A stretch of 64,000 nt of DNA. Origin: Sulfurimonas sp. GTDB lineage: Bacteria; Campylobacterota; Campylobacteria; Campylobacterales; Sulfurimonadaceae. Under the pieces are notes generated by a model. The model saw nothing but the letters and a program-made list of their open reading frames with translations. It did not search any database and had not been told where the DNA came from. Both the position numbers and the translations under genes were made by a program. The DNA lies in NCBI GenBank assembly GCA_028687935.1, contig JAQTZE010000002.1, positions 186,001 to 250,000 on the forward strand, read 5' to 3'. This document shows, piece by piece, positions 1 to 64,000 of the stretch; position 1 is the stretch's first letter, and every line of letters begins with the position of its first letter.

Positions 1-1672
1 TGTCTTTATGGATGAATTCAGCAAGATAATTTGCTTGTTTAATCCCTTGTAATGCTGCTTTTGTTTTTGCAATGATTTGATGATTGATTGAATGATTACT
101 GAGAAAATTGCTGTAATGTACTTTAGCTTCTTCTGAAGTATAACCTAACATATCGATTATTGAATGACTGATATACGTGACAATGCCGTTGGTATCATGA
201 ATATAAAAACAATAATCACCTGCAATATTTTCGATCAAATGCTGAAATTTTGCATTAGTAAGCTTGAGATCTTCTTCAATTTTTTTTTCTTCACTTAAAT
301 CTTTAATAAAAGTCCACATGATAGGCTTGTCACTTGGGTCTTTCATGATAAAGCCCATAGTTTCGACAGGATAGGTAGATCCATCTTTTTTGAAGCACTC
401 TTTTTCATAAGGACCAAAACTCGTATTTGTATTTAGTAGACTAAATTGCTCTTTTAACTGTTCATGGAAGTTTGTTGGTGTCAAATCCCAGCATGTAAAG
501 TGTTTCAACTCTTCTACCGTATAGCCCGTAGAGTTTATCATACTCGAATTAGCGCTGATAAATGCACCCGTATCAAAATCGATCATTGCTAGTCCTAACG
601 GAGATCGTTTATATAAAGTTTTAAAGAGATTTTTGTTATTTCGTAAAATTTTATTGGTTCGTAGCACATAGGAGAGCATCAGTAAGATCATGATGACAAA
701 TATAGCGATAGAAATAAAAGTATTTGTGACCCATTTTGGCAATAAAGGATTTGAACTGTCGTAAATAAAGCTATCCAGCGTAAACTCTTGGGGCAATAGC
801 TTGAGCTCTTTATAGACATTTGCGATGTGCTGCCAGCGTTTTGGATTCATATAACCTATTTCGATGAGATCAGGCTGTAGAAGCGGTATCATTTGATCAG
901 ATTCATACTGCAACTGATCAAAAGTCAAAGTAGGTGCATATTTATTTATAATAAGATTGATTATCTCTTCTTTGTGCTCTTTTGCGTATTGCCATCCACG
1001 CAAACTCGCCTCTCGAAATTTTTCTACTCTTTGTGGGTTCTCATGGAGCTCTTCTTCGGAGGTAAAAAGATTGTCTCCATAAAAATCAATTCCTGCTGAT
1101 CGAGGGGTGAAAGATCGATAAGAGAACTTCGCTAATTTATAATAATAGGGCTCATTTGATATATAGCCTGACATGGCATCTACATTATGGTCTATCAAAT
1201 CTTGAGGATTAAAAGAGTGTGGCAGGAGTGTTAATTGATCACTTGAGATACCTTCATGGTGTAAATAAGCAAGTAGTTCCCCTGATTGTGCTTCAAGCAT
1301 AATACGCTTGCCAATTAAGTCGTGCAATGAATGAATAGCAATATTCGTATGGATTTCATAGGGAGATTCTTGAAAAATAACTGCCAATACAACGACTTTT
1401 GCCCCTGCAGCACGCGATAATAAAAGGCTGCTCGAACCAACACCATAGTCCGCTTTTTTATCGACAACACTCTCCACTGGATCCATACCAGGAGTAGCTG
1501 GAAGTATCGTTACATCTAAGCCAACATCTTTATAGTAGCCTTTTTCTTTAGCAGCATAATAGCCTGCAAATTGAAAAGCATGTGTCCACTTCAGTTGCAG
1601 TGTGACTTTATCTAAATCTTGGGCAGATAAAAGTTGAGAAGCTATAAAAAATAATAGGAAAATAGAGTGCAT
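1..1672 (-). CDS. NMT1/THI5-type periplasmic-binding domain sensor with PAS domains (C-terminus cut by window edge)
   Basis: The reading frame stays open from about 1672 to the window edge, so the C-terminal output domain is not visible. It starts with a hydrophobic signal peptide ending around LLSAQ, then a domain like the NMT1/THI5 and ABC-transport substrate-binding proteins (LQLKWTHAFQFAGYYAAKEK is the diagnostic start). A single membrane helix follows near residues 310-330, then at least two PAS domains. Proteins of this build usually end in a histidine kinase or GGDEF domain; which one applies here is unknown. ATG at 1672 has AGAGG six bases upstream; an in-frame ATG at 1678 is the alternative. 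It lies 18 bases behind the CBS/PAS/GGDEF/EAL gene and probably shares its transcript. The ligand is unknown; the family fold suggests a small molecule sensed in the periplasm. Confidence 0.8.
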   Translation of the reverse strand, partial: MHSIFLLFFIASQLLSAQDLDKVTLQLKWTHAFQFAGYYAAKEKGYYKDVGLDVTILPATPGMDPVESVVDKKADYGVGSSSLLLSRAAGAKVVVLAVIFQESPYEIHTNIAIHSLHDLIGKRIMLEAQSGELLAYLHHEGISSDQLTLLPHSFNPQDLIDHNVDAMSGYISNEPYYYKLAKFSYRSFTPRSAGIDFYGDNLFTSEEELHENPQRVEKFREASLRGWQYAKEHKEEIINLIINKYAPTLTFDQLQYESDQMIPLLQPDLIEIGYMNPKRWQHIANVYKELKLLPQEFTLDSFIYDSSNPLLPKWVTNTFISIAIFVIMILLMLSYVLRTNKILRNNKNLFKTLYKRSPLGLAMIDFDTGAFISANSSMINSTGYTVEELKHFTCWDLTPTNFHEQLKEQFSLLNTNTSFGPYEKECFKKDGSTYPVETMGFIMKDPSDKPIMWTFIKDLSEEKKIEEDLKLTNAKFQHLIENIAGDYCFYIHDTNGIVTYISHSIIDMLGYTSEEAKVHYSNFLSNHSINHQIIAKTKAALQGIKQANYLAEFIHKD

Positions 1673-1690
1673 CTTCATCCTCTTTGCGCG

Positions 1691-4600
1691 TTAATGTAAT
1701 GGATATTTTTTTTCAAATTCACTCACACTCACAGGTCTGCTCTCCAGATAGCCTTGATAGATATCACATCCAATACTCTGCAAAAATTCTAATTGTTCCT
1801 GCGTTTCAACGCCTTCTGCGACAATATCAAAATTTAAAATATGCCCCATTTCAACGATAACTTTGGTTATAGCCGTATCATCTCTGTCATAAGGGATATC
1901 ACTCACAAAGCTCTTATCCACTTTAAGCGTGTCTAGTGGAAATCTTTTCAGATAGGAAAGAGAAGAGTAGCCTGTTCCAAAATCATCTATGACAAGCTTC
2001 ACACCTAAAGAGCGAAGAGAGTGTAGTATCTTCATTGACTCTTCACTATTGTGCATAATAGCGCTCTCTGTAAGTTCAAGCTCAAGGTATTTTGGATTGA
2101 TCTCAAAACTTTCAATAGCACTTTTAACTTCATGTACAAAATCATCACTCTTAAGTTGCAGTGCTGAGACATTGATGCTTATTGAAATGAGTTTTTTCCC
2201 TTCATCTTCCCATTTTGCCAAAAGCCTACACGCTTCTTGCAGTACAAAAGAACCTATATGTCGTATAAGTCCGCTCTCTTCGGCGATTGGGATAAATGCA
2301 TCGGGATAGATCAAACCTTGCTCAGGGTTGTTCCATCGTATCAGCGCTTCAGCACCTATGAGTTTTTTTGTTTTGATATGGATCTGTGGTTGGAGATAGA
2401 CCTCTAGCTCTTTGCGAGATATCGCTTCTCTGAGTCTGTTTTCTAGTTGCAGTTTATCTCTCGCTTCCACAGTCATCTCGTTTATATAGTAGACAAAGTT
2501 GTTACCGCCTTTATTTTTTGCTTTGTAGAGGGCGACATCTGCGTACTGCAGCATCTCTTGAGAAGATTTAATCTCTTCATTTAAGATACTGATTCCAATA
2601 CTCACTCCGATTTGAAGATTTATATTATCTCCAAGTGTCCAAGGTTCTTTGAGTATAGAGATGATTTCTGCTGCTATTTTGCCTGCATCATGTGTACGGT
2701 AGATATCAGGAAGTAGTATGGCAAATTCATCGCCTCCAAGTCTGGATATCATATCTACACCTCTGAGGCGATGAGTGAGACGATCTGCTATTTTTTGTAA
2801 AAGTTCATCACCGATCATATGTCCGTAGCTGTCGTTTACATTTTTAAATCTGTCGAGATCCAAAAGTAATAGTGCAAACATAGATTTATTGCGTTTATAG
2901 CGTCGTAGACTGTTTTCGAGCGTTGAGAGGAGTAGCAGTCTATTTGGAAGCATTGTTAGTGAATCATGGTGTGCCAAAAATTCTAGTTGCTGTTCGTCTA
3001 GCTTTTGCTGCGTTATATCTGAAAAAACGCCTACATAGTTGACAATCTCTCCAAAAGAGTTACGGACTTCGTTTATGTTTAAGAGTTCAGGATAGAACTC
3101 ACCATTTTTTTTGCGGTTCCAAATCTCTCCACGCCAATGGGCATTTGCATTGAGCTCTTCCCAAAGTGCATCATAAAACGTTTTATCTTGACGACCTGAA
3201 CTTAAAAATGAGGGATTTTTACCTATCACTTCCTCTTCACTATAGCCAGTGAGATAACAAAAAGCTTGATTTACTCGCGTGATATTTTGATTTTTATCCG
3301 TTACCATGATCCCTTCATTAGTCGTTCTAAAGACTGACTCTATCTCGAGACGCTCTTGGATGATAGCTTTTTGCTCGCTTACATCAAAAAGGATACAGTG
3401 GGTATGGTGGGGATTATGTGTCTCATCATAGGCAACAGTTCCATTGATTTTAAGACTAACTTGTTTGTTATTTTTGTCAATAAATTGAAACGCTTGTCCA
3501 TGGACATGTCCACTTTGTATAAACTTTGGAAAGGCAGAACTCAACTCTTTGAGAGACTCTTGTGTAAGAAAATCGCCAAAATGTTTTCCCTTGACTTCCT
3601 CATTACTATAGCCTAGTAGATCACTCCATTTTTTATTGATATCAAGAATCCTTCCTTCGGTATCAAGAGACTGGTAGGCGTAGGGAGCATTGAAAAAGAG
3701 TTCTTTGAATTTTGTTTCGTTTTTTTGTAACTCTTCTATAAAAAACTTTTGTTCTGTGATATCAGTCAAGATACAGTGTGTATGCAGAAAGTTCCCATTG
3801 CTATCATTACTGGTTCGCCCTTGTAGTTGAACCCAACGGATAGCTTTATTTTTGGTAATGAATTCAAATTCAGGACTATCAATCGTGCCACACTCTAAAA
3901 GACGAGGAAAGTTCTTTTCCAAGGTCGCTAAAGAAGTTGGTGCGATGAATTCAGTATAGTTGTGGCCTATAACCTCTTCTTTTGTATATCCGAAATGATC
4001 AAGCCAAGAGCTGTTAATATCCAGTATAACCCCATTTCTATCGAGTGACTGGTAGGGAAGAGGTGCTTGTTCAAAAAGTTCACGAAAGCGAGTCTCACTT
4101 GCACTCAGTTGGCTTCTAAGATTCTCTTCGAGTGTAATATCTTCTTTGAAACCTATATAGTTTGTCACTTCTCCCCGTGAGTTTGCGAGTGGGGTAATAC
4201 TGAGTTTTTCATGATAGAGCGCACCATTTTTACGTTTATTTGTAACGATTCCCTGCCATGGATTTCCCTGCTCAATACACTCCCAAAGGATTTTGTAAAA
4301 CTCTTTGCTTTGGAGACCAGAACTGATCAGTTCTGATGGTTTTTTCCCTAAAGCATAGGATATTTCATACCCTGTAAGTCTTGCAAACGCAGGATTTGCC
4401 CATTGTATAATAGCTTTTGTATTTGTGATAACAATAGCGGTTGTAGAAGTCTCAAACGCAGCCATAAAGATATCGAGCTCTTTTTTCTGCGTTTGAAGTT
4501 TATTGATAGTTGACTCTTTGGAGTTTAAAGAGTCGATGAGAAGTTCTATGGCTTTTCCATGAAAAGAGCTCATGATGTCATGACGCTCGATAAGTCCGTG

Positions 4601-5320
4601 CATTGTTTCATTCTCATCAAGTACAATGAGTTGTAGTGTATTATGTGCGCGCATCTCTTGTACTACATCTTGTAAAAGTGTTTTTGTAGTAGTAGTAAAA
4701 GGTTCTATTAAAGATAGCGCAGATATCTTTGTATCTGGTGCTATTTTCTTTTTTGCAAACTCAAGCATCTCTTTTTCACTGATGATCGCTTTGATCTTTT
4801 TGTTTTCTAAAATAAGTACGGAGCTTGCTTGTAGCTCTTCAAAGATATTTAAGATATCAGCAACCGTTTGGTGATACTCCAGTGTCGGAAAATCTTCTTT
4901 ACTTATCTCTTGTGCAGTTTTACTTATAACAAAAAAATCGAGTCCAAGATGTGTCAAAAAATCATATTCGGTGGCTAGACCTGCGAGTTTTCCTTCATCA
5001 TCTACGACTATAAGATGTCTATAGCCTTTTGCATAGATAAGTGTATATGCCTCAAAAAAAGCAAGAGAGTTGTGTGCACTGAGAATAGGTGCACTCATAA
5101 CTTCATTGATGTTTGTTTTACTGATATCTATTTTTGAGGCAAAGAGTTTGAGGGTGTCTTTTTGCGTAAAAATGCCAAGAGGAAAATTAGCATCATCAAT
5201 AATGACACAGCAACTGAGTTTTTTCTCCGACATGAGATCAAGCATCTTGTCGACTTTGTCATAAGGATGAAGCGTAAAGACATCCTTAGTAAGGATATCT
5301 TTGAGTAAAATATTTGGCAT
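1691..5320 (-). CDS. Large CBS-CBS-PAS4-GGDEF-EAL cyclic-di-GMP turnover protein
   Basis: A 1209-residue protein without an obvious membrane segment. In order: four CBS repeats (about 1-265, usually adenine-nucleotide sensing), four PAS domains (beginning near 285, 411, 538 and 660), a GGDEF domain with intact GGDEF near residue 861, and an EAL domain with intact EAL near residue 991 and the DDFGTGYSSL metal-binding segment. Both catalytic motifs look complete, so it may both make and degrade cyclic-di-GMP; which activity dominates cannot be read from sequence. It follows pilT with a 6-base gap, and the downstream gene is another PAS sensor. This suggests, but does not prove, that it couples energy and redox cues to type IV pilus retraction. 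No strong Shine-Dalgarno is seen before the ATG. Confidence 0.93.
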   Translation of the reverse strand: MPNILLKDILTKDVFTLHPYDKVDKMLDLMSEKKLSCCVIIDDANFPLGIFTQKDTLKLFASKIDISKTNINEVMSAPILSAHNSLAFFEAYTLIYAKGYRHLIVVDDEGKLAGLATEYDFLTHLGLDFFVISKTAQEISKEDFPTLEYHQTVADILNIFEELQASSVLILENKKIKAIISEKEMLEFAKKKIAPDTKISALSLIEPFTTTTKTLLQDVVQEMRAHNTLQLIVLDENETMHGLIERHDIMSSFHGKAIELLIDSLNSKESTINKLQTQKKELDIFMAAFETSTTAIVITNTKAIIQWANPAFARLTGYEISYALGKKPSELISSGLQSKEFYKILWECIEQGNPWQGIVTNKRKNGALYHEKLSITPLANSRGEVTNYIGFKEDITLEENLRSQLSASETRFRELFEQAPLPYQSLDRNGVILDINSSWLDHFGYTKEEVIGHNYTEFIAPTSLATLEKNFPRLLECGTIDSPEFEFITKNKAIRWVQLQGRTSNDSNGNFLHTHCILTDITEQKFFIEELQKNETKFKELFFNAPYAYQSLDTEGRILDINKKWSDLLGYSNEEVKGKHFGDFLTQESLKELSSAFPKFIQSGHVHGQAFQFIDKNNKQVSLKINGTVAYDETHNPHHTHCILFDVSEQKAIIQERLEIESVFRTTNEGIMVTDKNQNITRVNQAFCYLTGYSEEEVIGKNPSFLSSGRQDKTFYDALWEELNANAHWRGEIWNRKKNGEFYPELLNINEVRNSFGEIVNYVGVFSDITQQKLDEQQLEFLAHHDSLTMLPNRLLLLSTLENSLRRYKRNKSMFALLLLDLDRFKNVNDSYGHMIGDELLQKIADRLTHRLRGVDMISRLGGDEFAILLPDIYRTHDAGKIAAEIISILKEPWTLGDNINLQIGVSIGISILNEEIKSSQEMLQYADVALYKAKNKGGNNFVYYINEMTVEARDKLQLENRLREAISRKELEVYLQPQIHIKTKKLIGAEALIRWNNPEQGLIYPDAFIPIAEESGLIRHIGSFVLQEACRLLAKWEDEGKKLISISINVSALQLKSDDFVHEVKSAIESFEINPKYLELELTESAIMHNSEESMKILHSLRSLGVKLVIDDFGTGYSSLSYLKRFPLDTLKVDKSFVSDIPYDRDDTAITKVIVEMGHILNFDIVAEGVETQEQLEFLQSIGCDIYQGYLESRPVSVSEFEKKYPLH

Positions 5321-5326
5321 CTGTAT

Positions 5327-6433
5327 TTAGAGTGCTTGAATCATTTTTATAAGCTCTTCAGGTCTGTTGGAGTGCTTGATGGCATTCTCTTTACTGATAG
5401 CTTTTTTCTGTAGCAGTTCGATGATCTGTTGCGTTTGCGTCGTCATGTGCGTTTCTTGTTGGTTCAGCTGCATTTGAGAATAGATTTGGTGTACCTTGTC
5501 TTCACGTATCTGATTTTGTACAGCAGGATTGGTGATGAGTATCTCCTGCGTAGCAACTTTACCACCACCAACACGCGGGATAAGCGTTTGAGAGATTACA
5601 GCGACAAGTGAAGAGGAGAGCTGTGCGCGAACTTGCGCTTGTTCTTCTCCATCAAATACGTCGATGATACGGTTGATAGTTCCAGGAGCGGAATTGGTAT
5701 GGAGTGTTCCAAAAACCAAGTGACCCGTTTCCGCAGCTGTAAGTGCCGCACCGATAGTCTCTGCATCACGCATCTCTCCGATGAGGATAACATCGGGATC
5801 TTGACGGAGTGCATATTTGAGCGCTGCTGCAAAAGACTTAGTATTGCTTCCAACATCTCTTTGAGAAAAAAGAGATTTGTTATTTTTATGAACAAACTCC
5901 ACAGGATCTTCGATAGTGATGATGTGACGGCGTTCTGTGAGGTTTATCTCATGAAGCATTGAAGCGAGTGTTGTTGATTTACCACTTCCTGTAGGACCAG
6001 TGACGAGGATAAGGCCTTTTTCTTTTTTTATGAGCTCTTTGAAGATAGGAGGATTTCCATACTCATCAAGGGTTGGAATATCAATAGGAATCATACGAAA
6101 CGCACACCCTATACCGTGGATAGTTCTATAGTAGTTCGCACGAAAACGACCAACATCTTTGAGTTCAAATGAAAAGTCAAGTTCGTTGTTCTCTTCAAAC
6201 TCTTTCTTCTGTTTATCTTCTATGAGTGTATAGGCCATCTCTTCTACTTCTTTGGCGGTCAAAACAGGAAGATTAAGCGGTCTGAGCTCTTTGTCTATTC
6301 TTATTTGAGGCTCACTGCCTACTACGAGGTGTAAGTCAGAAGATTTAAAAGCCAAAACGCTTTTGAGCAGTTTTTTAATGTCTAGAGTTTTTCTATCGGA
6401 AACGTCAGTAGGTGTGTTTGTATCAGTACTCAT
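5327..6433 (-). CDS. pilT: PilT-like type IV pilus retraction ATPase
   Basis: 368 residues, normal for PilT. It has the N-terminal PAS-like region and a RecA-type ATPase core with Walker A GPTGSGKSTTLAS (near residue 148), Walker B region DPDVILIGEMRD and His-box TGHLVFGTLHTNSA. PilT hexamers at the inner membrane depolymerise type IV pili, powering twitching and, in competent bacteria, DNA uptake. The start ATG overlaps the stop of the upstream Spx-like gene by 4 bases (ATGA), so translation is probably coupled. No other pilus gene is in the window. The C-terminus lacks the AIRNLIRE motif typical of many PilT proteins as far as I can see, so a PilU-like or divergent retraction role is possible. 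Confidence 0.9.
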   Translation of the reverse strand: MSTDTNTPTDVSDRKTLDIKKLLKSVLAFKSSDLHLVVGSEPQIRIDKELRPLNLPVLTAKEVEEMAYTLIEDKQKKEFEENNELDFSFELKDVGRFRANYYRTIHGIGCAFRMIPIDIPTLDEYGNPPIFKELIKKEKGLILVTGPTGSGKSTTLASMLHEINLTERRHIITIEDPVEFVHKNNKSLFSQRDVGSNTKSFAAALKYALRQDPDVILIGEMRDAETIGAALTAAETGHLVFGTLHTNSAPGTINRIIDVFDGEEQAQVRAQLSSSLVAVISQTLIPRVGGGKVATQEILITNPAVQNQIREDKVHQIYSQMQLNQQETHMTTQTQQIIELLQKKAISKENAIKHSNRPEELIKMIQAL

Positions 6434-6771
6434 AAAAATGCTCCTTGGTAGTCAGTTTCATTAAAACCAACGATAACTCTGTTATTGAACTCAATAACCG
6501 GACGTTTAATTAGTAGATTTTCTTTGCACAGCCACTCCGCCATCTCTGCATCGTTGCAATTTTTATCTTTGAGAGCTAGTGTTCTGTAGGTTGTGCTTTT
6601 TGCGTTAAATAGTTTTTTTATCTCTATCTCTTTGAGCCAAAAATCTACTTTTTCGCATCCAACAGGCTGCGTTTTGAAGTCATGAAGAAGATACTCAAGC
6701 GAGTGCTTTTTAAAAAACGCAAGAGCTTTTTTGACACTGTCACAGTTTTTGATCCCATAGATCTTTATCAT
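6430..6771 (-). CDS. ArsC/Spx/YffB-family thioredoxin-fold protein
   Basis: 113 residues, the usual length of the YffB/Spx branch of the ArsC family. It opens with IYGIKNCDSVKKALAFF, where the single Cys of the active-site loop matches YffB rather than the two-Cys Spx of Firmicutes, and a family-typical RPVIEFNNRVIVGFNE segment lies near the C-terminus. YffB-type proteins are thought to act as glutathione-dependent thiol reductases, but the substrate is not established. It lies 5 bases after gatC and overlaps pilT by 4 bases, so it is in the middle of one operon; I see no functional logic linking the three. Confidence 0.85.
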   Translation of the reverse strand: MIKIYGIKNCDSVKKALAFFKKHSLEYLLHDFKTQPVGCEKVDFWLKEIEIKKLFNAKSTTYRTLALKDKNCNDAEMAEWLCKENLLIKRPVIEFNNRVIVGFNETDYQGAFL

Positions 6772-6776
6772 CAGAG

Positions 6777-7067
6777 TTACTCGATAATCTTTGGAACGAT
6801 AAAGAAGTGATCGCCTGCGTTTGGTGCATGTTTGAGAATATCATCACTGATAGCTCTCTCACAAGAAGGTGCGTCTTCTCTCAAATAAGTAGCATTGTCA
6901 TTCATCGCAAATTTATCATCCACGTTTTCTGTACTCAGTTCGCTGAGGTTATCAACAAAAGACATGATTTCTGAGAGCTGTTCGATAATCTCTTCACGTT
7001 TGTCGTCTGATATTTTAAGATAAGATAATTTTTCCAATCTTGTCAATAAGGCATTGTCTACTTGCAT
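6777..7067 (-). CDS. gatC: Asp/Glu-tRNA(Asn/Gln) amidotransferase subunit C
   Basis: 96 residues, typical GatC length. The N-terminal helix LTRLEKLSYLKISDDKREEI, the FVDNLSELST segment and the C-terminal LREDAPSCERAISDDILKHAP match the family. GatC is the small chaperone-like subunit that holds GatA and GatB together; the complex converts misacylated Glu-tRNA(Gln) and Asp-tRNA(Asn) to the amides, a required route in Campylobacterota. GatA and GatB are not in the window. First gene of the minus-strand group, divergent from the YfgM-like gene across about 140 bases. Confidence 0.93.
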   Translation of the reverse strand: MQVDNALLTRLEKLSYLKISDDKREEIIEQLSEIMSFVDNLSELSTENVDDKFAMNDNATYLREDAPSCERAISDDILKHAPNAGDHFFIVPKIIE

Positions 7068-7208
7068 ATGTATCCCTGATGTTGTAGTTTTATTTCTACG
7101 ATTGTAACAAAAAAAACTTATAGAAAGAATTCATTTGATGAAACTTTAACAAAGGTTGCGATATTATTTTGCACATTTTGATAAGTATATATAAATTAAG
7201 GACTATTT

Positions 7209-7805
7209 TTGAGTTTAAAAAATGATATAGAGATGGTAAAAGAGGAGTTAAACTCCGAAGAGAAGTTTTTTGAAAAAGCGGTTGTGACTGAGAGATTTAT
7301 AAAAAAATATAAGAATGTCATCATAGGTTCAGTTGCTGCGATAGTAGTTGTTGTTGCTGCAAATATAGCGTACGACATCAATAAAGAGTCACAAGTTAAA
7401 GCTGCTAATGAGACTTTGGCGCTCTTAATGAAAGATGCAAATGATACTGCAAACGCAGCGAGACTTGCAACTTTAAGTCCAGCACTTCATGATGCATGGT
7501 CCTTTTCAAAAGCTATTGCAGAGAAAGATCTTAAAACACTTGAAGAGTTGCAAAACTCTAAGACTTTTATCATCGGTGATCTTGCAAAGTATGAAATTGC
7601 ACAAAGTTCAAAAGATCTTGCAAAACTTGATGCCTATGCTTCAAGACAAAACGCAGTCTATGCTGACTTAGCTGTTATTCAAAGTGCTGTTTTACTCATT
7701 AATGAGGGTAAAGGCGATGCTGCACACCAAAAGCTTGCAACAATCAGTGAAGAGTCTTCACTCCATAAAGTTGCAAAAGCTTTATTACATTATGGGGTTA
7801 AATAA
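7209..7805 (+). CDS. YfgM-like single-pass inner membrane protein with periplasmic helical repeat domain
   Basis: 198 residues. A short cytoplasmic N-terminus (1-35) is followed by one membrane helix near 36-55 (IIGSVAAIVVVVAANIAY) and an alanine-rich, TPR-like helical periplasmic domain. The topology matches YfgM, an ancillary SecYEG partner that passes clients to periplasmic chaperones in E. coli. The next gene is a BamB-like lipoprotein; yfgM-bamB adjacency is conserved in many Proteobacteria, and this is the main support because the sequence itself is divergent. Start is TTG at 7209 with AAGGA at 7197-7201. Confidence 0.65.
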   Translation: MSLKNDIEMVKEELNSEEKFFEKAVVTERFIKKYKNVIIGSVAAIVVVVAANIAYDINKESQVKAANETLALLMKDANDTANAARLATLSPALHDAWSFSKAIAEKDLKTLEELQNSKTFIIGDLAKYEIAQSSKDLAKLDAYASRQNAVYADLAVIQSAVLLINEGKGDAAHQKLATISEESSLHKVAKALLHYGVK

Positions 7806-7808
7806 GTT

Positions 7809-8804
7809 TTGAATAAAATTCTTTTAGCATGTAGTGCCATTGTTATAGTACTTTTTAGTGCTTGTAGTACAAAAGAAGTCTACAAGCCTTTATACTTGGA
7901 TGATGATTGGAGTAAAGGCGGTTCAGCAGATAAAGAAGTCATCGCTATTGGTTCAAATTTGGCTCTGCTTGAAGATCGTACACTTATGTCAAAAAAAGGT
8001 CCTATTGATATTCAGATAGCTGAATCAGAGAGGATTTTAGGAAAAAGTGACGGATGGATACTTAGCTCAAGCATCGAAGGTAACCTTACGATACAAAGTA
8101 TCAATAATAAGGCAAAGCAAGAAAAATTTGAGTTGAAAAAAACAGTTGCAGGTGCGAGTGTTAATGGAGATATCTTAGCGGTCCTCTTTGCTGATAACGA
8201 TATGGCGCTTTACAGTATGGCTTCAAAAGAGTTATTGCTCAAAGAACAGGGTGGCAAATCACTCACTGCTGATTATAGAATAGCAAATCCTTACTTTATG
8301 AAAGAGCTTGTTATCTTTCCTACACTTGATGGAAAAGTTGTTATCATCAACTCTGCACTCAAGAAAAAACTTAGAAGTATCCTTGTTTCGTCTGAAGATA
8401 ACTTTAACAATATAATCTATTTTAATGTTATAGACAATAAAATCATCGCGGCAACTGGAAGCAAGGTGTTTTCACTCTCTCAAAAAGAGGTTCGTGTAAA
8501 TTTCGAGGCTAGAGATATCATCTCAGATGGGAATATCATCTATATCACGACAAAACAGGGTGAAGTCCTTGCTGTGACACCTGACTTACAAGTTATCTCA
8601 AAAATCAAGTTTCCATTTGCACACTTTTATGGGATGATTTCACATGGTGATAAACTCTATCTCTTAGAAAAAGAGGGATACCTTATCGCTCTTGATAAAG
8701 ATATGTATGACTATACAGTGCATGAGGTAGACCTTGAAGAGGGCTTTATCTACAGTACAGAAAAAATGTTTTACATTGCAGATGAGTATATCTCAGTCGA
8801 GTAA
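7809..8804 (+). CDS. BamB-like lipoprotein
   Basis: 331 residues with a lipoprotein signal peptide: MNKILL, hydrophobic stretch, then lipobox FSAC with the lipidated Cys near residue 19. The body has repeated short beta-rich units of the kind xVIINS, KIIAATGSKVFSL, IIYITTKQGEVLAV and KLYLLEKEGYLIALDK, which read as blades of a PQQ-type beta-propeller. BamB is the propeller lipoprotein of the outer-membrane-protein assembly (BAM) complex. It is shorter than E. coli BamB (about 390). Start is TTG three bases after the YfgM-like gene, and its stop overlaps the ATG of the recombinase gene by one base. The assignment rests on propeller pattern plus neighbour. Confidence 0.65.
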   Translation: MNKILLACSAIVIVLFSACSTKEVYKPLYLDDDWSKGGSADKEVIAIGSNLALLEDRTLMSKKGPIDIQIAESERILGKSDGWILSSSIEGNLTIQSINNKAKQEKFELKKTVAGASVNGDILAVLFADNDMALYSMASKELLLKEQGGKSLTADYRIANPYFMKELVIFPTLDGKVVIINSALKKKLRSILVSSEDNFNNIIYFNVIDNKIIAATGSKVFSLSQKEVRVNFEARDIISDGNIIYITTKQGEVLAVTPDLQVISKIKFPFAHFYGMISHGDKLYLLEKEGYLIALDKDMYDYTVHEVDLEEGFIYSTEKMFYIADEYISVE

Positions 8805-9628
8805 TGTCAGGCGAGCTTGAAGCGTTTTTAGAATATATCAGTGTCACTCGGGCACTGAGTAAAAAAAGCGTTGAAGCCTACAGAGGTGATTTGACTTCTA
8901 TAGAAAATGAGCTTGGTAAGCCACTCATAGGGCTTGAAACAAGCTCTATGCTCTCTCTTCTTTGCAAATACACAAACAAAAGAACTCTCAATAGAAAACT
9001 CTCCTCCATCAATGCTTTTTTTGATTTTTGTTATAAAAATCAGTTCAATGCAGAACAAAAAAAGCTCAAGTTTTCAAAAATTCCCAAACTTCTTCCACAA
9101 TTTTTGAGTTTTATTCAGATACAAAACGCAATCAAGATGATCGATAGAAGTTCATGGCTGGGACAGCGCGACTATGCGCTTATCCTTTTTTTGTATGCTA
9201 CGGGTGCAAGGATTAGCGAGGCTCTCTCACTTGCGCGTGACGATATAGAAGGTGAGTGGCTTCATATCCGTCATGCCAAAGGTGAAAAAGAGAGGATAGT
9301 TCCTATAGCTAAAGTAGCCAAAGTCGCAATAGATACCTATCTCGCCTCTCTTGAAAAAGATCACAATCATGTGTGGTGTAACTACAAAGGTGATAAACTC
9401 AGCCGTATCTCCGCTTATAAAATAACACAAAAATATCTTGGTGTCTCACCGCATGTTCTTCGTCACTCGTATGCAACTTCACTTATAAGCGGAGGAGCTG
9501 ATCTGAGAGTGGTGCAAGAGCTTCTTGGACACGCTTCACTTTTGACAACACAAATCTACACCCATATACAAAGGCAAGATCTCAAGGAGACTGTAGATGT
9601 TTATCACCCAATGGCAAAGGAAGAGTAG
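8804..9628 (+). CDS. Xer-family tyrosine recombinase
   Basis: 274 residues with an N-terminal SAM-like core-binding domain and a C-terminal catalytic domain. Catalytic residues are visible: Arg in ATGARISEALSL, Lys in the KGEKERIVP hairpin, His-x-x-Arg in SPHVLRHSYATSL, His in LLGHASLLTTQIYTHI and the nucleophile Tyr in that same segment. Campylobacterota normally resolve chromosome dimers with one Xer recombinase (XerH) acting at a dif site; this chromosomal, operon-embedded copy fits that role, although its length is closer to XerC/XerD than to Helicobacter XerH. Start overlaps the stop of the BamB-like gene by one base. No mobile-element features surround it. Confidence 0.85.
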   Translation: MSGELEAFLEYISVTRALSKKSVEAYRGDLTSIENELGKPLIGLETSSMLSLLCKYTNKRTLNRKLSSINAFFDFCYKNQFNAEQKKLKFSKIPKLLPQFLSFIQIQNAIKMIDRSSWLGQRDYALILFLYATGARISEALSLARDDIEGEWLHIRHAKGEKERIVPIAKVAKVAIDTYLASLEKDHNHVWCNYKGDKLSRISAYKITQKYLGVSPHVLRHSYATSLISGGADLRVVQELLGHASLLTTQIYTHIQRQDLKETVDVYHPMAKEE

Positions 9629-9658
9629 CTATTTTAGCTTTTAATCTAAAGTAAAAAT

Positions 9659-9684
9659 CTCTAAATACTCTAAGGTATTTAGAG
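9659..9684. terminator. Perfect 10-bp hairpin after the Xer gene
   Basis: CTCTAAATAC and its exact complement GTATTTAGAG flank a 6-base loop. It is AT-rich with no long T run after it, so it would be a weak terminator for the upstream operon; it lies only 13 bases before the HD-protein start and could instead act in that gene's leader. Confidence 0.5.
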
Positions 9685-9696
9685 TACCATTACGGT

Positions 9697-10170
9697 ATGA
9701 ATAGCACGCATAACTCCATTTTCTCAATACCTTTTTTAAAATCACTCTTTTTTACTCAAAACAAATGGCATCAGCACGGTGTTTTTTTGCATACGATGCG
9801 TGTTGTCTATTACACATTCAAAGGTGGAGATTTTAGATTTTTAGCGGCTGCGTTTTTGCATGATGTAGGCAAACCTTTTAGTGCCCATGTCAAAGATGAA
9901 GAAGATAGAGAATTTAATGAATACAGTTTTACAGATCATGAAGAAAAAAGCTATCAGATCATCAAAAACTGGCCTTTTATCAGCGAATATACAAAAAATC
10001 TAGTGCGCTATCACTACCTTATCCGTGATATTAAAAAAAGTAAAAAAGAAGATCCCCAGCGTTATGGTCAAAAAAAGCCTATTTGGGATGCTTTGAGCGA
10101 AGATATGCAAAATGATTTGATGCGTTTTTTATATTATGACGATTTGGGTAAAGGGAAAAAGAGAAGATGA
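9697..10170 (+). CDS. HD-domain phosphohydrolase-like protein
   Basis: 157 residues. Metal-binding HD-domain pattern: His in FLHTMRVVYYT, HD pair in AAAFLHDVGKPFSAH, a further His in FTDHEEKSYQI and an RYHYLI segment. HD-domain proteins hydrolyse phosphate esters of nucleotides or nucleic acids; the substrate here cannot be told. The basic tail (GKGKKRR) could contact nucleic acid. It is shorter than HD-GYP or CCA-associated HD proteins and is a stand-alone domain. No clear Shine-Dalgarno precedes the ATG; a hairpin sits just upstream. Confidence 0.75.
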   Translation: MNSTHNSIFSIPFLKSLFFTQNKWHQHGVFLHTMRVVYYTFKGGDFRFLAAAFLHDVGKPFSAHVKDEEDREFNEYSFTDHEEKSYQIIKNWPFISEYTKNLVRYHYLIRDIKKSKKEDPQRYGQKKPIWDALSEDMQNDLMRFLYYDDLGKGKKRR

Positions 10171-10172
10171 GA

Positions 10173-10178
10173 TATAAT
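10173..10178 (+). promoter_or_regulatory. TATAAT -10 element before the NosL-like gene
   Basis: Exact TATAAT 30 bases before the start at 10208, with GGAG between as ribosome site. No good -35 is visible, which is common for sigma-70 promoters in Campylobacterota. Confidence 0.5.
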
Positions 10179-10207
10179 AAAGAATTAAATTTCGGAGTTT
10201 TTGTTTT

Positions 10208-10714
10208 ATGTTAAAAAAAATTATCCCTTTTCTTGTTATTGCTACAATCATCACTATTATTGTGCTTCTTTTTCTCTCTTTAGCTTCAAGTCAAAATATG
10301 ATCGTCATCAAAGAGGGAAATCTAGCGCTCAAACCTCTTGAAATGGAACTCAATAAGTACCAAGATAGTGACTGCGGTATGGTCATAGAAGATCTTGAAT
10401 ATGCTTCTCAGGTCGTTATCCCGAGTGGAAAAACATGGTTTTTTCATGACCATGGCGGTTTTGTCCATTGGCTTGCAGATAAAGAGTTCAAAGATGAGGC
10501 TATTATCTGGGCTATGAGTAGAGATACGAAAAAGTGGATAAACGCAAGAGAGGCTTTTTACTCTCTCAAGGATATTACACCGATGGGATACGGCTTTGGT
10601 GCGTATGAGACTAAACAAGAAGGTTTTATCGACTTCGATACAATGAGCCTTCGTATGCTCAGAGGCGAGACGATGAACAATCCTCTGATAAAAAAACAAC
10701 TCTTGGGGCTCTAA
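10208..10714 (+). CDS. NosL-like copper-handling protein, membrane anchored
   Basis: 168 residues. One N-terminal membrane helix (about 4-27) and a periplasmic domain with the NosL signature Cys-Gly-Met in SDCGMVIEDLEYASQV, plus conserved WFFHDHGGFVHWL, KKWINAREAFY and TPMGYGFGAYE. NosL binds Cu(I) and supplies copper to nitrous oxide reductase; NosL-like proteins also occur apart from nos clusters. Here it overlaps by one base a TauE/SafE-like membrane protein of the kind linked to copper and cbb3 oxidase assembly, which suggests a two-gene copper insertion unit. It uses a membrane anchor rather than the usual lipoprotein signal. Confidence 0.7.
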   Translation: MLKKIIPFLVIATIITIIVLLFLSLASSQNMIVIKEGNLALKPLEMELNKYQDSDCGMVIEDLEYASQVVIPSGKTWFFHDHGGFVHWLADKEFKDEAIIWAMSRDTKKWINAREAFYSLKDITPMGYGFGAYETKQEGFIDFDTMSLRMLRGETMNNPLIKKQLLGL

Positions 10715-11421
10715 TGGAAACCGTTAATCTGCTCACTATTATCTCCATTGCGTTTTTAGGCTCTTTTGGACACTGTATCGGTATGTGTGGCGGGATTGTG
10801 GTAGCTTATACGACGATCAAGATAGAACCAACAAGCTCAAAAGTCTCCAAAAGTATTGCACATCTTCTCTACTCTTTTGGAAGAGTGCTGACGTATGGCG
10901 TTTTGGGTGCTCTTTTTGGTGCACTTGGAGGTGTGGCGACTTTTAGCAACTATGCAAACGGAGGGCTTTTGATCTTCGCAGGTGTAGCGATGGTTCTCGC
11001 AGGCCTTTCACTGATGGGAAAAATAAAGTTCTTGACACTTATCGAGCACTCTTTTTCTTCTTCGCCACTCTATAAAAAAGCATTTAAATCTGTGCTCAAC
11101 TCCAAATCAAATCTCAGCTTTTTTGTCCTTGGAATGTTAAACGGTTTACTCCCTTGTGGTTTTGTCTATTTCTTTGCCATTACGGCAGCATCTACAGCAG
11201 ATCCGCTCTATGGAGCTTTGGTGATGGTCATATTTGGTCTAAGTACGATTCCTGCGATGTTTGGACTTGGTTTTTTAACCTCGCTCGCTTCAGCTATGAG
11301 CTTTAGAAACATGATGATGAGCCTCTCTTCTATAGCGGTTATCCTCTATGGAGTCTATACAATTTATAATGGGTATGACTATATAAATAACCCGCTCAAA
11401 ACATTAAGAGATTGTCACTAA
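10714..11421 (+). CDS. TauE/SafE / UreH-like (COG2836-type) membrane protein
   Basis: 235 residues, six predicted membrane helices. Characteristic early motif FGHCIGMCGGIVVAY with a Cys/Met pair, then LYSFGRVLTYGVLGALFGALGG and the conserved GLLPCGFVYFF. These proteins are related to the DsbD transmembrane family. In Campylobacterota and Proteobacteria they are often next to cbb3 oxidase or copper genes and are thought to move copper or electrons across the membrane. Start overlaps the stop of the NosL-like gene, so the two are translationally coupled and likely partners. Confidence 0.75.
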   Translation: METVNLLTIISIAFLGSFGHCIGMCGGIVVAYTTIKIEPTSSKVSKSIAHLLYSFGRVLTYGVLGALFGALGGVATFSNYANGGLLIFAGVAMVLAGLSLMGKIKFLTLIEHSFSSSPLYKKAFKSVLNSKSNLSFFVLGMLNGLLPCGFVYFFAITAASTADPLYGALVMVIFGLSTIPAMFGLGFLTSLASAMSFRNMMMSLSSIAVILYGVYTIYNGYDYINNPLKTLRDCH

Positions 11422-11443
11422 AATAATTTCAAGTAAGTGTCGC

Positions 11444-11449
11444 TATAAT
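11444..11449 (+). promoter_or_regulatory. TATAAT -10 element before the HDOD gene
   Basis: Exact TATAAT 25 bases before ATG at 11474, with AAAGG in between. Probably drives HDOD-polA transcription. Confidence 0.5.
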
Positions 11450-11473
11450 AAATTTAAAAAAAAGGTAAAAGCT

Positions 11474-12307
11474 ATGAAAAGTTCGATCATTGATAGCATC
11501 AAATCACTTCCTCCTCTCTCAAAAACAATTACAGAGATCAATATGATCTATGCACATGAAGACTCTTCTATCAATGATTTGGCGAAAGTAGTAGAGAGAG
11601 ATCCTATGATCGTTGCAAACCTTTTAAAAGCTGCTAACTCTCCGCTCTATGGTTTTGGTAAAGAGATACGAAACGCAAGCCAAGCTGTGAGCCTTTTTGG
11701 TATGAGCTTGACGCGTTCTATTGCTGTTGGAAACTCTATACGCAAGCTTTTAAACGTGGATATGAAACCTTACAACATCACAAGTGAGCGTTTTGCAGAG
11801 ATCTCTGCTTTGCAGGCAAATCTTATTTTGAAGTGGTACTCCCATATTGATAAGCAAAAAGCAGAGATGCTCTATCTCGCTGCGTTTTTACAAGAGACGG
11901 GAAAAATTCTCATCGCAAGTGATATCATCCAAGAAGATGAGTCTTACTCTTTCTCAGCAGAAGTAGAACTGACAAATGATTTGGCGGCGTTAGAGCGCTC
12001 ATATGTGGATGTTTCAAGTTCTGAAGTGACTGCTGAAATATTTGATCACTGGGGCTTTGATCAGGCTTTTATCGAGATGATAAAATATTCTGACAATCCA
12101 GAAGCAGCACCCTCAAAGATAAAAGAGTATTCACTTGCACTCAATATCGTCAAAACAATTCTTCCTATCAATAAGCCGCTCAGTGAGCAGGCTATCAACT
12201 TTGGTTTGAGAAAAGCACATGATGCTGGATATAATCACGAGACTTTAGAAGATGAGATTGACCGCATCCTCGATGTACTTGAAACACAAGCGCCTGAGAA
12301 TGAGTAA
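11474..12307 (+). CDS. HDOD-domain regulatory protein
   Basis: 277 residues made almost entirely of one HDOD domain: SIKSLPPLSKTITEI, VVERDPMIVANLLKAANSPLYG and ASQAVSLFGMSLTRSIAV are classic family segments. The catalytic HD residues of true HD hydrolases are replaced, as usual in HDOD, so it is expected to act by protein contacts in signalling (often chemotaxis, motility or cyclic-di-GMP networks). There is no attached output domain. Its last 8 bases overlap the start of polA, so the pair is cotranscribed, though no functional tie is obvious. Confidence 0.85.
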   Translation: MKSSIIDSIKSLPPLSKTITEINMIYAHEDSSINDLAKVVERDPMIVANLLKAANSPLYGFGKEIRNASQAVSLFGMSLTRSIAVGNSIRKLLNVDMKPYNITSERFAEISALQANLILKWYSHIDKQKAEMLYLAAFLQETGKILIASDIIQEDESYSFSAEVELTNDLAALERSYVDVSSSEVTAEIFDHWGFDQAFIEMIKYSDNPEAAPSKIKEYSLALNIVKTILPINKPLSEQAINFGLRKAHDAGYNHETLEDEIDRILDVLETQAPENE

Positions 12308-15017
12308 AACCGTCACAGTTATCGATACTTTCGGCTTTTTCTTTCGAAGTTTTTACGCTCTTCCCCAGCATCTTAAAAACAAAGATGGCTTTCCTACAGG
12401 ACTGCTGACTGGTTTTACGAACTTTATAGCGACACTCCAAAAACAACATGACAGCGATTACCTTGTCTTTGCAATAGACTCCAAAGGGCCTACATTTCGC
12501 AACGAGATAGATACAAACTATAAAGCCAACCGCCAAGCACCTCCACCCGAACTTACCATGCAGCTTCCAATCGCTATAGAATGGATTGACAAAATGGGGT
12601 ACAAAACTTTGGGTAAAGTCGGTTTTGAAGCCGATGATATCATCGCAACAGTTGTGAAGTTTGCAAAAGAGCAGGGCTACAATGTGCGCGTTGTCTCTCA
12701 CGATAAAGACCTCTATCAGCTTATAGATGATGGCAAAATTGTCCTTGTCGATGCTATCAAAAGAAAAACTGTTGATGAAGAAGCATGTTTTGAGAAGTAT
12801 GGTGTCACACCGAAGCAGTTTATAGATTACCAATCTATCCTCGGAGATAGCGCGGATAATGTCCCTGGTGTCAAAGGTATAGGCAAAGTCGGAGCTGAAA
12901 AGCTGCTGCAAGAATTTGGCACACTGGATAATATCTATGCAAATTTACAGATGATAAAAGGTGCAAACCAGAAAAAACTCTTTGAGTGTAAAGAACAGGC
13001 TTATATGTCTAAAGAGCTTGTCACACTTCGTGATGATGTGCTTGAGAGCTTTGATTTTGAAGAGTACTGCATGAATGTCGAACATCCTTTTTTAAATATC
13101 TATGATGAACTTGTAAAGTATGAACAAAACGCAATCCTTCGTATGCTCCATGCAAAAAATATGGTGAGCGAGCAAACGCAGCAAGAAGCCATAGAAAAGA
13201 TAGAAGAGGAGACACAAGAGAATAAAAAGATTGATTTTAAAGCGACACTTATCACAGATGAGAAAGAACTCACTCGCGTTTTATCTACTTTGGACGAGAC
13301 GACTGTCGTTGCGTTTGATACGGAGACGACGGGACTTGACTATGACAAAGATTCTCTTGTCGGCTTTAGTTTTTCTTTTAATGACGAAGAGGCTTTTTAT
13401 GTTCCGTTTGGACATTTCTATCTTGGCGTGCCTGAGCAGATATCCCACGAAGCAGCAAAAACTGCTATAAAAACGATCTTCAAATCTCTCGTAGTCGGCC
13501 ATAACATCAAGTTTGACTTGCATTTTGTGAGTAGATTTTTGGATGTAGATACTCTTGATATCTACGCAGACAGTATGATACTCGCGTGGCTTATCAACCC
13601 TGAGAGTGCGCTCTCTCTTGATAAACTCTCCGATAAACTCTTAGATCATAAGATGGTTGCGTTTAGCGAGACGGTCAAAAAAGGAGAGACTTTCGCAGGT
13701 GTCGCACTTGACGATGCTTGTAACTATGCGGCTGAAGATGCTTACATCACACGCAGACTCTATACTCTTTTCTTGCAAAAGCTTGAACTTCAAGAAGCAG
13801 GTCATCTCATAGATGAAGCTACAGATGTAGAGATGCCATTTTTGCAGACACTTCTGAGTATGGAAAAAGCAGGAATCAAAGTCGATGGTGCGTTTTTAGA
13901 GAAGTTTTTGGTTGAAGTCAAAGCAAGACTTGAAGAGCTCACATCTGAGATATATGCACAAGCCGGTAGCGAGTTTAATATCAACTCTACAAAACAGCTT
14001 GGCGTCATACTTTTTGAAGAACTCGGCCTTCCTGTGGGTAAAAAGACAAAGACAGGCTACTCAACAGATGAAAATGTTCTCTCTTCGCTCAAAGATGCAC
14101 ATGCGATTATTCCTCTGCTTTTAGAATACAGAGAGGTTTACAAGCTCTACTCGACTTATATAGAACCACTATTGAAACTCTCTTATGAGAGTGAGCAGAG
14201 TCGTGTGCATACATCTTTTGTCCAAACGGGAACAGCGACGGGACGACTCAGTTCTAAAAACCCCAACCTGCAAAATATCCCAGCAAGAAGCGAACTTGGC
14301 TTGCGTATCCGTGAGGCTTTTGTAGCAGAAAAGGGCAAAAAACTTATCGGTATAGATTATTCTCAAATAGAGCTGCGTTTGCTGGCGCATTTTTCACAAG
14401 ACAAGGTGCTCGTCGCTGCGTTTAAAGAAGATAAAGATATCCATACGCAAACAGCTATCGCACTCTTTGGCGAAGAAGAAGCAGCGTCAAAAAGAAATGT
14501 GGCAAAAACAGTCAATTTCGGACTTTTATACGGCATGGGACAAAAGAAACTCTCTGAAACTTTAGGCATCACGACAAAAGAGGCGAAGGAGATCATAGAG
14601 AAGTACTTTGAGAGCTTTCCTACGGTAAAAACATACTTCCGCTCTATTGTCGATCTTTCACATGAGCAGGGCTATGTAGAGACGCTTTTAAAACGCCGCA
14701 GATATTTTGACTATGAAAACGCAACACCGATGTTTCGAGCTGCTTATGATAGAGAATCTGTCAACAGTGTTTTTCAGGGAAGTGCGAGTGATTTGATAAA
14801 ACTCTCGATGAACAAGATCCAAAAAGTGATACACAAAGAAAATCTTGATGCAAAGATACTTTTACAAATACACGATGAACTTATCTTTGAAGTAAACGCA
14901 GAGCAAGTCGACGTACTTGCCGCGCGCTTTAAAGAGATTATGGAAGATATCAAAGAGTTGCATGTACCTCTTAAAGTAAGTCTCAATATTGGAGATAACT
15001 GGGGTCAGTTGAAATGA
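12300..15017 (+). CDS. polA: DNA polymerase I
   Basis: 905 residues from ATG at 12300, where the 5' nuclease domain begins (TVIDTFGFFFRSFYALP). It has all three domains: 5' nuclease (about 1-290; GDSADNVPGVKGIGKVGAE), 3'-5' exonuclease with an intact DTETTG metal site near 340, and family A polymerase with motif A DYSQIELRLLAHFS, motif B KRNVAKTVNFGLLYGMG and motif C QIHDELIFEV. It fills Okazaki and repair gaps. An upstream in-frame start at 12252 would add 16 residues inside the HDOD gene and is unlikely. Proofreading looks functional, unlike Taq-type enzymes. Confidence 0.96.
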   Translation: MSKTVTVIDTFGFFFRSFYALPQHLKNKDGFPTGLLTGFTNFIATLQKQHDSDYLVFAIDSKGPTFRNEIDTNYKANRQAPPPELTMQLPIAIEWIDKMGYKTLGKVGFEADDIIATVVKFAKEQGYNVRVVSHDKDLYQLIDDGKIVLVDAIKRKTVDEEACFEKYGVTPKQFIDYQSILGDSADNVPGVKGIGKVGAEKLLQEFGTLDNIYANLQMIKGANQKKLFECKEQAYMSKELVTLRDDVLESFDFEEYCMNVEHPFLNIYDELVKYEQNAILRMLHAKNMVSEQTQQEAIEKIEEETQENKKIDFKATLITDEKELTRVLSTLDETTVVAFDTETTGLDYDKDSLVGFSFSFNDEEAFYVPFGHFYLGVPEQISHEAAKTAIKTIFKSLVVGHNIKFDLHFVSRFLDVDTLDIYADSMILAWLINPESALSLDKLSDKLLDHKMVAFSETVKKGETFAGVALDDACNYAAEDAYITRRLYTLFLQKLELQEAGHLIDEATDVEMPFLQTLLSMEKAGIKVDGAFLEKFLVEVKARLEELTSEIYAQAGSEFNINSTKQLGVILFEELGLPVGKKTKTGYSTDENVLSSLKDAHAIIPLLLEYREVYKLYSTYIEPLLKLSYESEQSRVHTSFVQTGTATGRLSSKNPNLQNIPARSELGLRIREAFVAEKGKKLIGIDYSQIELRLLAHFSQDKVLVAAFKEDKDIHTQTAIALFGEEEAASKRNVAKTVNFGLLYGMGQKKLSETLGITTKEAKEIIEKYFESFPTVKTYFRSIVDLSHEQGYVETLLKRRRYFDYENATPMFRAAYDRESVNSVFQGSASDLIKLSMNKIQKVIHKENLDAKILLQIHDELIFEVNAEQVDVLAARFKEIMEDIKELHVPLKVSLNIGDNWGQLK

Positions 15018-15030
15018 TAGCGCAGGCGTA

Positions 15031-16173
15031 ATGCAAACTCTTTCCAAACTGACTATCCTTACACTTTTACTGCTTTCGATGACGACGATGATGTCAAATG
15101 TCGCCATCGTCACAACAGTGCCTCACCTCAAAGAGTATTTTGCCAATGAGACAAATATAGAGTTTCTCTCACGCATGATGATCACATTTCCTTCACTTTC
15201 CATCGCCTTACTCGCTCCTTTTTTAGGCCATCTTGTTTATAGATTTGGGAAGAAAAAGTCAGCGATAACAGCACTTGCGTTTTTCTCGCTACTTGGAAGT
15301 ACGGGGCTTTATCTTGAGAGTCTAGAACTCCTCTTGGCTTCGCGTTTTTTCTTTGGCATCAGTGTCGCGGTGCTTATGATTGTCACAACCAGCCTTGTTG
15401 GGGATTATTTCAGCGGGGAAGAGCGTCACAAATTTATGGGCTTGCAAAGTGCTTTTAGTGCTATCGGTGGAGTCTTTTTTGTTTTAGGCGGCGGTATTTT
15501 GGCGGATATTGAGTGGCGCTGGGCTTTTGGTATCTATTTGATAGGCTTTTTACTGATTCCTTTTGCGCTGAAATTTATCAAAGAGATCAAACGCGATGAG
15601 ATTCAAAATGAAGAGGGTTTGAATAACAAACTGATAGGCATCTATTTCCTTGCGTTTATACTGATGTTACTCTTTTATATTATGCCGACGCAGATACCTT
15701 TTCTCATTATCAACCATTTTGGAGCTTCCTCAACACTCGCGGGAGCTATTATTTCGACTGCGTTTGTGGCGAATGCTTTTGGAGCTTTGGCTTTTGCAAA
15801 ACTCAAGCGAAAATTGTCACATCCAAATATATTCATTTTGAGTATGAGTATCATCGCTGTTGGTTTTGTCCTTATCGGTTTTGTCAATGATGTACGACTC
15901 TTCTTTCTTACTTCACCTATTATGGGTTTTGGTGGCGGTCTTGCGATGACAAATGTGGTCGCTTGGATGCTCTCTAAAGCCCATCACACCAAACGCATAA
16001 AATCCTCTGGCTATCTTACAAGTGCCATATTTTTGGGACAGTTTAGCTCACCAATATTTTTTCATCCTTTTGTGAGTTATTTTGGAGTGCGTGATTTTTT
16101 TATCTTCGTAGGTATTATGATTGGAGTGACTCTCCTTGCGTTTTTGAGTTTCAAAAAACTATGCAGCGTTTAA
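15031..16173 (+). CDS. Major facilitator superfamily transporter
   Basis: 380 residues, about 12 membrane helices. MFS loop motif YRFGKKKSAI lies between helices 2 and 3, and a second copy-like segment KLKRKLSHPN between helices 8 and 9. It resembles small-molecule/drug exporters (DHA1-like). Substrate unknown. Begins 13 bases after polA and converges with the MATE gene 7 bases beyond its stop. Confidence 0.85.
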   Translation: MQTLSKLTILTLLLLSMTTMMSNVAIVTTVPHLKEYFANETNIEFLSRMMITFPSLSIALLAPFLGHLVYRFGKKKSAITALAFFSLLGSTGLYLESLELLLASRFFFGISVAVLMIVTTSLVGDYFSGEERHKFMGLQSAFSAIGGVFFVLGGGILADIEWRWAFGIYLIGFLLIPFALKFIKEIKRDEIQNEEGLNNKLIGIYFLAFILMLLFYIMPTQIPFLIINHFGASSTLAGAIISTAFVANAFGALAFAKLKRKLSHPNIFILSMSIIAVGFVLIGFVNDVRLFFLTSPIMGFGGGLAMTNVVAWMLSKAHHTKRIKSSGYLTSAIFLGQFSSPIFFHPFVSYFGVRDFFIFVGIMIGVTLLAFLSFKKLCSV

Positions 16174-16180
16174 AAAATCT

Positions 16181-17494
16181 TTAGTGAAGAGCTGCGAGTT
16201 TTTTGCTGCTATACCACCACAAAAACGCAGCCGAAGAGAAGATGATGGCATCCAGTCCAAGCCACAGAGAGTAAATCTCTAAATCAAGTGTGCTCAAAAA
16301 GCCAAAGAGTGCCACAGGTGCGAGCACTTGTCTGTAGATGCTGATGGGAAAGATGACAGCAGGTTTGGCGATACCCTGAAGCATAGAGATGTAGATGAAA
16401 ATCATCACAAAGCCAAAAAACGCAAAGCCGCAGATGCGCAGATAGAGCACTGCTTGTTCGATAACCTTTGCATCGTTCGTGAGCAGTGAGGCAAAAAAAT
16501 CTCCAAAAATAAAAAATGAGAGCACTCCAAGGGCACTTAAGATAAAGCCGTAGAGGAGTGCGAGATGTGTGCTTGGCGCTATTCTTTCATACATTTTTGC
16601 ACCGTTGTTTTGTGAGACTATCGCAAGCGTGGCAATAGAGAGTCCTACAACTGGCATCAAAAATATCTGCTCAATCCGCATTCCGATACCAAAAGCTCCA
16701 ACCGCCTCTTTACCATAAGGAGCGACAAAATAAGTGATAATATACATCCCAAACGCCATCATAAACATATTCATACTCGGACCAAAACCTTGTTTGAGAA
16801 GCTCTTTGAGGATTTCTCTATCAAAAACAAACTCTTTGAGCTCAAGATGCAGCGAGCTCTTTTGCAATTTATACAAAAGATAGCTCATAGTGATAGCTTC
16901 AGAGATGACTGTAGCCATAGCGATGCCTCCGACACCATAGTTGTAGTGATAGACAAAAAGTGCATCGAGAGCGATATTTAAAAACGCAGTGAGGATGAGA
17001 ATATTACGAAATGAAATCATATCTCCTGTTGCGTTTAGCAGGGCATTGAAGAAAAAAGAGCCGATAAAAAAGAGTGTCGCATAGAGGATGATATTGATAT
17101 ACTCAAGTGTCTGTGCAGTGTAGCTCGGATCTCCAAGAGCTTCTATAAGAAAAGGGACACTGAGAATACCAGAGAGACTCAAAAACAAAGATAGTAAAAA
17201 GGCAAACGCAAGGGAGTTGAGTGCTATATGTCTTGCTTTTTGGATATCTTTTGCACCCAAAGCATTGCCTACAAGCGAAGTGAGCGCTTCGCTCATACCG
17301 ATTGCGATGGCAAGTATCATAAAGAAGATAGAAGCACTCAAAGAGAGTGCTGCAAGTGCTTCTGTGGAGATGATACCTGCAAAATAAGTGTCAGTGACAT
17401 TGAACATTGTATGAAAAAAGTAACCGACAATCGCCGGAACAGAGAGTTTCAGGAGGTGCTCTTTTATAGACCCCGTTGTCAAATCAGTATGCAT
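16181..17494 (-). CDS. MATE-family efflux protein
   Basis: 437 residues with 12 hydrophobic segments in two repeated halves; N-terminal GSIKEHLLKLSVPAIVGYFF and TDTYFAGIISTEALAALSLS, and the second-half repeat LLKQGFGPSMNMFMMAFGMY, are typical of MATE sodium/proton antiporters (NorM/DinF branch). Exports cationic drugs or metabolites across the inner membrane. Divergent from the aldo/keto reductase gene across about 50 bases, which must hold both promoters. Confidence 0.88.
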   Translation of the reverse strand: MHTDLTTGSIKEHLLKLSVPAIVGYFFHTMFNVTDTYFAGIISTEALAALSLSASIFFMILAIAIGMSEALTSLVGNALGAKDIQKARHIALNSLAFAFLLSLFLSLSGILSVPFLIEALGDPSYTAQTLEYINIILYATLFFIGSFFFNALLNATGDMISFRNILILTAFLNIALDALFVYHYNYGVGGIAMATVISEAITMSYLLYKLQKSSLHLELKEFVFDREILKELLKQGFGPSMNMFMMAFGMYIITYFVAPYGKEAVGAFGIGMRIEQIFLMPVVGLSIATLAIVSQNNGAKMYERIAPSTHLALLYGFILSALGVLSFFIFGDFFASLLTNDAKVIEQAVLYLRICGFAFFGFVMIFIYISMLQGIAKPAVIFPISIYRQVLAPVALFGFLSTLDLEIYSLWLGLDAIIFSSAAFLWWYSSKKLAALH

Positions 17495-17545
17495 TTAGCT
17501 CTTTTATGTAAAATATCACACGATTATAACTAAACAAGGCCAAGT

Positions 17546-18565
17546 ATGGAATATAGATACATAGGAAAGAGCGGACTTCGCGTAAGCCCTATCTGTATGG
17601 GAACGATGACTTTTGGAACACAAACGCCAAGTGAAAAAGAGGCTTTTGCCATCATGGACAAAGCCTATGATGCGGGAGTGAATTTTTATGATACAGCGGA
17701 GCTTTATCCTGTGCCTCCATCAGGAAAACTCGCAGGACTGACCGAAGAGATAGTAGGACGCTGGCTTAAGAGTAAACCACGTGAGAGTGTTATCCTTGCA
17801 AGCAAGGTCGCAGGTGCAGCAAATGGCTGGTTTGTGCCGCCTATCCGTCATGGGCTTACTGCGATAGACAGTTTTCATATCGAACGCGCAATTGAGGGAA
17901 GTCTCAAGCGTTTGGATACGGACTATATTGATTTGTATCAGATGCACTGGCCGGACAATATCGTCCCCATAGAAGAAAGTCTTAAAGCTTTTGACAGACT
18001 GGTTCAAAGTGGAAAAGTACGTTATATCGGTACTTCAAACGATACAGCGTATGGAACGACAAAGGTGCTCATGACAAGCGAGCACAAAGGCTACGCACGA
18101 TTTGAGTCTATTCAAAACAACTTCTCACTTTTAAACAGAAGATTTTTGGATGAACTCGCGACTGTATGTAAAAAAGAGCAGATATCTCTGTTGCCGTATT
18201 CTCCTTTAGCTGGTGGTGTTTTGAGTGGAAAATACAACCAAAGCAGCGTGGGACAAGGACGTTTTAGCGACTACGTCAACTCTTCGGATAAACGCCAACG
18301 TCTGATGGCAGCACGTTTTATGAATGAGCGTACTTTGGCTTCAACGCAAAAATATCTCAAAATCGCACATGATTTTGGGATAGATCCTGTGACGATGGCG
18401 ACTGCTTGGTCTAAGCAGTTCTCCTTTGTGGCATCGACGATTATCGGAGCGACGACTCCAGCACAACTCGATGCAACACTAGCTGCAATGAATCTCACAC
18501 TCAGTGATGAGCTTTTAAAAGCCTGCGACGCAGTGCATAATGATATTTTATACCCGATGGGTTAG
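17546..18565 (+). CDS. Aldo/keto reductase, Tas-like
   Basis: 339 residues, TIM-barrel aldo/keto reductase. The catalytic tetrad is visible: Asp and Tyr in FYDTAELYPVP, Lys in ILASKVAGAA and His in LYQMHWPDN. The C-terminal STIIGATTPAQLDATLAA is the NADP-binding segment. The PVPPSGK insertion after the catalytic Tyr is shared with the E. coli Tas branch. Reduces aldehydes or ketones with NADPH; physiological substrate unknown. AAGG seven bases before ATG. First gene of a three-gene run ending at 19556. Confidence 0.88.
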   Translation: MEYRYIGKSGLRVSPICMGTMTFGTQTPSEKEAFAIMDKAYDAGVNFYDTAELYPVPPSGKLAGLTEEIVGRWLKSKPRESVILASKVAGAANGWFVPPIRHGLTAIDSFHIERAIEGSLKRLDTDYIDLYQMHWPDNIVPIEESLKAFDRLVQSGKVRYIGTSNDTAYGTTKVLMTSEHKGYARFESIQNNFSLLNRRFLDELATVCKKEQISLLPYSPLAGGVLSGKYNQSSVGQGRFSDYVNSSDKRQRLMAARFMNERTLASTQKYLKIAHDFGIDPVTMATAWSKQFSFVASTIIGATTPAQLDATLAAMNLTLSDELLKACDAVHNDILYPMG

Positions 18566-18573
18566 AGGCAGAT

Positions 18574-19005
18574 ATGAAAGAAAAAATAGAGACTTTATTG
18601 GAGTTACTCCACACACATTTTTTAGATGAGGCAAAACACTACAGCGAGTTTGAAAACTCTGATGTAGAGTATTTTGCAGGCTGTATGCTTTACAATCACT
18701 TTGCATTTTCAAAAGCGCTTGATAATCTTAAGACGATGGATCTCTCCTATGATTTTTTATCTGCGTTTAGCGATGAAGAGTTTGCTGCGATAGAAGAGAT
18801 AGTTAAAAGTATTGCCTTTGATGATGAGTTACAAAAGCTTGCGTTTTTGCAGGATTTTATCCAAGAAGCAAAAGCAAAATATACAAAATCTGAACTCTAT
18901 CTCCTCGATAGATTTGACTATCATGTAAACGCAATGGCGCAAAGATATGAGAAAAACGCAGAGGTGATGCATATAGATTTTCAAAATCCGCTTTTGAGAA
19001 AATAG
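18574..19005 (+). CDS. Hypothetical helical protein
   Basis: 143 residues, not recognised. Acidic and largely alpha-helical, with no signal peptide or membrane helix; Phe/Tyr-rich near its start (FENSDVEYFAGCMLYNHFAF). It sits 8 bases after the aldo/keto reductase and overlaps the ThiE-like gene by one base, so it is a true operon member. It contains three copies of the AAACGCA/TGCGTTT heptamer. Confidence 0.75.
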   Translation: MKEKIETLLELLHTHFLDEAKHYSEFENSDVEYFAGCMLYNHFAFSKALDNLKTMDLSYDFLSAFSDEEFAAIEEIVKSIAFDDELQKLAFLQDFIQEAKAKYTKSELYLLDRFDYHVNAMAQRYEKNAEVMHIDFQNPLLRK

Positions 19006-19556
19006 TGAAAAAATATCTTATCACTTCGCCCGAGCACTATACACAAAAGGCAGAGAGTTTCGCTCAAAAACTTGAAGAGAGCTTTCTAAGACATAAGCCC
19101 GATATGGCGCTCTACCGTGATAAGCAAAACGCAGCGTATGAAGTGCTGGCAAAAATCTTTGTAGAGTTGTGCAGAAAACATAAGATAGCAGCGTATCTAC
19201 ACGGAGATGCCTCTTTGGCGCAAAAAATTGGCGCCGATGGAGTGCATCTGACATCGACCCAATATGATGCAATAAGTACAGCAAAAGAGAAAGGTCTGCT
19301 CGTAGGTATAAGCGCACATACGCATGATGAGGTGCTAGAAGCGCAGAATAGGGGAGCTTTTTATGTGACGTATAGTCCTATTTTTGCCTCTCCAGACAAG
19401 GGCGAGCCAAAAGGGATAGAAGAGCTACAAACACTTCTCACACTGTGTGATATTAATGTTATAGCGCTTGGAGGTATAGTTGAAGATGCACAAATAAAAG
19501 CTATAGCAAAAGCAAAAGTTTATGGCTTTGCCTCTATACGTTATTTTTATGAGTGA
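19005..19556 (+). CDS. ThiE/TenI-family thiamine phosphate synthase-like protein
   Basis: 183 residues from GTG, shorter than typical ThiE (about 210). Family landmarks: GADGVHLTS, GISAHTHDEVLEA, TYSPIFASPDKGEPKG (the GPVFxTxTK region) and IALGGIVEDAQIKAI. The ND pair that precedes the ADGVHLG strand in true ThiE is replaced (LHGDASLAQ), and the N-terminal region is divergent, so it could be a TenI-like relative instead of an active synthase. No thi genes or TPP riboswitch are nearby. Its 3' end overlaps the oppositely oriented cyclase gene by 10 bases. Confidence 0.75.
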   Translation: MKKYLITSPEHYTQKAESFAQKLEESFLRHKPDMALYRDKQNAAYEVLAKIFVELCRKHKIAAYLHGDASLAQKIGADGVHLTSTQYDAISTAKEKGLLVGISAHTHDEVLEAQNRGAFYVTYSPIFASPDKGEPKGIEELQTLLTLCDINVIALGGIVEDAQIKAIAKAKVYGFASIRYFYE

Positions 19557-20623
19557 GAAGTTATCTGATTTTTTCCGTTGCGTTTTGAGTAGTAGAGAGC
19601 GTTATCAGCGCACTTAAAGAGTTCATTAATAGTTTGGATTTTTAGATCAGCTTGTACGATACCAATACTACACTTTACACTCTCTAAAACATCAAAAGAG
19701 TGTACAGCCAACATACGCATAATTTTTTGCATATTTAACTCTGCATGTTCTAGAGAAGTCTCGGGCATAATGATGATAAATTCCTCTCCACCCCATCTTC
19801 CTATATAATCTGTTTTACGAGTATTAGCTTGCAAAAGTTTTGCAAATTTTTGCAAAATCATATCACCTACATCATGTCCATAGGTATCATTAATAAGTTT
19901 AAAGTCGTCTATGTCGATTAATGCAATACTTAATTCTGTCCCGTAACGCTGGTATTTATGAAAATTTTCTTCAATAATGATATCAATTTTTCTGCGATTA
20001 AAAAGTGTAGTGAGTGCATCAGTATTGGTCAGTTTTTCTAGTTCTTTTGATACATTTGCAAACGATCTCTCAATAGCAAAATAGAGAAAAGTAAGTAACA
20101 TTGAAGCGAAAAATAATCTCAACAGTGATGTTAAATCCCAAGAAGGCTCATTCCAATAAAACGCACCGTATAAGAGATATGAAAAGAAAAAAGTATAGAA
20201 AATAAGTGAGATAAGAAGGCCTGTTTTTGGTTTAAATTGTGAAATAGCAAACATTGGAATGAAAATACTCCAAATAAGTCCAAAGCTATTGTTATGATTG
20301 TAAAACGCAAATGTGAGCATAAACATCGATAAAAGTAAAATAACTATTGTAGAGACTCGTTTGAGGTTATGATTTTTTTCAAAATCATGGTACAAATAAA
20401 AAAGAATATTAAATGAAAAAAGATCGATAAAGGCTATAAAAAATTTATTTGAGATAAAGATATGAAAAAAGGCAAAGATTAAAAAAACAAGCATACCTAA
20501 TAATAGAAATGCATTGAGCATCACTGCTTTTCTGTGAGTATTGTACCCGCTATCGTATTTGACGCCAGAGAAGAGAAATGGATGTAAGAAAGATTTAATA
20601 TTTGTTTTTATTCGCGAAATCAT
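19547..20623 (-). CDS. Membrane diguanylate cyclase (GGDEF)
   Basis: 358 residues. N-terminal half has about six membrane helices (to residue about 190, 7TM-like sensor), then a GGDEF domain with active-site GGEEF near residue 277 and an RKTD inhibitory site five residues before it, so product feedback inhibition is likely. Makes cyclic-di-GMP from two GTP. The membrane sensor's input is unknown. Monocistronic; converges on the ThiE-like gene with a 10-base overlap of coding ends. Confidence 0.92.
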   Translation of the reverse strand: MISRIKTNIKSFLHPFLFSGVKYDSGYNTHRKAVMLNAFLLLGMLVFLIFAFFHIFISNKFFIAFIDLFSFNILFYLYHDFEKNHNLKRVSTIVILLLSMFMLTFAFYNHNNSFGLIWSIFIPMFAISQFKPKTGLLISLIFYTFFFSYLLYGAFYWNEPSWDLTSLLRLFFASMLLTFLYFAIERSFANVSKELEKLTNTDALTTLFNRRKIDIIIEENFHKYQRYGTELSIALIDIDDFKLINDTYGHDVGDMILQKFAKLLQANTRKTDYIGRWGGEEFIIIMPETSLEHAELNMQKIMRMLAVHSFDVLESVKCSIGIVQADLKIQTINELFKCADNALYYSKRNGKNQITSHS

Positions 20624-20661
20624 GTCGAAGATGATATCACAATATTTGTTAATAATAAATT

Positions 20662-21900
20662 TTATTTCAGTAATTTTCCGCTAAGTGCTCCGCTTGAAAA
20701 ACTCCATTGCAGATTATAGCCGCCACAAGGGCCATCAAGGTTCATGATCTCTCCGCAAAAATAGAGTCCGTTTATGAGTCTGCTTTGCATCGTTTTTGGA
20801 TCTATCTCTTTAAGATCTATCCCACCTCGTGTTATCATCGCTAGTCTAAATCCATCATGACCTATAACTGTGAGTGGAGTCCAAACAAGTATTTGTAAGA
20901 GTTTGGCACGAGAGGCTCCGCTGATTTTATTGTGTTTTTCCTCTGGATTGACACCTGCTAAAAGGCAAAGTTCTCTTGAGAGTGCCTCTGGAAGGAGGGT
21001 GCTGATATGTTCAAGCATTGTTGCGTGAGGATTTTTACTTACCTCTTTTTTGAGATGCGCGGATATCTGCTCTTCGTTGAGACCTTTTGTGAGGTTTAAG
21101 AGAATCGGGACTTCACCATAGGAGTCCAAAAGCGGAGTAATCTCACGCGCAAAATCCAGTACAACAGGACCGCGAATACCGTGATTTGTAAAGATGAGAT
21201 CTCCGCTGGCTTTGAGTTTTTTGTGCTTTTTGAGATTGACCCGAAGTTCTACTTTGGGGATTGTATCTGCGCGGCAATTTTTGACCCACTCCTCTTTGGT
21301 TTTGAGTGGCATCATGGCAGGGTGTAACTCTGTAACTTTATGTCCAATTTCGCCAGCCATCGTATAGCCATCGCCCTCAGCACCAAGGACGGGATAACCA
21401 AGCCCTCCAGTTGCGACAACGACATTGGGCGCGTAGTATGTTGCGTTTTGTGTTTGTACGCCTTTTACTTGCTCTGCATTTATGAGGATTTTCTCTGCTT
21501 TTTGGCCAAGAAGCAGTGTCACTCCAAGTCTGAGCATCTCTTCATGGAGGGCTGCAATGATAGTGGCTGAAGAGTGCGAAGTGGGAAAAACTCTATAGCC
21601 ATCGGGTGCGTGTGTAGCGACTCCGATACCATCAAAAAATGCTAAGAGGGCTTTATGGTCAAAGGCAGTGAGTGCATCTTGCATAAAACGTCCATCACGC
21701 CCAAAACGTGCCATAAAATCTTCGTTGGAGAGCGTATTTGTGAGGTTACATCGCCCGCCGCCCGTTGCTTTGAGTTTGGATGCGATAGAGGAGAGTTTTT
21801 CGAGTAAAAGTACACGTTTTCCTTCTCGCGCAGCGACGATAGCCGCCATCATGCCAGCCGCACCACTTCCAAGCACGATAAGTTCATAGTCAGTTTGCAC
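20662..21900 (-). CDS. HI0933/YhiN-type flavoprotein
   Basis: About 412 residues from GTG at 21900, chosen because AAGGA lies five bases upstream; an ORF extension to 21948 adds a charged, non-conserved leader. N-terminal Rossmann dinucleotide motif ELIVLGSGAAGMMAA and family signatures KLKATGGGRCNLTNT, VATGGLGYPVLGAEGDGY and C-terminal GLYFCGEIMNLDGPCGGYNLQWSFSSG match the YhiN/HI0933 FAD proteins. Some members act in tRNA or anaerobic redox chemistry, but the reaction of this group is not settled. Divergent from the lipoprotein gene. Confidence 0.88.
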   Translation of the reverse strand: MQTDYELIVLGSGAAGMMAAIVAAREGKRVLLLEKLSSIASKLKATGGGRCNLTNTLSNEDFMARFGRDGRFMQDALTAFDHKALLAFFDGIGVATHAPDGYRVFPTSHSSATIIAALHEEMLRLGVTLLLGQKAEKILINAEQVKGVQTQNATYYAPNVVVATGGLGYPVLGAEGDGYTMAGEIGHKVTELHPAMMPLKTKEEWVKNCRADTIPKVELRVNLKKHKKLKASGDLIFTNHGIRGPVVLDFAREITPLLDSYGEVPILLNLTKGLNEEQISAHLKKEVSKNPHATMLEHISTLLPEALSRELCLLAGVNPEEKHNKISGASRAKLLQILVWTPLTVIGHDGFRLAMITRGGIDLKEIDPKTMQSRLINGLYFCGEIMNLDGPCGGYNLQWSFSSGALSGKLLK

Positions 21901-21972
21901 AGCAATCCTTGCATTTTCGTAATTTTCGTTATTATAGTATGATTCCACTCAATTTTGCTTTGGAGTAGACCT

Positions 21973-22560
21973 GTGAAAAGCACTTTATCTCTTTTTTTAT
22001 CTCTATTTTTCTTTAGTGGCTGTGCAACAAGTTCACTCACAGTTGAAGCAGAAAAAGGTCTTGTACTTGAGCATGAGAACCAGACACTTATCATGCCCTC
22101 AGAGATGTATGAAAAAAGTCTCTTGCGTTTTGAACGTCTTGATATTACACAAGTAAAACTTCAAAACGCAAATAAAGAGAGGCTCTTTTTTGAAACACTC
22201 AAAGCAAACCACGATTATGAGTTCAAATATTCGACCGTGGAGACTTTGAAGAGAATCTTTCATCTCAGTCGTTCGCATACGCTCTATCAAGCGAGTAATC
22301 TTTTGTTGATTCAGTTGCAAAGTAAAGATGGAAGTTATATCAATATTCTCGCAGAGACAAGCGGCATACAGGAGCTTTCTTATGCGTATGGCTATTCAAA
22401 CGCAGCCTTTATAGCATTGGCGCAGGAGTTGGGTGTAGTATTGGAGACTCCAGAAGAAAATATCGCTGCGTTTACAGAGCCACAAACGCAGTGGAGTCAG
22501 AGTGAGATGTTTCTCAACCCTTTGGTGCAACATATATTTCGTCGTGGATTTGCCTTTTGA
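21973..22560 (+). CDS. Small lipoprotein of unknown function
   Basis: 195 residues from GTG at 21973 (GGAG seven bases upstream). Signal peptide VKSTLSLFLSLFFFSGC with lipobox FSGC, so lipidated and probably anchored to the outer or inner membrane. No recognised domain after it. Its final bases overlap the DTW-domain gene (TTG at 22557), giving translational coupling. Contains five copies of the AAACGCA/TGCGTTT heptamer in under 600 bases. Confidence 0.7.
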   Translation: MKSTLSLFLSLFFFSGCATSSLTVEAEKGLVLEHENQTLIMPSEMYEKSLLRFERLDITQVKLQNANKERLFFETLKANHDYEFKYSTVETLKRIFHLSRSHTLYQASNLLLIQLQSKDGSYINILAETSGIQELSYAYGYSNAAFIALAQELGVVLETPEENIAAFTEPQTQWSQSEMFLNPLVQHIFRRGFAF

Positions 22561-23228
22561 CGATATATGGCGACAGAGAGAAGTGTTATAAGTGTTATAG
22601 ACCGCAGAGCTCTTGTATGTGCGCTTATATTGACCCTATAGAGACAAACACAAAGTTTGTTATCCTGATGCATCCAAAAGAGTTCAAAAAAGTCAAAAAC
22701 AACACGGGTTTTTTTACTCATCTTAGCCTCAGTAATTCAGAACTTTTTATCGGTGTGGATTTTAGCGAGCATAAACGTATTAATGAGATTATTGATACGC
22801 ATGAGAGCTATGTGCTCTATCCATCTGAAGATGCTCTCAACCTCAGTTCACATAACCCGCACGCCCAAAACGCAAGTGCAAAAAAACTAGCAATCTTTAT
22901 CATCGACTCGACGTGGGCATGCACAAAAAAGATGATGTATGAGAGTAGTAACCTCAAAGAGCTGCAACACATGAGTTTTACAACACAGAAAATTTCGCAG
23001 TATCAGATAAAAGAACAGCCTCAGAGTAACTATCTCTCTACGATAGAGTCCACACTTGTAGTGCTAGAAGAGCTTGTGAGATGGAGAGTCGAAGCGGTAG
23101 AAGAGAAAAAGATGCAAGGATTTTTACGTCCTTTTTTCAAGATGATAGAGTATCAACAAGCGCTGATAAGTAACTCTTTGAGCAATAAAGTACGATTTAA
23201 ATTAACAAGTTACCATAAGTTTTTATAA
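22557..23228 (+). CDS. DTW-domain tRNA-uridine aminocarboxypropyltransferase-like protein
   Basis: 223 residues. N-terminal zinc-binding cysteines in CYKCYRPQSSCMC, MHPKEFKKVKNNTG and the domain signature IIDSTWACTKKM, where the usual DGTW/DTW core reads DSTW. The family (E. coli TapT/YfiP) adds acp3U to tRNA from S-adenosylmethionine. Starts at TTG overlapping the upstream lipoprotein stop; no in-frame ATG is nearby. The C-terminal YQxALI segment expected in the family is present (EYQQALISNS). Confidence 0.82.
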   Translation: MTIYGDREKCYKCYRPQSSCMCAYIDPIETNTKFVILMHPKEFKKVKNNTGFFTHLSLSNSELFIGVDFSEHKRINEIIDTHESYVLYPSEDALNLSSHNPHAQNASAKKLAIFIIDSTWACTKKMMYESSNLKELQHMSFTTQKISQYQIKEQPQSNYLSTIESTLVVLEELVRWRVEAVEEKKMQGFLRPFFKMIEYQQALISNSLSNKVRFKLTSYHKFL

Positions 23229-23234
23229 CTTCGA

Positions 23235-23240
23235 TATAAT
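23235..23240 (+). promoter_or_regulatory. TATAAT -10 element of the carbonic anhydrase gene
   Basis: Exact TATAAT 33 bases before ATG at 23273, followed by AAGGA at 23262-23266 with six-base spacing. Predicted leader about 25 bases. Confidence 0.6.
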
Positions 23241-23272
23241 TTTTTTTAACCAAATCAACACAAGGAAAACAG

Positions 23273-24031
23273 ATGAAAATCAATAAATTAATCGTTAGTT
23301 CAGTAGCTGCATTAGCTTTAAGTACAGTACTTTTTGCAGATGGACATGCAACACATTGGGGATATACAGGCCATGAAGGTCCAGCAAATTGGGGTGATTT
23401 GGATGAAAAATACACGATGTGCAAACTTGGTATCAATCAGTCTCCGATTAATATCTCTAAAGATGTAGAAATAGACGCGGTTGACTTGAAACCTATCGCG
23501 TTTAACTATGTAACAGGTGCTTCAGAAGTTATCAACAACGGACATACAATACAGGTAAATATCAAAGAGGGAAGCTCTATCACTATCGATGGTATCGAGT
23601 TTTCTCTGAAACAATTTCACTTTCACACACCAAGCGAAAACCAGATAGAAGGGAAAAATTTCCCACTTGAAGCACACTTTGTACACGCATCAAAAGATGG
23701 TCAGTTGGCAGTTGTAGCTGTGATGCTTGAAGATGGTGTAGAAAATCCTCTCATCAAACAAATCTGGAAAAAAATGCCACATAAAGGTGATGAGAAAAAT
23801 GGCTGTGGTCTCTCTTCAAAACAGATCAATGATTTCTTACCAAAAAACAAAGATTACTATAGATTTAGCGGCTCACTTACAACACCTCCATGTTCTGAGG
23901 GTGTAAGATGGTTAGTTATGAAAAACTACTCTACAATTTCTACAGCACAAACAAAAGAGTTCTCAGAACTTTTCCATGGTGCAAACAACAGACCTGTTCA
24001 AGCAATAGGTGCTAGAAAAGTAGCTGAATAA
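23273..24031 (+). CDS. Periplasmic alpha-type carbonic anhydrase
   Basis: 252 residues. Cleavable signal peptide (SSVAALALSTVLFADG), then a full alpha-carbonic anhydrase domain: HWGYTGHEGPANWGDL, NQSPINIS, the proton-path NNGHTIQV, two zinc His in FHFHTPSEN and the third in EAHFVH, and RFSGSLTTPPCSEGVRWLV. Interconverts CO2 and bicarbonate in the periplasm. Campylobacterota use this to manage pH or feed carbon fixation (reverse TCA in autotrophs). Own promoter upstream and a strong hairpin downstream make it a single-gene unit. Confidence 0.95.
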   Translation: MKINKLIVSSVAALALSTVLFADGHATHWGYTGHEGPANWGDLDEKYTMCKLGINQSPINISKDVEIDAVDLKPIAFNYVTGASEVINNGHTIQVNIKEGSSITIDGIEFSLKQFHFHTPSENQIEGKNFPLEAHFVHASKDGQLAVVAVMLEDGVENPLIKQIWKKMPHKGDEKNGCGLSSKQINDFLPKNKDYYRFSGSLTTPPCSEGVRWLVMKNYSTISTAQTKEFSELFHGANNRPVQAIGARKVAE

Positions 24032-24047
24032 TCTACTTTTTATTTTC

Positions 24048-24076
24048 GTAGCAAATCTCTTTTAGAGATTTGCTAC
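24048..24076. terminator. Perfect 12-bp bidirectional terminator hairpin
   Basis: GTAGCAAATCTC pairs exactly with GAGATTTGCTAC around a five-base loop. It follows the carbonic anhydrase stop by 16 bases and, on the other strand, contains the last codons and stop of the gene ending at 24062. Serves two convergent genes. Confidence 0.8.
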
Positions 24077-24454
24077 TGATTTGACCCATTTCTCCGTTGT
24101 CTCATGCAACTGCTCATTTGGCACTTCCAAAAAGTCTATTACAAACGCATTTTCAAGCTCACACACACCGATACTTCTAGGACGAACTGCTAGTATTTTA
24201 CTGCTTGGCAACTGCTTCCCAAAACAAAAAATGAGGTTTTTTGCATCTTTGATCTCTGGGTTGATTACACCATCAGCCATTGCAGAAGTATGTGCATAGT
24301 GATCAAAAAGAGCGATATATGTCGCGACAGGGTGTGCTTCAATAAGGCTTTTTAAGTAGCTTATAATCTCATCCACATTGACATAACTTGTTTCATTTTT
24401 AGCTATCTCAAGTGAAAACACTGGATATTTTTCCATAAATATTGTTTTTTTCAT
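24062..24454 (-). CDS. Conserved hypothetical protein, possibly DUF6858-like
   Basis: 130 residues, no signal or membrane helix. Segments such as VATYIALFDHYAHTSAM, NLIFCFGKQLPSSKILAVRPR and FLEVPNEQLHETTEKWV resemble a small protein I associate with Campylobacterota near NifX-like genes, but I cannot confirm a family. AGGA with six-base spacing supports the ATG. It lies 8 bases after the NifX-like gene, likely one operon; its last codons form one arm of a terminator hairpin. Confidence 0.65.
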   Translation of the reverse strand: MKKTIFMEKYPVFSLEIAKNETSYVNVDEIISYLKSLIEAHPVATYIALFDHYAHTSAMADGVINPEIKDAKNLIFCFGKQLPSSKILAVRPRSIGVCELENAFVIDFLEVPNEQLHETTEKWVKSVANL

Positions 24455-24462
24455 TTTTATTC

Positions 24463-24834
24463 CTATATCTTATTTTGTAAAAAGTTTGCAACTGCTTCGT
24501 GTGCAAAAAGACCGTCTTTTTTTCTTATTTTTTGTATTTTGATGCCAAAAGAGTCAAGTGCTTCTTGCATATGTTCACCAACTGCTTGAACAAGAATGAT
24601 GTCACAGCCTTTAATGCCAGAGATATCTTTTTTGTGTTGATTAAGATGCTCTTTATCATCTTCTGCATGCTCATGTTCGTGGTCATGATCGTGATGATTG
24701 TGTCCTTCTTTACCATGTGCGTTAGGAATAATGCTCTCTATCTCAGTGTCATTAAAAATGGCAAAAAATGGAGCCTGACCTGTACGTTTAAATATTGTTT
24801 TTTTATCATTGTCAACTGGTACTGCTATTTTCAT
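24463..24834 (-). CDS. NifX/NifB-associated dinitrogenase cofactor-type protein with His-rich insert
   Basis: 123 residues. MKIAVPVDNDKKTIFKRTGQAP and FFAIFNDTE begin the Nif11-independent NifX/NafY fold; GCDIILVQAVGEHMQEAL is the conserved core. Between them (about 40-65) is a stretch of alternating His, Asp and Glu residues, which would bind divalent metal ions. Stand-alone members are common outside nitrogen fixation, and no nif gene is nearby, so a metal-sensing or metal-carrying role is more likely than FeMo-cofactor transfer. Confidence 0.82.
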   Translation of the reverse strand: MKIAVPVDNDKKTIFKRTGQAPFFAIFNDTEIESIIPNAHGKEGHNHHDHDHEHEHAEDDKEHLNQHKKDISGIKGCDIILVQAVGEHMQEALDSFGIKIQKIRKKDGLFAHEAVANFLQNKI

Positions 24835-24999
24835 TCTCTAATCCTTCTATTTATTTCCAATATAATAGTATCGAATAAAATATATAAGTTTGTTTAATTT
24901 GACGAACTAATTGTAAAGTTATGTTTATTTTATCGTCAAAATTCTTGCTTAGTGCGTCAGTAGAAAAAGTGTCAAAGGAGGATGTTGTGTAGTGGAAAT

Positions 25000-25023
25000 A
25001 TCACACTGCGTTTGCAGTGTGAT
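25000..25023. terminator. Perfect 10-bp hairpin after the cyt bd operon, with uptake-like heptamer across its loop
   Basis: ATCACACTGC pairs with GCAGTGTGAT around a 4-base GTTT loop. It lies 9 bases beyond the stop of the CydX-like gene, so it probably ends the operon. Read on either strand the loop and its flank give TGCGTTT/AAACGCA, the over-represented heptamer of this window. Confidence 0.75.
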
Positions 25024-25031
25024 GGAGAGTA

Positions 25032-25139
25032 TTACTCTTTTATTTCAAATTTTTTTATATTTCTATAGATAACTTTGTACGCGATATAAATCAAAATAGG
25101 CCATAAACTAAGCCATACTAATTCACTTAAATATTCCAT
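25032..25139 (-). CDS. CydX-like small membrane subunit of cytochrome bd oxidase
   Basis: A 35-residue ORF, MEYLSELVWLSLWP then ILIYIAYKVIYR and a charged tail. It has one central hydrophobic helix rich in Trp, Leu and Ile, and a positive cytoplasmic end. AAGGA sits six bases before the ATG and overlaps the end of cydB; the gap to cydB is 11 bases and a strong hairpin follows the stop. CydX-class peptides (about 30-40 residues) stabilise hemes in cytochrome bd and are usually encoded directly after cydB. Sequence identity to E. coli CydX is not apparent, so the call rests on size, topology and position. Confidence 0.72.
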   Translation of the reverse strand: MEYLSELVWLSLWPILIYIAYKVIYRNIKKFEIKE

Positions 25140-25150
25140 TTTCTATCCTT

Positions 25151-26287
25151 TTAATAGTTATGTGCATCTGGCGCTTCGATCTCAGCTTGCGTTATTTTAA
25201 CCTTATCCATCGAGTACCATGCATAAGCGATGTAAGCAAGGACAAAAGGTACCATGAGTGCTACATAACTCATCACCATAAGCGTGTAGTGACTCCCAGA
25301 CGAGTTCATGATAGTCAGTGAGCTTTGCAGATCAAATGTAGATGGATAATAGGCTGTATTGTTAAGCCCTGCATTGAAAAGTATCGCTGTAACTGTTAAA
25401 ACAATTCCAAGGCCACCTGTTTTGATACAGCAAGTTTTTCTATATGTGATGGCTACAAAAACTGCGATGATTACCATCAAAACGCCACTGATAAACATAG
25501 CAAAGACCAGAGGCATCTCAAGAAAGTTTATAAAGTATTTGTATTGTTGCAAGACGATAACGCCCTCTGCGTTTATGCTAAAGCCATCTCTTGTGAGCGT
25601 CCAAATCAAAAAGGAGAGAAAAAATACCAAAAAGAAGATCATATTGATCTTGATAGATGCAACAGCTCTATCTCTTATGCCATCGTGATCTATATTATTG
25701 ATAAAATAGAGTGCCCCACTGATCTTTGCAAGAAAGACAAGAGAGAGTCCTAGTAGCCAATTATACGGATTCAAAAGCGCTTCAAGTCCACGAAGTTCAT
25801 TTTGCCAATGGGAAAAGTTATGTCTATCAATCGCAAACTCACTGCCGCTGAAGAATGTAGCGATAGCAACACCGAGTAGAAATACGCCGAGATTTCCATT
25901 GATATTTAAAAACATCTCATAGGTTTTTTGACCTAAAAAGTTGTTTGGTTTTGTTCTGTACTCGTAGCTTACTGCTTGGATGATAAAACAAAAAAGTATC
26001 GCAAGCCATACCCAGTAAGCACCACCAAAACTCGTTGCATAGAAGAGTGGAAACGCAGCGAAAAGCGCACCTCCAAAAAGAACAAGTGTAGTAAAGCCGA
26101 GTTCCCATTTACGTCCAATAGCATTGACGAGCATTGTTTTTTCCGTCTCAGTTGTTGAGAGTTTATTGAGTAGGGTTTGTCCGCCTTGGACAAACATCAT
26201 AAAGACAAAAAGACCTCCCAAAAGAGATACTATCATCCACCATAATTGTTGGAGTTGTAATAAGCTTAAATCACCAAATCCCATCAT
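25151..26287 (-). CDS. cydB: Cytochrome bd ubiquinol oxidase subunit II
   Basis: 378 residues, about nine membrane helices, matching CydB length. Recognisable segments: LWWMIVSLLGGLFVFMMFVQGGQTLL, RKWELGFTTLVLFGGALFAAFP, YEYRTKP and the C-terminal YVALMVPFVLAYIAYAWY (each quoted in part from the family pattern). CydB scaffolds the heme-bearing CydA and is needed for assembly. GGAGGA before the ATG pair at 26287/26284. Second structural gene of the operon; 1 base separates it from cydA. Confidence 0.93.
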   Translation of the reverse strand: MMGFGDLSLLQLQQLWWMIVSLLGGLFVFMMFVQGGQTLLNKLSTTETEKTMLVNAIGRKWELGFTTLVLFGGALFAAFPLFYATSFGGAYWVWLAILFCFIIQAVSYEYRTKPNNFLGQKTYEMFLNINGNLGVFLLGVAIATFFSGSEFAIDRHNFSHWQNELRGLEALLNPYNWLLGLSLVFLAKISGALYFINNIDHDGIRDRAVASIKINMIFFLVFFLSFLIWTLTRDGFSINAEGVIVLQQYKYFINFLEMPLVFAMFISGVLMVIIAVFVAITYRKTCCIKTGGLGIVLTVTAILFNAGLNNTAYYPSTFDLQSSLTIMNSSGSHYTLMVMSYVALMVPFVLAYIAYAWYSMDKVKITQAEIEAPDAHNY

Positions 26288-26288
26288 T

Positions 26289-27815
26289 TTAATGTCCTCC
26301 GTCGGGGCCGATTTTTATCTGCGTCGTCATGATTTTTATCTCTGCTATGAGTAGCGTTGTAAATAAAAGTGCAAAAAGTGTAAAACTTATAATGACATTG
26401 CTTGTCGCTATATGTGTTGCTGCAACACCAACGGGCATTAAGTCTTGGATAGCCCAAGGCTGACGACCGACTTCTGCTACAACCCATCCCGCTTCACCTG
26501 CGATATAGCCAAGAGGAATACTCCAAACTGCCGCCCAAAGAACAACTCTAAATTTTTCTATATCTTTTTTGGTAAGAAGAAATAAAACAAGAGCAAAAAG
26601 AACTAAAAACCATCCACCAAGTGCTACCATAATATGAAACGCATAAAAGGTAATAGCAACCGGAGGGACAATCTGCTCAGGATTTTTAAGATATCCATAG
26701 CCGAAATATTGCATATTCTCATCCAAAATCAGCCTGTTTTGAGCCATATTCTCACTATCTTTGAGTTCATGCGCATCTTTATATGCTTCAAAAGCTTCAA
26801 TAGCGATCTTGCCTTTGGCTATCTTCTCTTCTGCACCCATGATACCGCGCTCTTTATTGCCGTATACAAGGTCTTTGAGTCCTGGTACATAGGCATGGAT
26901 GTCGTGATAACCTAAAAGCGAAAGTGCATAAGGCGCTTCGATTTGGAAGATAAACTCTTCTGCTTCATTGAAGAGTGTCTTCTCAGGATTGAGCATACCG
27001 ATACCGACGATACCAGCTTCTGTGCGACCTTCATAGAGGCCTTCCATTGCTGCAAGTTTTACAGGTTGTTTGAGTGCAACTTGGTGCGCAGATTCATCAC
27101 CGCTAAGTGTAAGAAACAGCGCTGTTATCAGTCCAAAAGTAGCACCAACAAGCATAGAATTTTTTGCAAAAATAACATCGCGTTTTTTGAGCAAATACCA
27201 AGCACTCACACCAACGACAAAGAGTGAAGCCATGACATAGCCACTTGCGATTGTGTGTAAAAATTTACTCACAGCTACAGGTGAGAGAAGCACATCCCAA
27301 AAATTGTTCATCTCATTTCTTACAGTATCTGGATTAAATGTCATCCCAACAGGATGCTGCATCCATCCATTTGCGACTAATATCCAGAGCGCTGAGAGGT
27401 TTGAACCGATTGCAACGAGCCACGTTGAGAGGAGGTGAAAGTTCTTATCGACTTTATTCCAGCCAAAAAACATCACGGCGAAGAAAGTGGACTCCATAAA
27501 AAACGCAAGAATCCCTTCGATAGCCAAAGGCGCTCCAAAAATATCTCCGACAAACCAACTGTAGTTTGCCCAGTTCGTTCCAAACTCAAACTCCATGATG
27601 ATGCCCGTAGCAACACCAATAGCAAAGTTTATCGCAAAGATTGTCATCCAAAACTTGGTCGTCTTTTTCCAAAACTCACTCCCAGTTTTGACATAAATAC
27701 TCTCCATAATGGCAACGATGAATCCAAGCCCTAATGTAAGTGGCACAAAAAGCCAGTGGTACATTGCAGTCAGAGCAAATTGTGCACGACTCCAGTCTAC
27801 TAAATGTTCTTCCAT
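26289..27815 (-). CDS. cydA: Cytochrome bd ubiquinol oxidase subunit I
   Basis: 508 residues. Heme-ligand His of b595/d in TAMYHWLFVPLTLG near residue 20, GIIMEFEFGTNW, His ligand region SKFLHTIASGYVMAS, the quinol-binding Q-loop Lys and Glu in QPVKLAAMEGLYEG, and the C-terminal GWVVAEVGRQPWAIQDLMP. Short Q-loop type. It oxidises quinol and reduces oxygen to water with high oxygen affinity, suiting a microaerobe. AAGGA six bases before ATG; starts directly at the end of the DUF4492-like gene. Confidence 0.96.
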   Translation of the reverse strand: MEEHLVDWSRAQFALTAMYHWLFVPLTLGLGFIVAIMESIYVKTGSEFWKKTTKFWMTIFAINFAIGVATGIIMEFEFGTNWANYSWFVGDIFGAPLAIEGILAFFMESTFFAVMFFGWNKVDKNFHLLSTWLVAIGSNLSALWILVANGWMQHPVGMTFNPDTVRNEMNNFWDVLLSPVAVSKFLHTIASGYVMASLFVVGVSAWYLLKKRDVIFAKNSMLVGATFGLITALFLTLSGDESAHQVALKQPVKLAAMEGLYEGRTEAGIVGIGMLNPEKTLFNEAEEFIFQIEAPYALSLLGYHDIHAYVPGLKDLVYGNKERGIMGAEEKIAKGKIAIEAFEAYKDAHELKDSENMAQNRLILDENMQYFGYGYLKNPEQIVPPVAITFYAFHIMVALGGWFLVLFALVLFLLTKKDIEKFRVVLWAAVWSIPLGYIAGEAGWVVAEVGRQPWAIQDLMPVGVAATHIATSNVIISFTLFALLFTTLLIAEIKIMTTQIKIGPDGGH

Positions 27816-28025
27816 CTATTTTCCTTTTAAATTTTGATATACAAAATTAGATTTTTCATCTGCTGTCTTAAACTCTGTTTTGATTGTTTTATCATAAACG
27901 AAATAGTTTAAAACGACTAAAATGATAAGCAGCTTTATAGTGATTATTTTCCAAAGGCTTTTCCCGACTTTCATATTCTTGAAGCCATCTATATAAAAAA
28001 CAAAGATATTTTTGATACTAATCAT
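27816..28025 (-). CDS. DUF4492-like small membrane protein heading the cyt bd operon
   Basis: 69 residues. VFYIDGFKNMKVGKSLWKIITIK followed by a single helix (LLIILVVLNYFVY) matches the DUF4492 pattern of short proteins encoded just ahead of cydA in Bacteroidota and Campylobacterota. Function not established; position suggests assembly or stability of cytochrome bd. Its stop abuts the cydA start, so the two are strictly coupled. Confidence 0.8.
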   Translation of the reverse strand: MISIKNIFVFYIDGFKNMKVGKSLWKIITIKLLIILVVLNYFVYDKTIKTEFKTADEKSNFVYQNLKGK

Positions 28026-28058
28026 AATGTTTCATCCATTTTACAAATTTGCAAAATA

Positions 28059-28064
28059 ATTATA
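28059..28064 (-). promoter_or_regulatory. TATAAT -10 element of the cyt bd operon
   Basis: On the minus strand the sequence reads TATAAT 34 bases before the start at 28025. No clear -35 and no convincing FNR or ArcA-type palindrome was found in the 200 bases upstream, so control by oxygen is not shown. Confidence 0.5.
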
Positions 28065-28208
28065 CTGCATCAAGATATTTTCTATATATACTTTAGAATT
28101 ACTGTGAGAATTTAAGTAGATTTTTTTATTGTTTTATCGTCATTATTATAAGTATGAATTATGTGTATTATATGATATATAGATATATCTTATGAGGTGA
28201 GAGACTCA

Positions 28209-28234
28209 AAGAGAGTTATTGCAAAAACTCTCTT
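28209..28234 (-). terminator. 9-bp hairpin directly after the YggS stop codon
   Basis: AAGAGAGTT and AACTCTCTT are exact complements around an 8-base loop, beginning at the base after the yggS stop. Short T tract follows on the minus strand, so moderate terminator strength. It ends the pgsA-rseP-yggS operon. The rest of 28026-28208 is AT-rich promoter DNA with no gene seen. Confidence 0.7.
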
Positions 28235-28909
28235 CTATTTATTAAACATGATAGAGCCAAGACGCAGCATGTTTGAGCCACATTCGATAGCAAGCTCAAA
28301 GTCGCCGCTCATACCCATAGAACAGATAGTCGCACCTTCGAGTTCTTTGTAAATAGAGTAGGTCGTCTCAAAACTTTTTTTGATGATGGCTTTATCTTCG
28401 CTATGCGCTCCGATACTCATAACCCCTTTGAGCTTGATGTTTGGACATTCACTCTGTATCTGTGCATAAAGAGCAGCTGCATCTTCAGGCATAACCCCGT
28501 ATTTTGACTCCTCTTTTGCGGAGTTTATCTGCAGTAGAGCATCCAAAGTCATCTCTCGTGCAGCGAGTTTCTTTTGAAGCTCTTGTGCCAGCTCAAGTGA
28601 GTCAAGCGCGTGAAAAAGAGCAGGGGAGAGATCGAGTAGATTATTGATTTTGTTTTTTTGGAGATTGCCTACAAAGTGCCATTCAAGTGGAAGTTCTTCG
28701 AGCTCATGCGCTTTTTGTTTGAGGTCTTGGACTTTGTTCTCTCCGAAGGCGCGCTGACCGATATGATAGAGTTTTTCTATCTCGGCAGATTCTGAGTATT
28801 TGCTGATTGCTACAATCTTTACTATGTGATGATCACTTACTCGCAGTCTGGCTGTCTCTACTCGTCTAATGACCTGATCTATATATATTTTATACTCTAT
28901 TTCATTCAT
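28235..28909 (-). CDS. YggS/PLPBP-family pyridoxal phosphate homeostasis protein
   Basis: 224 residues, usual length. PLP-binding Lys in VKIVAISKYS, FGENKVQDLKQKAHEL, EWHFVGNLQKNKINNLL, LLQINSAKEESKYGV and the phosphate-gripping SMGMSGDFELAIECGSNMLRLGS. The protein binds PLP without known catalysis and balances vitamin B6 and amino acid pools. AGGA seven bases before the ATG; 4 bases after rseP. Confidence 0.92.
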   Translation of the reverse strand: MNEIEYKIYIDQVIRRVETARLRVSDHHIVKIVAISKYSESAEIEKLYHIGQRAFGENKVQDLKQKAHELEELPLEWHFVGNLQKNKINNLLDLSPALFHALDSLELAQELQKKLAAREMTLDALLQINSAKEESKYGVMPEDAAALYAQIQSECPNIKLKGVMSIGAHSEDKAIIKKSFETTYSIYKELEGATICSMGMSGDFELAIECGSNMLRLGSIMFNK

Positions 28910-28913
28910 ATTT

Positions 28914-29966
28914 TTATCCTAATAATCGGGTGATATCGTTGTATAGCCCAAGTCCCATAAGAGAGAAAAGTGCCACCCAGCCTGCTATGGTGAGTTTGAC
29001 TAAAACAGCTTCGCTCGGAGCGCGTCTTGCTATCATCTCATAGAGGTTGAACATGATATGTCCTCCATCGAGTGCTGGAATAGGCAAGAGGTTTAAGACG
29101 CCGAGGTTGACGGAGATAAGTGCCGCAAAAAAGAGTACGCTCATCCAGCCTGCTGCTGTGGCATCTGAGGTGAGTTTGACGATACTGATCACACCGCCAA
29201 GCTCTTTTGCAGGAACATCACCAACGATGAGCTTTTGTAGACCTGTGAAGATGAGTGTCGAGGCAAATATGGTCTGATTTGTCGCATAGGAAAGTGTCTC
29301 AGATATACCAAGCTCAAGCTTATGTGTCACACCTGCGCTGCCTATTCCTATCATCTTGCGTTCTACGATTTCATTGAACATATTGGTCGTTTGTGTGCTT
29401 TTGGGTGTGAGTGTTTTATACTCGACAAAGCCAGCTCTCTGTATCTCAAGATTGAGCGAGCCTGTTGAGGCTGCGATGATATCTGCCATCTCTTCCCAAG
29501 TTGCAATAGCGACTCCATCTATAGCACGGATAGTGTCATTGGATTCAAGACCTGCTATAAACGCAGGAGAGTCAGCTGATACGTTTCCAATCACTGGAGA
29601 GAGGATATTTGGTCCTCCGAGTGCTATAAAAAAGTAGAGCACAAACGCAAGTAAAAAGTTTGCAAAAGGGCCTGCAAGGAGGATAAAGATACGTTGCAGA
29701 GGTGTTTTGACATTATAACTATCCGTATCTAGGCTTATATTGCTCGGGTCAGAGTCGTCTTGACCTTTCATCTTGACATAACCGCCAAGTGGGATCATTG
29801 CGATTCTCCACTCAGTATTCCATGCTCGAAAAGAGGCGATTTTTTTGCCAAAACCTATACTGAAAACTTCAACATAGACGCCCATAAGACGCGCTGCCAT
29901 ATAGTGACCAAGCTCATGAAAAAAGATGAGTGCTGAGAGGACGAGAAGGGATACAAACCAGCTCAT
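28914..29966 (-). CDS. rseP: RseP-like site-2 membrane metalloprotease
   Basis: 350 residues. Zinc site HExxH in LIFFHELGHYMAARL near residue 18 and the second ligand in LLPIPALDGGHIMFN near the C-terminus; between them one PDZ domain (GNVSADSPAFIAGLESNDTI start). It cleaves transmembrane segments, classically anti-sigma factors or remnant signal peptides. One PDZ rather than the two of E. coli, as usual in Campylobacterota. Its start overlaps the pgsA stop (ATGA). Confidence 0.93.
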   Translation of the reverse strand: MSWFVSLLVLSALIFFHELGHYMAARLMGVYVEVFSIGFGKKIASFRAWNTEWRIAMIPLGGYVKMKGQDDSDPSNISLDTDSYNVKTPLQRIFILLAGPFANFLLAFVLYFFIALGGPNILSPVIGNVSADSPAFIAGLESNDTIRAIDGVAIATWEEMADIIAASTGSLNLEIQRAGFVEYKTLTPKSTQTTNMFNEIVERKMIGIGSAGVTHKLELGISETLSYATNQTIFASTLIFTGLQKLIVGDVPAKELGGVISIVKLTSDATAAGWMSVLFFAALISVNLGVLNLLPIPALDGGHIMFNLYEMIARRAPSEAVLVKLTIAGWVALFSLMGLGLYNDITRLLG

Positions 29967-30517
29967 ACAATCTCTCCTTTAAGAAGTGCTTTGCGAAAAG
30001 CCCAAAGATACTCAACTCCTGAATAGACTGTCAGTGCCGTTGCAAACCATAAAAGTTCAGCCCCAAATGGCCAGTGCATAAGTAAGAAACCTATGGCTAT
30101 CATCTGCATTACGGTTTTTATTTTACCTGCAAGAGATGCTTTGACGCTAAGACCTTCTGCAACTGCGATAGTGCGGATACCTGTGATAAAAAGCTCACGT
30201 ACGATGATGATATAGATAGCCCAAGCAGAAGCTTCGCCTATCATCATAAGCCCTAAAAACGCAGCCAAAGTGAGCATCTTGTCGGCAAGTGGATCGAGGA
30301 TAGCTCCAAGCATTGTCATCTGATTCCACTCTCTAGCGATATAGCCATCAAAAAAGTCTGTAGCAGAAGCAAGGACAAATAAAAGTGAAGCAAAATAGTA
30401 GTTCCAAGTGATATCAAAACCGTTCCCAGTAAAAATCTGCGGGTTTAAAATAATCCAGAACATAAGTGGTGCTAAAAGTATGCGAAGAGATGCCAAGAGG
30501 TTGGGTAAATTTAGCAA
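29963..30517 (-). CDS. pgsA: CDP-diacylglycerol-glycerol-3-phosphate 3-phosphatidyltransferase
   Basis: 184 residues with the CDP-alcohol phosphotransferase motif spread over ATDFFDGYIARE and LGAILDPLADKML (Asp-x2-Asp-Gly-x2-Ala-Arg ... Gly-x-Asp-x3-Asp). Catalyses the committed step to phosphatidylglycerol. Start is TTG at 30517 with AAGGA seven bases upstream; no better ATG is available. In Helicobacter pgsA also lies close to dapA, pyrD and the M16 protease gene, matching the wider neighbourhood here. Confidence 0.93.
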   Translation of the reverse strand: MLNLPNLLASLRILLAPLMFWIILNPQIFTGNGFDITWNYYFASLLFVLASATDFFDGYIAREWNQMTMLGAILDPLADKMLTLAAFLGLMMIGEASAWAIYIIIVRELFITGIRTIAVAEGLSVKASLAGKIKTVMQMIAIGFLLMHWPFGAELLWFATALTVYSGVEYLWAFRKALLKGEIV

Positions 30518-30601
30518 AAAAAATCCTTAAAATATAAATAGAACTCTAAAGGGTGATTTTAGCTTTTTGGCTCTTAATATAGGCTTGCATATGGCTTTTT
30601 A

Positions 30602-30631
30602 TTGACATAAGTTTCAAATCTTGGATACTAT
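30602..30631 (+). promoter_or_regulatory. Near-consensus sigma-70 promoter with no room for a leader
   Basis: TTGACA at 30602-30607 and TACTAT at 30626-30631 with 18-base spacing. The expected transcription start falls at about 30637-30639, on the ATG of the next gene, which has no Shine-Dalgarno. The transcript may be leaderless. Confidence 0.5.
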
Positions 30632-30636
30632 AAAGT

Positions 30637-31824
30637 ATGGAAAAAATAATAGATTTTACGACGATAGAACAAAGAATTTTAGCATTGAGCTCTTATCTTA
30701 AAGATATAAAAGTTTCTCTGCGTGATGGAGTGCTTTTTGCACGCATGTACCCGGATTTTGAGGCACTACAGCGGGCAAAAATTATCAATATCAAAGAAGA
30801 ACTTCGGTGGTATGCGATAGAGCTTTACAATCTCGAAGCAGAAGAAAATGCGAAGATCCGTGCCTTTGAGATTATTCATCCTGCTCTAGAGCTAGATGAA
30901 AATGATGCTAGCAAAGATGAAATATATCAAAAACTGATATCTTTTTTGCATACACACTCCAAAGCAGCGCTTGCGTTTACTTCGCATTTAGAACTTGATT
31001 TGGGACTTGATTCTATTGACTATGTAGAGCTTTTTATCTTTATAGAGGAGAGTTTTGGAGTTGTCGTGGATGAGAGAAATTTTGCAAGTATGATGCATGT
31101 AAACGAGCTTTATTCTTATATCAAAGCGCATCATACACAGATACAAAACGCAGTGAAAAATCTTGAAACAGTTTTACAAGAACCCATCAAAGAAAAGCTT
31201 CTTTACTCACCTTTTATCATGTTCTTGTATAAAATAGTGCTGTTTCCGCTCTTTAAACTCTATTTTCGGCTTGAAGTGAGTGGAGAGCAAAACCTTCCAA
31301 AGGGTGCATGTATTATTGCCCCTTCGCACCAAAGTATGCTCGATGGTTTTTTGATAGAGTCTTCACTGCCATATGCTATTCTCAAAAACACCTTCTTTTT
31401 AGCCTACAAAAATGTTTTTGGAACAAAGCTTTTGAAACCTATATCTGATCATGGTCAGACTATCCTCATCGATGCAAATGAAAATCTCAAACATACTCTG
31501 CAATATTTGGCATTGCCACTACAAGAAGAAAAAAACCTCGTAATTTTTCCAGAAGGTGCAAGAACACGTGATAGAAAACTGCTCGAATTTCGTCCGTTTT
31601 TTGCCATGCTCGCCAAGATATATAATCTCCCTGTTGTCCCCGTGATGATAGATGGAAGTTTTGAGGCGCTTGGCAGTGGAAAGAGTTTTCCAAAACCTAA
31701 AAAGATACGTGTGCATTATCTTGAGCCTATCGTTCCTGATGGACTAAGTGTCTCTGAAATCGTAGAAAAAACAACAGAAGCTATAGCTAACGAAATTCGA
31801 GAGCGTGGAGTGTATACAAAGTGA
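30637..31824 (+). CDS. Fusion of AMP-ligase C-terminal lid-like region, acyl carrier domain and PlsC acyltransferase
   Basis: 395 residues. Residues 1-90 resemble the small C-terminal subdomain of AMP-forming acyl ligases (IKVSLRDGVLFARMYPDF, NIKEELRWYAIELYNLEAE), but no adenylation core precedes it. Residues about 100-170 are an acyl carrier domain with phosphopantetheine Ser in LGLDSIDYVELFIF. Residues about 190-390 are a PlsC-type acyltransferase with HQSMLD (H-x4-D) and FPEGARTRD. It probably transfers a carried acyl chain to a glycerolipid or similar acceptor. Followed with a 4-base overlap by a glycerophosphodiesterase. The lid assignment is inference; the other two domains are clear. 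Confidence 0.85.
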   Translation: MEKIIDFTTIEQRILALSSYLKDIKVSLRDGVLFARMYPDFEALQRAKIINIKEELRWYAIELYNLEAEENAKIRAFEIIHPALELDENDASKDEIYQKLISFLHTHSKAALAFTSHLELDLGLDSIDYVELFIFIEESFGVVVDERNFASMMHVNELYSYIKAHHTQIQNAVKNLETVLQEPIKEKLLYSPFIMFLYKIVLFPLFKLYFRLEVSGEQNLPKGACIIAPSHQSMLDGFLIESSLPYAILKNTFFLAYKNVFGTKLLKPISDHGQTILIDANENLKHTLQYLALPLQEEKNLVIFPEGARTRDRKLLEFRPFFAMLAKIYNLPVVPVMIDGSFEALGSGKSFPKPKKIRVHYLEPIVPDGLSVSEIVEKTTEAIANEIRERGVYTK

Positions 31825-32576
31825 ACTTTTTGACACTATTTGAACAACCTGGACGCATAGGCTTACACCGTGGAGCTAGAAATATTGCCCCTGAAAATAC
31901 AATGAAAGCGCTGCGTTTAAGCGAAGGAAGAGGGGATTTTATAGAGGTTGATGTCCAACTCAGCCGTGACAAAGTGCCTGTAATCATGCATGATGACACA
32001 CTTGAAAGAACGACAAATGTAGAAAAAATTGCTGCGTTTGACAAACGCAAGCCTTATAACGTAGCTGATTTTTCTTATGAAGAACTCACAGAACTTGACT
32101 ATGGAGAGCGAGAAAAACTCCTCACGCTTGAGATGCTTCTTGCGTTTATCAAAGAAAAAGACCTCTATTGCAATATCGAACTCAAAGATATAAGCAGATA
32201 TTTTACAGATGAAGTGTTTGTCTCTCTTGTTCTTGAGCTTGTTGAAAAATATGAGCTTAAAGAGAAGATTTTATTCTCTTCATTTCGCCATGAGTACCTG
32301 CGTTTGATAAAAGAAAAATCGCCAGAAATTCCCACTGCAGCACTTGTAGAAGATGTGCATCCACAAAATCTACTTGCGTATCTCAAAGATCTTGGAGTCG
32401 CAATGTATAATCTCAATAATGAATTAGCAGATGCAACAACAGTCAAAATACTCCGAGATAACGGCATCTTTGTTGGCGTATATACGATAAATAAGGCAAA
32501 ACGCAGAGATGAACTCTTTGCTATGGGTGTAAACGCAATCTACACAGATAAACTCTACAAAAAAGGAACTCAATGA
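31821..32576 (+). CDS. Glycerophosphodiester phosphodiesterase
   Basis: 251 residues from GTG overlapping the upstream stop (GTGA). GDPD signature: LHRGARNIAPENTMKALRL, FIEVDVQLSRDKVPVIMHDDTLERTT, then LYCNIELKD and C-terminal VGVYTINKA and INAIYTDKL. The leading residue pair is LHRGA where many enzymes have GHRGA. Hydrolyses deacylated phospholipids to glycerol-3-phosphate and an alcohol. No signal peptide, so cytoplasmic, like UgpQ. Position between an acyltransferase and a methyltransferase suggests lipid turnover. Confidence 0.88.
   Translation: MNFLTLFEQPGRIGLHRGARNIAPENTMKALRLSEGRGDFIEVDVQLSRDKVPVIMHDDTLERTTNVEKIAAFDKRKPYNVADFSYEELTELDYGEREKLLTLEMLLAFIKEKDLYCNIELKDISRYFTDEVFVSLVLELVEKYELKEKILFSSFRHEYLRLIKEKSPEIPTAALVEDVHPQNLLAYLKDLGVAMYNLNNELADATTVKILRDNGIFVGVYTINKAKRRDELFAMGVNAIYTDKLYKKGTQ
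32033..32049. repeat. Inverted heptamer pair TGCGTTT-gac-AAACGCA
   Basis: Two copies of the over-represented heptamer face each other with a 3-base spacer, inside the glycerophosphodiesterase gene. Confidence 0.85.
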
Positions 32577-33196
32577 CGCTCCAACAACAATGTCCGCTCT
32601 GCTCGAGTGAAGCGAATCTCTTTTATCAGGACTATTTTCGATGTAAAACTTGCAACTCCATCTTCGCAAATAGCGCAAAGCTTCCAAACGCAGCCCAAGA
32701 GAAGGCACGTTATGAGTTACATGATGACAATGTCGAAGATACAGGGTACCAAAAGTTCGTCTCACCAATGACACAAGCGATACAAAGTGACTACAAACGC
32801 AGTGCCAAAGGTTTGGACTTTGGAGCAGGCAAAGCGCCGATTGTCTCAAAGCTGATGCAAGATGCTGGGTATGATATTAGACAATATGACCCATTTTTCC
32901 ATCCAAACGCAGCACTTTTAGAAGAAAAATATGACTATGTAGCAGCATGTGAAGTGGTGGAGCATTTTTATCATCCGCATAAAGAGTTTGCACTTTTAAA
33001 GCGTCTCTTAGGCAAGGGCGGAAAACTTTATCTGATGACAGATATCTATGATGATAGTATCGATTTTTCAAAGTGGTACTATAAAAATGATGTGACACAT
33101 GTATTTTTTTATACAAAAGAGAGTTTTCTTTGGATACAAAAAGAGTTTGGATTTAAAGAGCTTAAGATAGAAAAGAGGCTCGTGACACTTTTTTAG
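32573..33196 (+). CDS. Zinc-ribbon SAM-dependent methyltransferase
   Basis: 207 residues. N-terminal zinc ribbon (CPLCSSEANLFY, CKTCNSIF), then a class I methyltransferase fold with glycine-rich motif I GLDFGAGKAPIVSKLM, motif II-like IRQYDPFF and YVAACEVVEHFYHPHKEF, the pattern of the Methyltransf_23 group. Substrate unknown. Overlaps the glycerophosphodiesterase gene by 4 bases (ATGA), so it belongs to that operon. Confidence 0.85.
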   Translation: MTLQQQCPLCSSEANLFYQDYFRCKTCNSIFANSAKLPNAAQEKARYELHDDNVEDTGYQKFVSPMTQAIQSDYKRSAKGLDFGAGKAPIVSKLMQDAGYDIRQYDPFFHPNAALLEEKYDYVAACEVVEHFYHPHKEFALLKRLLGKGGKLYLMTDIYDDSIDFSKWYYKNDVTHVFFYTKESFLWIQKEFGFKELKIEKRLVTLF

Positions 33197-33244
33197 AGTG
33201 CTATAGTTTTTTTAAAATTTTGCTAAGCGATGGGATTTTATTTC

Positions 33245-33312
33245 TGCCTCGAAAGAGGCAAGCTTCAGTGCCATAGCGGCGAGCGTAGCTTTATGGGCTT
33301 GGCTCATGAAGC
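33245..33312. other. Compact nested-hairpin element between convergent genes
   Basis: TGCCTC-GAAA-GAGGCA (33245-33260) is a 6-bp stem closed by a GAAA tetraloop. It is followed by a second structure: GCTTCA (33262-33267) pairs with TGAAGC (33307-33312), and inside it CCATA (33271-33275) pairs with TATGG (33292-33296). The segment is visibly richer in G and C than the flanks. It may be a bidirectional terminator for the two convergent genes, or a dispersed repeat or structured RNA. Confidence 0.55.
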
Positions 33313-33319
33313 GTTTAAA

Positions 33320-34087
33320 TTATTGAAAAGTCGTTCCGCCGTCGATGACGATAGTCTGACCTGTAAGCCATGAAGACTCAGCGCCACAAAGGAAAAGACA
33401 AGCACCTGTCAAATCCTGCGCTTCACCCATACGAGAGAGTGGAGAGCGTCTGACGACTTCTGCTTTTACCTCTTCATAGTTTGGGAATGCTTTGAGTGCG
33501 TCTGTATCGATTGGACCGCCACTCACTGCGTTTACACGGATATTTTTCTCTCCGAGTTCTGCTGCTGCGTAACGTACCATCGCTTCAACAGCCGCTTTGT
33601 TTGTACCGTGACCTGCGTAGTTTGGAGTATAAACAAGGTTCCCAGTTGAGCTCATAGAGATGATGCTTCCACCACCTACAAGCTCCATACGTTTTGCAGC
33701 TTCTTGTGCACCGACGACAAAGGCATCGACTGTTGCAGTATAGATATTATTGAGACCTTTTGGTTTGAGTCTCATAAATGGACCAAAACCACCCACAACA
33801 GCGCGACCTGAGATGATTGCGTTTGAGATAAAGAAGTCGAGTCTATCGAAATCTGCATCAAAAAGTTTATAAACATCTTTGTAAGTATCTGGTTCTAAGA
33901 TATTGAGAAGATATGCACGTGCTTTCACGCCATGTTTTGCTTCTACATCTGCTACGATCTCGTTTGCTGTATCTGCACTTGAAGCGTATGTAAACGCAAC
34001 ATTACATCCTTTCGCTGCAAAAGCATACACAAGTGCTTTTCCGATTCCGCGAGTTCCGCCACTTACAAATAATGTCTTTCCTGTCAT
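33320..34087 (-). CDS. Short-chain dehydrogenase, FabL/enoyl-ACP-reductase-like
   Basis: 255 residues. NAD(P)-binding LFVSGGTRGIGKALVYAF, SNAIISGRAVVGGFGPF, catalytic region IISMSSTGNLVYTPNYAGHGTNKAAVEAM (Ser, Tyr-like and Lys positions present in shifted spacing) and terminal WLTGQTIVIDGGTTF. In Helicobacter and Campylobacter the same dapA-adjacent SDR is annotated variously as hydroxysteroid dehydrogenase or enoyl reductase. Fatty acid synthesis is the more plausible role. 3 bases downstream of dapA. Confidence 0.82.
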   Translation of the reverse strand: MTGKTLFVSGGTRGIGKALVYAFAAKGCNVAFTYASSADTANEIVADVEAKHGVKARAYLLNILEPDTYKDVYKLFDADFDRLDFFISNAIISGRAVVGGFGPFMRLKPKGLNNIYTATVDAFVVGAQEAAKRMELVGGGSIISMSSTGNLVYTPNYAGHGTNKAAVEAMVRYAAAELGEKNIRVNAVSGGPIDTDALKAFPNYEEVKAEVVRRSPLSRMGEAQDLTGACLFLCGAESSWLTGQTIVIDGGTTFQ

Positions 34088-34090
34088 CTT

Positions 34091-34984
34091 TTAGAGTCCT
34101 TTTATTTCGTAATTTTTCATTACTGCTTCGATTTTTTTCATACTTTCAATACTTGGTGGAGTGAGTGGAAGTCTATATTCTAGGGTATCAATAAGTCCTG
34201 CGATATACATTGCGGCTTTGATAGGAATAGGGTTTGATTCGCAAAACATTACTTTGTTGAGCGGATAGAGTTTGTCGTTGAGTGCTTTAGCAGCTACAAA
34301 GTCACCAGAGAGTGCAAGACGTACCAGTTGGCTTTTTAAGTCAGGCATAAGGTTTGAAGTCACAGAAGTGATACCCGCTCCGCCATTTGCAAGGATAGGA
34401 TAATCAATCGCATCATCACCTGAAAATACTTTGAGCTCAGGTCTGCGAGAAAGCAACTCGATAGTTCTCTCCAAACTGCCTGTCGCTTCTTTGATGCCGT
34501 AGATGTTTTTGACATCATCAAAGAGTCTGATAACTGTGTCGGCACTGATGTCTACGACTGTACGTCCAGGGACGTTGTAAAGCATAAACGGCATATCTGG
34601 TACTGACTCAGCGATAGCTTTGTAGTGAAGATAGAGTCCCTCTTGAGAAGGTTTGTTGTAGTAAGGTGCGACTGAGAATATCGCATCAACGCCACATTCT
34701 TGAGCAACTTTTGCTGCTTGGATTGCTTCTGCTGTGGAGTTACTTCCAGCGCCTGCGAGGACTTTTGTCTGTGTGCCGCGACAAATTTCTACCGCGATTT
34801 CCATACATCTTCTATCTTCATCGTATGTAAGTGTAGCGCTCTCTCCAGTCGTACCTACTGGACAGACTGCGTTTATGCCGTTGTTGATCTGACGTTTGAT
34901 AAGTGCTGCAAATGCCTGTTCATCAAGCTTTCCGTTTTTAAATGGGGTTATAAGTGCAGTTGTAGAACCTGTTACGATATTCAT
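34091..34984 (-). CDS. dapA: 4-hydroxy-tetrahydrodipicolinate synthase
   Basis: 297 residues from ATG at 34984, preferred over an ORF start 30 bases upstream because the conserved barrel begins at STTALITPFKNGKLD. Active-site residues: Thr pair in VGTTGESATL, Tyr in FMLYNVPGRTV and the Schiff-base Lys in IYGIKEATGSLE. Condenses pyruvate with aspartate semialdehyde on the lysine/diaminopimelate pathway. The pair dapA-SDR is conserved in Campylobacterota. Confidence 0.95.
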   Translation of the reverse strand: MNIVTGSTTALITPFKNGKLDEQAFAALIKRQINNGINAVCPVGTTGESATLTYDEDRRCMEIAVEICRGTQTKVLAGAGSNSTAEAIQAAKVAQECGVDAIFSVAPYYNKPSQEGLYLHYKAIAESVPDMPFMLYNVPGRTVVDISADTVIRLFDDVKNIYGIKEATGSLERTIELLSRRPELKVFSGDDAIDYPILANGGAGITSVTSNLMPDLKSQLVRLALSGDFVAAKALNDKLYPLNKVMFCESNPIPIKAAMYIAGLIDTLEYRLPLTPPSIESMKKIEAVMKNYEIKGL

Positions 34985-35052
34985 CTTCTCTTTACCTTTA
35001 AAAATAATGCGCAATTATATCTAAAAAGTTTTAAATAAGGAGATTTTGCCGT

Positions 35053-35811
35053 GTGTCTGATATAATAATTGCAATGAAAAAAATAATTATCAATAACAAA
35101 TATTACGGAAAAATCGAACTTCCAAAGACCAGAGATACCTATAGACTCTTTGTCATACTGATGAAGGCTTTTGCAAACAAAGAAGAGATAAATATAGGAC
35201 TCTTTTACTCGCCAAAGAGGATAAAAAGCTTTGAGACGTACCACAAAGGCGGCTGTTCCTATGAGCTTTTAGAGCTTGATATGTATATAGAAATAGCCAA
35301 GCTTTTGAACTTTTCAAGTGAAGATGCCCAAAAGCTCAAAGCGCAGATAGAATTTGTCAACGACAATGCCTATGTGACACTCTCTATCGCCAAAAATCTT
35401 GTACTTTGTTCCAAAGAAACGCCAAGTAAGACGGATACAAAATATCTCTTTTGGGATATAGAAAACTTCTCAAACGTAGCGCCCGTTTTTTATGAGGTCA
35501 TAGAGCCATTTGAGATAGAAGATGAGCATATTTATATCTCTTGCAATCCAGACTCTTTGTACCTGTTTCGCGCAGAGTGGGAAGCAGATTTGTATGATTT
35601 TGGCAAAACTTTCAACTCTTTTCACTTCACAAAATGCGACCATGGCAAAAATGTCGCTGATGGCGTTTTGCTCCAAAACTTTATCGATTTAAAAGCTAAA
35701 AACGCAGACATCTATCTTTTGACCTATGACAGAGAACTCAAAGATAGATTTAAAAACGCAATAGATGAGAGTAATAATCTCTATGTTTTAGAGAGAAAAA
35801 TACTCTACTAG
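35053..35811 (+). CDS. NYN/PIN-like domain protein
   Basis: 252 residues, not confidently assigned. The C-terminal part has YLFWDIENFSNVAP (Asp-x2-Asn pattern of NYN nucleases), GKNVADGVLLQNFIDLKAKNA and IYLLTYDRELKDRF, which match the acidic positions of NYN/PIN folds. The N-terminal 120 residues have no recognised domain. If active it would be a metal-dependent RNase. Start GTG at 35053 has AAGGAG ten bases upstream; ATG at 35074 is the alternative. Divergent from dapA. Confidence 0.7.
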   Translation: MSDIIIAMKKIIINNKYYGKIELPKTRDTYRLFVILMKAFANKEEINIGLFYSPKRIKSFETYHKGGCSYELLELDMYIEIAKLLNFSSEDAQKLKAQIEFVNDNAYVTLSIAKNLVLCSKETPSKTDTKYLFWDIENFSNVAPVFYEVIEPFEIEDEHIYISCNPDSLYLFRAEWEADLYDFGKTFNSFHFTKCDHGKNVADGVLLQNFIDLKAKNADIYLLTYDRELKDRFKNAIDESNNLYVLERKILY

Positions 35812-35836
35812 AAGTGTGATAGCAAATTTTTTACTA

Positions 35837-36301
35837 TCACGCCTCGCATGAAGAACAAACTTCACCAATATCCTCATTCCATATCTCAGGATGTTTCTCT
35901 ATAAAACCACCCAGTAGCGCTTTACACTCTTGGTTGTGCATCACTATGACTTTGACGCCGAGTTCTCGTAGAGAATCCTCACCCACACCAAAAGTCTCAT
36001 TTTCTCCAATGATTACAGTTCCAATTTTAAACTGTCGTATAAGACCACAGCAGTACCAACATGGAGAGAGTGTCGTGACCAAGATTGTCTCTCTATAATC
36101 TGTTTGTCTCCCAGCATTACGAAAGGCATCTGTTTCTGCATGTGTCGCTGGATCATCGTTTTGGACGCGTCTGTTGTGTCCCGCACCAAGAAGGTTTCCA
36201 TTTTTGTCAAAGAGTGCTGCACCAATTGGCACACCACCTTCACTCAAACCTATCTTCGCCTGTTGTATCGCTACTTCTAGCATTTGCTCATGTGTTTTCA
36301 T
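35837..36301 (-). CDS. Cytosine-deaminase-like nucleobase deaminase (yeast Fcy1-type)
   Basis: 154 residues from ATG at 36301. Zinc site: DPATHAETDAFRNAGR (His and catalytic Glu) and TLSPCWYCCGLIR (two Cys). The whole C-terminal half (TVIIGENETF, a GxxxLxxxG strand, then GFIEKHPEIWNEDIGE) is close to the fungal cytosine deaminase pattern, unlike bacterial CodA (amidohydrolase) or TadA. Expected reaction: cytosine to uracil for pyrimidine salvage; guanine or related bases remain possible. Confidence 0.8.
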   Translation of the reverse strand: MKTHEQMLEVAIQQAKIGLSEGGVPIGAALFDKNGNLLGAGHNRRVQNDDPATHAETDAFRNAGRQTDYRETILVTTLSPCWYCCGLIRQFKIGTVIIGENETFGVGEDSLRELGVKVIVMHNQECKALLGGFIEKHPEIWNEDIGEVCSSCEA

Positions 36302-36417
36302 AAAGACTATTGCTCCTTTTTGGATGGTTGCATAATAAAAATTCAATAGATATGATTCTACACTCTTTGTATTAAGTGCGTTTGATTTAGAAGAGAAATA
36401 GTGGGAAAATTGAGAAG

Positions 36418-36441
36418 AAGATACTCAAGTGTGAGTATCTT
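36418..36441 (-). terminator. 9-bp hairpin downstream of the SHOCT gene
   Basis: AAGATACTC pairs with GAGTATCTT around a 6-base loop, about 24 bases beyond the stop at 36465. On the minus strand it is followed by CTTCTCAATTTT, a fair terminator. Confidence 0.6.
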
Positions 36442-36464
36442 TGTAAAATAGAGCTGCGTTTACT

Positions 36465-37259
36465 CTAGAGACGGTTTAAAAGTTCCGCTTTTTTAGAGAA
36501 AAACTCATCATCATTCAGCACGCCTGCGGCATGGAGTTTTGCGAGTTTTTCTATAAGCTCTACGATACCATTTGCTGATTCGTTTGAGAGATTTTGTTGT
36601 GGCTGTATCGCTTGTGGCGTTTGCTGCGTTTGGACGGGTGCAGGTCTCTCTTGAGGCTGCGTTTGAACATACTCAGGTTCTGCAAAGTTCGTACGTGGAG
36701 GATTTTTCATCTCTCCTGAGCCTGAGATAATAGGCAAAGATGAGACAGAAATAGTGCCGTATTGGCTGCTAAATGTAAGAGAAGTATCGCCGCCTTGTTG
36801 TTGTGATACGCCGCCGATATTATTATCAAGCGTGTCATAGACTGTGACTTGACCGTTAAGTTCTACTGCAAGTCTGTTTGGAAATACCGCGTAACGGATA
36901 TTATTTTGACCTCCGCTACTAAATGGAGAACCAAGATTTGTCGGCCACCATTGATTACTTCCTGGAGTTCCCGCTGGGATGATTGGAAATACTTGTGTAT
37001 TCATAAGTGCGTTTGAGATCTCAGCACAGAGATTGTTCACAGTATTTTTAAGCCCATAATTGAACATATCACCCACCATCGTCATACCTCCCTGCATCCA
37101 CTGACCTGAACCGCCAAGTTCAGGACAATTGAACTGCGCCATAGTTCCGCCTCCATTGCTCACGGAGATAATCATGTGTATGACAGCATCTGTGCTTAAA
37201 TTATAACGACCTGCAAGATTGTTTACGAGATTTTGGCCTTCTGGGGTGAGTTGTTGCAT
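36465..37259 (-). CDS. SHOCT-domain protein
   Basis: 264 residues from ATG at 37259 (AGGA six bases upstream; the longer TTG-started frame to 37304 looks artificial). N-terminus resembles a short helical region (TPEGQNLVNNLAGRYNLSTD), a Gly/Met-rich central section, a beta-rich segment, a Gln/Pro-rich linker and a C-terminal SHOCT helix pair (VELIEKLAKLHAAGVLNDDEFFSKKAELL in family pattern). SHOCT is an oligomerisation motif. Function unknown. The Gln/Pro linker is coded with several copies of TGCGTTT. Confidence 0.75.
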   Translation of the reverse strand: MQQLTPEGQNLVNNLAGRYNLSTDAVIHMIISVSNGGGTMAQFNCPELGGSGQWMQGGMTMVGDMFNYGLKNTVNNLCAEISNALMNTQVFPIIPAGTPGSNQWWPTNLGSPFSSGGQNNIRYAVFPNRLAVELNGQVTVYDTLDNNIGGVSQQQGGDTSLTFSSQYGTISVSSLPIISGSGEMKNPPRTNFAEPEYVQTQPQERPAPVQTQQTPQAIQPQQNLSNESANGIVELIEKLAKLHAAGVLNDDEFFSKKAELLNRL

Positions 37260-37337
37260 CTGTGTTCCTAGTGGGGAGAGTAATCGAGAGTGGGAAAAGT
37301 TCAAACGAATGAAAAACGCAGTATAGCCACATTTTGC

Positions 37338-37832
37338 TTACTGCTGCTTGATGCCTTCTCTGAGTGCGTTTCTTGATGCTTTATCGACAAGCGTGAAAAT
37401 CTTGTCTAGGGCATTTTTATCTTCTTTCTTTTTATGCCCTTTTATTTTGACAAACTCATAGTCAATGGTCTCTATAATCTTGTAAAACTCTTTATAGAGT
37501 TCTTGGTTTCTTACAGGAGTGTTTGCGCCGGTTATGTAGTTGTTTTTTTCAAGGCGTTTACGTCGCTCTATAAGACCTATAGTGTTTTGGCAGTCTGTGT
37601 AGATGACAAGTGTAGATTTATGAGAGTTTATTTCACTCAAAGCCCACAAAAGCGTTTGGAGTTCTACTTTAGAAGAAGTTGTTTCTTCAAATCTTTTTGT
37701 TTTGACATCACAGAGGGAGCTTGTGAGCGCATCTTCATCTAGTAAGATATATGCGCCATAAGCGACCTTTGTTTTTGCATCTGCACTGGCATCCGTGAAA
37801 AGAAAAAGTTTGGGTTTATTGGCGTTTGTCAT
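37338..37832 (-). CDS. Ribonuclease H-like protein
   Basis: 164 residues. RNase HI fold with acidic residues in place: FTDASADAKT (first Asp), SSKVELQTLLWAL (Glu), VIYTDCQNTIGL (Asp) and TLVDKASRNAL (Asp). Also VKIKGHKKKED, matching the handle/His-loop of RNase HI. Would cleave RNA in RNA-DNA hybrids. Sequence is divergent from E. coli RnhA, so I leave out the symbol. Confidence 0.82.
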   Translation of the reverse strand: MTNANKPKLFLFTDASADAKTKVAYGAYILLDEDALTSSLCDVKTKRFEETTSSKVELQTLLWALSEINSHKSTLVIYTDCQNTIGLIERRKRLEKNNYITGANTPVRNQELYKEFYKIIETIDYEFVKIKGHKKKEDKNALDKIFTLVDKASRNALREGIKQQ

Positions 37833-37919
37833 AGTGTTTTGCTTTGATTTTTAGAAGAGATAGTTCCAACTCCATAGCTCAAGAGAGCTGATGAGAGTAG
37901 TGAGCTAAGTGTAAAGTGA

Positions 37920-39218
37920 CTACTCACCTTTTTTGAGGATAAGTGTAGTCGACTTGTCGAAGTTGAAGTATTTTTTTGCAGCTTCTTGGACTTGTGGGGC
38001 AGTGACTTTTTTGATATTCTCTTCATAGTTCAAAAGAGGTGTCATGTCACCGCGTACCAAATAGCCTCCAAAAAGCTCTGCAACAGAAGTCGAACTCTCA
38101 AGTGAATAGATAAAGTCAGATTTTGTATTGATTTTGACTTTTTCAAGTTCTGCTTCTGTGACGAGTGTTGTTTTCATAAGTTCTATCTGCACAAGGAGCT
38201 CTTTTTCAACATCTTCGGCTTTGACACCTGGATTACATGTCGCTAAAAAGATGAAAAGAGAAGGATCGATATTTTCCATATTATAGGCATAAATAGAGTT
38301 TACAAGACGTTTTTTATCGATAAGCTCTTTGTAGAGTCTTGAACTTTTTCCAGAGTAGAGTATCTGAGAGATCATGCTTAGTGTCACTTGGTCTTTGTCT
38401 TGAAAGTTAGGGATATGAAAAGTGATAGCAAGCATCTCTACTTCACTCTCTTTTTTGACAAGGATGCGTTTAGCTCCGTTTTGCTCTGGTTCTACGAACT
38501 TAAACGCAGGTATTTGCGTTTTGTTTGTTATCGGGTCAAAGGCTTTTTTTGCTTTTGCAAAGACCTCTTTTGGATCGACGTCACCGGTGACCATAAGTAT
38601 TGCATTGCTTGGTTGATAGTATGTCGCGTGAAACTCTCTGATATCTTCTATCGTCCATGTCTTGATGTCGTTCATAAAACCAATCGGAGTCCAGTGGTAT
38701 GGATGGTAAACATAGGCATTGTTAAAAAGTGCAAAGTATAAAAAGCCCATAGGATTGTTCTCAGTTCTCCAACGTCTCTCTTCTGCTACAACGTCGCGTT
38801 CTGGTTGGAACTCTTCATCTTTGAGGTTGAGATTTTGCATAAGTTCTGCATAAAGCTCTATCGATTTGCCAAGGTTTTGTGTGCTTGACTTGATATAGTA
38901 GTGTGTGTAGTCAAAGCTTGTAGAAGCGTTATTCATGCCGCCGATACCTTTAACTTCTTTGTCAAATTCACCTGCGCTGAGGTTTTTTGTCGATTTGAAG
39001 TTCATGTGCTCGAGCATGTGCGCGATACCAGTTTTACCCATGATCTCGTTGCGGCTACCGACTTTATAGAAGATGTCTGTACTAATAACATCCGTGTTAT
39101 TATGAAGTGGGACTACAACGATTTGCAGCCCGTTTTCAAGTGTCTGCGTTTCATATTTTGGTAGAGATGATGCCATTAATGTTCCTAAAAGTAGTGTAAT
39201 TGAGAGTAAAGCTTTCAT
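37920..39218 (-). CDS. M16-family zinc peptidase, periplasmic
   Basis: 432 residues from ATG at 39218, where a signal peptide begins (ALLSITLLLGTLMASS). Inverted zinc motif HxxEH in AHMLEHMNFKST with the distal Glu in RDVVAEERRWR. One-domain-pair (about half pitrilysin) length, suggesting homo- or heterodimer action as in PqqF/YmxG relatives. Starts one base after pyrD stops. In Helicobacter and Campylobacter the same peptidase lies between pyrD and dapA. Confidence 0.92.
   Translation of the reverse strand: MKALLSITLLLGTLMASSLPKYETQTLENGLQIVVVPLHNNTDVISTDIFYKVGSRNEIMGKTGIAHMLEHMNFKSTKNLSAGEFDKEVKGIGGMNNASTSFDYTHYYIKSSTQNLGKSIELYAELMQNLNLKDEEFQPERDVVAEERRWRTENNPMGFLYFALFNNAYVYHPYHWTPIGFMNDIKTWTIEDIREFHATYYQPSNAILMVTGDVDPKEVFAKAKKAFDPITNKTQIPAFKFVEPEQNGAKRILVKKESEVEMLAITFHIPNFQDKDQVTLSMISQILYSGKSSRLYKELIDKKRLVNSIYAYNMENIDPSLFIFLATCNPGVKAEDVEKELLVQIELMKTTLVTEAELEKVKINTKSDFIYSLESSTSVAELFGGYLVRGDMTPLLNYEENIKKVTAPQVQEAAKKYFNFDKSTTLILKKGE
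38465..38521. repeat. Cluster of three heptamers, two as an inverted pair
   Basis: TGCGTTT at 38465-38471, AAACGCA at 38502-38508 and TGCGTTT at 38515-38521, all inside the M16 peptidase gene. Confidence 0.85.
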
Positions 39219-39219
39219 A

Positions 39220-40278
39220 TTATTTTCTATCGGCTCCGATTGCCTCTGTGATGTTCGTGTATCCATCTGCTTTGAGAAGCTCTATGAGCCCCAGGTTGAT
39301 GTCGCGTATCATGTCAGGACCGTGAAAAACAAGTCCGCTGTATATCTGTACCAAAGAAGCTCCCGCTTTGATGCGTTTGTACGCTTCTGCTGCGGAGTCT
39401 ATCCCGCCGACAGATATAAGTGTAGTTTTGCCATAAAGCTCTTTAGCAATAGCTTCAAAAATCTCAAAACTTTTTTTCTTAAGCACCGCACCGCTCAGTC
39501 CACCGATATCTTTTGGATGATTGACAAGGGAGTAATCTACAGTCGTATTTGTCGCGATGATACCATCAGCCCCTTTTTCTACTGCCATTTTTGTAAGTGC
39601 TACTGCATCTTCTATACTCATATCAGGAGCGATTTTTAGCAGTATCGGTTTGTTTGTTATCGCTTTTGCCTCTGCAAATAGACGTGTAATAAACTCTTCG
39701 TTTTGTAAGTCGCGAAGACCAGGAGTGTTTGGCGAAGAGATATTGATAACGATATAGTCACCCAAAGAGTGCAGGGCTTTGATGAGTGTTGTGTAGTCGT
39801 TGATAGCCTCGCTCTCAGGTGTTACTTTGTTCTTGCCTATATTTACACCGATTGGTGTTGTAAAAGGGTAGAGTTTCTTGAGTCTTTGTTGTGCTTTGAG
39901 CAGACCTTCGTTATTGAAACCCATTGCGTTTTGAAGGCTCTCCTCTTCGATATGGCGAAACATACGAGGCTTTGGATTGCCATCTTGCGGCTTGGGTGTG
40001 ATTGTTCCTACTTCTGTATAACCAAACCCGAGTGTTTGGATACCGCGAATCATCGTTGCGTTTTTATCAAATCCAGCACCTAGACCGATAGGGTTGTGAA
40101 ATGTGCGTCCAAAAAGCTCTTGGCTGAGGATTGGATCTGCTATAAAGTGTGACTTTAAAAATCCGTTAAAAGGAAGCTGACAGATATTTGGAAGTGCTAA
40201 AACGCAGGCTGCTACATGATGTGCAGTCTCAGGATCGAGCTTGAAAAGTAATGGTTTGATGGATTGGTAGTTTATCAT
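39220..40278 (-). CDS. pyrD: Dihydroorotate dehydrogenase (quinone), class 2
   Basis: 352 residues. N-terminal membrane-associating helix (PLLFKLDPETAHHVA), FMN-binding NPIGLGAGFDKNATMI, PNPKPRMFRH, GVNIGKNK, catalytic-Ser region INISSPNTPGLRDLQ and SVGGIDSAAEAYKRIKAGASLVQIYSG. Oxidises dihydroorotate with electrons passed to quinone, linking pyrimidine synthesis to the respiratory chain. Confidence 0.95.
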   Translation of the reverse strand: MINYQSIKPLLFKLDPETAHHVAACVLALPNICQLPFNGFLKSHFIADPILSQELFGRTFHNPIGLGAGFDKNATMIRGIQTLGFGYTEVGTITPKPQDGNPKPRMFRHIEEESLQNAMGFNNEGLLKAQQRLKKLYPFTTPIGVNIGKNKVTPESEAINDYTTLIKALHSLGDYIVINISSPNTPGLRDLQNEEFITRLFAEAKAITNKPILLKIAPDMSIEDAVALTKMAVEKGADGIIATNTTVDYSLVNHPKDIGGLSGAVLKKKSFEIFEAIAKELYGKTTLISVGGIDSAAEAYKRIKAGASLVQIYSGLVFHGPDMIRDINLGLIELLKADGYTNITEAIGADRK

Positions 40279-40359
40279 GATAGATTACACTCACTTTGTG
40301 AAAATTTAGAGATTATACTAGAATATAGGTAAAGATTTACTAAACGCAGGAGCACGCAG

Positions 40360-40926
40360 ATGCAAAAAATACGAGTTTTAGTACCTATCGCAAAGGGTTT
40401 TGAAGAGATAGAAGCGGTCTCAATTATTGATGTTTTACGAAGAGCAGAGATAGAAGTTTTGGTAGCTTCTTTAAATGATAACTATTTGGTCGAAGGAGCA
40501 AATGGCATCAGCATACAAACAGATATGGATATCAAAGAGGTCGATGTAGATGGGCTTGATATGATAGTCCTTCCTGGTGGTTGGGGCGGAACACATGCAC
40601 TTGCCGAGGATGTAAATGTGCAAAGGATATTGCAAGAGATGGATGCAAAAGGCAAGAATATCGGTGCCATTTGTGCCGCTCCATTTGCTCTGAGTGCTGC
40701 TGGTGTGCTCAAACAAAAATTTACCTGTTACCCTTCAGTAGAAGAGCAGATAAAAGAAAAAGGCTACATGGGTGACAAAGCGATGGTTGTTGAAGATGCA
40801 AATATCATGACTTCAAGAGGCCCAGCCACAGCGATATGTTTTGCTCTTGCTATCGTAAAAAAACTTAGAGGTGAAGCGACATACAAAGCACTCAAAGGCG
40901 GACTTTTGGCAACTTATTGCGAGTAA
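40360..40926 (+). CDS. DJ-1/PfpI-family protein
   Basis: 188 residues. Conserved Glu in GFEEIEAVSIIDVLRRA, nucleophile-elbow Cys in IGAICAAPFALSAAG, VLPGGWGG and TSRGPATAICFALAIV, as in YajL/ThiJ/DJ-1. Probably a protein or metabolite deglycase or oxidative-stress chaperone. AGGAG sits 10 bases before the ATG, in a leader that contains an AAACGCAGGAG run, so the heptamer abuts the ribosome site. Confidence 0.9.
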   Translation: MQKIRVLVPIAKGFEEIEAVSIIDVLRRAEIEVLVASLNDNYLVEGANGISIQTDMDIKEVDVDGLDMIVLPGGWGGTHALAEDVNVQRILQEMDAKGKNIGAICAAPFALSAAGVLKQKFTCYPSVEEQIKEKGYMGDKAMVVEDANIMTSRGPATAICFALAIVKKLRGEATYKALKGGLLATYCE

Positions 40927-40940
40927 AATATCATATTTTC

Positions 40941-40972
40941 AAGTGAAGTCAATTTAAAAAATACCTTCACTT
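40941..40972 (+). terminator. 8-bp inverted repeat between the DJ-1 gene and dnaE
   Basis: AAGTGAAG and CTTCACTT are exact complements 16 bases apart. It follows the DJ-1 stop by 15 bases and precedes the dnaE promoter; weak terminator or operator. Confidence 0.4.
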
Positions 40973-40986
40973 TAAGTCAAATTCAC

Positions 40987-40992
40987 TATAAT
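40987..40992 (+). promoter_or_regulatory. TATAAT -10 element of dnaE
   Basis: Exact TATAAT 39 bases before the dnaE ATG at 41031, following the typical Campylobacterota arrangement with AT-rich upstream DNA and no clear -35. Confidence 0.55.
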
Positions 40993-41030
40993 CAAATCCA
41001 TAATTCATATAAATATTTTAGGCAAAAATC

Positions 41031-44000
41031 ATGAGCAAAAGACCATTTACCCACCTGCATCTTCATACGGAATACTCCCTTCTTGATGGAGCGAACAAGA
41101 TATCAAACCTCGTCAAACGGGCAAAAGAGCTTGGAATGACCTCTGTGGCTATGACGGATCATGGCAATATGTTTGGGGCTATTGATTTTTATCAGCAGAT
41201 GCGTGAAGCGGGTATCAAACCTATTATCGGGATGGAAGGATATATCCATAACGGTGAAACGATGGATGACAAAAGTACAAAGCAGCGTTTTCATATCTGT
41301 CTTTTTGCTAAGAATCAAAAGGGATACGAGAACCTTATGTATCTCTCATCCAAAGCCTTTATTGACGGCTTTTACTATTTTCCGCGTATCAACAAAAAAG
41401 AGCTTGCAGAGCATAGTGAAGGGCTTATCTGTACTTCTGCCTGTTTGCAAGGCGAAGTCAACTGGCATCTCAATCTCTCAAACGAGAGAAATGTCAGAAA
41501 CGGTGCGCTTGGTTTTGAGGGTGCAAAAGCAGTTGCACAAGAGTACAAAGATATCTTCGGAGAAGATTTTTATTTAGAGATCATGCGCCATGGTATCGGC
41601 GATCAGCTCTTTATTGATGATCAGATACTTCGTATCGGCAAAGAGACGGGCATCAAAATCGTCGCGACAAACGACACACACTACACTTATCCCGGAGATG
41701 CTCAGTACCACGAGGCGTTTATGTGTATCGGGATGAATAAACTCTATGATGATCCCAACCGTATGCGTCACTCTGTTCATGAGTTTTATCTCAAATCTCC
41801 CGAACAGATGGAACGTCTTTTTGCGGATATTCCTGAAGCACTTGAACATACACAAGAAATAGTTGAAAAATGTAATCTTGAACTCAAGCTCGGAGACCCG
41901 ACCCCGCCAAACTTCAAGTTTACTCCTGAATATGCGGCAAAAGATGGACTCACAATAAAGCATGCAGATGATGCTCCACTTCCTGAAGATGCCCAGAAGG
42001 ATGTCAAACGCGCATGGAAAAGTTCCGCGGATAAAAATGATGCGGAGTACTTTATCTTTTGTTGTAAAGCAGGTCTTGAAAAACGCCTTGTACATGTGCC
42101 TGAGGAAAAACATACAGAGTATCGAGCACGCCTAGAATTTGAGATGAAGATCATCAACGATATGAAGTTTCCCGGCTATATGCTTATCGTTTGGGACTTT
42201 GTGAAAGTTGCTAAAGAGATGGGTATCGCAGTAGGGCCTGGGCGCGGTTCTGCGGCTGGGAGTTTGGTTGCCTACTCTTTGGAGATAACCGATATCGACC
42301 CGATGAAATATGATCTGCTTTTTGAGAGATTTCTCAATCCTGAGCGTGTAAGCATGCCCGATATCGATATGGACTTTATGCAGGCGCGCCGTGGGGAGAT
42401 TATCGATTATGTTGTCAACAAATATGGACGTGATCAGGTCGCACAGATCATCACTTTTGGTTCACTTCTTGCAAAAGGGGTTATCCGCGATGTTGCCCGC
42501 GTTTTGGATATGCCACTTTCTCAGGCAGATAAGATGGCAAAACTTATCCCTGATGAACTTGGTATCACACTCAACGGTAAAGAGAAAAAAGGCGAGTATA
42601 TCGACGGAGCGTATCAAAAAGAGCCAAAACTCAAAGAGCTTATCGACAGTGATGCGAATGCCGCGAGAGTGTGGGAATTTGCCAAAAAACTCGAAGGTCT
42701 CAAACGCAACTCCGGTATGCATGCGGCAGGTGTAGTGATATCCAATGAAGAGTTATGGAAAAAAACACCTATCTACAAACCCTCTGGCGAGACAACTTTT
42801 GTCACACAATATTCGCTCAACTACCTCGAAGATGTGGATCTTATCAAGTTCGACTTCTTGGGACTTAAAACGCTCGATGTTATCGACAACGCTATCAAAC
42901 TCATCAAACACCGCTATGACAAAACGATAGAATGGCACGCTATTGATGAAAATGATCCGAAGGTATATGAGGTCATTCGAAGCGGTGCGACTATCGGGAT
43001 GTTCCAGATAGAGTCTTCTGGTATGCAAGACCTTAACAAACGCCTTAAGCCAGACAGTTTTGAGGACCTTATCGCGGTACTCGCACTTTACCGTCCGGGA
43101 CCGATGGAGTCGGGGATGCTTGATAGTTTTATTGAGCGTAAACACGGGCGTCAGGCGATAGAGTACACTTTCCCTGCGATGGAAGAGATCCTTGGAAATA
43201 CGTATGGGGTCATCGTCTATCAAGAACAGGTCATGCAGATCGTGCAGACGATAGGCGGCTTTTCCCTTGGCTATTCAGACATTATCCGTCGTGCCATGGG
43301 GAAGAAAAAGGACATGAGTGCCTACAATGACGAGTTTGCAACGGGCGCAAAAGGGCAGGGTTATGACTATGACAAAGCCTCAAAACTCTTTGACCTGATT
43401 GAAAAGTTTGCGGGATATGGATTTAACAAATCCCACTCTGCGGCGTATGCGATGATAACCTTTCAAACAGCGTGGCTCAAGACTTACTATCCAAATGAGT
43501 TTATGGCGGCACTTTTGACTTCGGATAAGGATAATATGGACAAAGTCGTGCGTTATATCGATGAGGTAAAACGCATGGGCATCGAGCTCTCACCTCCTGA
43601 TGTTTGCCACTCACAGCTTGAGTTCTCAGCCATCACAAAAGATGATAAAGAGGTTATCCTCTTTGGACTTGGAGCTATCAAGGGTGTTGGAAACTCTGCG
43701 GTAATGTCGATTTTAGAAGCGAGAAAAGAGGGCGGTGAGTTTACTTCTATTCAGGATTTTGTCAACCGAATTGATCCTTCAAAAGTCAATAAACGCTTTG
43801 TGGAATCAGGAATAAAATCAGGTGCGTTTGACAGATTTGGTTACTCACGAAAAGCACTGCTTGACCAACTAGACTTGATGGTAGAAACGGCAAAAGATGC
43901 TGCAAACGCAAAGAAAAACGCAATGGGAAGCCTCTTTGGGGATGATGCGGAGATAACCACCGTCGATATCAAACTCACCAACTCACCTGAGTACACGCTC

Positions 44001-44633
44001 AAAGAGATTTTGGAGTTTGAAAAAGAGACGCTTGGATTTTATGTATCGGGTCACCCGATGGATGAGTACAGAGATATTCTCGATGGCTTGACCTATACGC
44101 TCTCCTCTGAGATACAAAACATCAAAGACGGTTCGCAGGCTATCTTCATAGGAAAAGTCGAAGATATCCAAAAGAAAATGTCCAAAAAAGGCAATCAGTT
44201 TGGTATTGTCAACCTAATGGACTTTCACGGAAACGTCGAGATAATGCTCTTTGAAGACAGGCTCAAAGCGCTCCAAGAGATGGATCTTAATGAACCAGTT
44301 GCGTTTAAGGTACAGGTAACGCATACGGAGATGTTCACACGCATCAGTGTCAATAAAATCATGACACTCAAAGATGCGAAAAAAGAGACAAAAAAGGTCA
44401 AAACAGAGATCCAAGAAAAACCGCAAGAACCACTCAATCTTGCCGTGCGTTTGGATACAAGTACAAAAGTTCTTGAAGATTTGTATGTGCTTATCCGCAA
44501 AAATCCAGGGAACAGACCGCTCAATATCACTATCATATCCAAACTGCACAATGTCGTTATCGAGTCGGCAATACGGGTCAGCAACAACATCGTCGAAGCA
44601 CTCAGCGGTAATGAAGCTGTGGATATATTGTAA
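41031..44633 (+). CDS. dnaE: DNA polymerase III alpha subunit
   Basis: 1200 residues. N-terminal PHP domain (HLHTEYSLLDGA, TDHGNMFGAIDFY), polymerase core with catalytic Asp in VSMPDIDMDF and GPGRGSAAGSLVAYSL, helix-hairpin-helix (LGAIKGVGNSAVMSI) and C-terminal OB fold (FIGKVEDIQKKMSKKG). DnaE1-type replicative polymerase. There is an acidic insertion of about 40 residues near 310-345 (DDAPLPEDAQKD) that I do not recall from E. coli. No obvious Shine-Dalgarno; AGGCAAAAATC precedes ATG. Confidence 0.97.
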   Translation: MSKRPFTHLHLHTEYSLLDGANKISNLVKRAKELGMTSVAMTDHGNMFGAIDFYQQMREAGIKPIIGMEGYIHNGETMDDKSTKQRFHICLFAKNQKGYENLMYLSSKAFIDGFYYFPRINKKELAEHSEGLICTSACLQGEVNWHLNLSNERNVRNGALGFEGAKAVAQEYKDIFGEDFYLEIMRHGIGDQLFIDDQILRIGKETGIKIVATNDTHYTYPGDAQYHEAFMCIGMNKLYDDPNRMRHSVHEFYLKSPEQMERLFADIPEALEHTQEIVEKCNLELKLGDPTPPNFKFTPEYAAKDGLTIKHADDAPLPEDAQKDVKRAWKSSADKNDAEYFIFCCKAGLEKRLVHVPEEKHTEYRARLEFEMKIINDMKFPGYMLIVWDFVKVAKEMGIAVGPGRGSAAGSLVAYSLEITDIDPMKYDLLFERFLNPERVSMPDIDMDFMQARRGEIIDYVVNKYGRDQVAQIITFGSLLAKGVIRDVARVLDMPLSQADKMAKLIPDELGITLNGKEKKGEYIDGAYQKEPKLKELIDSDANAARVWEFAKKLEGLKRNSGMHAAGVVISNEELWKKTPIYKPSGETTFVTQYSLNYLEDVDLIKFDFLGLKTLDVIDNAIKLIKHRYDKTIEWHAIDENDPKVYEVIRSGATIGMFQIESSGMQDLNKRLKPDSFEDLIAVLALYRPGPMESGMLDSFIERKHGRQAIEYTFPAMEEILGNTYGVIVYQEQVMQIVQTIGGFSLGYSDIIRRAMGKKKDMSAYNDEFATGAKGQGYDYDKASKLFDLIEKFAGYGFNKSHSAAYAMITFQTAWLKTYYPNEFMAALLTSDKDNMDKVVRYIDEVKRMGIELSPPDVCHSQLEFSAITKDDKEVILFGLGAIKGVGNSAVMSILEARKEGGEFTSIQDFVNRIDPSKVNKRFVESGIKSGAFDRFGYSRKALLDQLDLMVETAKDAANAKKNAMGSLFGDDAEITTVDIKLTNSPEYTLKEILEFEKETLGFYVSGHPMDEYRDILDGLTYTLSSEIQNIKDGSQAIFIGKVEDIQKKMSKKGNQFGIVNLMDFHGNVEIMLFEDRLKALQEMDLNEPVAFKVQVTHTEMFTRISVNKIMTLKDAKKETKKVKTEIQEKPQEPLNLAVRLDTSTKVLEDLYVLIRKNPGNRPLNITIISKLHNVVIESAIRVSNNIVEALSGNEAVDIL

Positions 44634-44662
44634 AAATATAAAATATAAAAGAAGAAGAGACT

Positions 44663-45922
44663 ATGAACAAACAAGATTTTAATGATGGACTTTTAGGTTT
44701 TTTGGATGCGTCACCGACGCCTTTTCATGCGACGCGAAATATGGCTGGGATGTTTCTAAACGCAGGTTTTATCAAGCTTGATGAGTTACAAAAATGGGAG
44801 CTGGAAAAGGGTAAGCGTTATTTTGTGACGCGCAACGACTCTTCTATCATTGCGTTTACTTACACGGGTGCGAAAAACTACACTATGGTTGGCGCGCATA
44901 CCGATTCGCCAAACCTCAAACTCAAGCCAAACGCAGTGATACAAGAACATGGTGTGGTGAAGTTTGGCGTTGAGCCTTATGGTGGTATTTTGCTGGGTCC
45001 TTGGTTTGACCGTGACCTCTCTCTCGCAGGGCGCATCTCTTATCTTGATACCAACAACAGACTCAAAGACGCGCTCATTGATGTTCGCAAGCCAATTGCT
45101 ATTATCCCTTCGCTTGCTATACATCTTGATAGAGAAGCAAACAATACAAAAAGTATCAACGCGCAGACAGATATTTCTCCTATTTTGGCGACGAATGAGG
45201 ATTTTGACATGACTGCGTTTTTACTCTCACAGCTTGCAAACGAGGGCATTGAAGATGTCGCAGAGCTTTATGCAAATGAGCTGAGCTTTTATGATACGCA
45301 AAACGCTGCGTTTGTAGGGCTCAATGATGACTTTATCGCAAGTGCAAGACTTGATAATCTTCTGAGTTGTTATGTCGGTATGCTCGCACTTTGTAGTGTG
45401 GGCGATGATGCGCCGATGCTTTTTATCGCGAGTGACCATGAAGAGGTCGGTTCTGCTTCTACTTCGGGAGCAGGGGGAAGTTTCCTTGAAAATACTCTGC
45501 GTCGTATGTTTAGCGACTATGATGAGTATGTGCAGATGACGCGCAGTTCTCTGCTCATCTCAGCGGATAATGCCCACGCAGTCCATCCAAACTTTGCCGC
45601 AAAGCATGACAAAGAGCACTCGCCAAAGATAAACGCAGGGGTGGTCATCAAGATAAACGCAAATCAGCGTTATGCTTCCAACTCAACAACTATCTCGCGT
45701 TTTATGAATGTGGCTTCTGCTTTGGGTGAGAAGACGCAAAACTATGTCACGCGCAGTGATATGGGTTGTGGCTCGACGATTGGACCTATTACCGCTACGC
45801 GTCTGGGAATTGAGACGCTTGATATCGGGCTGCCAACCTATGCGATGCACTCTATCCGTGAGCTTTGTGGGAGTGATGATGCGCATTCACTCTATAAAAT
45901 CCTCACTGCGTTTCATAACTAA
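44663..45922 (+). CDS. M18-family aspartyl aminopeptidase
   Basis: 419 residues. Zinc ligands in VGAHTDSPNLKLKP, LDNLLSCY, DHEEVGSASTSGAGG and SADNAHAVHPNF, as in ApeB/DAP2. Removes N-terminal Asp/Glu from peptides in the cytosol. Follows dnaE by 29 bases and shares its last base with the flgS start. Confidence 0.92.
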   Translation: MNKQDFNDGLLGFLDASPTPFHATRNMAGMFLNAGFIKLDELQKWELEKGKRYFVTRNDSSIIAFTYTGAKNYTMVGAHTDSPNLKLKPNAVIQEHGVVKFGVEPYGGILLGPWFDRDLSLAGRISYLDTNNRLKDALIDVRKPIAIIPSLAIHLDREANNTKSINAQTDISPILATNEDFDMTAFLLSQLANEGIEDVAELYANELSFYDTQNAAFVGLNDDFIASARLDNLLSCYVGMLALCSVGDDAPMLFIASDHEEVGSASTSGAGGSFLENTLRRMFSDYDEYVQMTRSSLLISADNAHAVHPNFAAKHDKEHSPKINAGVVIKINANQRYASNSTTISRFMNVASALGEKTQNYVTRSDMGCGSTIGPITATRLGIETLDIGLPTYAMHSIRELCGSDDAHSLYKILTAFHN

Positions 45923-46911
45923 TGTCTGAAAATGTCATAACGCCCCAGGAGCTCAATCTTCTCATCGAGCAGACCTACAAGGTCGAAAAAGAGTTTAATG
46001 AGCTCAAAGCTTCCTATGCGCATCTTCAAGATACGGTGGAGAATGTCGTAGAGTTTTTGCCAAATGCTATTTGGATATTAAACGCAGATAACACGGTGTT
46101 TTTACAAAACTCCCAAGCCAAACAGCTTCAAGAACTTTTTGCCCTCATAGAGCTTCAAACAGATGACTATGAGGTGAAGTTTGATACCAAATCCTATCTT
46201 GTCAAAAGTGCAAGTTATCAGGGTAAAACGCTGCTGAGTGCGACAGATATCACCGAGCAAAAACGCAAAGAAAATCTTGCAACTATGGGACAGATGGCGG
46301 CGCATCTCTCGCATGAAATACGCAATCCTATCGGTTCTATCTCCCTGCTAAGCTCCACGCTCAAAAAAAGAGTCATAGCTGAGAATATCCCAATCGTCGA
46401 AGAGATACAAAAATCCGTCTACCGCATTGACCGTATCATCAAAGCGACACTGATGTTCTCCAAAGGTATTGAGGCCAATACTCAGCCTTTGATGTGGAGT
46501 GAGCTGCGTAACTCTTTGGACATGGCTGTGGGATATTATGCTTATTCTAAAGAGATAGAGTTTCTCTTTCCAGAGGAAGATTTTGCGCTCAACGCAGACA
46601 AAGATCTCCTTGAGATGCTCTTTTCAAACTTCATCATAAACGCAATCGATGCTATCGAACTTGATGATGAAGAGGAGGGTGTGATAGAACTTCTCTACAC
46701 TCAAGATGCAGAGTTTCACATCTTTCACATCTATGATAGCGGTGTGGCAATAGAGAATAAAAAGGAGCTCTTTGAGGCCTTTAAGAGTACGAAGGTCAAA
46801 GGCAACGGTCTTGGACTTGTGCTCTCAAGTGATATTGCAAAAGCCCATGGCGGCTGTGTGAAATTACTTGAGGGCGAGAGAAAAGGTTTTGAGATACGCT
46901 TGCAAAAGTAA
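45922..46911 (+). CDS. flgS: FlgS-like sensor histidine kinase of flagellar sigma-54 control
   Basis: 329 residues, no membrane segment. N-terminal coiled-coil and PAS-like region (IEQTYKVEKEFNELKASY, FLPNAIWILNADNTVFL), then dimerisation helix with phosphorylated His in AAHLSHEIRNPIGSISLL near residue 130, and ATPase domain (NFIINAIDAIELDD, VKGNGLGLVLSSDIAKAHGG). In Campylobacter and Helicobacter FlgS phosphorylates FlgR to switch on sigma-54 flagellar genes; it is cytoplasmic and PAS-containing as here. flgR is not in the window. Confidence 0.75.
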   Translation: MSENVITPQELNLLIEQTYKVEKEFNELKASYAHLQDTVENVVEFLPNAIWILNADNTVFLQNSQAKQLQELFALIELQTDDYEVKFDTKSYLVKSASYQGKTLLSATDITEQKRKENLATMGQMAAHLSHEIRNPIGSISLLSSTLKKRVIAENIPIVEEIQKSVYRIDRIIKATLMFSKGIEANTQPLMWSELRNSLDMAVGYYAYSKEIEFLFPEEDFALNADKDLLEMLFSNFIINAIDAIELDDEEEGVIELLYTQDAEFHIFHIYDSGVAIENKKELFEAFKSTKVKGNGLGLVLSSDIAKAHGGCVKLLEGERKGFEIRLQK

Positions 46912-46918
46912 AATACTT

Positions 46919-49432
46919 TTATGCAGAAGGTGTCTCAAACGCAATGACAAAACAGAGACCTTTCTCCATATTGTGCGCACTAAGAGTCGCACCGATATTT
47001 TGTTCTATGATCATTTTTGACATATATAGACCCATTCCAGTTCCTTTCCCCTGCGGCTTTGTTGTGAAGTAGGGCTCAAAAATTCTCTCCAGTATCTCAG
47101 GTGAAACGCCACCTCCATTATCAGCTATTGTCAGTTTATCTTTGCTTAGGGTGATGTTAATCTCCCCATGTGCTACATTGTTTTCGACGATGGCATCTTT
47201 TGCGTTGGTGATAAGGTTCAAAAGTACCTGAGAAAATTCGCTCTGCAGAGTATGAATCTTAAAATCATCACCTGCAATATGCACGAGGATATTATGGTTT
47301 TTAAGTTGGGCTTCTTGGATGCTAATCGTTGCGTTTACAGCTTCTTTGACGCTAAATTTTTTTGTAATCTTATCAATGCGAAAAAAGTTTCTAAAATCAT
47401 CAATTGTATTACTCATAAAGCGAATAGTTTTACTCTGTTTTTGTATAAAATTATCGATAAACTCTTTTGTAATAAGCCCATCATGATAGTCATCATCAAG
47501 GTTTTGTATATTGATATTGAGGGAGTTGAGTGGCTGTCTCCATTGGTGAGCAATTGCCCCTACCATCTCTCCCATCGCTGCTAGCTTGGACTGTTCTTGG
47601 AGTATTTTATCTTTTTTTATAATCTCTCCAGTCTGTTTATCGACTTCATGAGAGAGATTTTCATTGAGTTCTTTGAGCTGGATTTCGAGAAGTTTTGTGG
47701 CAGTGACATTTTGTACTGTACCTGTCATCTCTAGCGCTTTTCCATCCTCACTTATTTTAGAGATTTGAGAGGTGGCATGCACATGTATTGTCTCATCTTC
47801 AAAGACAAATCTGTATTCAAACTCATTTCTCTTCAAAGTTTTTAGAGTCTCTTCGAGTTGTTCTTGAACGAATTTTTGATCATCTTTATGAATATAGGAG
47901 AGAACATCTTCGACGCAGGGTGTATAGGTTCGTGGATCTTTTTTCATAATCTTATAATGTTCTTGAGACCACTTGAGGGTATTTGTGGAGAGATTGAGAT
48001 AATAACTTCCTATCTTTGCATCCGTTTGTGCTTCGTTGAGGTTCTTTTGGGATTCTCTGAGCTCAAGTTCTTGTTCTTTTGAGGAGGTGATATCCAAGAT
48101 ATAACCCAAAAAGTGTGTGATATTTTGCTCTTCATCTTTGATAAGATAACTTGTATCCAAAATCCAACGATATTCGCCATCTTTTCTCTTAAGTCGATAA
48201 GGATGATGCACAAAAGTCTCTAAGCCTCTTTGTATTGCGTTTTGAACCTCTTCAAAAACAGTTTGTACATCATCAGGATGGATAAGGGAGACGTAGCTGA
48301 CTTGTGCATTTAAAAACTCTCCTCTACTATAACCACTGGTTCTTTGAACATTGCGTGAGACATATTCTACGTCCCAATTATCATTATTTTTCCATTTAAA
48401 TAGAGTGATTTCTCCTTTATTAAAGAGAGAGAGAAGTTCCGCTTGTTGCTTACTTGTCTCAAGTAAATCTCTTTTAATAAGGGCTTGTCGGTAGCTGAGA
48501 TAAAAGATGATTACGAGCGCAATAAACGCAGTCAGATTGATAGCTCTAAAACCTAGAAGAATATTATCGATATCTTTATTCTGAGCAAAAGAGACGATAT
48601 AAGAGAATGTATTGCTACGGTGTACCTTCTTTATTGGTAAAAAGGAAAAAGCGTAAACACCATTTTGTGTTTCATCATATAAGGTAAATGTCTCTTCGCG
48701 TTGCATTTTAGCATGGATATTTTGCTTGTTTCGTATGAAAATATCTTTAATCTCATCTGTGATTTGTGGTTCATTTAAAAGTGCATCAATATAAAAGTTC
48801 TCTTCTTTTTTATGTAAAAAATAGGTCTGCGTTTTATTGATTTTTGTAAGGTTTTCTTGAATGGATTCAAGAGAAAAAGAGACTTCAAAAGAGCCTAGAA
48901 AATTGTCATTCTCATCTCTGATGGGAAATGTTTTTTTCAGAAGATAAAAGCTAGGAGAAGAGTGTAGTGTATTGGAATGCTTATTCGCTCCTTTACTATT
49001 ATTAGATTCATCTAGCTCTTTGAGGATTTTAGTATCTTTTTGTGTTTCATTTATCTTTAAAAAAGAGCTTGCATCTGGTAAGATAAACTGTAACTCTTCG
49101 ATCCCACGTATTCGCATCGAATCGTAAGGTTTTTGCATATATGTATAGAGTTCTTTACGCAAGAGACTTTTTTCTTGCGGAGTCCCTTGGAGCGCTTGTA
49201 CAAGTATGTTGTTTATCTGCGGATTTTTTTGTACAAAGCTATATGCAGATTTTGCATAAAGCTCATCATAGTGTGTAGCTATAGAAAAGTTCGTTTCTAG
49301 TGTTAAAAGCGAATCTTTCAGCTCATCATCTATAAGGATATTTTTATAAATGCTATTAAGAATAAAGCCAAAAGAAAAAAGCAAAGCAAAGAGAGCTAGA
49401 TAGGTGAAAAAAAGCTTGTTCTTTAGTTTCAT
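46919..49432 (-). CDS. Membrane sensor histidine kinase with periplasmic sensor and two PAS domains
   Basis: 837 residues. Membrane helices near 8-28 and about 298-316 enclose a roughly 265-residue periplasmic region of dCache-like character. Two PAS domains (FKWKNNDNWDVEYVSRNV; SYYLNLSTNTLKW), then a histidine kinase with AIAHQWRQPLNSLNINI near residue 627 and ATPase boxes NLITNAKDAI, ADNGGGVSPEIL, FTTKPQGKGTGMGLYMSKMI. The AHQWRQPL His-box is frequent in Campylobacterota. Start overlaps the stop of the adjacent response-regulator gene by 4 bases (ATGA), so the two form a system. Confidence 0.93.
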   Translation of the reverse strand: MKLKNKLFFTYLALFALLFSFGFILNSIYKNILIDDELKDSLLTLETNFSIATHYDELYAKSAYSFVQKNPQINNILVQALQGTPQEKSLLRKELYTYMQKPYDSMRIRGIEELQFILPDASSFLKINETQKDTKILKELDESNNSKGANKHSNTLHSSPSFYLLKKTFPIRDENDNFLGSFEVSFSLESIQENLTKINKTQTYFLHKKEENFYIDALLNEPQITDEIKDIFIRNKQNIHAKMQREETFTLYDETQNGVYAFSFLPIKKVHRSNTFSYIVSFAQNKDIDNILLGFRAINLTAFIALVIIFYLSYRQALIKRDLLETSKQQAELLSLFNKGEITLFKWKNNDNWDVEYVSRNVQRTSGYSRGEFLNAQVSYVSLIHPDDVQTVFEEVQNAIQRGLETFVHHPYRLKRKDGEYRWILDTSYLIKDEEQNITHFLGYILDITSSKEQELELRESQKNLNEAQTDAKIGSYYLNLSTNTLKWSQEHYKIMKKDPRTYTPCVEDVLSYIHKDDQKFVQEQLEETLKTLKRNEFEYRFVFEDETIHVHATSQISKISEDGKALEMTGTVQNVTATKLLEIQLKELNENLSHEVDKQTGEIIKKDKILQEQSKLAAMGEMVGAIAHQWRQPLNSLNINIQNLDDDYHDGLITKEFIDNFIQKQSKTIRFMSNTIDDFRNFFRIDKITKKFSVKEAVNATISIQEAQLKNHNILVHIAGDDFKIHTLQSEFSQVLLNLITNAKDAIVENNVAHGEINITLSKDKLTIADNGGGVSPEILERIFEPYFTTKPQGKGTGMGLYMSKMIIEQNIGATLSAHNMEKGLCFVIAFETPSA

Positions 49433-50712
49433 ATACAGCTCTTAGTACAATTTCTTCCACTGTTTTTTGCATCATAAAGCGCTCTGTCTGCGCGTTCGAG
49501 CATAGTTGTAAGCGTATCACCTTCTTTGTAGCTCGTGATACCAAAACTTGCTGTAATTTTGATTTTGTTTGCATCTTCAAGACTCTCTATCTGTTGTCTA
49601 AATTTTTCAGCGCAAATATATGCCTCTTGGATATTGGTGTTACTAAACAATAAAACAAACTCTTCTCCTCCCCATCGGGCAAAAGTATCGCTTTGTCTGA
49701 GTCTTGCACGCATGTTTTGGGTGAGCATTATCAAGACTTCATCCCCGATAAGATGTCCATATTGATCATTGATAACTTTGAAGTGGTCAATATCTACAAT
49801 CGCCAAACTCAAAGGCTGTAGATGACGTGCAATACGGCTTATTTCATACTCAAAAATCTCTTCAAGTTTATGTCTATTGTAGATACCTGTAAGCGCATCT
49901 GTAGTGGCTTTTTTATTGTTCTCTTGTCGCTCTTGTTCGATTTGAGTGATATCTGTAAAAGTAAGCAGACATTTCGTCTCTGTAATGTGGGATGCATTGA
50001 TAAAAAAAGATTTTTCGTTAGCATCTTTATCTTCAAGGGTCAGTATTCTTTTTGACTGCTCGATGGAGAGTAAAAGATCATAAAAACCACCTTTTTGTAA
50101 AGGGGTCTTTGTGAGATCGACATGTTTGAAGGCTTCGGATGTTTTTAAAAAGAGATCTAAAACAGAGCTATTTTTTGTGTAAAACTCTCCAATAGTGTTA
50201 AAATTGAAAAAACTTAAAAAGGATTTACTTGCAAAATAGATTGTATTGACATCCACGATAAGCGTTATATTGTTTTCAGAGTCGATGATGTGTTGGAGAA
50301 TATTCTTCTGATCTTCATTTTCTCTTTCAAGTTTGATGCTTTTTGAGAGCTTTTTAATAAGCGCTACGAGTGTTTTTTTCTCTACAGGTTTGAGTAGATA
50401 TCCCTCTGCATGGAGCTCTATAGCTTCAAGGAGATAAGCACTTTCACTGTGTGCTGTTGTAAAGATGATGTATGCGTGCAGATTGATCTCTCTGATGGCT
50501 TTTACCATCTCAACACCACTCATTATCGGCATCTTGATATCACTGATGACGATGTCTGGAAGATGCTTTTTATAGAGTGCTAATCCCTCTTCACCATTTT
50601 TGGCTGTATAAAGTTCCGAAGAGATTCTCTCGAGCGCTCTGGCATAACCTTCTCTTACATCATCTTCATCTTCAACATATAAAATTTTCACATCATTTTG
50701 AGAATTAATCAT
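49429..50712 (-). CDS. Response regulator with PAS-like linker and GGDEF output
   Basis: 427 residues. Receiver domain with phospho-acceptor Asp in PDIVISDIKMPIMSG near residue 56 and conserved Lys in GYLLKPVEKKTL; a PAS-like middle part (about 140-260); and a diguanylate cyclase with GGEEF near residue 347 and RQSD inhibitory site five residues before it. Couples the adjacent kinase's signal to cyclic-di-GMP synthesis. First gene of the pair. Start ATG at 50712 in a 118-base gap shared divergently with the fatty acid isomerase gene. Confidence 0.93.
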   Translation of the reverse strand: MINSQNDVKILYVEDEDDVREGYARALERISSELYTAKNGEEGLALYKKHLPDIVISDIKMPIMSGVEMVKAIREINLHAYIIFTTAHSESAYLLEAIELHAEGYLLKPVEKKTLVALIKKLSKSIKLERENEDQKNILQHIIDSENNITLIVDVNTIYFASKSFLSFFNFNTIGEFYTKNSSVLDLFLKTSEAFKHVDLTKTPLQKGGFYDLLLSIEQSKRILTLEDKDANEKSFFINASHITETKCLLTFTDITQIEQERQENNKKATTDALTGIYNRHKLEEIFEYEISRIARHLQPLSLAIVDIDHFKVINDQYGHLIGDEVLIMLTQNMRARLRQSDTFARWGGEEFVLLFSNTNIQEAYICAEKFRQQIESLEDANKIKITASFGITSYKEGDTLTTMLERADRALYDAKNSGRNCTKSCI

Positions 50713-50830
50713 TCAACATCCTTATATCACTCATTTTACACAAACTATTTTTAAGCGCATATAAAGGCATTGTTTTATGGTGCTTACAGTGATTATATGG
50801 TACTTTTACTCATAAGAAATTGGAGCAGAT

Positions 50831-53239
50831 ATGACAAAGATATTCATTTCATCAAATACGAGTATAAGTAAGAACTTTTTTCTAGTTGCATTTGAGCTAA
50901 TCGTTATTGCTTTTTTAGTCCTTATCTTTTCAGCATGTTCGACTGAACCACTTCAGCCCGTAGCGGTACAGATAGCTTCTAAAAAAATCAACTATCTCAA
51001 AGAGGTAAAACCTATTTTAGAAAAACGCTGTGTCGTCTGTCACTCTTGTTATAACGCTCCATGTCAGCTAAAAATGGATGCATATGAAGGGATTTCAAGA
51101 GGTTCAAGTAAAGCAAGAATTTATCTGGGCAATCGTCTTGGAGTACAAGAACCATCAAGACTTCTTATAGATGCACAGACTACACAAGAGTGGAGAGACA
51201 GAGGTTTCACTTCAGTGACTGACTCAAACGCAACTCTAGGAACAAATGACTCGATCATGTTACAACTCCTACATCACAAAATGCTCCACCCAGAGAGTAT
51301 AGGGGAGTATCACAGCGAGAGTAATGATGTGACCTGCGCAAAAGATACGCAGGAGTTGGCAAAGTTTTTAGAAAAAAATCCCACGCAGGGGATGCCTTTT
51401 GGATTTCCTGCTCTACAAGAGAGTGAATATAAAACACTCCAACAGTGGCTCGCCCAAGGTGCTCCTTTGCCAAACGCAGCCGAAGATGCAAAGCTCAAAG
51501 CTCCATCTCTAAACGCAGCCAAAGAGATAGCAAAATTTGAGGCATTTTTCAATCAAAAAGATGCAAAACATATCATGAGCGCACGTTATATCTATGAGCA
51601 TCTCTATCTCGCTCATCTCTCTTTTGCAAGTGTTCCAAATGAGTTTTATGAACTCGTGCGCTCCAAAACGCCATCGCCTCAGCCTCTAGAGATTATCCCT
51701 TCTTTGCGTCCTTATGATGATCCTATGGTGGCAGATTTTTACTACCGTTTTAGAAAGATAGATGGGACGATAGTACACAAAACACATATGGTTTATGATC
51801 TCGATGATGCAAAGCTTCAAAGATATGAGGCGCTTTTTATCACGCCAACATGGCAAACGCAGCCTTTTGTTGTAGGATACAAAACGGCTTATAACGCAGA
51901 ACCTTTTAGAGTTTTTGAGCAGATTCCTCCAAGTGCACGTTATGGATTTTTACTTGATAATGCAGAGTATGTCGTACGTACTTTTATCCGTGGTCCGGTA
52001 TGTAAAGGTCAAATCGCACTCAATGTAATCAATGATCATTTTTGGGTTGCGTTTATGGATCCAAAATATGATCTCTCACTCTCAAATCCTGCGTTTTTAA
52101 CCTCGCAATATGAAAACCTTAAAATGCCGATAGAAGCGGGAAGCGATATGAAGCTTATCCATACTTTTAGTGATATTTACAATGAAAAGGCTATTGCGTT
52201 TGATGAAGCAAGACGAGAAGCCTATGACACGGCATACAAAAATGGTTTGGGAATAGATGCAATCTGGAAGGGTGAAGATGCTTCGAGCACACCGCTTTTG
52301 ACTATCTATAGACATTTTGACAGCGCCTCGGTACATATTGGAGCTTTGGGCAATCTGCCTAAAACGCAGTGGGTTATAGATTATCCGCTTTTAGAGAGGA
52401 TTTACTACTCGCTTGTCGCAGGCTTTGATATCTATGGAAATGTCGGGCATCAAGTCTCAATACGCCGTTATATGAGCAGGCTCAGAGTCGCAGGTGAGAC
52501 GCAGTTTTTGAACTTTTTGCCAAAAGAAGATAGAGAAGAACTCTTTTCATCTTGGTATATAGGCGCTGAAGATGAGGTCAAACATGCACTTTCAAAAAAT
52601 GAAACAGCTATAGAATATAGACGTAAAAATTCAAAAAGAGAGTTTGTAGAAAAGCTTGTAAACTCCCATTTTCTCAAAGAGACATCTATTGCGTTTGATA
52701 AGTATAATTATCTCAGAGAAGATGAGCGAACTCCAAAATTGCCAAAAGTGTTTCGTTCAAAACATGACTACGGGCTGGGCTTCAAGTCCCTCATCAAAGC
52801 GGGTACGCCTTTTATCAGACTCGTCAATGGAAACAACTCAAATCTTGCTTATCTTAGGATAAAAATTCCAGAGGAAGAAGATGTCGTTATCTCGGTGATA
52901 ATGAACAGATGGCATGACAACGTCTCGTTTATGTTTGATGAATCTTCAAGACTTGATCCATCCAAAGATGATCTTGATTTTGTGGAGGGTTTTGTAGGTT
53001 CTTATCCAAACTTTTTTCTCGTTGTCGAGCTGAGCGACTTGCCAGACTTTTTTGATATGATACAAAACTACGATGAGAGCGAGGAGTATCTTGCCAAGTT
53101 CTTGAAATACGGCATCAGTCGAGGCGATGCTGATTTTTGGGAACATTATGATTGGTTTCAAAAGCGCTTTCTTGAGCAGAACCCTCATGAAGGCGGTTTA
53201 TTTGATCTCAACCGTTACTATTACAGAGTGCTCCGTTAG
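50831..53239 (+). CDS. cti: Fatty acid cis/trans isomerase, heme c containing
   Basis: 802 residues. N-terminal hydrophobic export signal with Cys (IFSACSTEP), then heme c motif CVVCHSCYNAPC (CxxCH) near residue 72. Extended family segments QGMPFGFPALQESEY, FIRGPVCKGQIALNVINDHFW, NAEPFRVFEQIPPSARYGFLLD and WVIDYPLLERIYYSLVAGFD are characteristic. Cti isomerises cis unsaturated fatty acyl chains of phospholipids to trans in the periplasm, stiffening the membrane under solvent or heat stress. Next to ccsBA, which makes c-type cytochromes. Confidence 0.92.
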   Translation: MTKIFISSNTSISKNFFLVAFELIVIAFLVLIFSACSTEPLQPVAVQIASKKINYLKEVKPILEKRCVVCHSCYNAPCQLKMDAYEGISRGSSKARIYLGNRLGVQEPSRLLIDAQTTQEWRDRGFTSVTDSNATLGTNDSIMLQLLHHKMLHPESIGEYHSESNDVTCAKDTQELAKFLEKNPTQGMPFGFPALQESEYKTLQQWLAQGAPLPNAAEDAKLKAPSLNAAKEIAKFEAFFNQKDAKHIMSARYIYEHLYLAHLSFASVPNEFYELVRSKTPSPQPLEIIPSLRPYDDPMVADFYYRFRKIDGTIVHKTHMVYDLDDAKLQRYEALFITPTWQTQPFVVGYKTAYNAEPFRVFEQIPPSARYGFLLDNAEYVVRTFIRGPVCKGQIALNVINDHFWVAFMDPKYDLSLSNPAFLTSQYENLKMPIEAGSDMKLIHTFSDIYNEKAIAFDEARREAYDTAYKNGLGIDAIWKGEDASSTPLLTIYRHFDSASVHIGALGNLPKTQWVIDYPLLERIYYSLVAGFDIYGNVGHQVSIRRYMSRLRVAGETQFLNFLPKEDREELFSSWYIGAEDEVKHALSKNETAIEYRRKNSKREFVEKLVNSHFLKETSIAFDKYNYLREDERTPKLPKVFRSKHDYGLGFKSLIKAGTPFIRLVNGNNSNLAYLRIKIPEEEDVVISVIMNRWHDNVSFMFDESSRLDPSKDDLDFVEGFVGSYPNFFLVVELSDLPDFFDMIQNYDESEEYLAKFLKYGISRGDADFWEHYDWFQKRFLEQNPHEGGLFDLNRYYYRVLR

Positions 53240-53314
53240 GAATTTGGGAAGAGCTTAACTCTGTATTAGTTTATTTAGATTAAAATGTCCTTTTTTAATG
53301 AAGGGATTATCCGA

Positions 53315-56300
53315 ATGAAACAACTTTTATCAGCCTTTAGCAGCATGAAAACCACAGTAATCATGTTGCTAATATTTGCATTTTCTATAGGCTATGCAAC
53401 GATTATCGAAAATGACTACGGCACGATGAGTGCTAAAGCAGATATTTACAATACTCTGTGGTTTGAAGCCTTGCTTGGCCTTTTAGCACTCAATCTGAGC
53501 TACAATATTTACAAGTACAAGATGTACACCTTGAAAAAGGCTCCAATCTTTATCTTTCACATTGCGTTTATCATTATCCTCATCGGTGCTGCAATCACAC
53601 GCTTTATAGGTGTTGAGGGCTCTATGCATATTCGTGAAGGCGAGAGTGCTACAACTATGACAAGTAGAGAAGCATACTTTATTGCAGAAGCAGCGATTGG
53701 AAATAAAGCGACTTCTTCTTCACAAATTGTCTATTTCTCAAAACGCAGCGCTAATACTCTCTCTTCTTCTCTTGAGATTGAGGGTAAAAAAGTAGATATA
53801 TCTTTGCTTGAGTACATTCCTGACGCTGTTGAGAAGATAGTCGAAGACAAAGTAAACGGCAAAGCGGCTGCAAGTTTGATGGTGACATCAGGTGCAAAAG
53901 GTGAGCCGGTAATACTCAAAGAGGGTGAGTTCTTTGACAGCGGTTCTTGTGTACTTGACTTTAACTCAGGCGAAACATTTAACAAGCCTATTGTCTCTCT
54001 TTATGTATCCAATGGCGAGATTTTTATGAAATATGCAAATGCTATGAAATATCTCAAAATGGATGACAGATCCACAGGTGATCTTAACGCTAGTGAAGCA
54101 GAGCCGTTTGTAGGACGTACACTCTTTACCTACGAAGGTACAAGCTTTGTCTTGAAAGAGTTTTTTCCTTCTGCTACAACAAAAATCGTCTCCAATCCAA
54201 ACGCATCTTCAAAACAACCAGGTTATGATGCACTGCGTTTTAACGTCAGTGTAGATGGCGTTTCTAAAGAGGTTCTTATCTACGGAATGAATGGCGTCAT
54301 AGCACAAAGTTCTGAGGATATTATCAATGGCGTTCACGTTCATCTTGCCTATGGAGCACAAACACTTCAGCTACCTTTTGCAATCAAGCTTCTTGACTTT
54401 CAGCTTGATAGATATCCAGGTTCTATGAGTCCTGCTTCGTATGCAAGTGAAGTGATTCTCTTGGATAAAGAAGAAAATCTTGAAATGCCGTATAGGATTT
54501 TTATGAATAATATTTTAGAGCACCGTGGATATAGATTTTTCCAAGCTTCGTATGATCAAGATGAGCAGGGAACTGTTCTCTCAGTCAATAACGATCCAGG
54601 GACACTTCCTTCATATATAGGATACTTTTTACTTGCACTTGGGATGTTCTGGTCACTTTTTTCAAGAGACAACAGATTTTCTAAGCTTGCACAAAAAGCG
54701 AAAAAAGCAAGCAAAGGAGAGGCTGCCTCACTTATCGCAGTTATCGCACTGCTTGCCAGCTTTAGCCCTTCGTATGCTGAGGATTTAGATCCTTCACTTG
54801 AGACTATTCTCTCTTTTGATAGAGCGCATGCAGAGAAATTTGGCCAGCTTATAGTACAAGACAGCGGCGGAAGAATGAAGCCTCTGGATACACTTGCAAC
54901 GGAGATCTTAGCAAAAGTCCACAGAAGCTCTTCTTTGGATGTAGGTAATTATAAACTCAGCGCAGACCAAGTCATTCTTGGGATGATGGTGAGACCTGAT
55001 ATCTACCGTGATATCAAAGTCATCCGTACAAAAGATGAAGCTATCAACAAACTCATCGGCGCAAAAGCAGATGCGACGTACGCCTCTTTCTCACAGTTTT
55101 TTGAAGACCCTGAGAATATGAGAGGGTATAAACTCATGAGTGCAGTAGAAGAAGCTGCAAGAAAAGAGCCAAAACACAGAGATAAGTTTGATAAAGAAGT
55201 ACTCAAAATAGATGAGAGAGTCAATATCTCTTTTATGGTCTATACGGGTGAACTTCTCAAAATTTGGCCAAAACAAAATGATCTTGCAAACAAATGGTTC
55301 GCGACTATTGAAGCACTTCAAACTTTTACTCCTGAAGATGGCGAAGCGCTGAGAAATATTGCTGTGGCTTATTTTACATCTATAGATGAAGGACTTGCAA
55401 GTGGAGATTGGAGTAAAGCGGATCTTGCGCTTTTGGAGCTTGATAAGTACCAAAAATTCTACGGTTCAGAAGTCTATCCAAGTAAGAATAGAGTTTTGGC
55501 AGAAGTTTTTTATAACAAAGCACAGATATTTGAGCGTCTCTATCCTCTCTATCTACTCTTAGGTTTTGCGCTTTTGATACTTAGTTTTACAAAAATACTC
55601 AAGCCTGCGTTTAAGATAGATGGCTATACAAAAGCGACACTGTGGCTTTTGGTACTCTTCTTCTTAGCACATACAATAGGTCTTGCGATTCGTTGGTATA
55701 TCTCAGGACACGCTCCGTGGTCAAATGGCTATGAGTCGATGATTTATATCGGTTGGGCAACTGTTTTGGCAGGTTTTATTTTCTCAAAACGCTCACCAAT
55801 GACGATGGCATCTACGGGAATACTCGCAGGTCTTATCCTCTTTGTAGCACACCTAAACTGGATGGATCCGCAGGTGACAAACCTTGTGCCAGTACTGAAC
55901 TCTTACTGGTTAAGTATCCATGTTTCTATGATTACTGGAAGTTACGGTTTCCTCGGTCTTGGAGCACTTTTGGGCTTTATCTCGCTCACACTTTTCATCC
56001 TTAAAAATGAGAAAAACGCAACGCAGATCTCTTTTGCTATCAAAGAGCTAAACTCTATCAACGAGATGAGCCTTATGGTCGGTCTTGTCCTTTTGACTGT
56101 AGGAAATTTCCTCGGTGGTGTTTGGGCAAATGAGTCTTGGGGACGTTACTGGGGTTGGGATCCAAAAGAGACTTGGGCACTTGTAACTATTCTTATTTAT
56201 GCAGTTGTTCTGCACCTGCGTTTTATCAAGCAGGTCTATAATGACTTTAGTTTCAGTGTCATCTCACTCCTTGCGTTTACATCAGTTTTGATGACCTATT

Positions 56301-56440
56301 TTGGGGTAAATTATTACCTCGCAGGGCTTCACTCTTATGCAAAAGGTGATCCGGTTCCTATTCCTGATTTTGTGCCTGTCACCTACACTATCATATTTTT
56401 GATGATAGTCTTGGCGTATAGAAATAGAAAGCTAGTCTAA
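53315..56440 (+). CDS. Fused CcsB-CcsA (System II) cytochrome c synthase
   Basis: 1041 residues from ATG at 53315 (AAGGG upstream; the ATG at 53285 has no ribosome site). N-terminal ResB/CcsB membrane region (MKTTVIMLLIFAFSIGYATI), a long periplasmic part with lipoprotein-like and beta-rich regions, and C-terminal ResC/CcsA with the tryptophan-rich heme-handling WGRYWGWDPKETW near residue 942. CcsBA exports heme and attaches it to CxxCH proteins. The fused form is typical of Campylobacterota. Downstream are DUF2461 and ferrochelatase genes. Confidence 0.93.
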   Translation: MKQLLSAFSSMKTTVIMLLIFAFSIGYATIIENDYGTMSAKADIYNTLWFEALLGLLALNLSYNIYKYKMYTLKKAPIFIFHIAFIIILIGAAITRFIGVEGSMHIREGESATTMTSREAYFIAEAAIGNKATSSSQIVYFSKRSANTLSSSLEIEGKKVDISLLEYIPDAVEKIVEDKVNGKAAASLMVTSGAKGEPVILKEGEFFDSGSCVLDFNSGETFNKPIVSLYVSNGEIFMKYANAMKYLKMDDRSTGDLNASEAEPFVGRTLFTYEGTSFVLKEFFPSATTKIVSNPNASSKQPGYDALRFNVSVDGVSKEVLIYGMNGVIAQSSEDIINGVHVHLAYGAQTLQLPFAIKLLDFQLDRYPGSMSPASYASEVILLDKEENLEMPYRIFMNNILEHRGYRFFQASYDQDEQGTVLSVNNDPGTLPSYIGYFLLALGMFWSLFSRDNRFSKLAQKAKKASKGEAASLIAVIALLASFSPSYAEDLDPSLETILSFDRAHAEKFGQLIVQDSGGRMKPLDTLATEILAKVHRSSSLDVGNYKLSADQVILGMMVRPDIYRDIKVIRTKDEAINKLIGAKADATYASFSQFFEDPENMRGYKLMSAVEEAARKEPKHRDKFDKEVLKIDERVNISFMVYTGELLKIWPKQNDLANKWFATIEALQTFTPEDGEALRNIAVAYFTSIDEGLASGDWSKADLALLELDKYQKFYGSEVYPSKNRVLAEVFYNKAQIFERLYPLYLLLGFALLILSFTKILKPAFKIDGYTKATLWLLVLFFLAHTIGLAIRWYISGHAPWSNGYESMIYIGWATVLAGFIFSKRSPMTMASTGILAGLILFVAHLNWMDPQVTNLVPVLNSYWLSIHVSMITGSYGFLGLGALLGFISLTLFILKNEKNATQISFAIKELNSINEMSLMVGLVLLTVGNFLGGVWANESWGRYWGWDPKETWALVTILIYAVVLHLRFIKQVYNDFSFSVISLLAFTSVLMTYFGVNYYLAGLHSYAKGDPVPIPDFVPVTYTIIFLMIVLAYRNRKLV

Positions 56441-56450
56441 AAGGAAGAGG

Positions 56451-57149
56451 GTGGAGTTTCAAGGTTTCAGTCCAAAGACGCTTGCGTTTTTGCAGATGAT
56501 AAAAGAAAATAATAACAAAGAGTGGTTTGAAGCGCATAAAAGTGACTATGAAACACTCATCCTCGAACCCTCTCGCGCCTTTGTTGTGGAGATGGGTGAA
56601 CATCTTCAAGCACTCGAACCTACAATAAACGCAGAGCCAAAAATCAATAAATCTCTCTATCGTATCTACAGAGACACGCGCCGTATGGGTGCAAATAAAG
56701 CGCCTATTAAACACCGTATAGGGTTTATCTTTTGGCAGGGAAATACAAAAAGAATGCAGAGTTCTTCGTTTTATATGCATTTCTCTCCTGATGAGTTGAT
56801 GGTTGCCACGGGTGTGCGATGGTTTGAAAAACCGATGCTCGATGCCTTTCGTGAATATATAAAAGATGAAAAACGCAGAGTTGAACTTGATAGTGTTCTC
56901 AAATCCATCAAAGCCAAAGGCTACACTTACCTTGAAAAAGGGTATAAACGCTATCCAAAAGGTTTTAGCGCGGATATGCCTGCTGCGGATTTGAGTCTCT
57001 ATAAAGGGATGGCAACATTTAAGGTTTTAGAACCCTCCTTAATAGAAAATGGTGAATTACTAATAGATACGCTTTATAAGATATATGAAGATATGCTTCC
57101 CCTGCAACAGTTGATGTATGCGGTGAGTTTACGAGTCAAAGAGGATTAA
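56451..57149 (+). CDS. DUF2461 family protein
   Basis: 232 residues. Opening FQGFSPKTLAFLQMIKENNNKEWFEAHKSDYE, RIYRDTRRMGANKAPIKHRIGF and DYETLILEPSRAFV (all in part) match the TIGR02453/DUF2461 family. No function established. GTG start right after GAGG. It lies 10 bases after ccsBA and 4 bases before hemH. Confidence 0.88.
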   Translation: MEFQGFSPKTLAFLQMIKENNNKEWFEAHKSDYETLILEPSRAFVVEMGEHLQALEPTINAEPKINKSLYRIYRDTRRMGANKAPIKHRIGFIFWQGNTKRMQSSSFYMHFSPDELMVATGVRWFEKPMLDAFREYIKDEKRRVELDSVLKSIKAKGYTYLEKGYKRYPKGFSADMPAADLSLYKGMATFKVLEPSLIENGELLIDTLYKIYEDMLPLQQLMYAVSLRVKED

Positions 57150-57153
57150 AACA

Positions 57154-58104
57154 GTGAAAAAAGAAGCGATAATTTTACTCAATATGGGTGGACCAAACAA
57201 TCTTGAAGAGGTAGAACTTTTTCTCGTAAACATGTTTAATGATAAAAATATACTTACGATGAAAAGCTCCCTTTTACGCAAGTTTATAGCGACGATGATC
57301 ACCTTTACGCGCACAGAAAGCTCCCAAGAGATATACAGAAAAATCGGGGGTAAATCGCCTCTGGTAGATCTGACGAAAAAACTTGTAGCAAAGCTTCAAG
57401 AGAGAGTCGGTGATGATGTGGTTGTTGATTTTGTGATGCGCTATACGCCACCTTTTGCCCCTGAAGTGATAGAACGCCTCAACTCTGAAGAGGTAGAGAA
57501 AATCTATCTTATCCCTTTGTATCCGCAGTACTCAACGACTACGACCAAATCTTCACTCGAAGATTTTGAAGAGGCTTACCACAACATCGGTGCAAACGCA
57601 GTCCTTGTAGAGACAAAGCATTTCTTTCAAAACGTAACCTATAACAAAGCAATATTAGAAAGTATAAGAAACGCCATGATGGATGCAAAGTATGAGGATT
57701 TTGACCTTATATTCTCAGCGCACGGCTTACCGCAAAAGATTATCGATGCAGGTGATGTGTATGAGCGACACATCAACAAGCATGTGGCAATACTCAATAC
57801 AATGCTCGATGAAGCTGGGATGTACTTTCATGAAACGCATCTCGCATACCAGTCCAAAGTAGGACCGCTTGCATGGCTCAAACCTTCACTTGAAGAGAAA
57901 TTAGGCAGTGTTCGAAACAGAGGCGTTATCATCTTTCCTTTGGCGTTTACGGTGGATAACTCTGAGACGGATTATGAGCTTGATATGGAGTATCGTGAGA
58001 TTGCTGAGGAGATGGGCTTTAAAGAATACCGCGTTTGCCGTTGTCCAAATGACAGTGACCTCTTTGTTGACGCTTTATGTGAAATATATGAGAAAATGCA
58101 ATGA
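57154..58104 (+). CDS. hemH: Ferrochelatase
   Basis: 316 residues from GTG. LLNMGGPNNLEEVELFLVNMF at the start, catalytic His in IFSAHGLPQKIID, QSKVGPLAWLKPSLEEKL and the Glu-rich FPLAFTVDNSETDYELDMEY, all diagnostic. Inserts ferrous iron into protoporphyrin IX (or a coproporphyrin, depending on pathway) at the inner membrane. Follows DUF2461 by 4 bases and overlaps the HAD gene by 4. Confidence 0.95.
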   Translation: MKKEAIILLNMGGPNNLEEVELFLVNMFNDKNILTMKSSLLRKFIATMITFTRTESSQEIYRKIGGKSPLVDLTKKLVAKLQERVGDDVVVDFVMRYTPPFAPEVIERLNSEEVEKIYLIPLYPQYSTTTTKSSLEDFEEAYHNIGANAVLVETKHFFQNVTYNKAILESIRNAMMDAKYEDFDLIFSAHGLPQKIIDAGDVYERHINKHVAILNTMLDEAGMYFHETHLAYQSKVGPLAWLKPSLEEKLGSVRNRGVIIFPLAFTVDNSETDYELDMEYREIAEEMGFKEYRVCRCPNDSDLFVDALCEIYEKMQ

Positions 58105-58730
58105 AAATAGTCATCTTTGATATGGACGGGACGCTTTTAGATTCGCAAAAAGATATCACCATCTCTGTCAATTATGTGAGAGAACACAACTATTCGCTCG
58201 CGCCTTTGAGTGAAAAGTTTATCGTCGATGCTATCAACATGGAAGTGCGAAATCTTCCAAAACTTTTCTATGGCAGAGAACTCTATGAAGCAAAGGCACG
58301 CAATATGTTTGAGGCTCACTATGAAACGCAGTGTATTCAAAATCCTTATCTGTATGAGGGGATAGCTCCTATACTTAAAGCCTTACTGAACAAAGATGTA
58401 AAGCTCTCAGTAGCTACAAATGCTCCTACAAAATTTGCACACAGAATGCTCGGTCATTTGGGTGTCTCTGAGATGTTTGATGTCATCATAGGAGCTGATA
58501 GTGTGAGCGCGCCAAAACCTGATCCTATGATGCTCCGTCACATTCTTTCTCACTACAATTTTGATGCAAAAACAGATCAAGCATGGATGGTAGGAGACAA
58601 CTCCAAAGATATGCTTAGTGCCCAAAGTGCAGGTATCGGTTCTATGTTTGCTACCTGGGGATTTTCTCCTGATGGTGAGTATGATATCCTCGTGCATGAG
58701 CCAAAAGAGATCTTGGATATAGTTTTATAA
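58101..58730 (+). CDS. HAD-family phosphatase (phosphoglycolate phosphatase-like)
   Basis: 209 residues. HAD motif I FDMDGTLLDSQ, motif II SVATNAPTKFA, motif III Lys region KPDPMMLRHIL and motif IV MVGDNSKDMLSAQSAG. Cap domain C1 type. Substrate could be phosphoglycolate or a nucleotide monophosphate. Start overlaps hemH (ATGA). Confidence 0.87.
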   Translation: MKIVIFDMDGTLLDSQKDITISVNYVREHNYSLAPLSEKFIVDAINMEVRNLPKLFYGRELYEAKARNMFEAHYETQCIQNPYLYEGIAPILKALLNKDVKLSVATNAPTKFAHRMLGHLGVSEMFDVIIGADSVSAPKPDPMMLRHILSHYNFDAKTDQAWMVGDNSKDMLSAQSAGIGSMFATWGFSPDGEYDILVHEPKEILDIVL

Positions 58731-58740
58731 AAAAGTATGA

Positions 58741-58746
58741 TAAAAT
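58741..58746 (+). promoter_or_regulatory. TAAAAT -10-like element before the coiled-coil gene
   Basis: TAAAAT 32 bases before ATG at 58778, followed by GAGGA as ribosome site. Five of six matches to the -10 consensus. Confidence 0.4.
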
Positions 58747-58777
58747 AAGTTAAATTAGAGCAATAGAGGAATTTTGG

Positions 58778-60025
58778 ATGTTTAATGTTGATCTACTCGT
58801 TGCGTTTGCGTTTATGGCCTTACTTTTTTTACGACAGGTTTCTATACTCAAAGAACCAAACAAGATAAATTATGCACCGCTTATGATCGCTATAGGTGCT
58901 ATCAGTAGTGTTATCCACTTTATTCTCCAACCTGATGTCAAAGATGTTATTTATTTACTTCGTGAGTCTTTTTTCCCTCTTTTAGTTGCACTTCTTTTAT
59001 ATATCGTGATGAATATTTTGCATCAAACGCAGAGCTCTCAAAACGCAAGAACGCAGGATGAGTTTATCTTTATGCTTATCACTCAGATGGATCAGCTCAA
59101 AAAGTTTATCGCAGAGCTTGAAGAACGGATGATGCACTCAGCGACAGATGATAGAGAAGCGCAAAAAGAGATACGTGAAAAGTTCAAACAAGATATTCAT
59201 GCCCTCGATGCGATTCAGACCAATCAAGCGAAATTTTTAGAAAAATTTGATGCGTTAGAGAGTTGGCATAGTGATGTCACAAAAACTTTTGAAAACTTCA
59301 CAGATGTGCAGATGCCTGATCTTGATAGTGTTGTCCATAAGCATATTGATATCCTCAGAATTTCCGAACAAGATCACTATAATCAGCTCAAAAAGATTAT
59401 AGAAAATGCTCTAAGTTCCAAAGAGGATCTCTCAGTAGAGATGCAAAACCTTCAAGAGAGTATGCAGAGTATGAAAGGCTTGTCGGATGATATAGCAAAA
59501 GCTATCACGCGTCATACACTCCAACAACTCTCTGGCGTCACAAAAGCTTTTGAAAACGAGATAATCACACTCAAATCTCATGCACAGAGTGTCAAAACAT
59601 CTCTGAGTGAAGGTGAAAGTACACTTGGTGCAATACGTCAGCAAAGTGAAATGATTATGCAACAGATGGTACTCTCTTCGAGCAGGATGAAAGAGTTAAA
59701 AGAACAAAATGAAGGTCTCTATGATATCGTTTCGATAGTCAAAGAGCTTATGCGCGATATTGAGAATATAAAAGCTGATTATGTAAAAGCACAATCAGAA
59801 CTTACTCATATTGCAAATGAGTTTAAAGATGTCGAGACAAAACAGATTGAAGATATGAAAAAAGAGATAGAACTCTTGAGTGCTACACTTTCAAACAAAA
59901 TAGAAGAGTCTCTTTTGAAATTGCATGAGCACTATCATATCGCCGGCGATGATATCACGGACAGTGTCAAGATTTTAGCAAAAAAAGCGCAGCTTCAAAG
60001 AGGCTATGCAGAAAGTAGTAAATAG
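58778..60025 (+). CDS. Membrane protein with long cytoplasmic coiled coil, unknown function
   Basis: 415 residues, family not recognised. Three hydrophobic helices (about 5-21, 30-50, 65-85) then a roughly 320-residue helical, Gln/Glu/Lys-rich region with heptad character (LKKFIAELEERMM, EMQNLQESMQSMKGLSDDIA, DMKKEIELLSATLSNKIEES). It resembles the signalling helices of chemoreceptors in composition, but I see no HAMP domain and no conserved hairpin-tip motif. Its stop abuts the start of a degenerate GGDEF-EAL gene, so the two are probably partners. It contains a tandem and several more copies of the heptamer. Confidence 0.75.
   Translation: MFNVDLLVAFAFMALLFLRQVSILKEPNKINYAPLMIAIGAISSVIHFILQPDVKDVIYLLRESFFPLLVALLLYIVMNILHQTQSSQNARTQDEFIFMLITQMDQLKKFIAELEERMMHSATDDREAQKEIREKFKQDIHALDAIQTNQAKFLEKFDALESWHSDVTKTFENFTDVQMPDLDSVVHKHIDILRISEQDHYNQLKKIIENALSSKEDLSVEMQNLQESMQSMKGLSDDIAKAITRHTLQQLSGVTKAFENEIITLKSHAQSVKTSLSEGESTLGAIRQQSEMIMQQMVLSSSRMKELKEQNEGLYDIVSIVKELMRDIENIKADYVKAQSELTHIANEFKDVETKQIEDMKKEIELLSATLSNKIEESLLKLHEHYHIAGDDITDSVKILAKKAQLQRGYAESSK
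58801..58813. repeat. Overlapping tandem of two TGCGTTT heptamers
   Basis: TGCGTTTGCGTTT: the two copies share one T. They encode part of VAFAF in the first membrane helix of the coiled-coil protein. Confidence 0.85.
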
Positions 60026-61600
60026 ATGAGTGAAGAAGTTAAAATAAAAGTGCCACTAGAACGTATATCTTTATACCTTAAAGGTTTTGTCCTTGTTCTG
60101 ATGGGCGTCTCAACTGCACTCCTGATATTTTTCATCCTCTTCTCTTTTCAAGCACTTGTCCAAGATATAGCTTACGCGCAAAGTGACAGCGTCAAAGCGA
60201 TTATTGAAACGACAGCTATAATCCAAGATGGTGAAGCCTTTGTACAAAACTTAGTAATTATTTTACTACTTTTGGCAATTAGCATCACAGGGACACTCTT
60301 TTTTATCATCAATTATTATCTCAAAAAGATTAGACAGCAACAAGAAGAGACGCTTACAAAGACTGAAGAGCTCTACTTTAAGTCCAGACACAACCATCTC
60401 ACAGATCTTCCAAGTATGAGTGTTTTAAATGAGAATCTTACACACTCTGAAAACTACAGTGTCATCATGCTCGACATTGACAATATTGCTATTTTCAATA
60501 CGACGTACGGCAATGAACTTGTTGATATCTTTATCAAAGAAGCTGCTTTGTATTTACAACGTAATCTCCCTTCAAATGGCTCTTTGTATCATCTTCGAGC
60601 GGATGAATTTGTAATCATTTTAAACAAGCCTGTCCATAATCAGTCAAATGATTTGGCGAAGCAAATAAAATCCTATTTTGAAAATACGCCACTTGATGCG
60701 AACGGTATTAGTACACATCTTAACTTCTCTTTTGGTATTGCTAAGTTTACTGAAGATACAAATTTTAATACCTTCACAAAGGCTAATATTGCACTTGTAG
60801 AAGCCAAACGCAAGGGAAGAAATCTTATCGTAGAGTTTGACGCTTCTATGAGTGAATATAGCTCATACACACAAATAGCACATAAAATCGAAACCTTGCA
60901 AAGATATATAGAAGAAGATGGACTGATCCCTTTTTATCAGCCAATAGTTGATACAAAAACGCAGGAAATAGTCAAATATGAAGTCTTGGTGCGTATACAA
61001 GATGGGAATAGAATCTTGTTACCGTCTGAGTTTTTACAAGCAGCAGAGTTGACAGGTTTGCTCACAGCTATCACCAAACAGATTATTCAAAAATCTTTTA
61101 TCTATTTTTCAGGGACAGATATAAATTTTAGTATTAACATCACTAAAAATGATTTCTTAGAAAAAAATCTCATCAATTTTTTAAGACAAAAGTGTCAAAT
61201 ACACAATATAAAACCGCAGCAAGTGACACTGGAGATTCTTGAAAATATTGCTCTTGGAGAGAGTGCAAAAGATATTATAGAGCAGATTAGTGCTCTCGCA
61301 GCTGATGGCTATGTGATCGCGATTGATGACTTTGGAGTAGAGAGCTCAAACATATCAAGACTCAGTGATCTCAACGCAAATTTTATAAAAATAGATGGAA
61401 GTTTTATCAAAGATCTTGATACAAACGAGAAAAATCGAAAAATTGTAGAATCACTTGTATATATGGCTAAAAAACTTGAGATTCAAGTGATTGCTGAATT
61501 TGTACATAATAAAGCAGTCTATGAAGTTGTCAAAGAACTTGGCATTGATTATTGCCAAGGGTATTACTTCTCTGAGCCTACTATTGGTATAGAGCGATAA
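60026..61600 (+). CDS. Membrane GGDEF-EAL protein with degenerate GGDEF and EVL active site
   Basis: 524 residues. Two membrane helices (about 19-43 and 76-97) with a short periplasmic loop. GGDEF domain with the active site replaced by HLRADEF near residue 191, so cyclase activity is unlikely. EAL domain has EVL near 317, EILENIALG in the ELTES position, DDFGVESSN near 433, IKIDGSFI and CQGYYF; but the AEGVE segment reads AEFVHN. It may be a weak phosphodiesterase or a cyclic-di-GMP receptor. Immediately follows the coiled-coil gene. Confidence 0.88.
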   Translation: MSEEVKIKVPLERISLYLKGFVLVLMGVSTALLIFFILFSFQALVQDIAYAQSDSVKAIIETTAIIQDGEAFVQNLVIILLLLAISITGTLFFIINYYLKKIRQQQEETLTKTEELYFKSRHNHLTDLPSMSVLNENLTHSENYSVIMLDIDNIAIFNTTYGNELVDIFIKEAALYLQRNLPSNGSLYHLRADEFVIILNKPVHNQSNDLAKQIKSYFENTPLDANGISTHLNFSFGIAKFTEDTNFNTFTKANIALVEAKRKGRNLIVEFDASMSEYSSYTQIAHKIETLQRYIEEDGLIPFYQPIVDTKTQEIVKYEVLVRIQDGNRILLPSEFLQAAELTGLLTAITKQIIQKSFIYFSGTDINFSINITKNDFLEKNLINFLRQKCQIHNIKPQQVTLEILENIALGESAKDIIEQISALAADGYVIAIDDFGVESSNISRLSDLNANFIKIDGSFIKDLDTNEKNRKIVESLVYMAKKLEIQVIAEFVHNKAVYEVVKELGIDYCQGYYFSEPTIGIER

Positions 61601-61976
61601 AGATAAGCGTAGGATAAATAAGAACTCCCATATAAGGTAAAAGCGGATAAATAGGCTCAAGGAGTGCTCTCATAAGCTCAGTTGTGAGTTCCTTCTTTAC
61701 AAAAACTTTTTCTATAAGAAGGATTTTTGTAGCCACATCTGCGGTCTTGATAAAAAGTAAGACCAAAGCACTTGCGTTTAAGTCCGTGAGCATCGCAAAA
61801 CCTACAGCAAAATAAAAAGTAGGCTGCATCACCAAAAAGAGAAAAATACTCTTTGAATAGTAGTAGTGCATCTTCGCAAGCATACCCATAACACTCTTGG
61901 CATTTTGCCAATAAATCTCATATAACTCAAACAAGATATAGATAAATATATAGTTAAAAATCAGTTCATTTTGCAT
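61581..61976 (-). CDS. Small polytopic membrane protein, unknown
   Basis: 131 residues, three or four hydrophobic helices (FNYIFIYILFELYEIY, FLFLVMQPTFYFAVGFAML, ALVLLFIKTADVATKILL, GVLIYPTLIFIAL). No family recognised. Its 3' end overlaps the GGDEF-EAL coding end by 20 bases on the opposite strand. It lies 14 bases after the AraC regulator gene and may be cotranscribed with it. Confidence 0.7.
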   Translation of the reverse strand: MQNELIFNYIFIYILFELYEIYWQNAKSVMGMLAKMHYYYSKSIFLFLVMQPTFYFAVGFAMLTDLNASALVLLFIKTADVATKILLIEKVFVKKELTTELMRALLEPIYPLLPYMGVLIYPTLIFIALYQ

Positions 61977-61990
61977 CTCTTTAAAACTCC

Positions 61991-62866
61991 TTAGTAGCGA
62001 ATCGGAATATAAAAACTCATATCAAACGCAGCATCTTCGCTGAGATAATTATTTTTTTTGTAAATAGCGTAGGGTGGTTTGATACTTGTCTCATACTCAC
62101 TTTGTGGCAGCCATTCGTGATAGACCCAGTGGATAAACTTGAGGATATCTCCTTGTTCACCTTCAAAATCAAATCTTGCATACACACCACTAGCAATATT
62201 GAATTTTGGAAGCTTATGCGTTTGTATTATTTTCTCTTCTTTGAGTGCGATACATGCGACATATTGGCATTCACTCAGCGGTGTGATCGTTGGGTTGTCG
62301 TGAAAGAGTGCTATCTCTTCAAACGCAGTAATATTGTTGCTAAATACCCATGTTTGCAGCTTTTGCCAAGTCTGTTTTATGCTTGCATTATAGCCGTGGT
62401 GTCTGATGTAGTAGCTACTAATCTCTTCGCGTTTGACGATAGTCGGTTCGAGATGATCAAAGGTTGCTCTTGAACTTGCAGCCTTTTGGGACTGTTGCAA
62501 AATAGAGTCAGAGTAGAGTTTATAGCCGCCTTTTTTCCACTCTTTTGGTGTCATGCTAAAACGCTCTTTGAAAGTACGTAAAAAAGAGGTCTGTGAAGCA
62601 TAACCACAAAGATTTGCCACATCCGTAATAGTTGAGTATTTGTTTGTCAGCAAAAGGTTTGCTGCTTTTTGAAGGCGTATGCGTTTGATAGTTTCATAGA
62701 TGTTTTTTCCAAAGACCTCTTTGAAGATTCTGTGCATATGAAATTTGCTTATATGCAGCGTTTCGCTGAGTTCATCAAGATTGATGGAGATATCAATATG
62801 TGTATAGATATAGTACAAAATATCGTTGGATATCTCTACTCTTTTATGGAGTGTCTCTTTTTTCAT
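61991..62866 (-). CDS. AraC-family regulator with GyrI-like effector domain
   Basis: 291 residues from ATG at 62866. N-terminal pair of helix-turn-helix units (INLDELSETLHISKFHMHRIFKEVFG; ITDVANLCGYASQTSFLRTFKERFSMTPKEWKK, in family pattern), and a C-terminal GyrI-like/SHV-type ligand domain (VKREEISSYYIRHHGYNASI, FHDNPTITPLSECQYVACIAL). Members such as Rob/BmrR-like regulators respond to amphipathic small molecules. It probably controls the adjacent membrane protein or itself. No Shine-Dalgarno seen. Confidence 0.85.
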   Translation of the reverse strand: MKKETLHKRVEISNDILYYIYTHIDISINLDELSETLHISKFHMHRIFKEVFGKNIYETIKRIRLQKAANLLLTNKYSTITDVANLCGYASQTSFLRTFKERFSMTPKEWKKGGYKLYSDSILQQSQKAASSRATFDHLEPTIVKREEISSYYIRHHGYNASIKQTWQKLQTWVFSNNITAFEEIALFHDNPTITPLSECQYVACIALKEEKIIQTHKLPKFNIASGVYARFDFEGEQGDILKFIHWVYHEWLPQSEYETSIKPPYAIYKKNNYLSEDAAFDMSFYIPIRY

Positions 62867-63009
62867 AGCAATATTGTAGCAAAAATATAGCAAAAAAAGA
62901 GTAGTAAATTAGCAAAAATAGATAATTTTATAAGCAGTAAATGTGAAGAATATTTTTGTGCAATACTCTAAAATTTCGTCAATAAATTTTGAGGTCACAG
63001 AGGTTCTCC

Positions 63010-64000
63010 AATGAAAAAAAAGATAAATAAGATACTTGTTGCCAACAGAGGCGAAATAGCTCTAAGAATTATACGTGCGTGTAAAGAGCTTGATATAGAG
63101 AGTGTTGCTATCTTTTCTGAGGTAGACGTTGAGGGTATCTGGGTTCGTAAAGCGGATGAGTGTTATCCGATACTCGGCGATGCTCTGCAAGCGTATCTGA
63201 ACTTTGATCCTATCATCGCTTTGGCGCTAAAGTCAAAATGTGACGCTGTACACCCTGGATATGGATTTTTATCAGAGAGCGAAGAGTTCGCAACTGCGTG
63301 TGAGAAAAATGGTCTTATCTTTATTGGTCCTAAACCTGATCACATCGCACTCTTTGGAGATAAAATGGCTTCAAAAGTTGCGATGAAAGCTATCGGTGTG
63401 CCTGTGCTTGAAGGAACAGATGAAGCGATACTTGATATGAAAGAGGGCGAAAAAATCGCTTCGGATATTGGCTATCCTGTTATCATTAAGGCTGCGTTTG
63501 GCGGTGGCGGACGTGGTATGCGTATCGTACGTAAAGCCAAAGAGTTCAAAGAGATGTTTGAGAGTGCTACAAATGAAGCGAAAAAATACTTCGGTAAAGG
63601 TGATGTTTTTATCGAAAAATATGTAGAAAATCCAAGACATATCGAAGTCCAAGTAGTAGCGGATAAATATGGAAACGTGATACATCTAGGCGAGCGTGAC
63701 TGCTCTATCCAAAGACGCCACCAAAAAGTAATCGAGATCGCACCATCACCAAGACTGAACGCTCCTGTACGTAAAGAGCTCTTTAGAGTTGCGACAAAGG
63801 CTATGTTTAGACTTGGTTATGAGAGTGTTGGGACAGTTGAATTTTTGGTCGATGCTGAGGATAATATCTACTTCATCGAGATGAATACAAGAGTTCAGGT
63901 TGAGCATCCTGTCACAGAGATCATCTCAGGCATCGATATCATCCAAGAGATGATAAAAATAGCTGAGGGTGAAAAACTCTCTATCATGCAAGAGGATGTA
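63010..64000 (+). CDS. Biotin carboxylase subunit (pyruvate/acetyl-CoA carboxylase type), truncated by window end
   Basis: About 330 residues visible. ILVANRGEIALRIIRAC, HPGYGFLSE, ATP-grasp KAAFGGGGRGMRIV, GERDCSIQRRHQKVIEIAP and FIEMNTRVQVEHPVTE are all intact. In Campylobacterota two such proteins occur: AccC and the separate pyruvate carboxylase A subunit; the visible part does not decide between them, although VEGIWVRKADECYPI is more like the latter to my memory. GAGG precedes ATG at 63010. Confidence 0.9.

Follow-up and report, generated by a model that had tools for sequence, protein, structure and literature searches.

Gene organization at the cydAB locus

In the window, by which we mean the whole 64,000-nt stretch of Sulfurimonas sp. 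DNA that was analysed, a short open reading frame (ORF) lies immediately behind the genes for a cytochrome bd oxidase. The features recognized at this locus, all on the minus strand, are as follows.

25000..25023, minus strand: perfect 10-bp hairpin, beginning 8 nt past the cydY stop (-15.9 kcal/mol, z -7.3)
25032..25139, minus strand: cydY/cioY, 35-residue single-helix protein MEYLSELVWLSLWPILIYIAYKVIYRNIKKFEIKE, with its TAA stop at 25034-25032
25146..25150, minus strand: Shine-Dalgarno sequence AAGGA, 6 nt 5' of the cydY ATG
25151..26287, minus strand: cydB, cytochrome bd subunit II, 378 residues (PF02322, E 5e-70; TIGR00203 above cut-off)
26289..27815, minus strand: cydA, cytochrome bd subunit I of the long Q-loop type, 508 residues (PF01654, E 3e-164)
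27816..28025, minus strand: small membrane protein of the DUF4492 family, 69 residues (PF14899, E 6e-25)

Read 5' to 3' on the minus strand, the TAA of cydB is followed by AAGGATAGAAA and then by the ATG of cydY at position 25139, which leaves 11 nt between the cydB stop and this start codon. From there, a 35-codon frame translates down to 25032, while the plus strand of the same interval is interrupted by stops. The original prediction had proposed a short ORF at 25032-25139, directly after cydB and with a well-spaced AAGGA, and in these respects it was accurate; the strand, which it left unstated, is the minus one. In relatives, the Shine-Dalgarno sequences are mostly TAAGGAG-like or of the AGGAG type.

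Upstream in the same orientation, an end-to-end alignment of the window CydA with its E. coli counterpart (6rko_A) spans residues 4-502 and takes in the Q-loop. The DUF4492 gene is directly upstream of cydA, with its stop abutting the cydA start, and among 298 Campylobacterota genomes this family scores above cut-off in 125, compared with 126 for cydB, and in most of them its distance upstream of cydB is nearly constant. By position and kind, DUF4492 is probably the CydW of Porphyromonas gingivalis, which is co-transcribed with cydAB (PMC4668044), and probably also the hydrophobic protein that Allen et al. noted upstream in 2014. The name DUF4492 was not found in the open-licence literature searched, and the protein is likely to be a bd subunit or assembly factor not yet characterised. 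As the last gene, cydY could be co-transcribed with DUF4492-cydA-cydB, and the operon is probably read as one transcript.

Past the cydY stop, the hairpin at 25000-25023 ends in the tail AUUUCC, which lacks a U-run, and a consensus terminator scan did not list it. Thus, of the terminator first proposed to follow the ORF, the strong hairpin stands and the T-run and the terminator call do not; the structure may possibly be a terminator or a 3'-end stabiliser. Further along, a 123-residue ORF at 24463-24834 (minus strand) carries a His-rich stretch, GHNHHDHDHEHEHAEDDKEH, and resembles by eye a NifX/NafY-type domain protein into which a metal-binding segment has been inserted, and the ORF at 23273-24031 (plus strand) resembles, again by eye, a signal-peptide-bearing alpha-type carbonic anhydrase.

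Conservation and selection of the reading frame

The frame of the ORF is kept in relatives, with identities of up to 63% within the window's own family and up to 65% in the wider order, and homologues are located directly behind cydB in nearly all loci examined. When 12 relatives were pooled, pS was 0.66 and pN 0.28 in the ORF frame, as against pS/pN values of 0.39/0.32 and 0.22/0.36 in the frames shifted by +1 and +2, respectively; codon-level purifying selection acts in the cydY frame only. Moreover, a family profile built from one set of relatives was run against the short ORFs behind cydB in 80 named loci that had been fetched by cydB alone, and it gave a match at E<1e-4 in 65 of these, with no such match among 4984 shuffled ORFs (best 0.25) or 793 antisense ORFs (best 0.33).

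Genome counts tell the same story. As for the frame lacking conservation in relatives, the outcome named beforehand as speaking against a gene, the reverse was decisively found, in that 123 of the 126 cydB-bearing Campylobacterota genomes (298 genomes in all) have a same-strand homologue no more than 700 nt downstream of cydB, and in 113 of those 123 the aligned ends fall within 60 nt. One further cydB-bearing genome (G366) has its homologue about 42 kb away from cydB, and in two the homologue went undetected (G228, where cydB is broken, and G239). A homologue without cydB was seen in only two genomes, both as marginal matches (E 0.009). The resulting co-occurrence of cydB and homologue (124 with both, 2 and 2 with one, 170 with neither) has a Fisher p of 2e-79 in a test that ignores relatedness. 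The 35-codon ORF is a real gene.

At least three genomes have retained cydY after its relocation away from cydAB. In G011, cydAB (locus L063, 2492-5597) lies beside what by eye is a tmRNA-like stretch, and the CydY ORF is absent behind cydB; an intact CydY gene is instead found at L067, 2999-3115, between genes that by eye are response-regulator-like (GGDEF) and cardiolipin-synthase-like. In Helicobacter sp. 11S02596-1 (locus L089, genome G431), cydY is likewise apart from cydAB; G366 looks like the same genome, as its match shares the contig number and position. Finally, in the Bacteroidales genome G502, cydY is on another contig near a dihydropteroate-synthase-like gene. Such retention of the gene after its separation from cydAB suggests that the oxidase requires the protein itself.

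Separately, genome G056 has a second CydY-like frame (L064, 2896-2810, minus strand) upstream of a NAD(P)H dehydrogenase-like gene. Its start-codon position reads ATA, and it was rejected as a second gene and interpreted either as having a misread start or as a remnant, possibly of a lost bd operon.

The protein and its identity

The protein has its best 19-residue Kyte-Doolittle mean (1.65) over residues 7-25, and AlphaFold2 models it as one helix spanning residues 2-34 (mean pLDDT 90.6), so that hydropathy and model both bear out the one membrane helix first proposed. Its N-terminus has a net charge of -2 and its C-terminus one of +3. The pair W13-P14 is invariant in 41 homologues, and the position of Y21 is Tyr in 73 of 86 CydY sequences. 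Neither the protein nor its alignments could be assigned to a family by sequence searches of Pfam, NCBIfam, and the PDB, and matches to DUF2244, DUF7789, TraQ, and the like were set aside as isolated and weak. The data support a gene for a small CydX-like bd subunit that has no Pfam or NCBIfam model.

Such a subunit is already in the literature. Allen et al. (2014) screened long Q-loop cydAB operons that lack cydX, and in 15 species of Epsilon- and Deltaproteobacteria they named a conserved downstream short ORF CydY, with one helix, a strong ribosome-binding site, and, at the helix start, a Trp conserved without exception (PMC4325964). More recently, Froschauer et al. (2025) showed by Ribo-seq that a 34-residue Campylobacter jejuni form with conserved Trp, Pro, and Tyr is translated, and by reciprocal co-immunoprecipitation that it binds CioA, and they renamed it CioY; AlphaFold-multimer predicts it on CioA/CydA at the CydX position (PMC11955535). 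In C. jejuni 414, we found MLHALFLLTWPLVIYLSYKFIVLNINQLEKDSKL, 34 residues long and 9 nt past cydB, which matches the family profile at E 5e-17 and, because of this length and position, is taken to be the published CioY. The window gene shows every CydY/CioY feature that can be tested on sequence, these being the position, the ribosome-binding site, the helix, the W/P/Y residues, and homology to the C. jejuni protein, along with the defining combination of a long Q-loop CydA (Q-loop aligned) and no CydX (no PF08173 match for the ORF).

We are highly confident that the ORF is cydY (cioY), the last gene of a DUF4492-cydA-cydB-cydY operon, and its product is most likely a helix that would join the CydAB oxidase at the CydX site and stabilise the haem core. 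The suggestion that this small bd subunit might form a new class is not upheld, as CydY was named in 2014 (PMC4325964) and CioY in 2025 (PMC11955535); the window gene is another carrier of a family already known. It should be added that the name CydY has been used twice, for this Epsilonproteobacterial subunit (PMC4325964) and for YnhF (CydH) in a paper on the structure of the E. coli oxidase (PMC6853902).

Relationship to CydX

According to the original prediction, the protein does not resemble E. coli CydX, and this holds in Pfam and pairwise searches, though not at the profile level. The CydX Pfam model PF08173, which recognizes E. coli CydX at 53.9 bits, matched neither the window protein nor any homologue scanned. 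Likewise, the CydX motif YxxWxxGx15[E/D] is broken in the window protein by Leu10 in place of Tyr and Leu16 in place of Gly, while W13 and E32 retain the W-x18-E spacing. Once the CydY profile was compared with one for CydX (12 plasmid-borne homologues, E. coli CydX, and AppX), they aligned in one ungapped register with a score of 24.4 and an hhalign probability of 70%. None of 300 column shuffles scored above 19.8, and a reversed profile gave 12.3. E. coli CydX alone scored 18.4 against the CydY profile, with 200 shuffles reaching 7.5 at most and the unrelated one-helix proteins CydH and KdpF about 1.

The common skeleton is W-x3-W-x18-[E/D], made up of W9, W13, and E32 in the window protein and W2, W6, and E25 in CydX. 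Trp occupies position -4 in 73 of 86 CydY and 14 of 14 CydX sequences and position 0 in 79 of 86 and 14 of 14, and an acidic residue, equivalent to CydX Glu25, is found at +19 in 53 of 83 and 14 of 14. The shared register suggests remote homology, and the ORF could then be a divergent CydX-family member, with CydX and CydY forming one homologous family of common ancestry. This would refine the identification as CydY, and we consider the case for it evenly poised. The shuffles and the skeleton in the same register favour it; against it are the lack of any PF08173 match in CydY, the absence of CydX Gly9 from CydY and of the invariant CydY Pro from CydX, a probability under the usual threshold, and the potential for convergence between short helices that face the same binding constraint. 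Allen et al. thought an independent origin of CydX and CydY possible (PMC4325964).

Among the Desulfuromonadaceae, Deltaproteobacteria, and Desulfobulbaceae, three loci (L126, L128, and L147) have a 30-residue short ORF with a Shine-Dalgarno sequence behind cydB, e.g., MIALMLVSWVVLVAVSYKGALFILKKAGEL. These contain the W but no P and match the CydY profile weakly, and are perhaps a further variant.

Occurrence beyond Campylobacterota

The CydY profile also finds matches behind cydB in Bacteroidota and Chlorobiota loci. In one sample of Bacteroidales, 46 of the 76 cydB-bearing genomes have a CydY homologue behind cydB, and two more have it on other contigs. The main text of Allen et al. (PMC4325964) does not mention Bacteroidota, and a P. 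gingivalis study reports no cydY immediately behind cydAB (PMC4668044). Our search of open-licence papers found no record of CydY in Bacteroidota bd oxidases, which is to be read as not found rather than as unreported. Compared with what has been reported, the CydY family looks wider, and its distance from E. coli CydX smaller. There is perhaps an equal chance either way that CydX (Proteobacteria) and CydY (Campylobacterota and, newly, Bacteroidota and Chlorobiota) are branches of one ancient family, with CydY being standard in many Bacteroidota bd oxidases.

The window gene adds a genome to a validated subunit family that has no profile and that annotation pipelines can miss; a CydY family profile would allow them to call it. 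The presence of CydY behind cydB in more than half of the sampled cydB-bearing Bacteroidales genomes concerns a phylum of gut anaerobes in which descriptions of the bd oxidase leave this subunit out. The register common to CydX and CydY suggests, moreover, that a helix of this kind is a general requirement of long Q-loop bd oxidases.

Proposed role in the oxidase

CydY is a single transmembrane helix with a predicted N-out/C-in topology, as the terminal charges and homology suggest. By homology, it would most likely pack along CydA at the site of E. coli CydX, next to transmembrane helices 1, 5, and 6, and there hold the haem-bearing helices, allowing the di-haem site to assemble and remain active. 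In the E. coli structure, CydX contacts transmembrane helices 1, 5, and 6 of CydA, with Glu25 as a "float" at the cytoplasmic edge and a cytoplasmic C-terminus (PMC6853902); Allen et al. instead place the CydX C-terminus in the periplasm (PMC4325964). For the window organism, we infer the single-transcript operon, the position of the helix on CydA, its topology, and its stabilising effect.

That the helix might instead act like CydH (YnhF, once called "CydY" in E. coli), by blocking an oxygen channel rather than clamping CydA, is very improbable: the two are one-helix proteins of similar size and have shared a name, but E. coli cydH is outside the cyd operon (PMC6853902), YnhF scores 1.1 against the CydY profile compared with 18.4 for CydX, and AlphaFold-multimer puts CioY at the CydX site on CydA (PMC11955535). 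Hardly credible is a chance ORF, or a leader or regulatory ORF in the 3' untranslated region with a functionless product, as its shortness and the hairpin just downstream might suggest, given the purifying selection specific to its frame and the amino-acid conservation even where the gene has left cydAB (G011, G366/Helicobacter sp. 11S02596-1, and G502).

Comparison with known small subunits

With the CydY of Allen et al. (2014), the window protein agrees in position, Shine-Dalgarno sequence, single helix, helix-start Trp, and a long Q-loop CydA partner, and no tested feature sets them apart. C. jejuni CioY is alike in length (34 versus 35 residues), position behind cydB, and the W-P pair and Y, though it starts about three residues later and is without the first Trp (W9 in the window protein); translation and CioA binding are proven for CioY. 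E. coli CydX is similarly one helix encoded behind cydB, with the W-x3-W-x18-[E/D] register. In contrast, CydX (YxxWxxG) carries Tyr at -3 and Gly at +3, whereas CydY has Leu, Tyr, or Phe at -3 and the invariant Pro, and in the window lineage a 7-residue N-terminal extension relative to CydX.

CydZ (DUF2474, PF10617) is also a small helix whose gene follows cydB, with a Trp where the helix begins, but it pairs with short Q-loop CydA/CioA (PMC4325964); the window's family gave no PF10617 match, and the window CydA has a long Q-loop. CydH/YnhF is another one-helix bd accessory subunit, although encoded outside the operon and with a sequence that does not match the CydY profile. Geobacillus CydS is a one-helix bd accessory subunit as well; PDB sequence searches with the window protein and its alignments gave no bd-subunit match.
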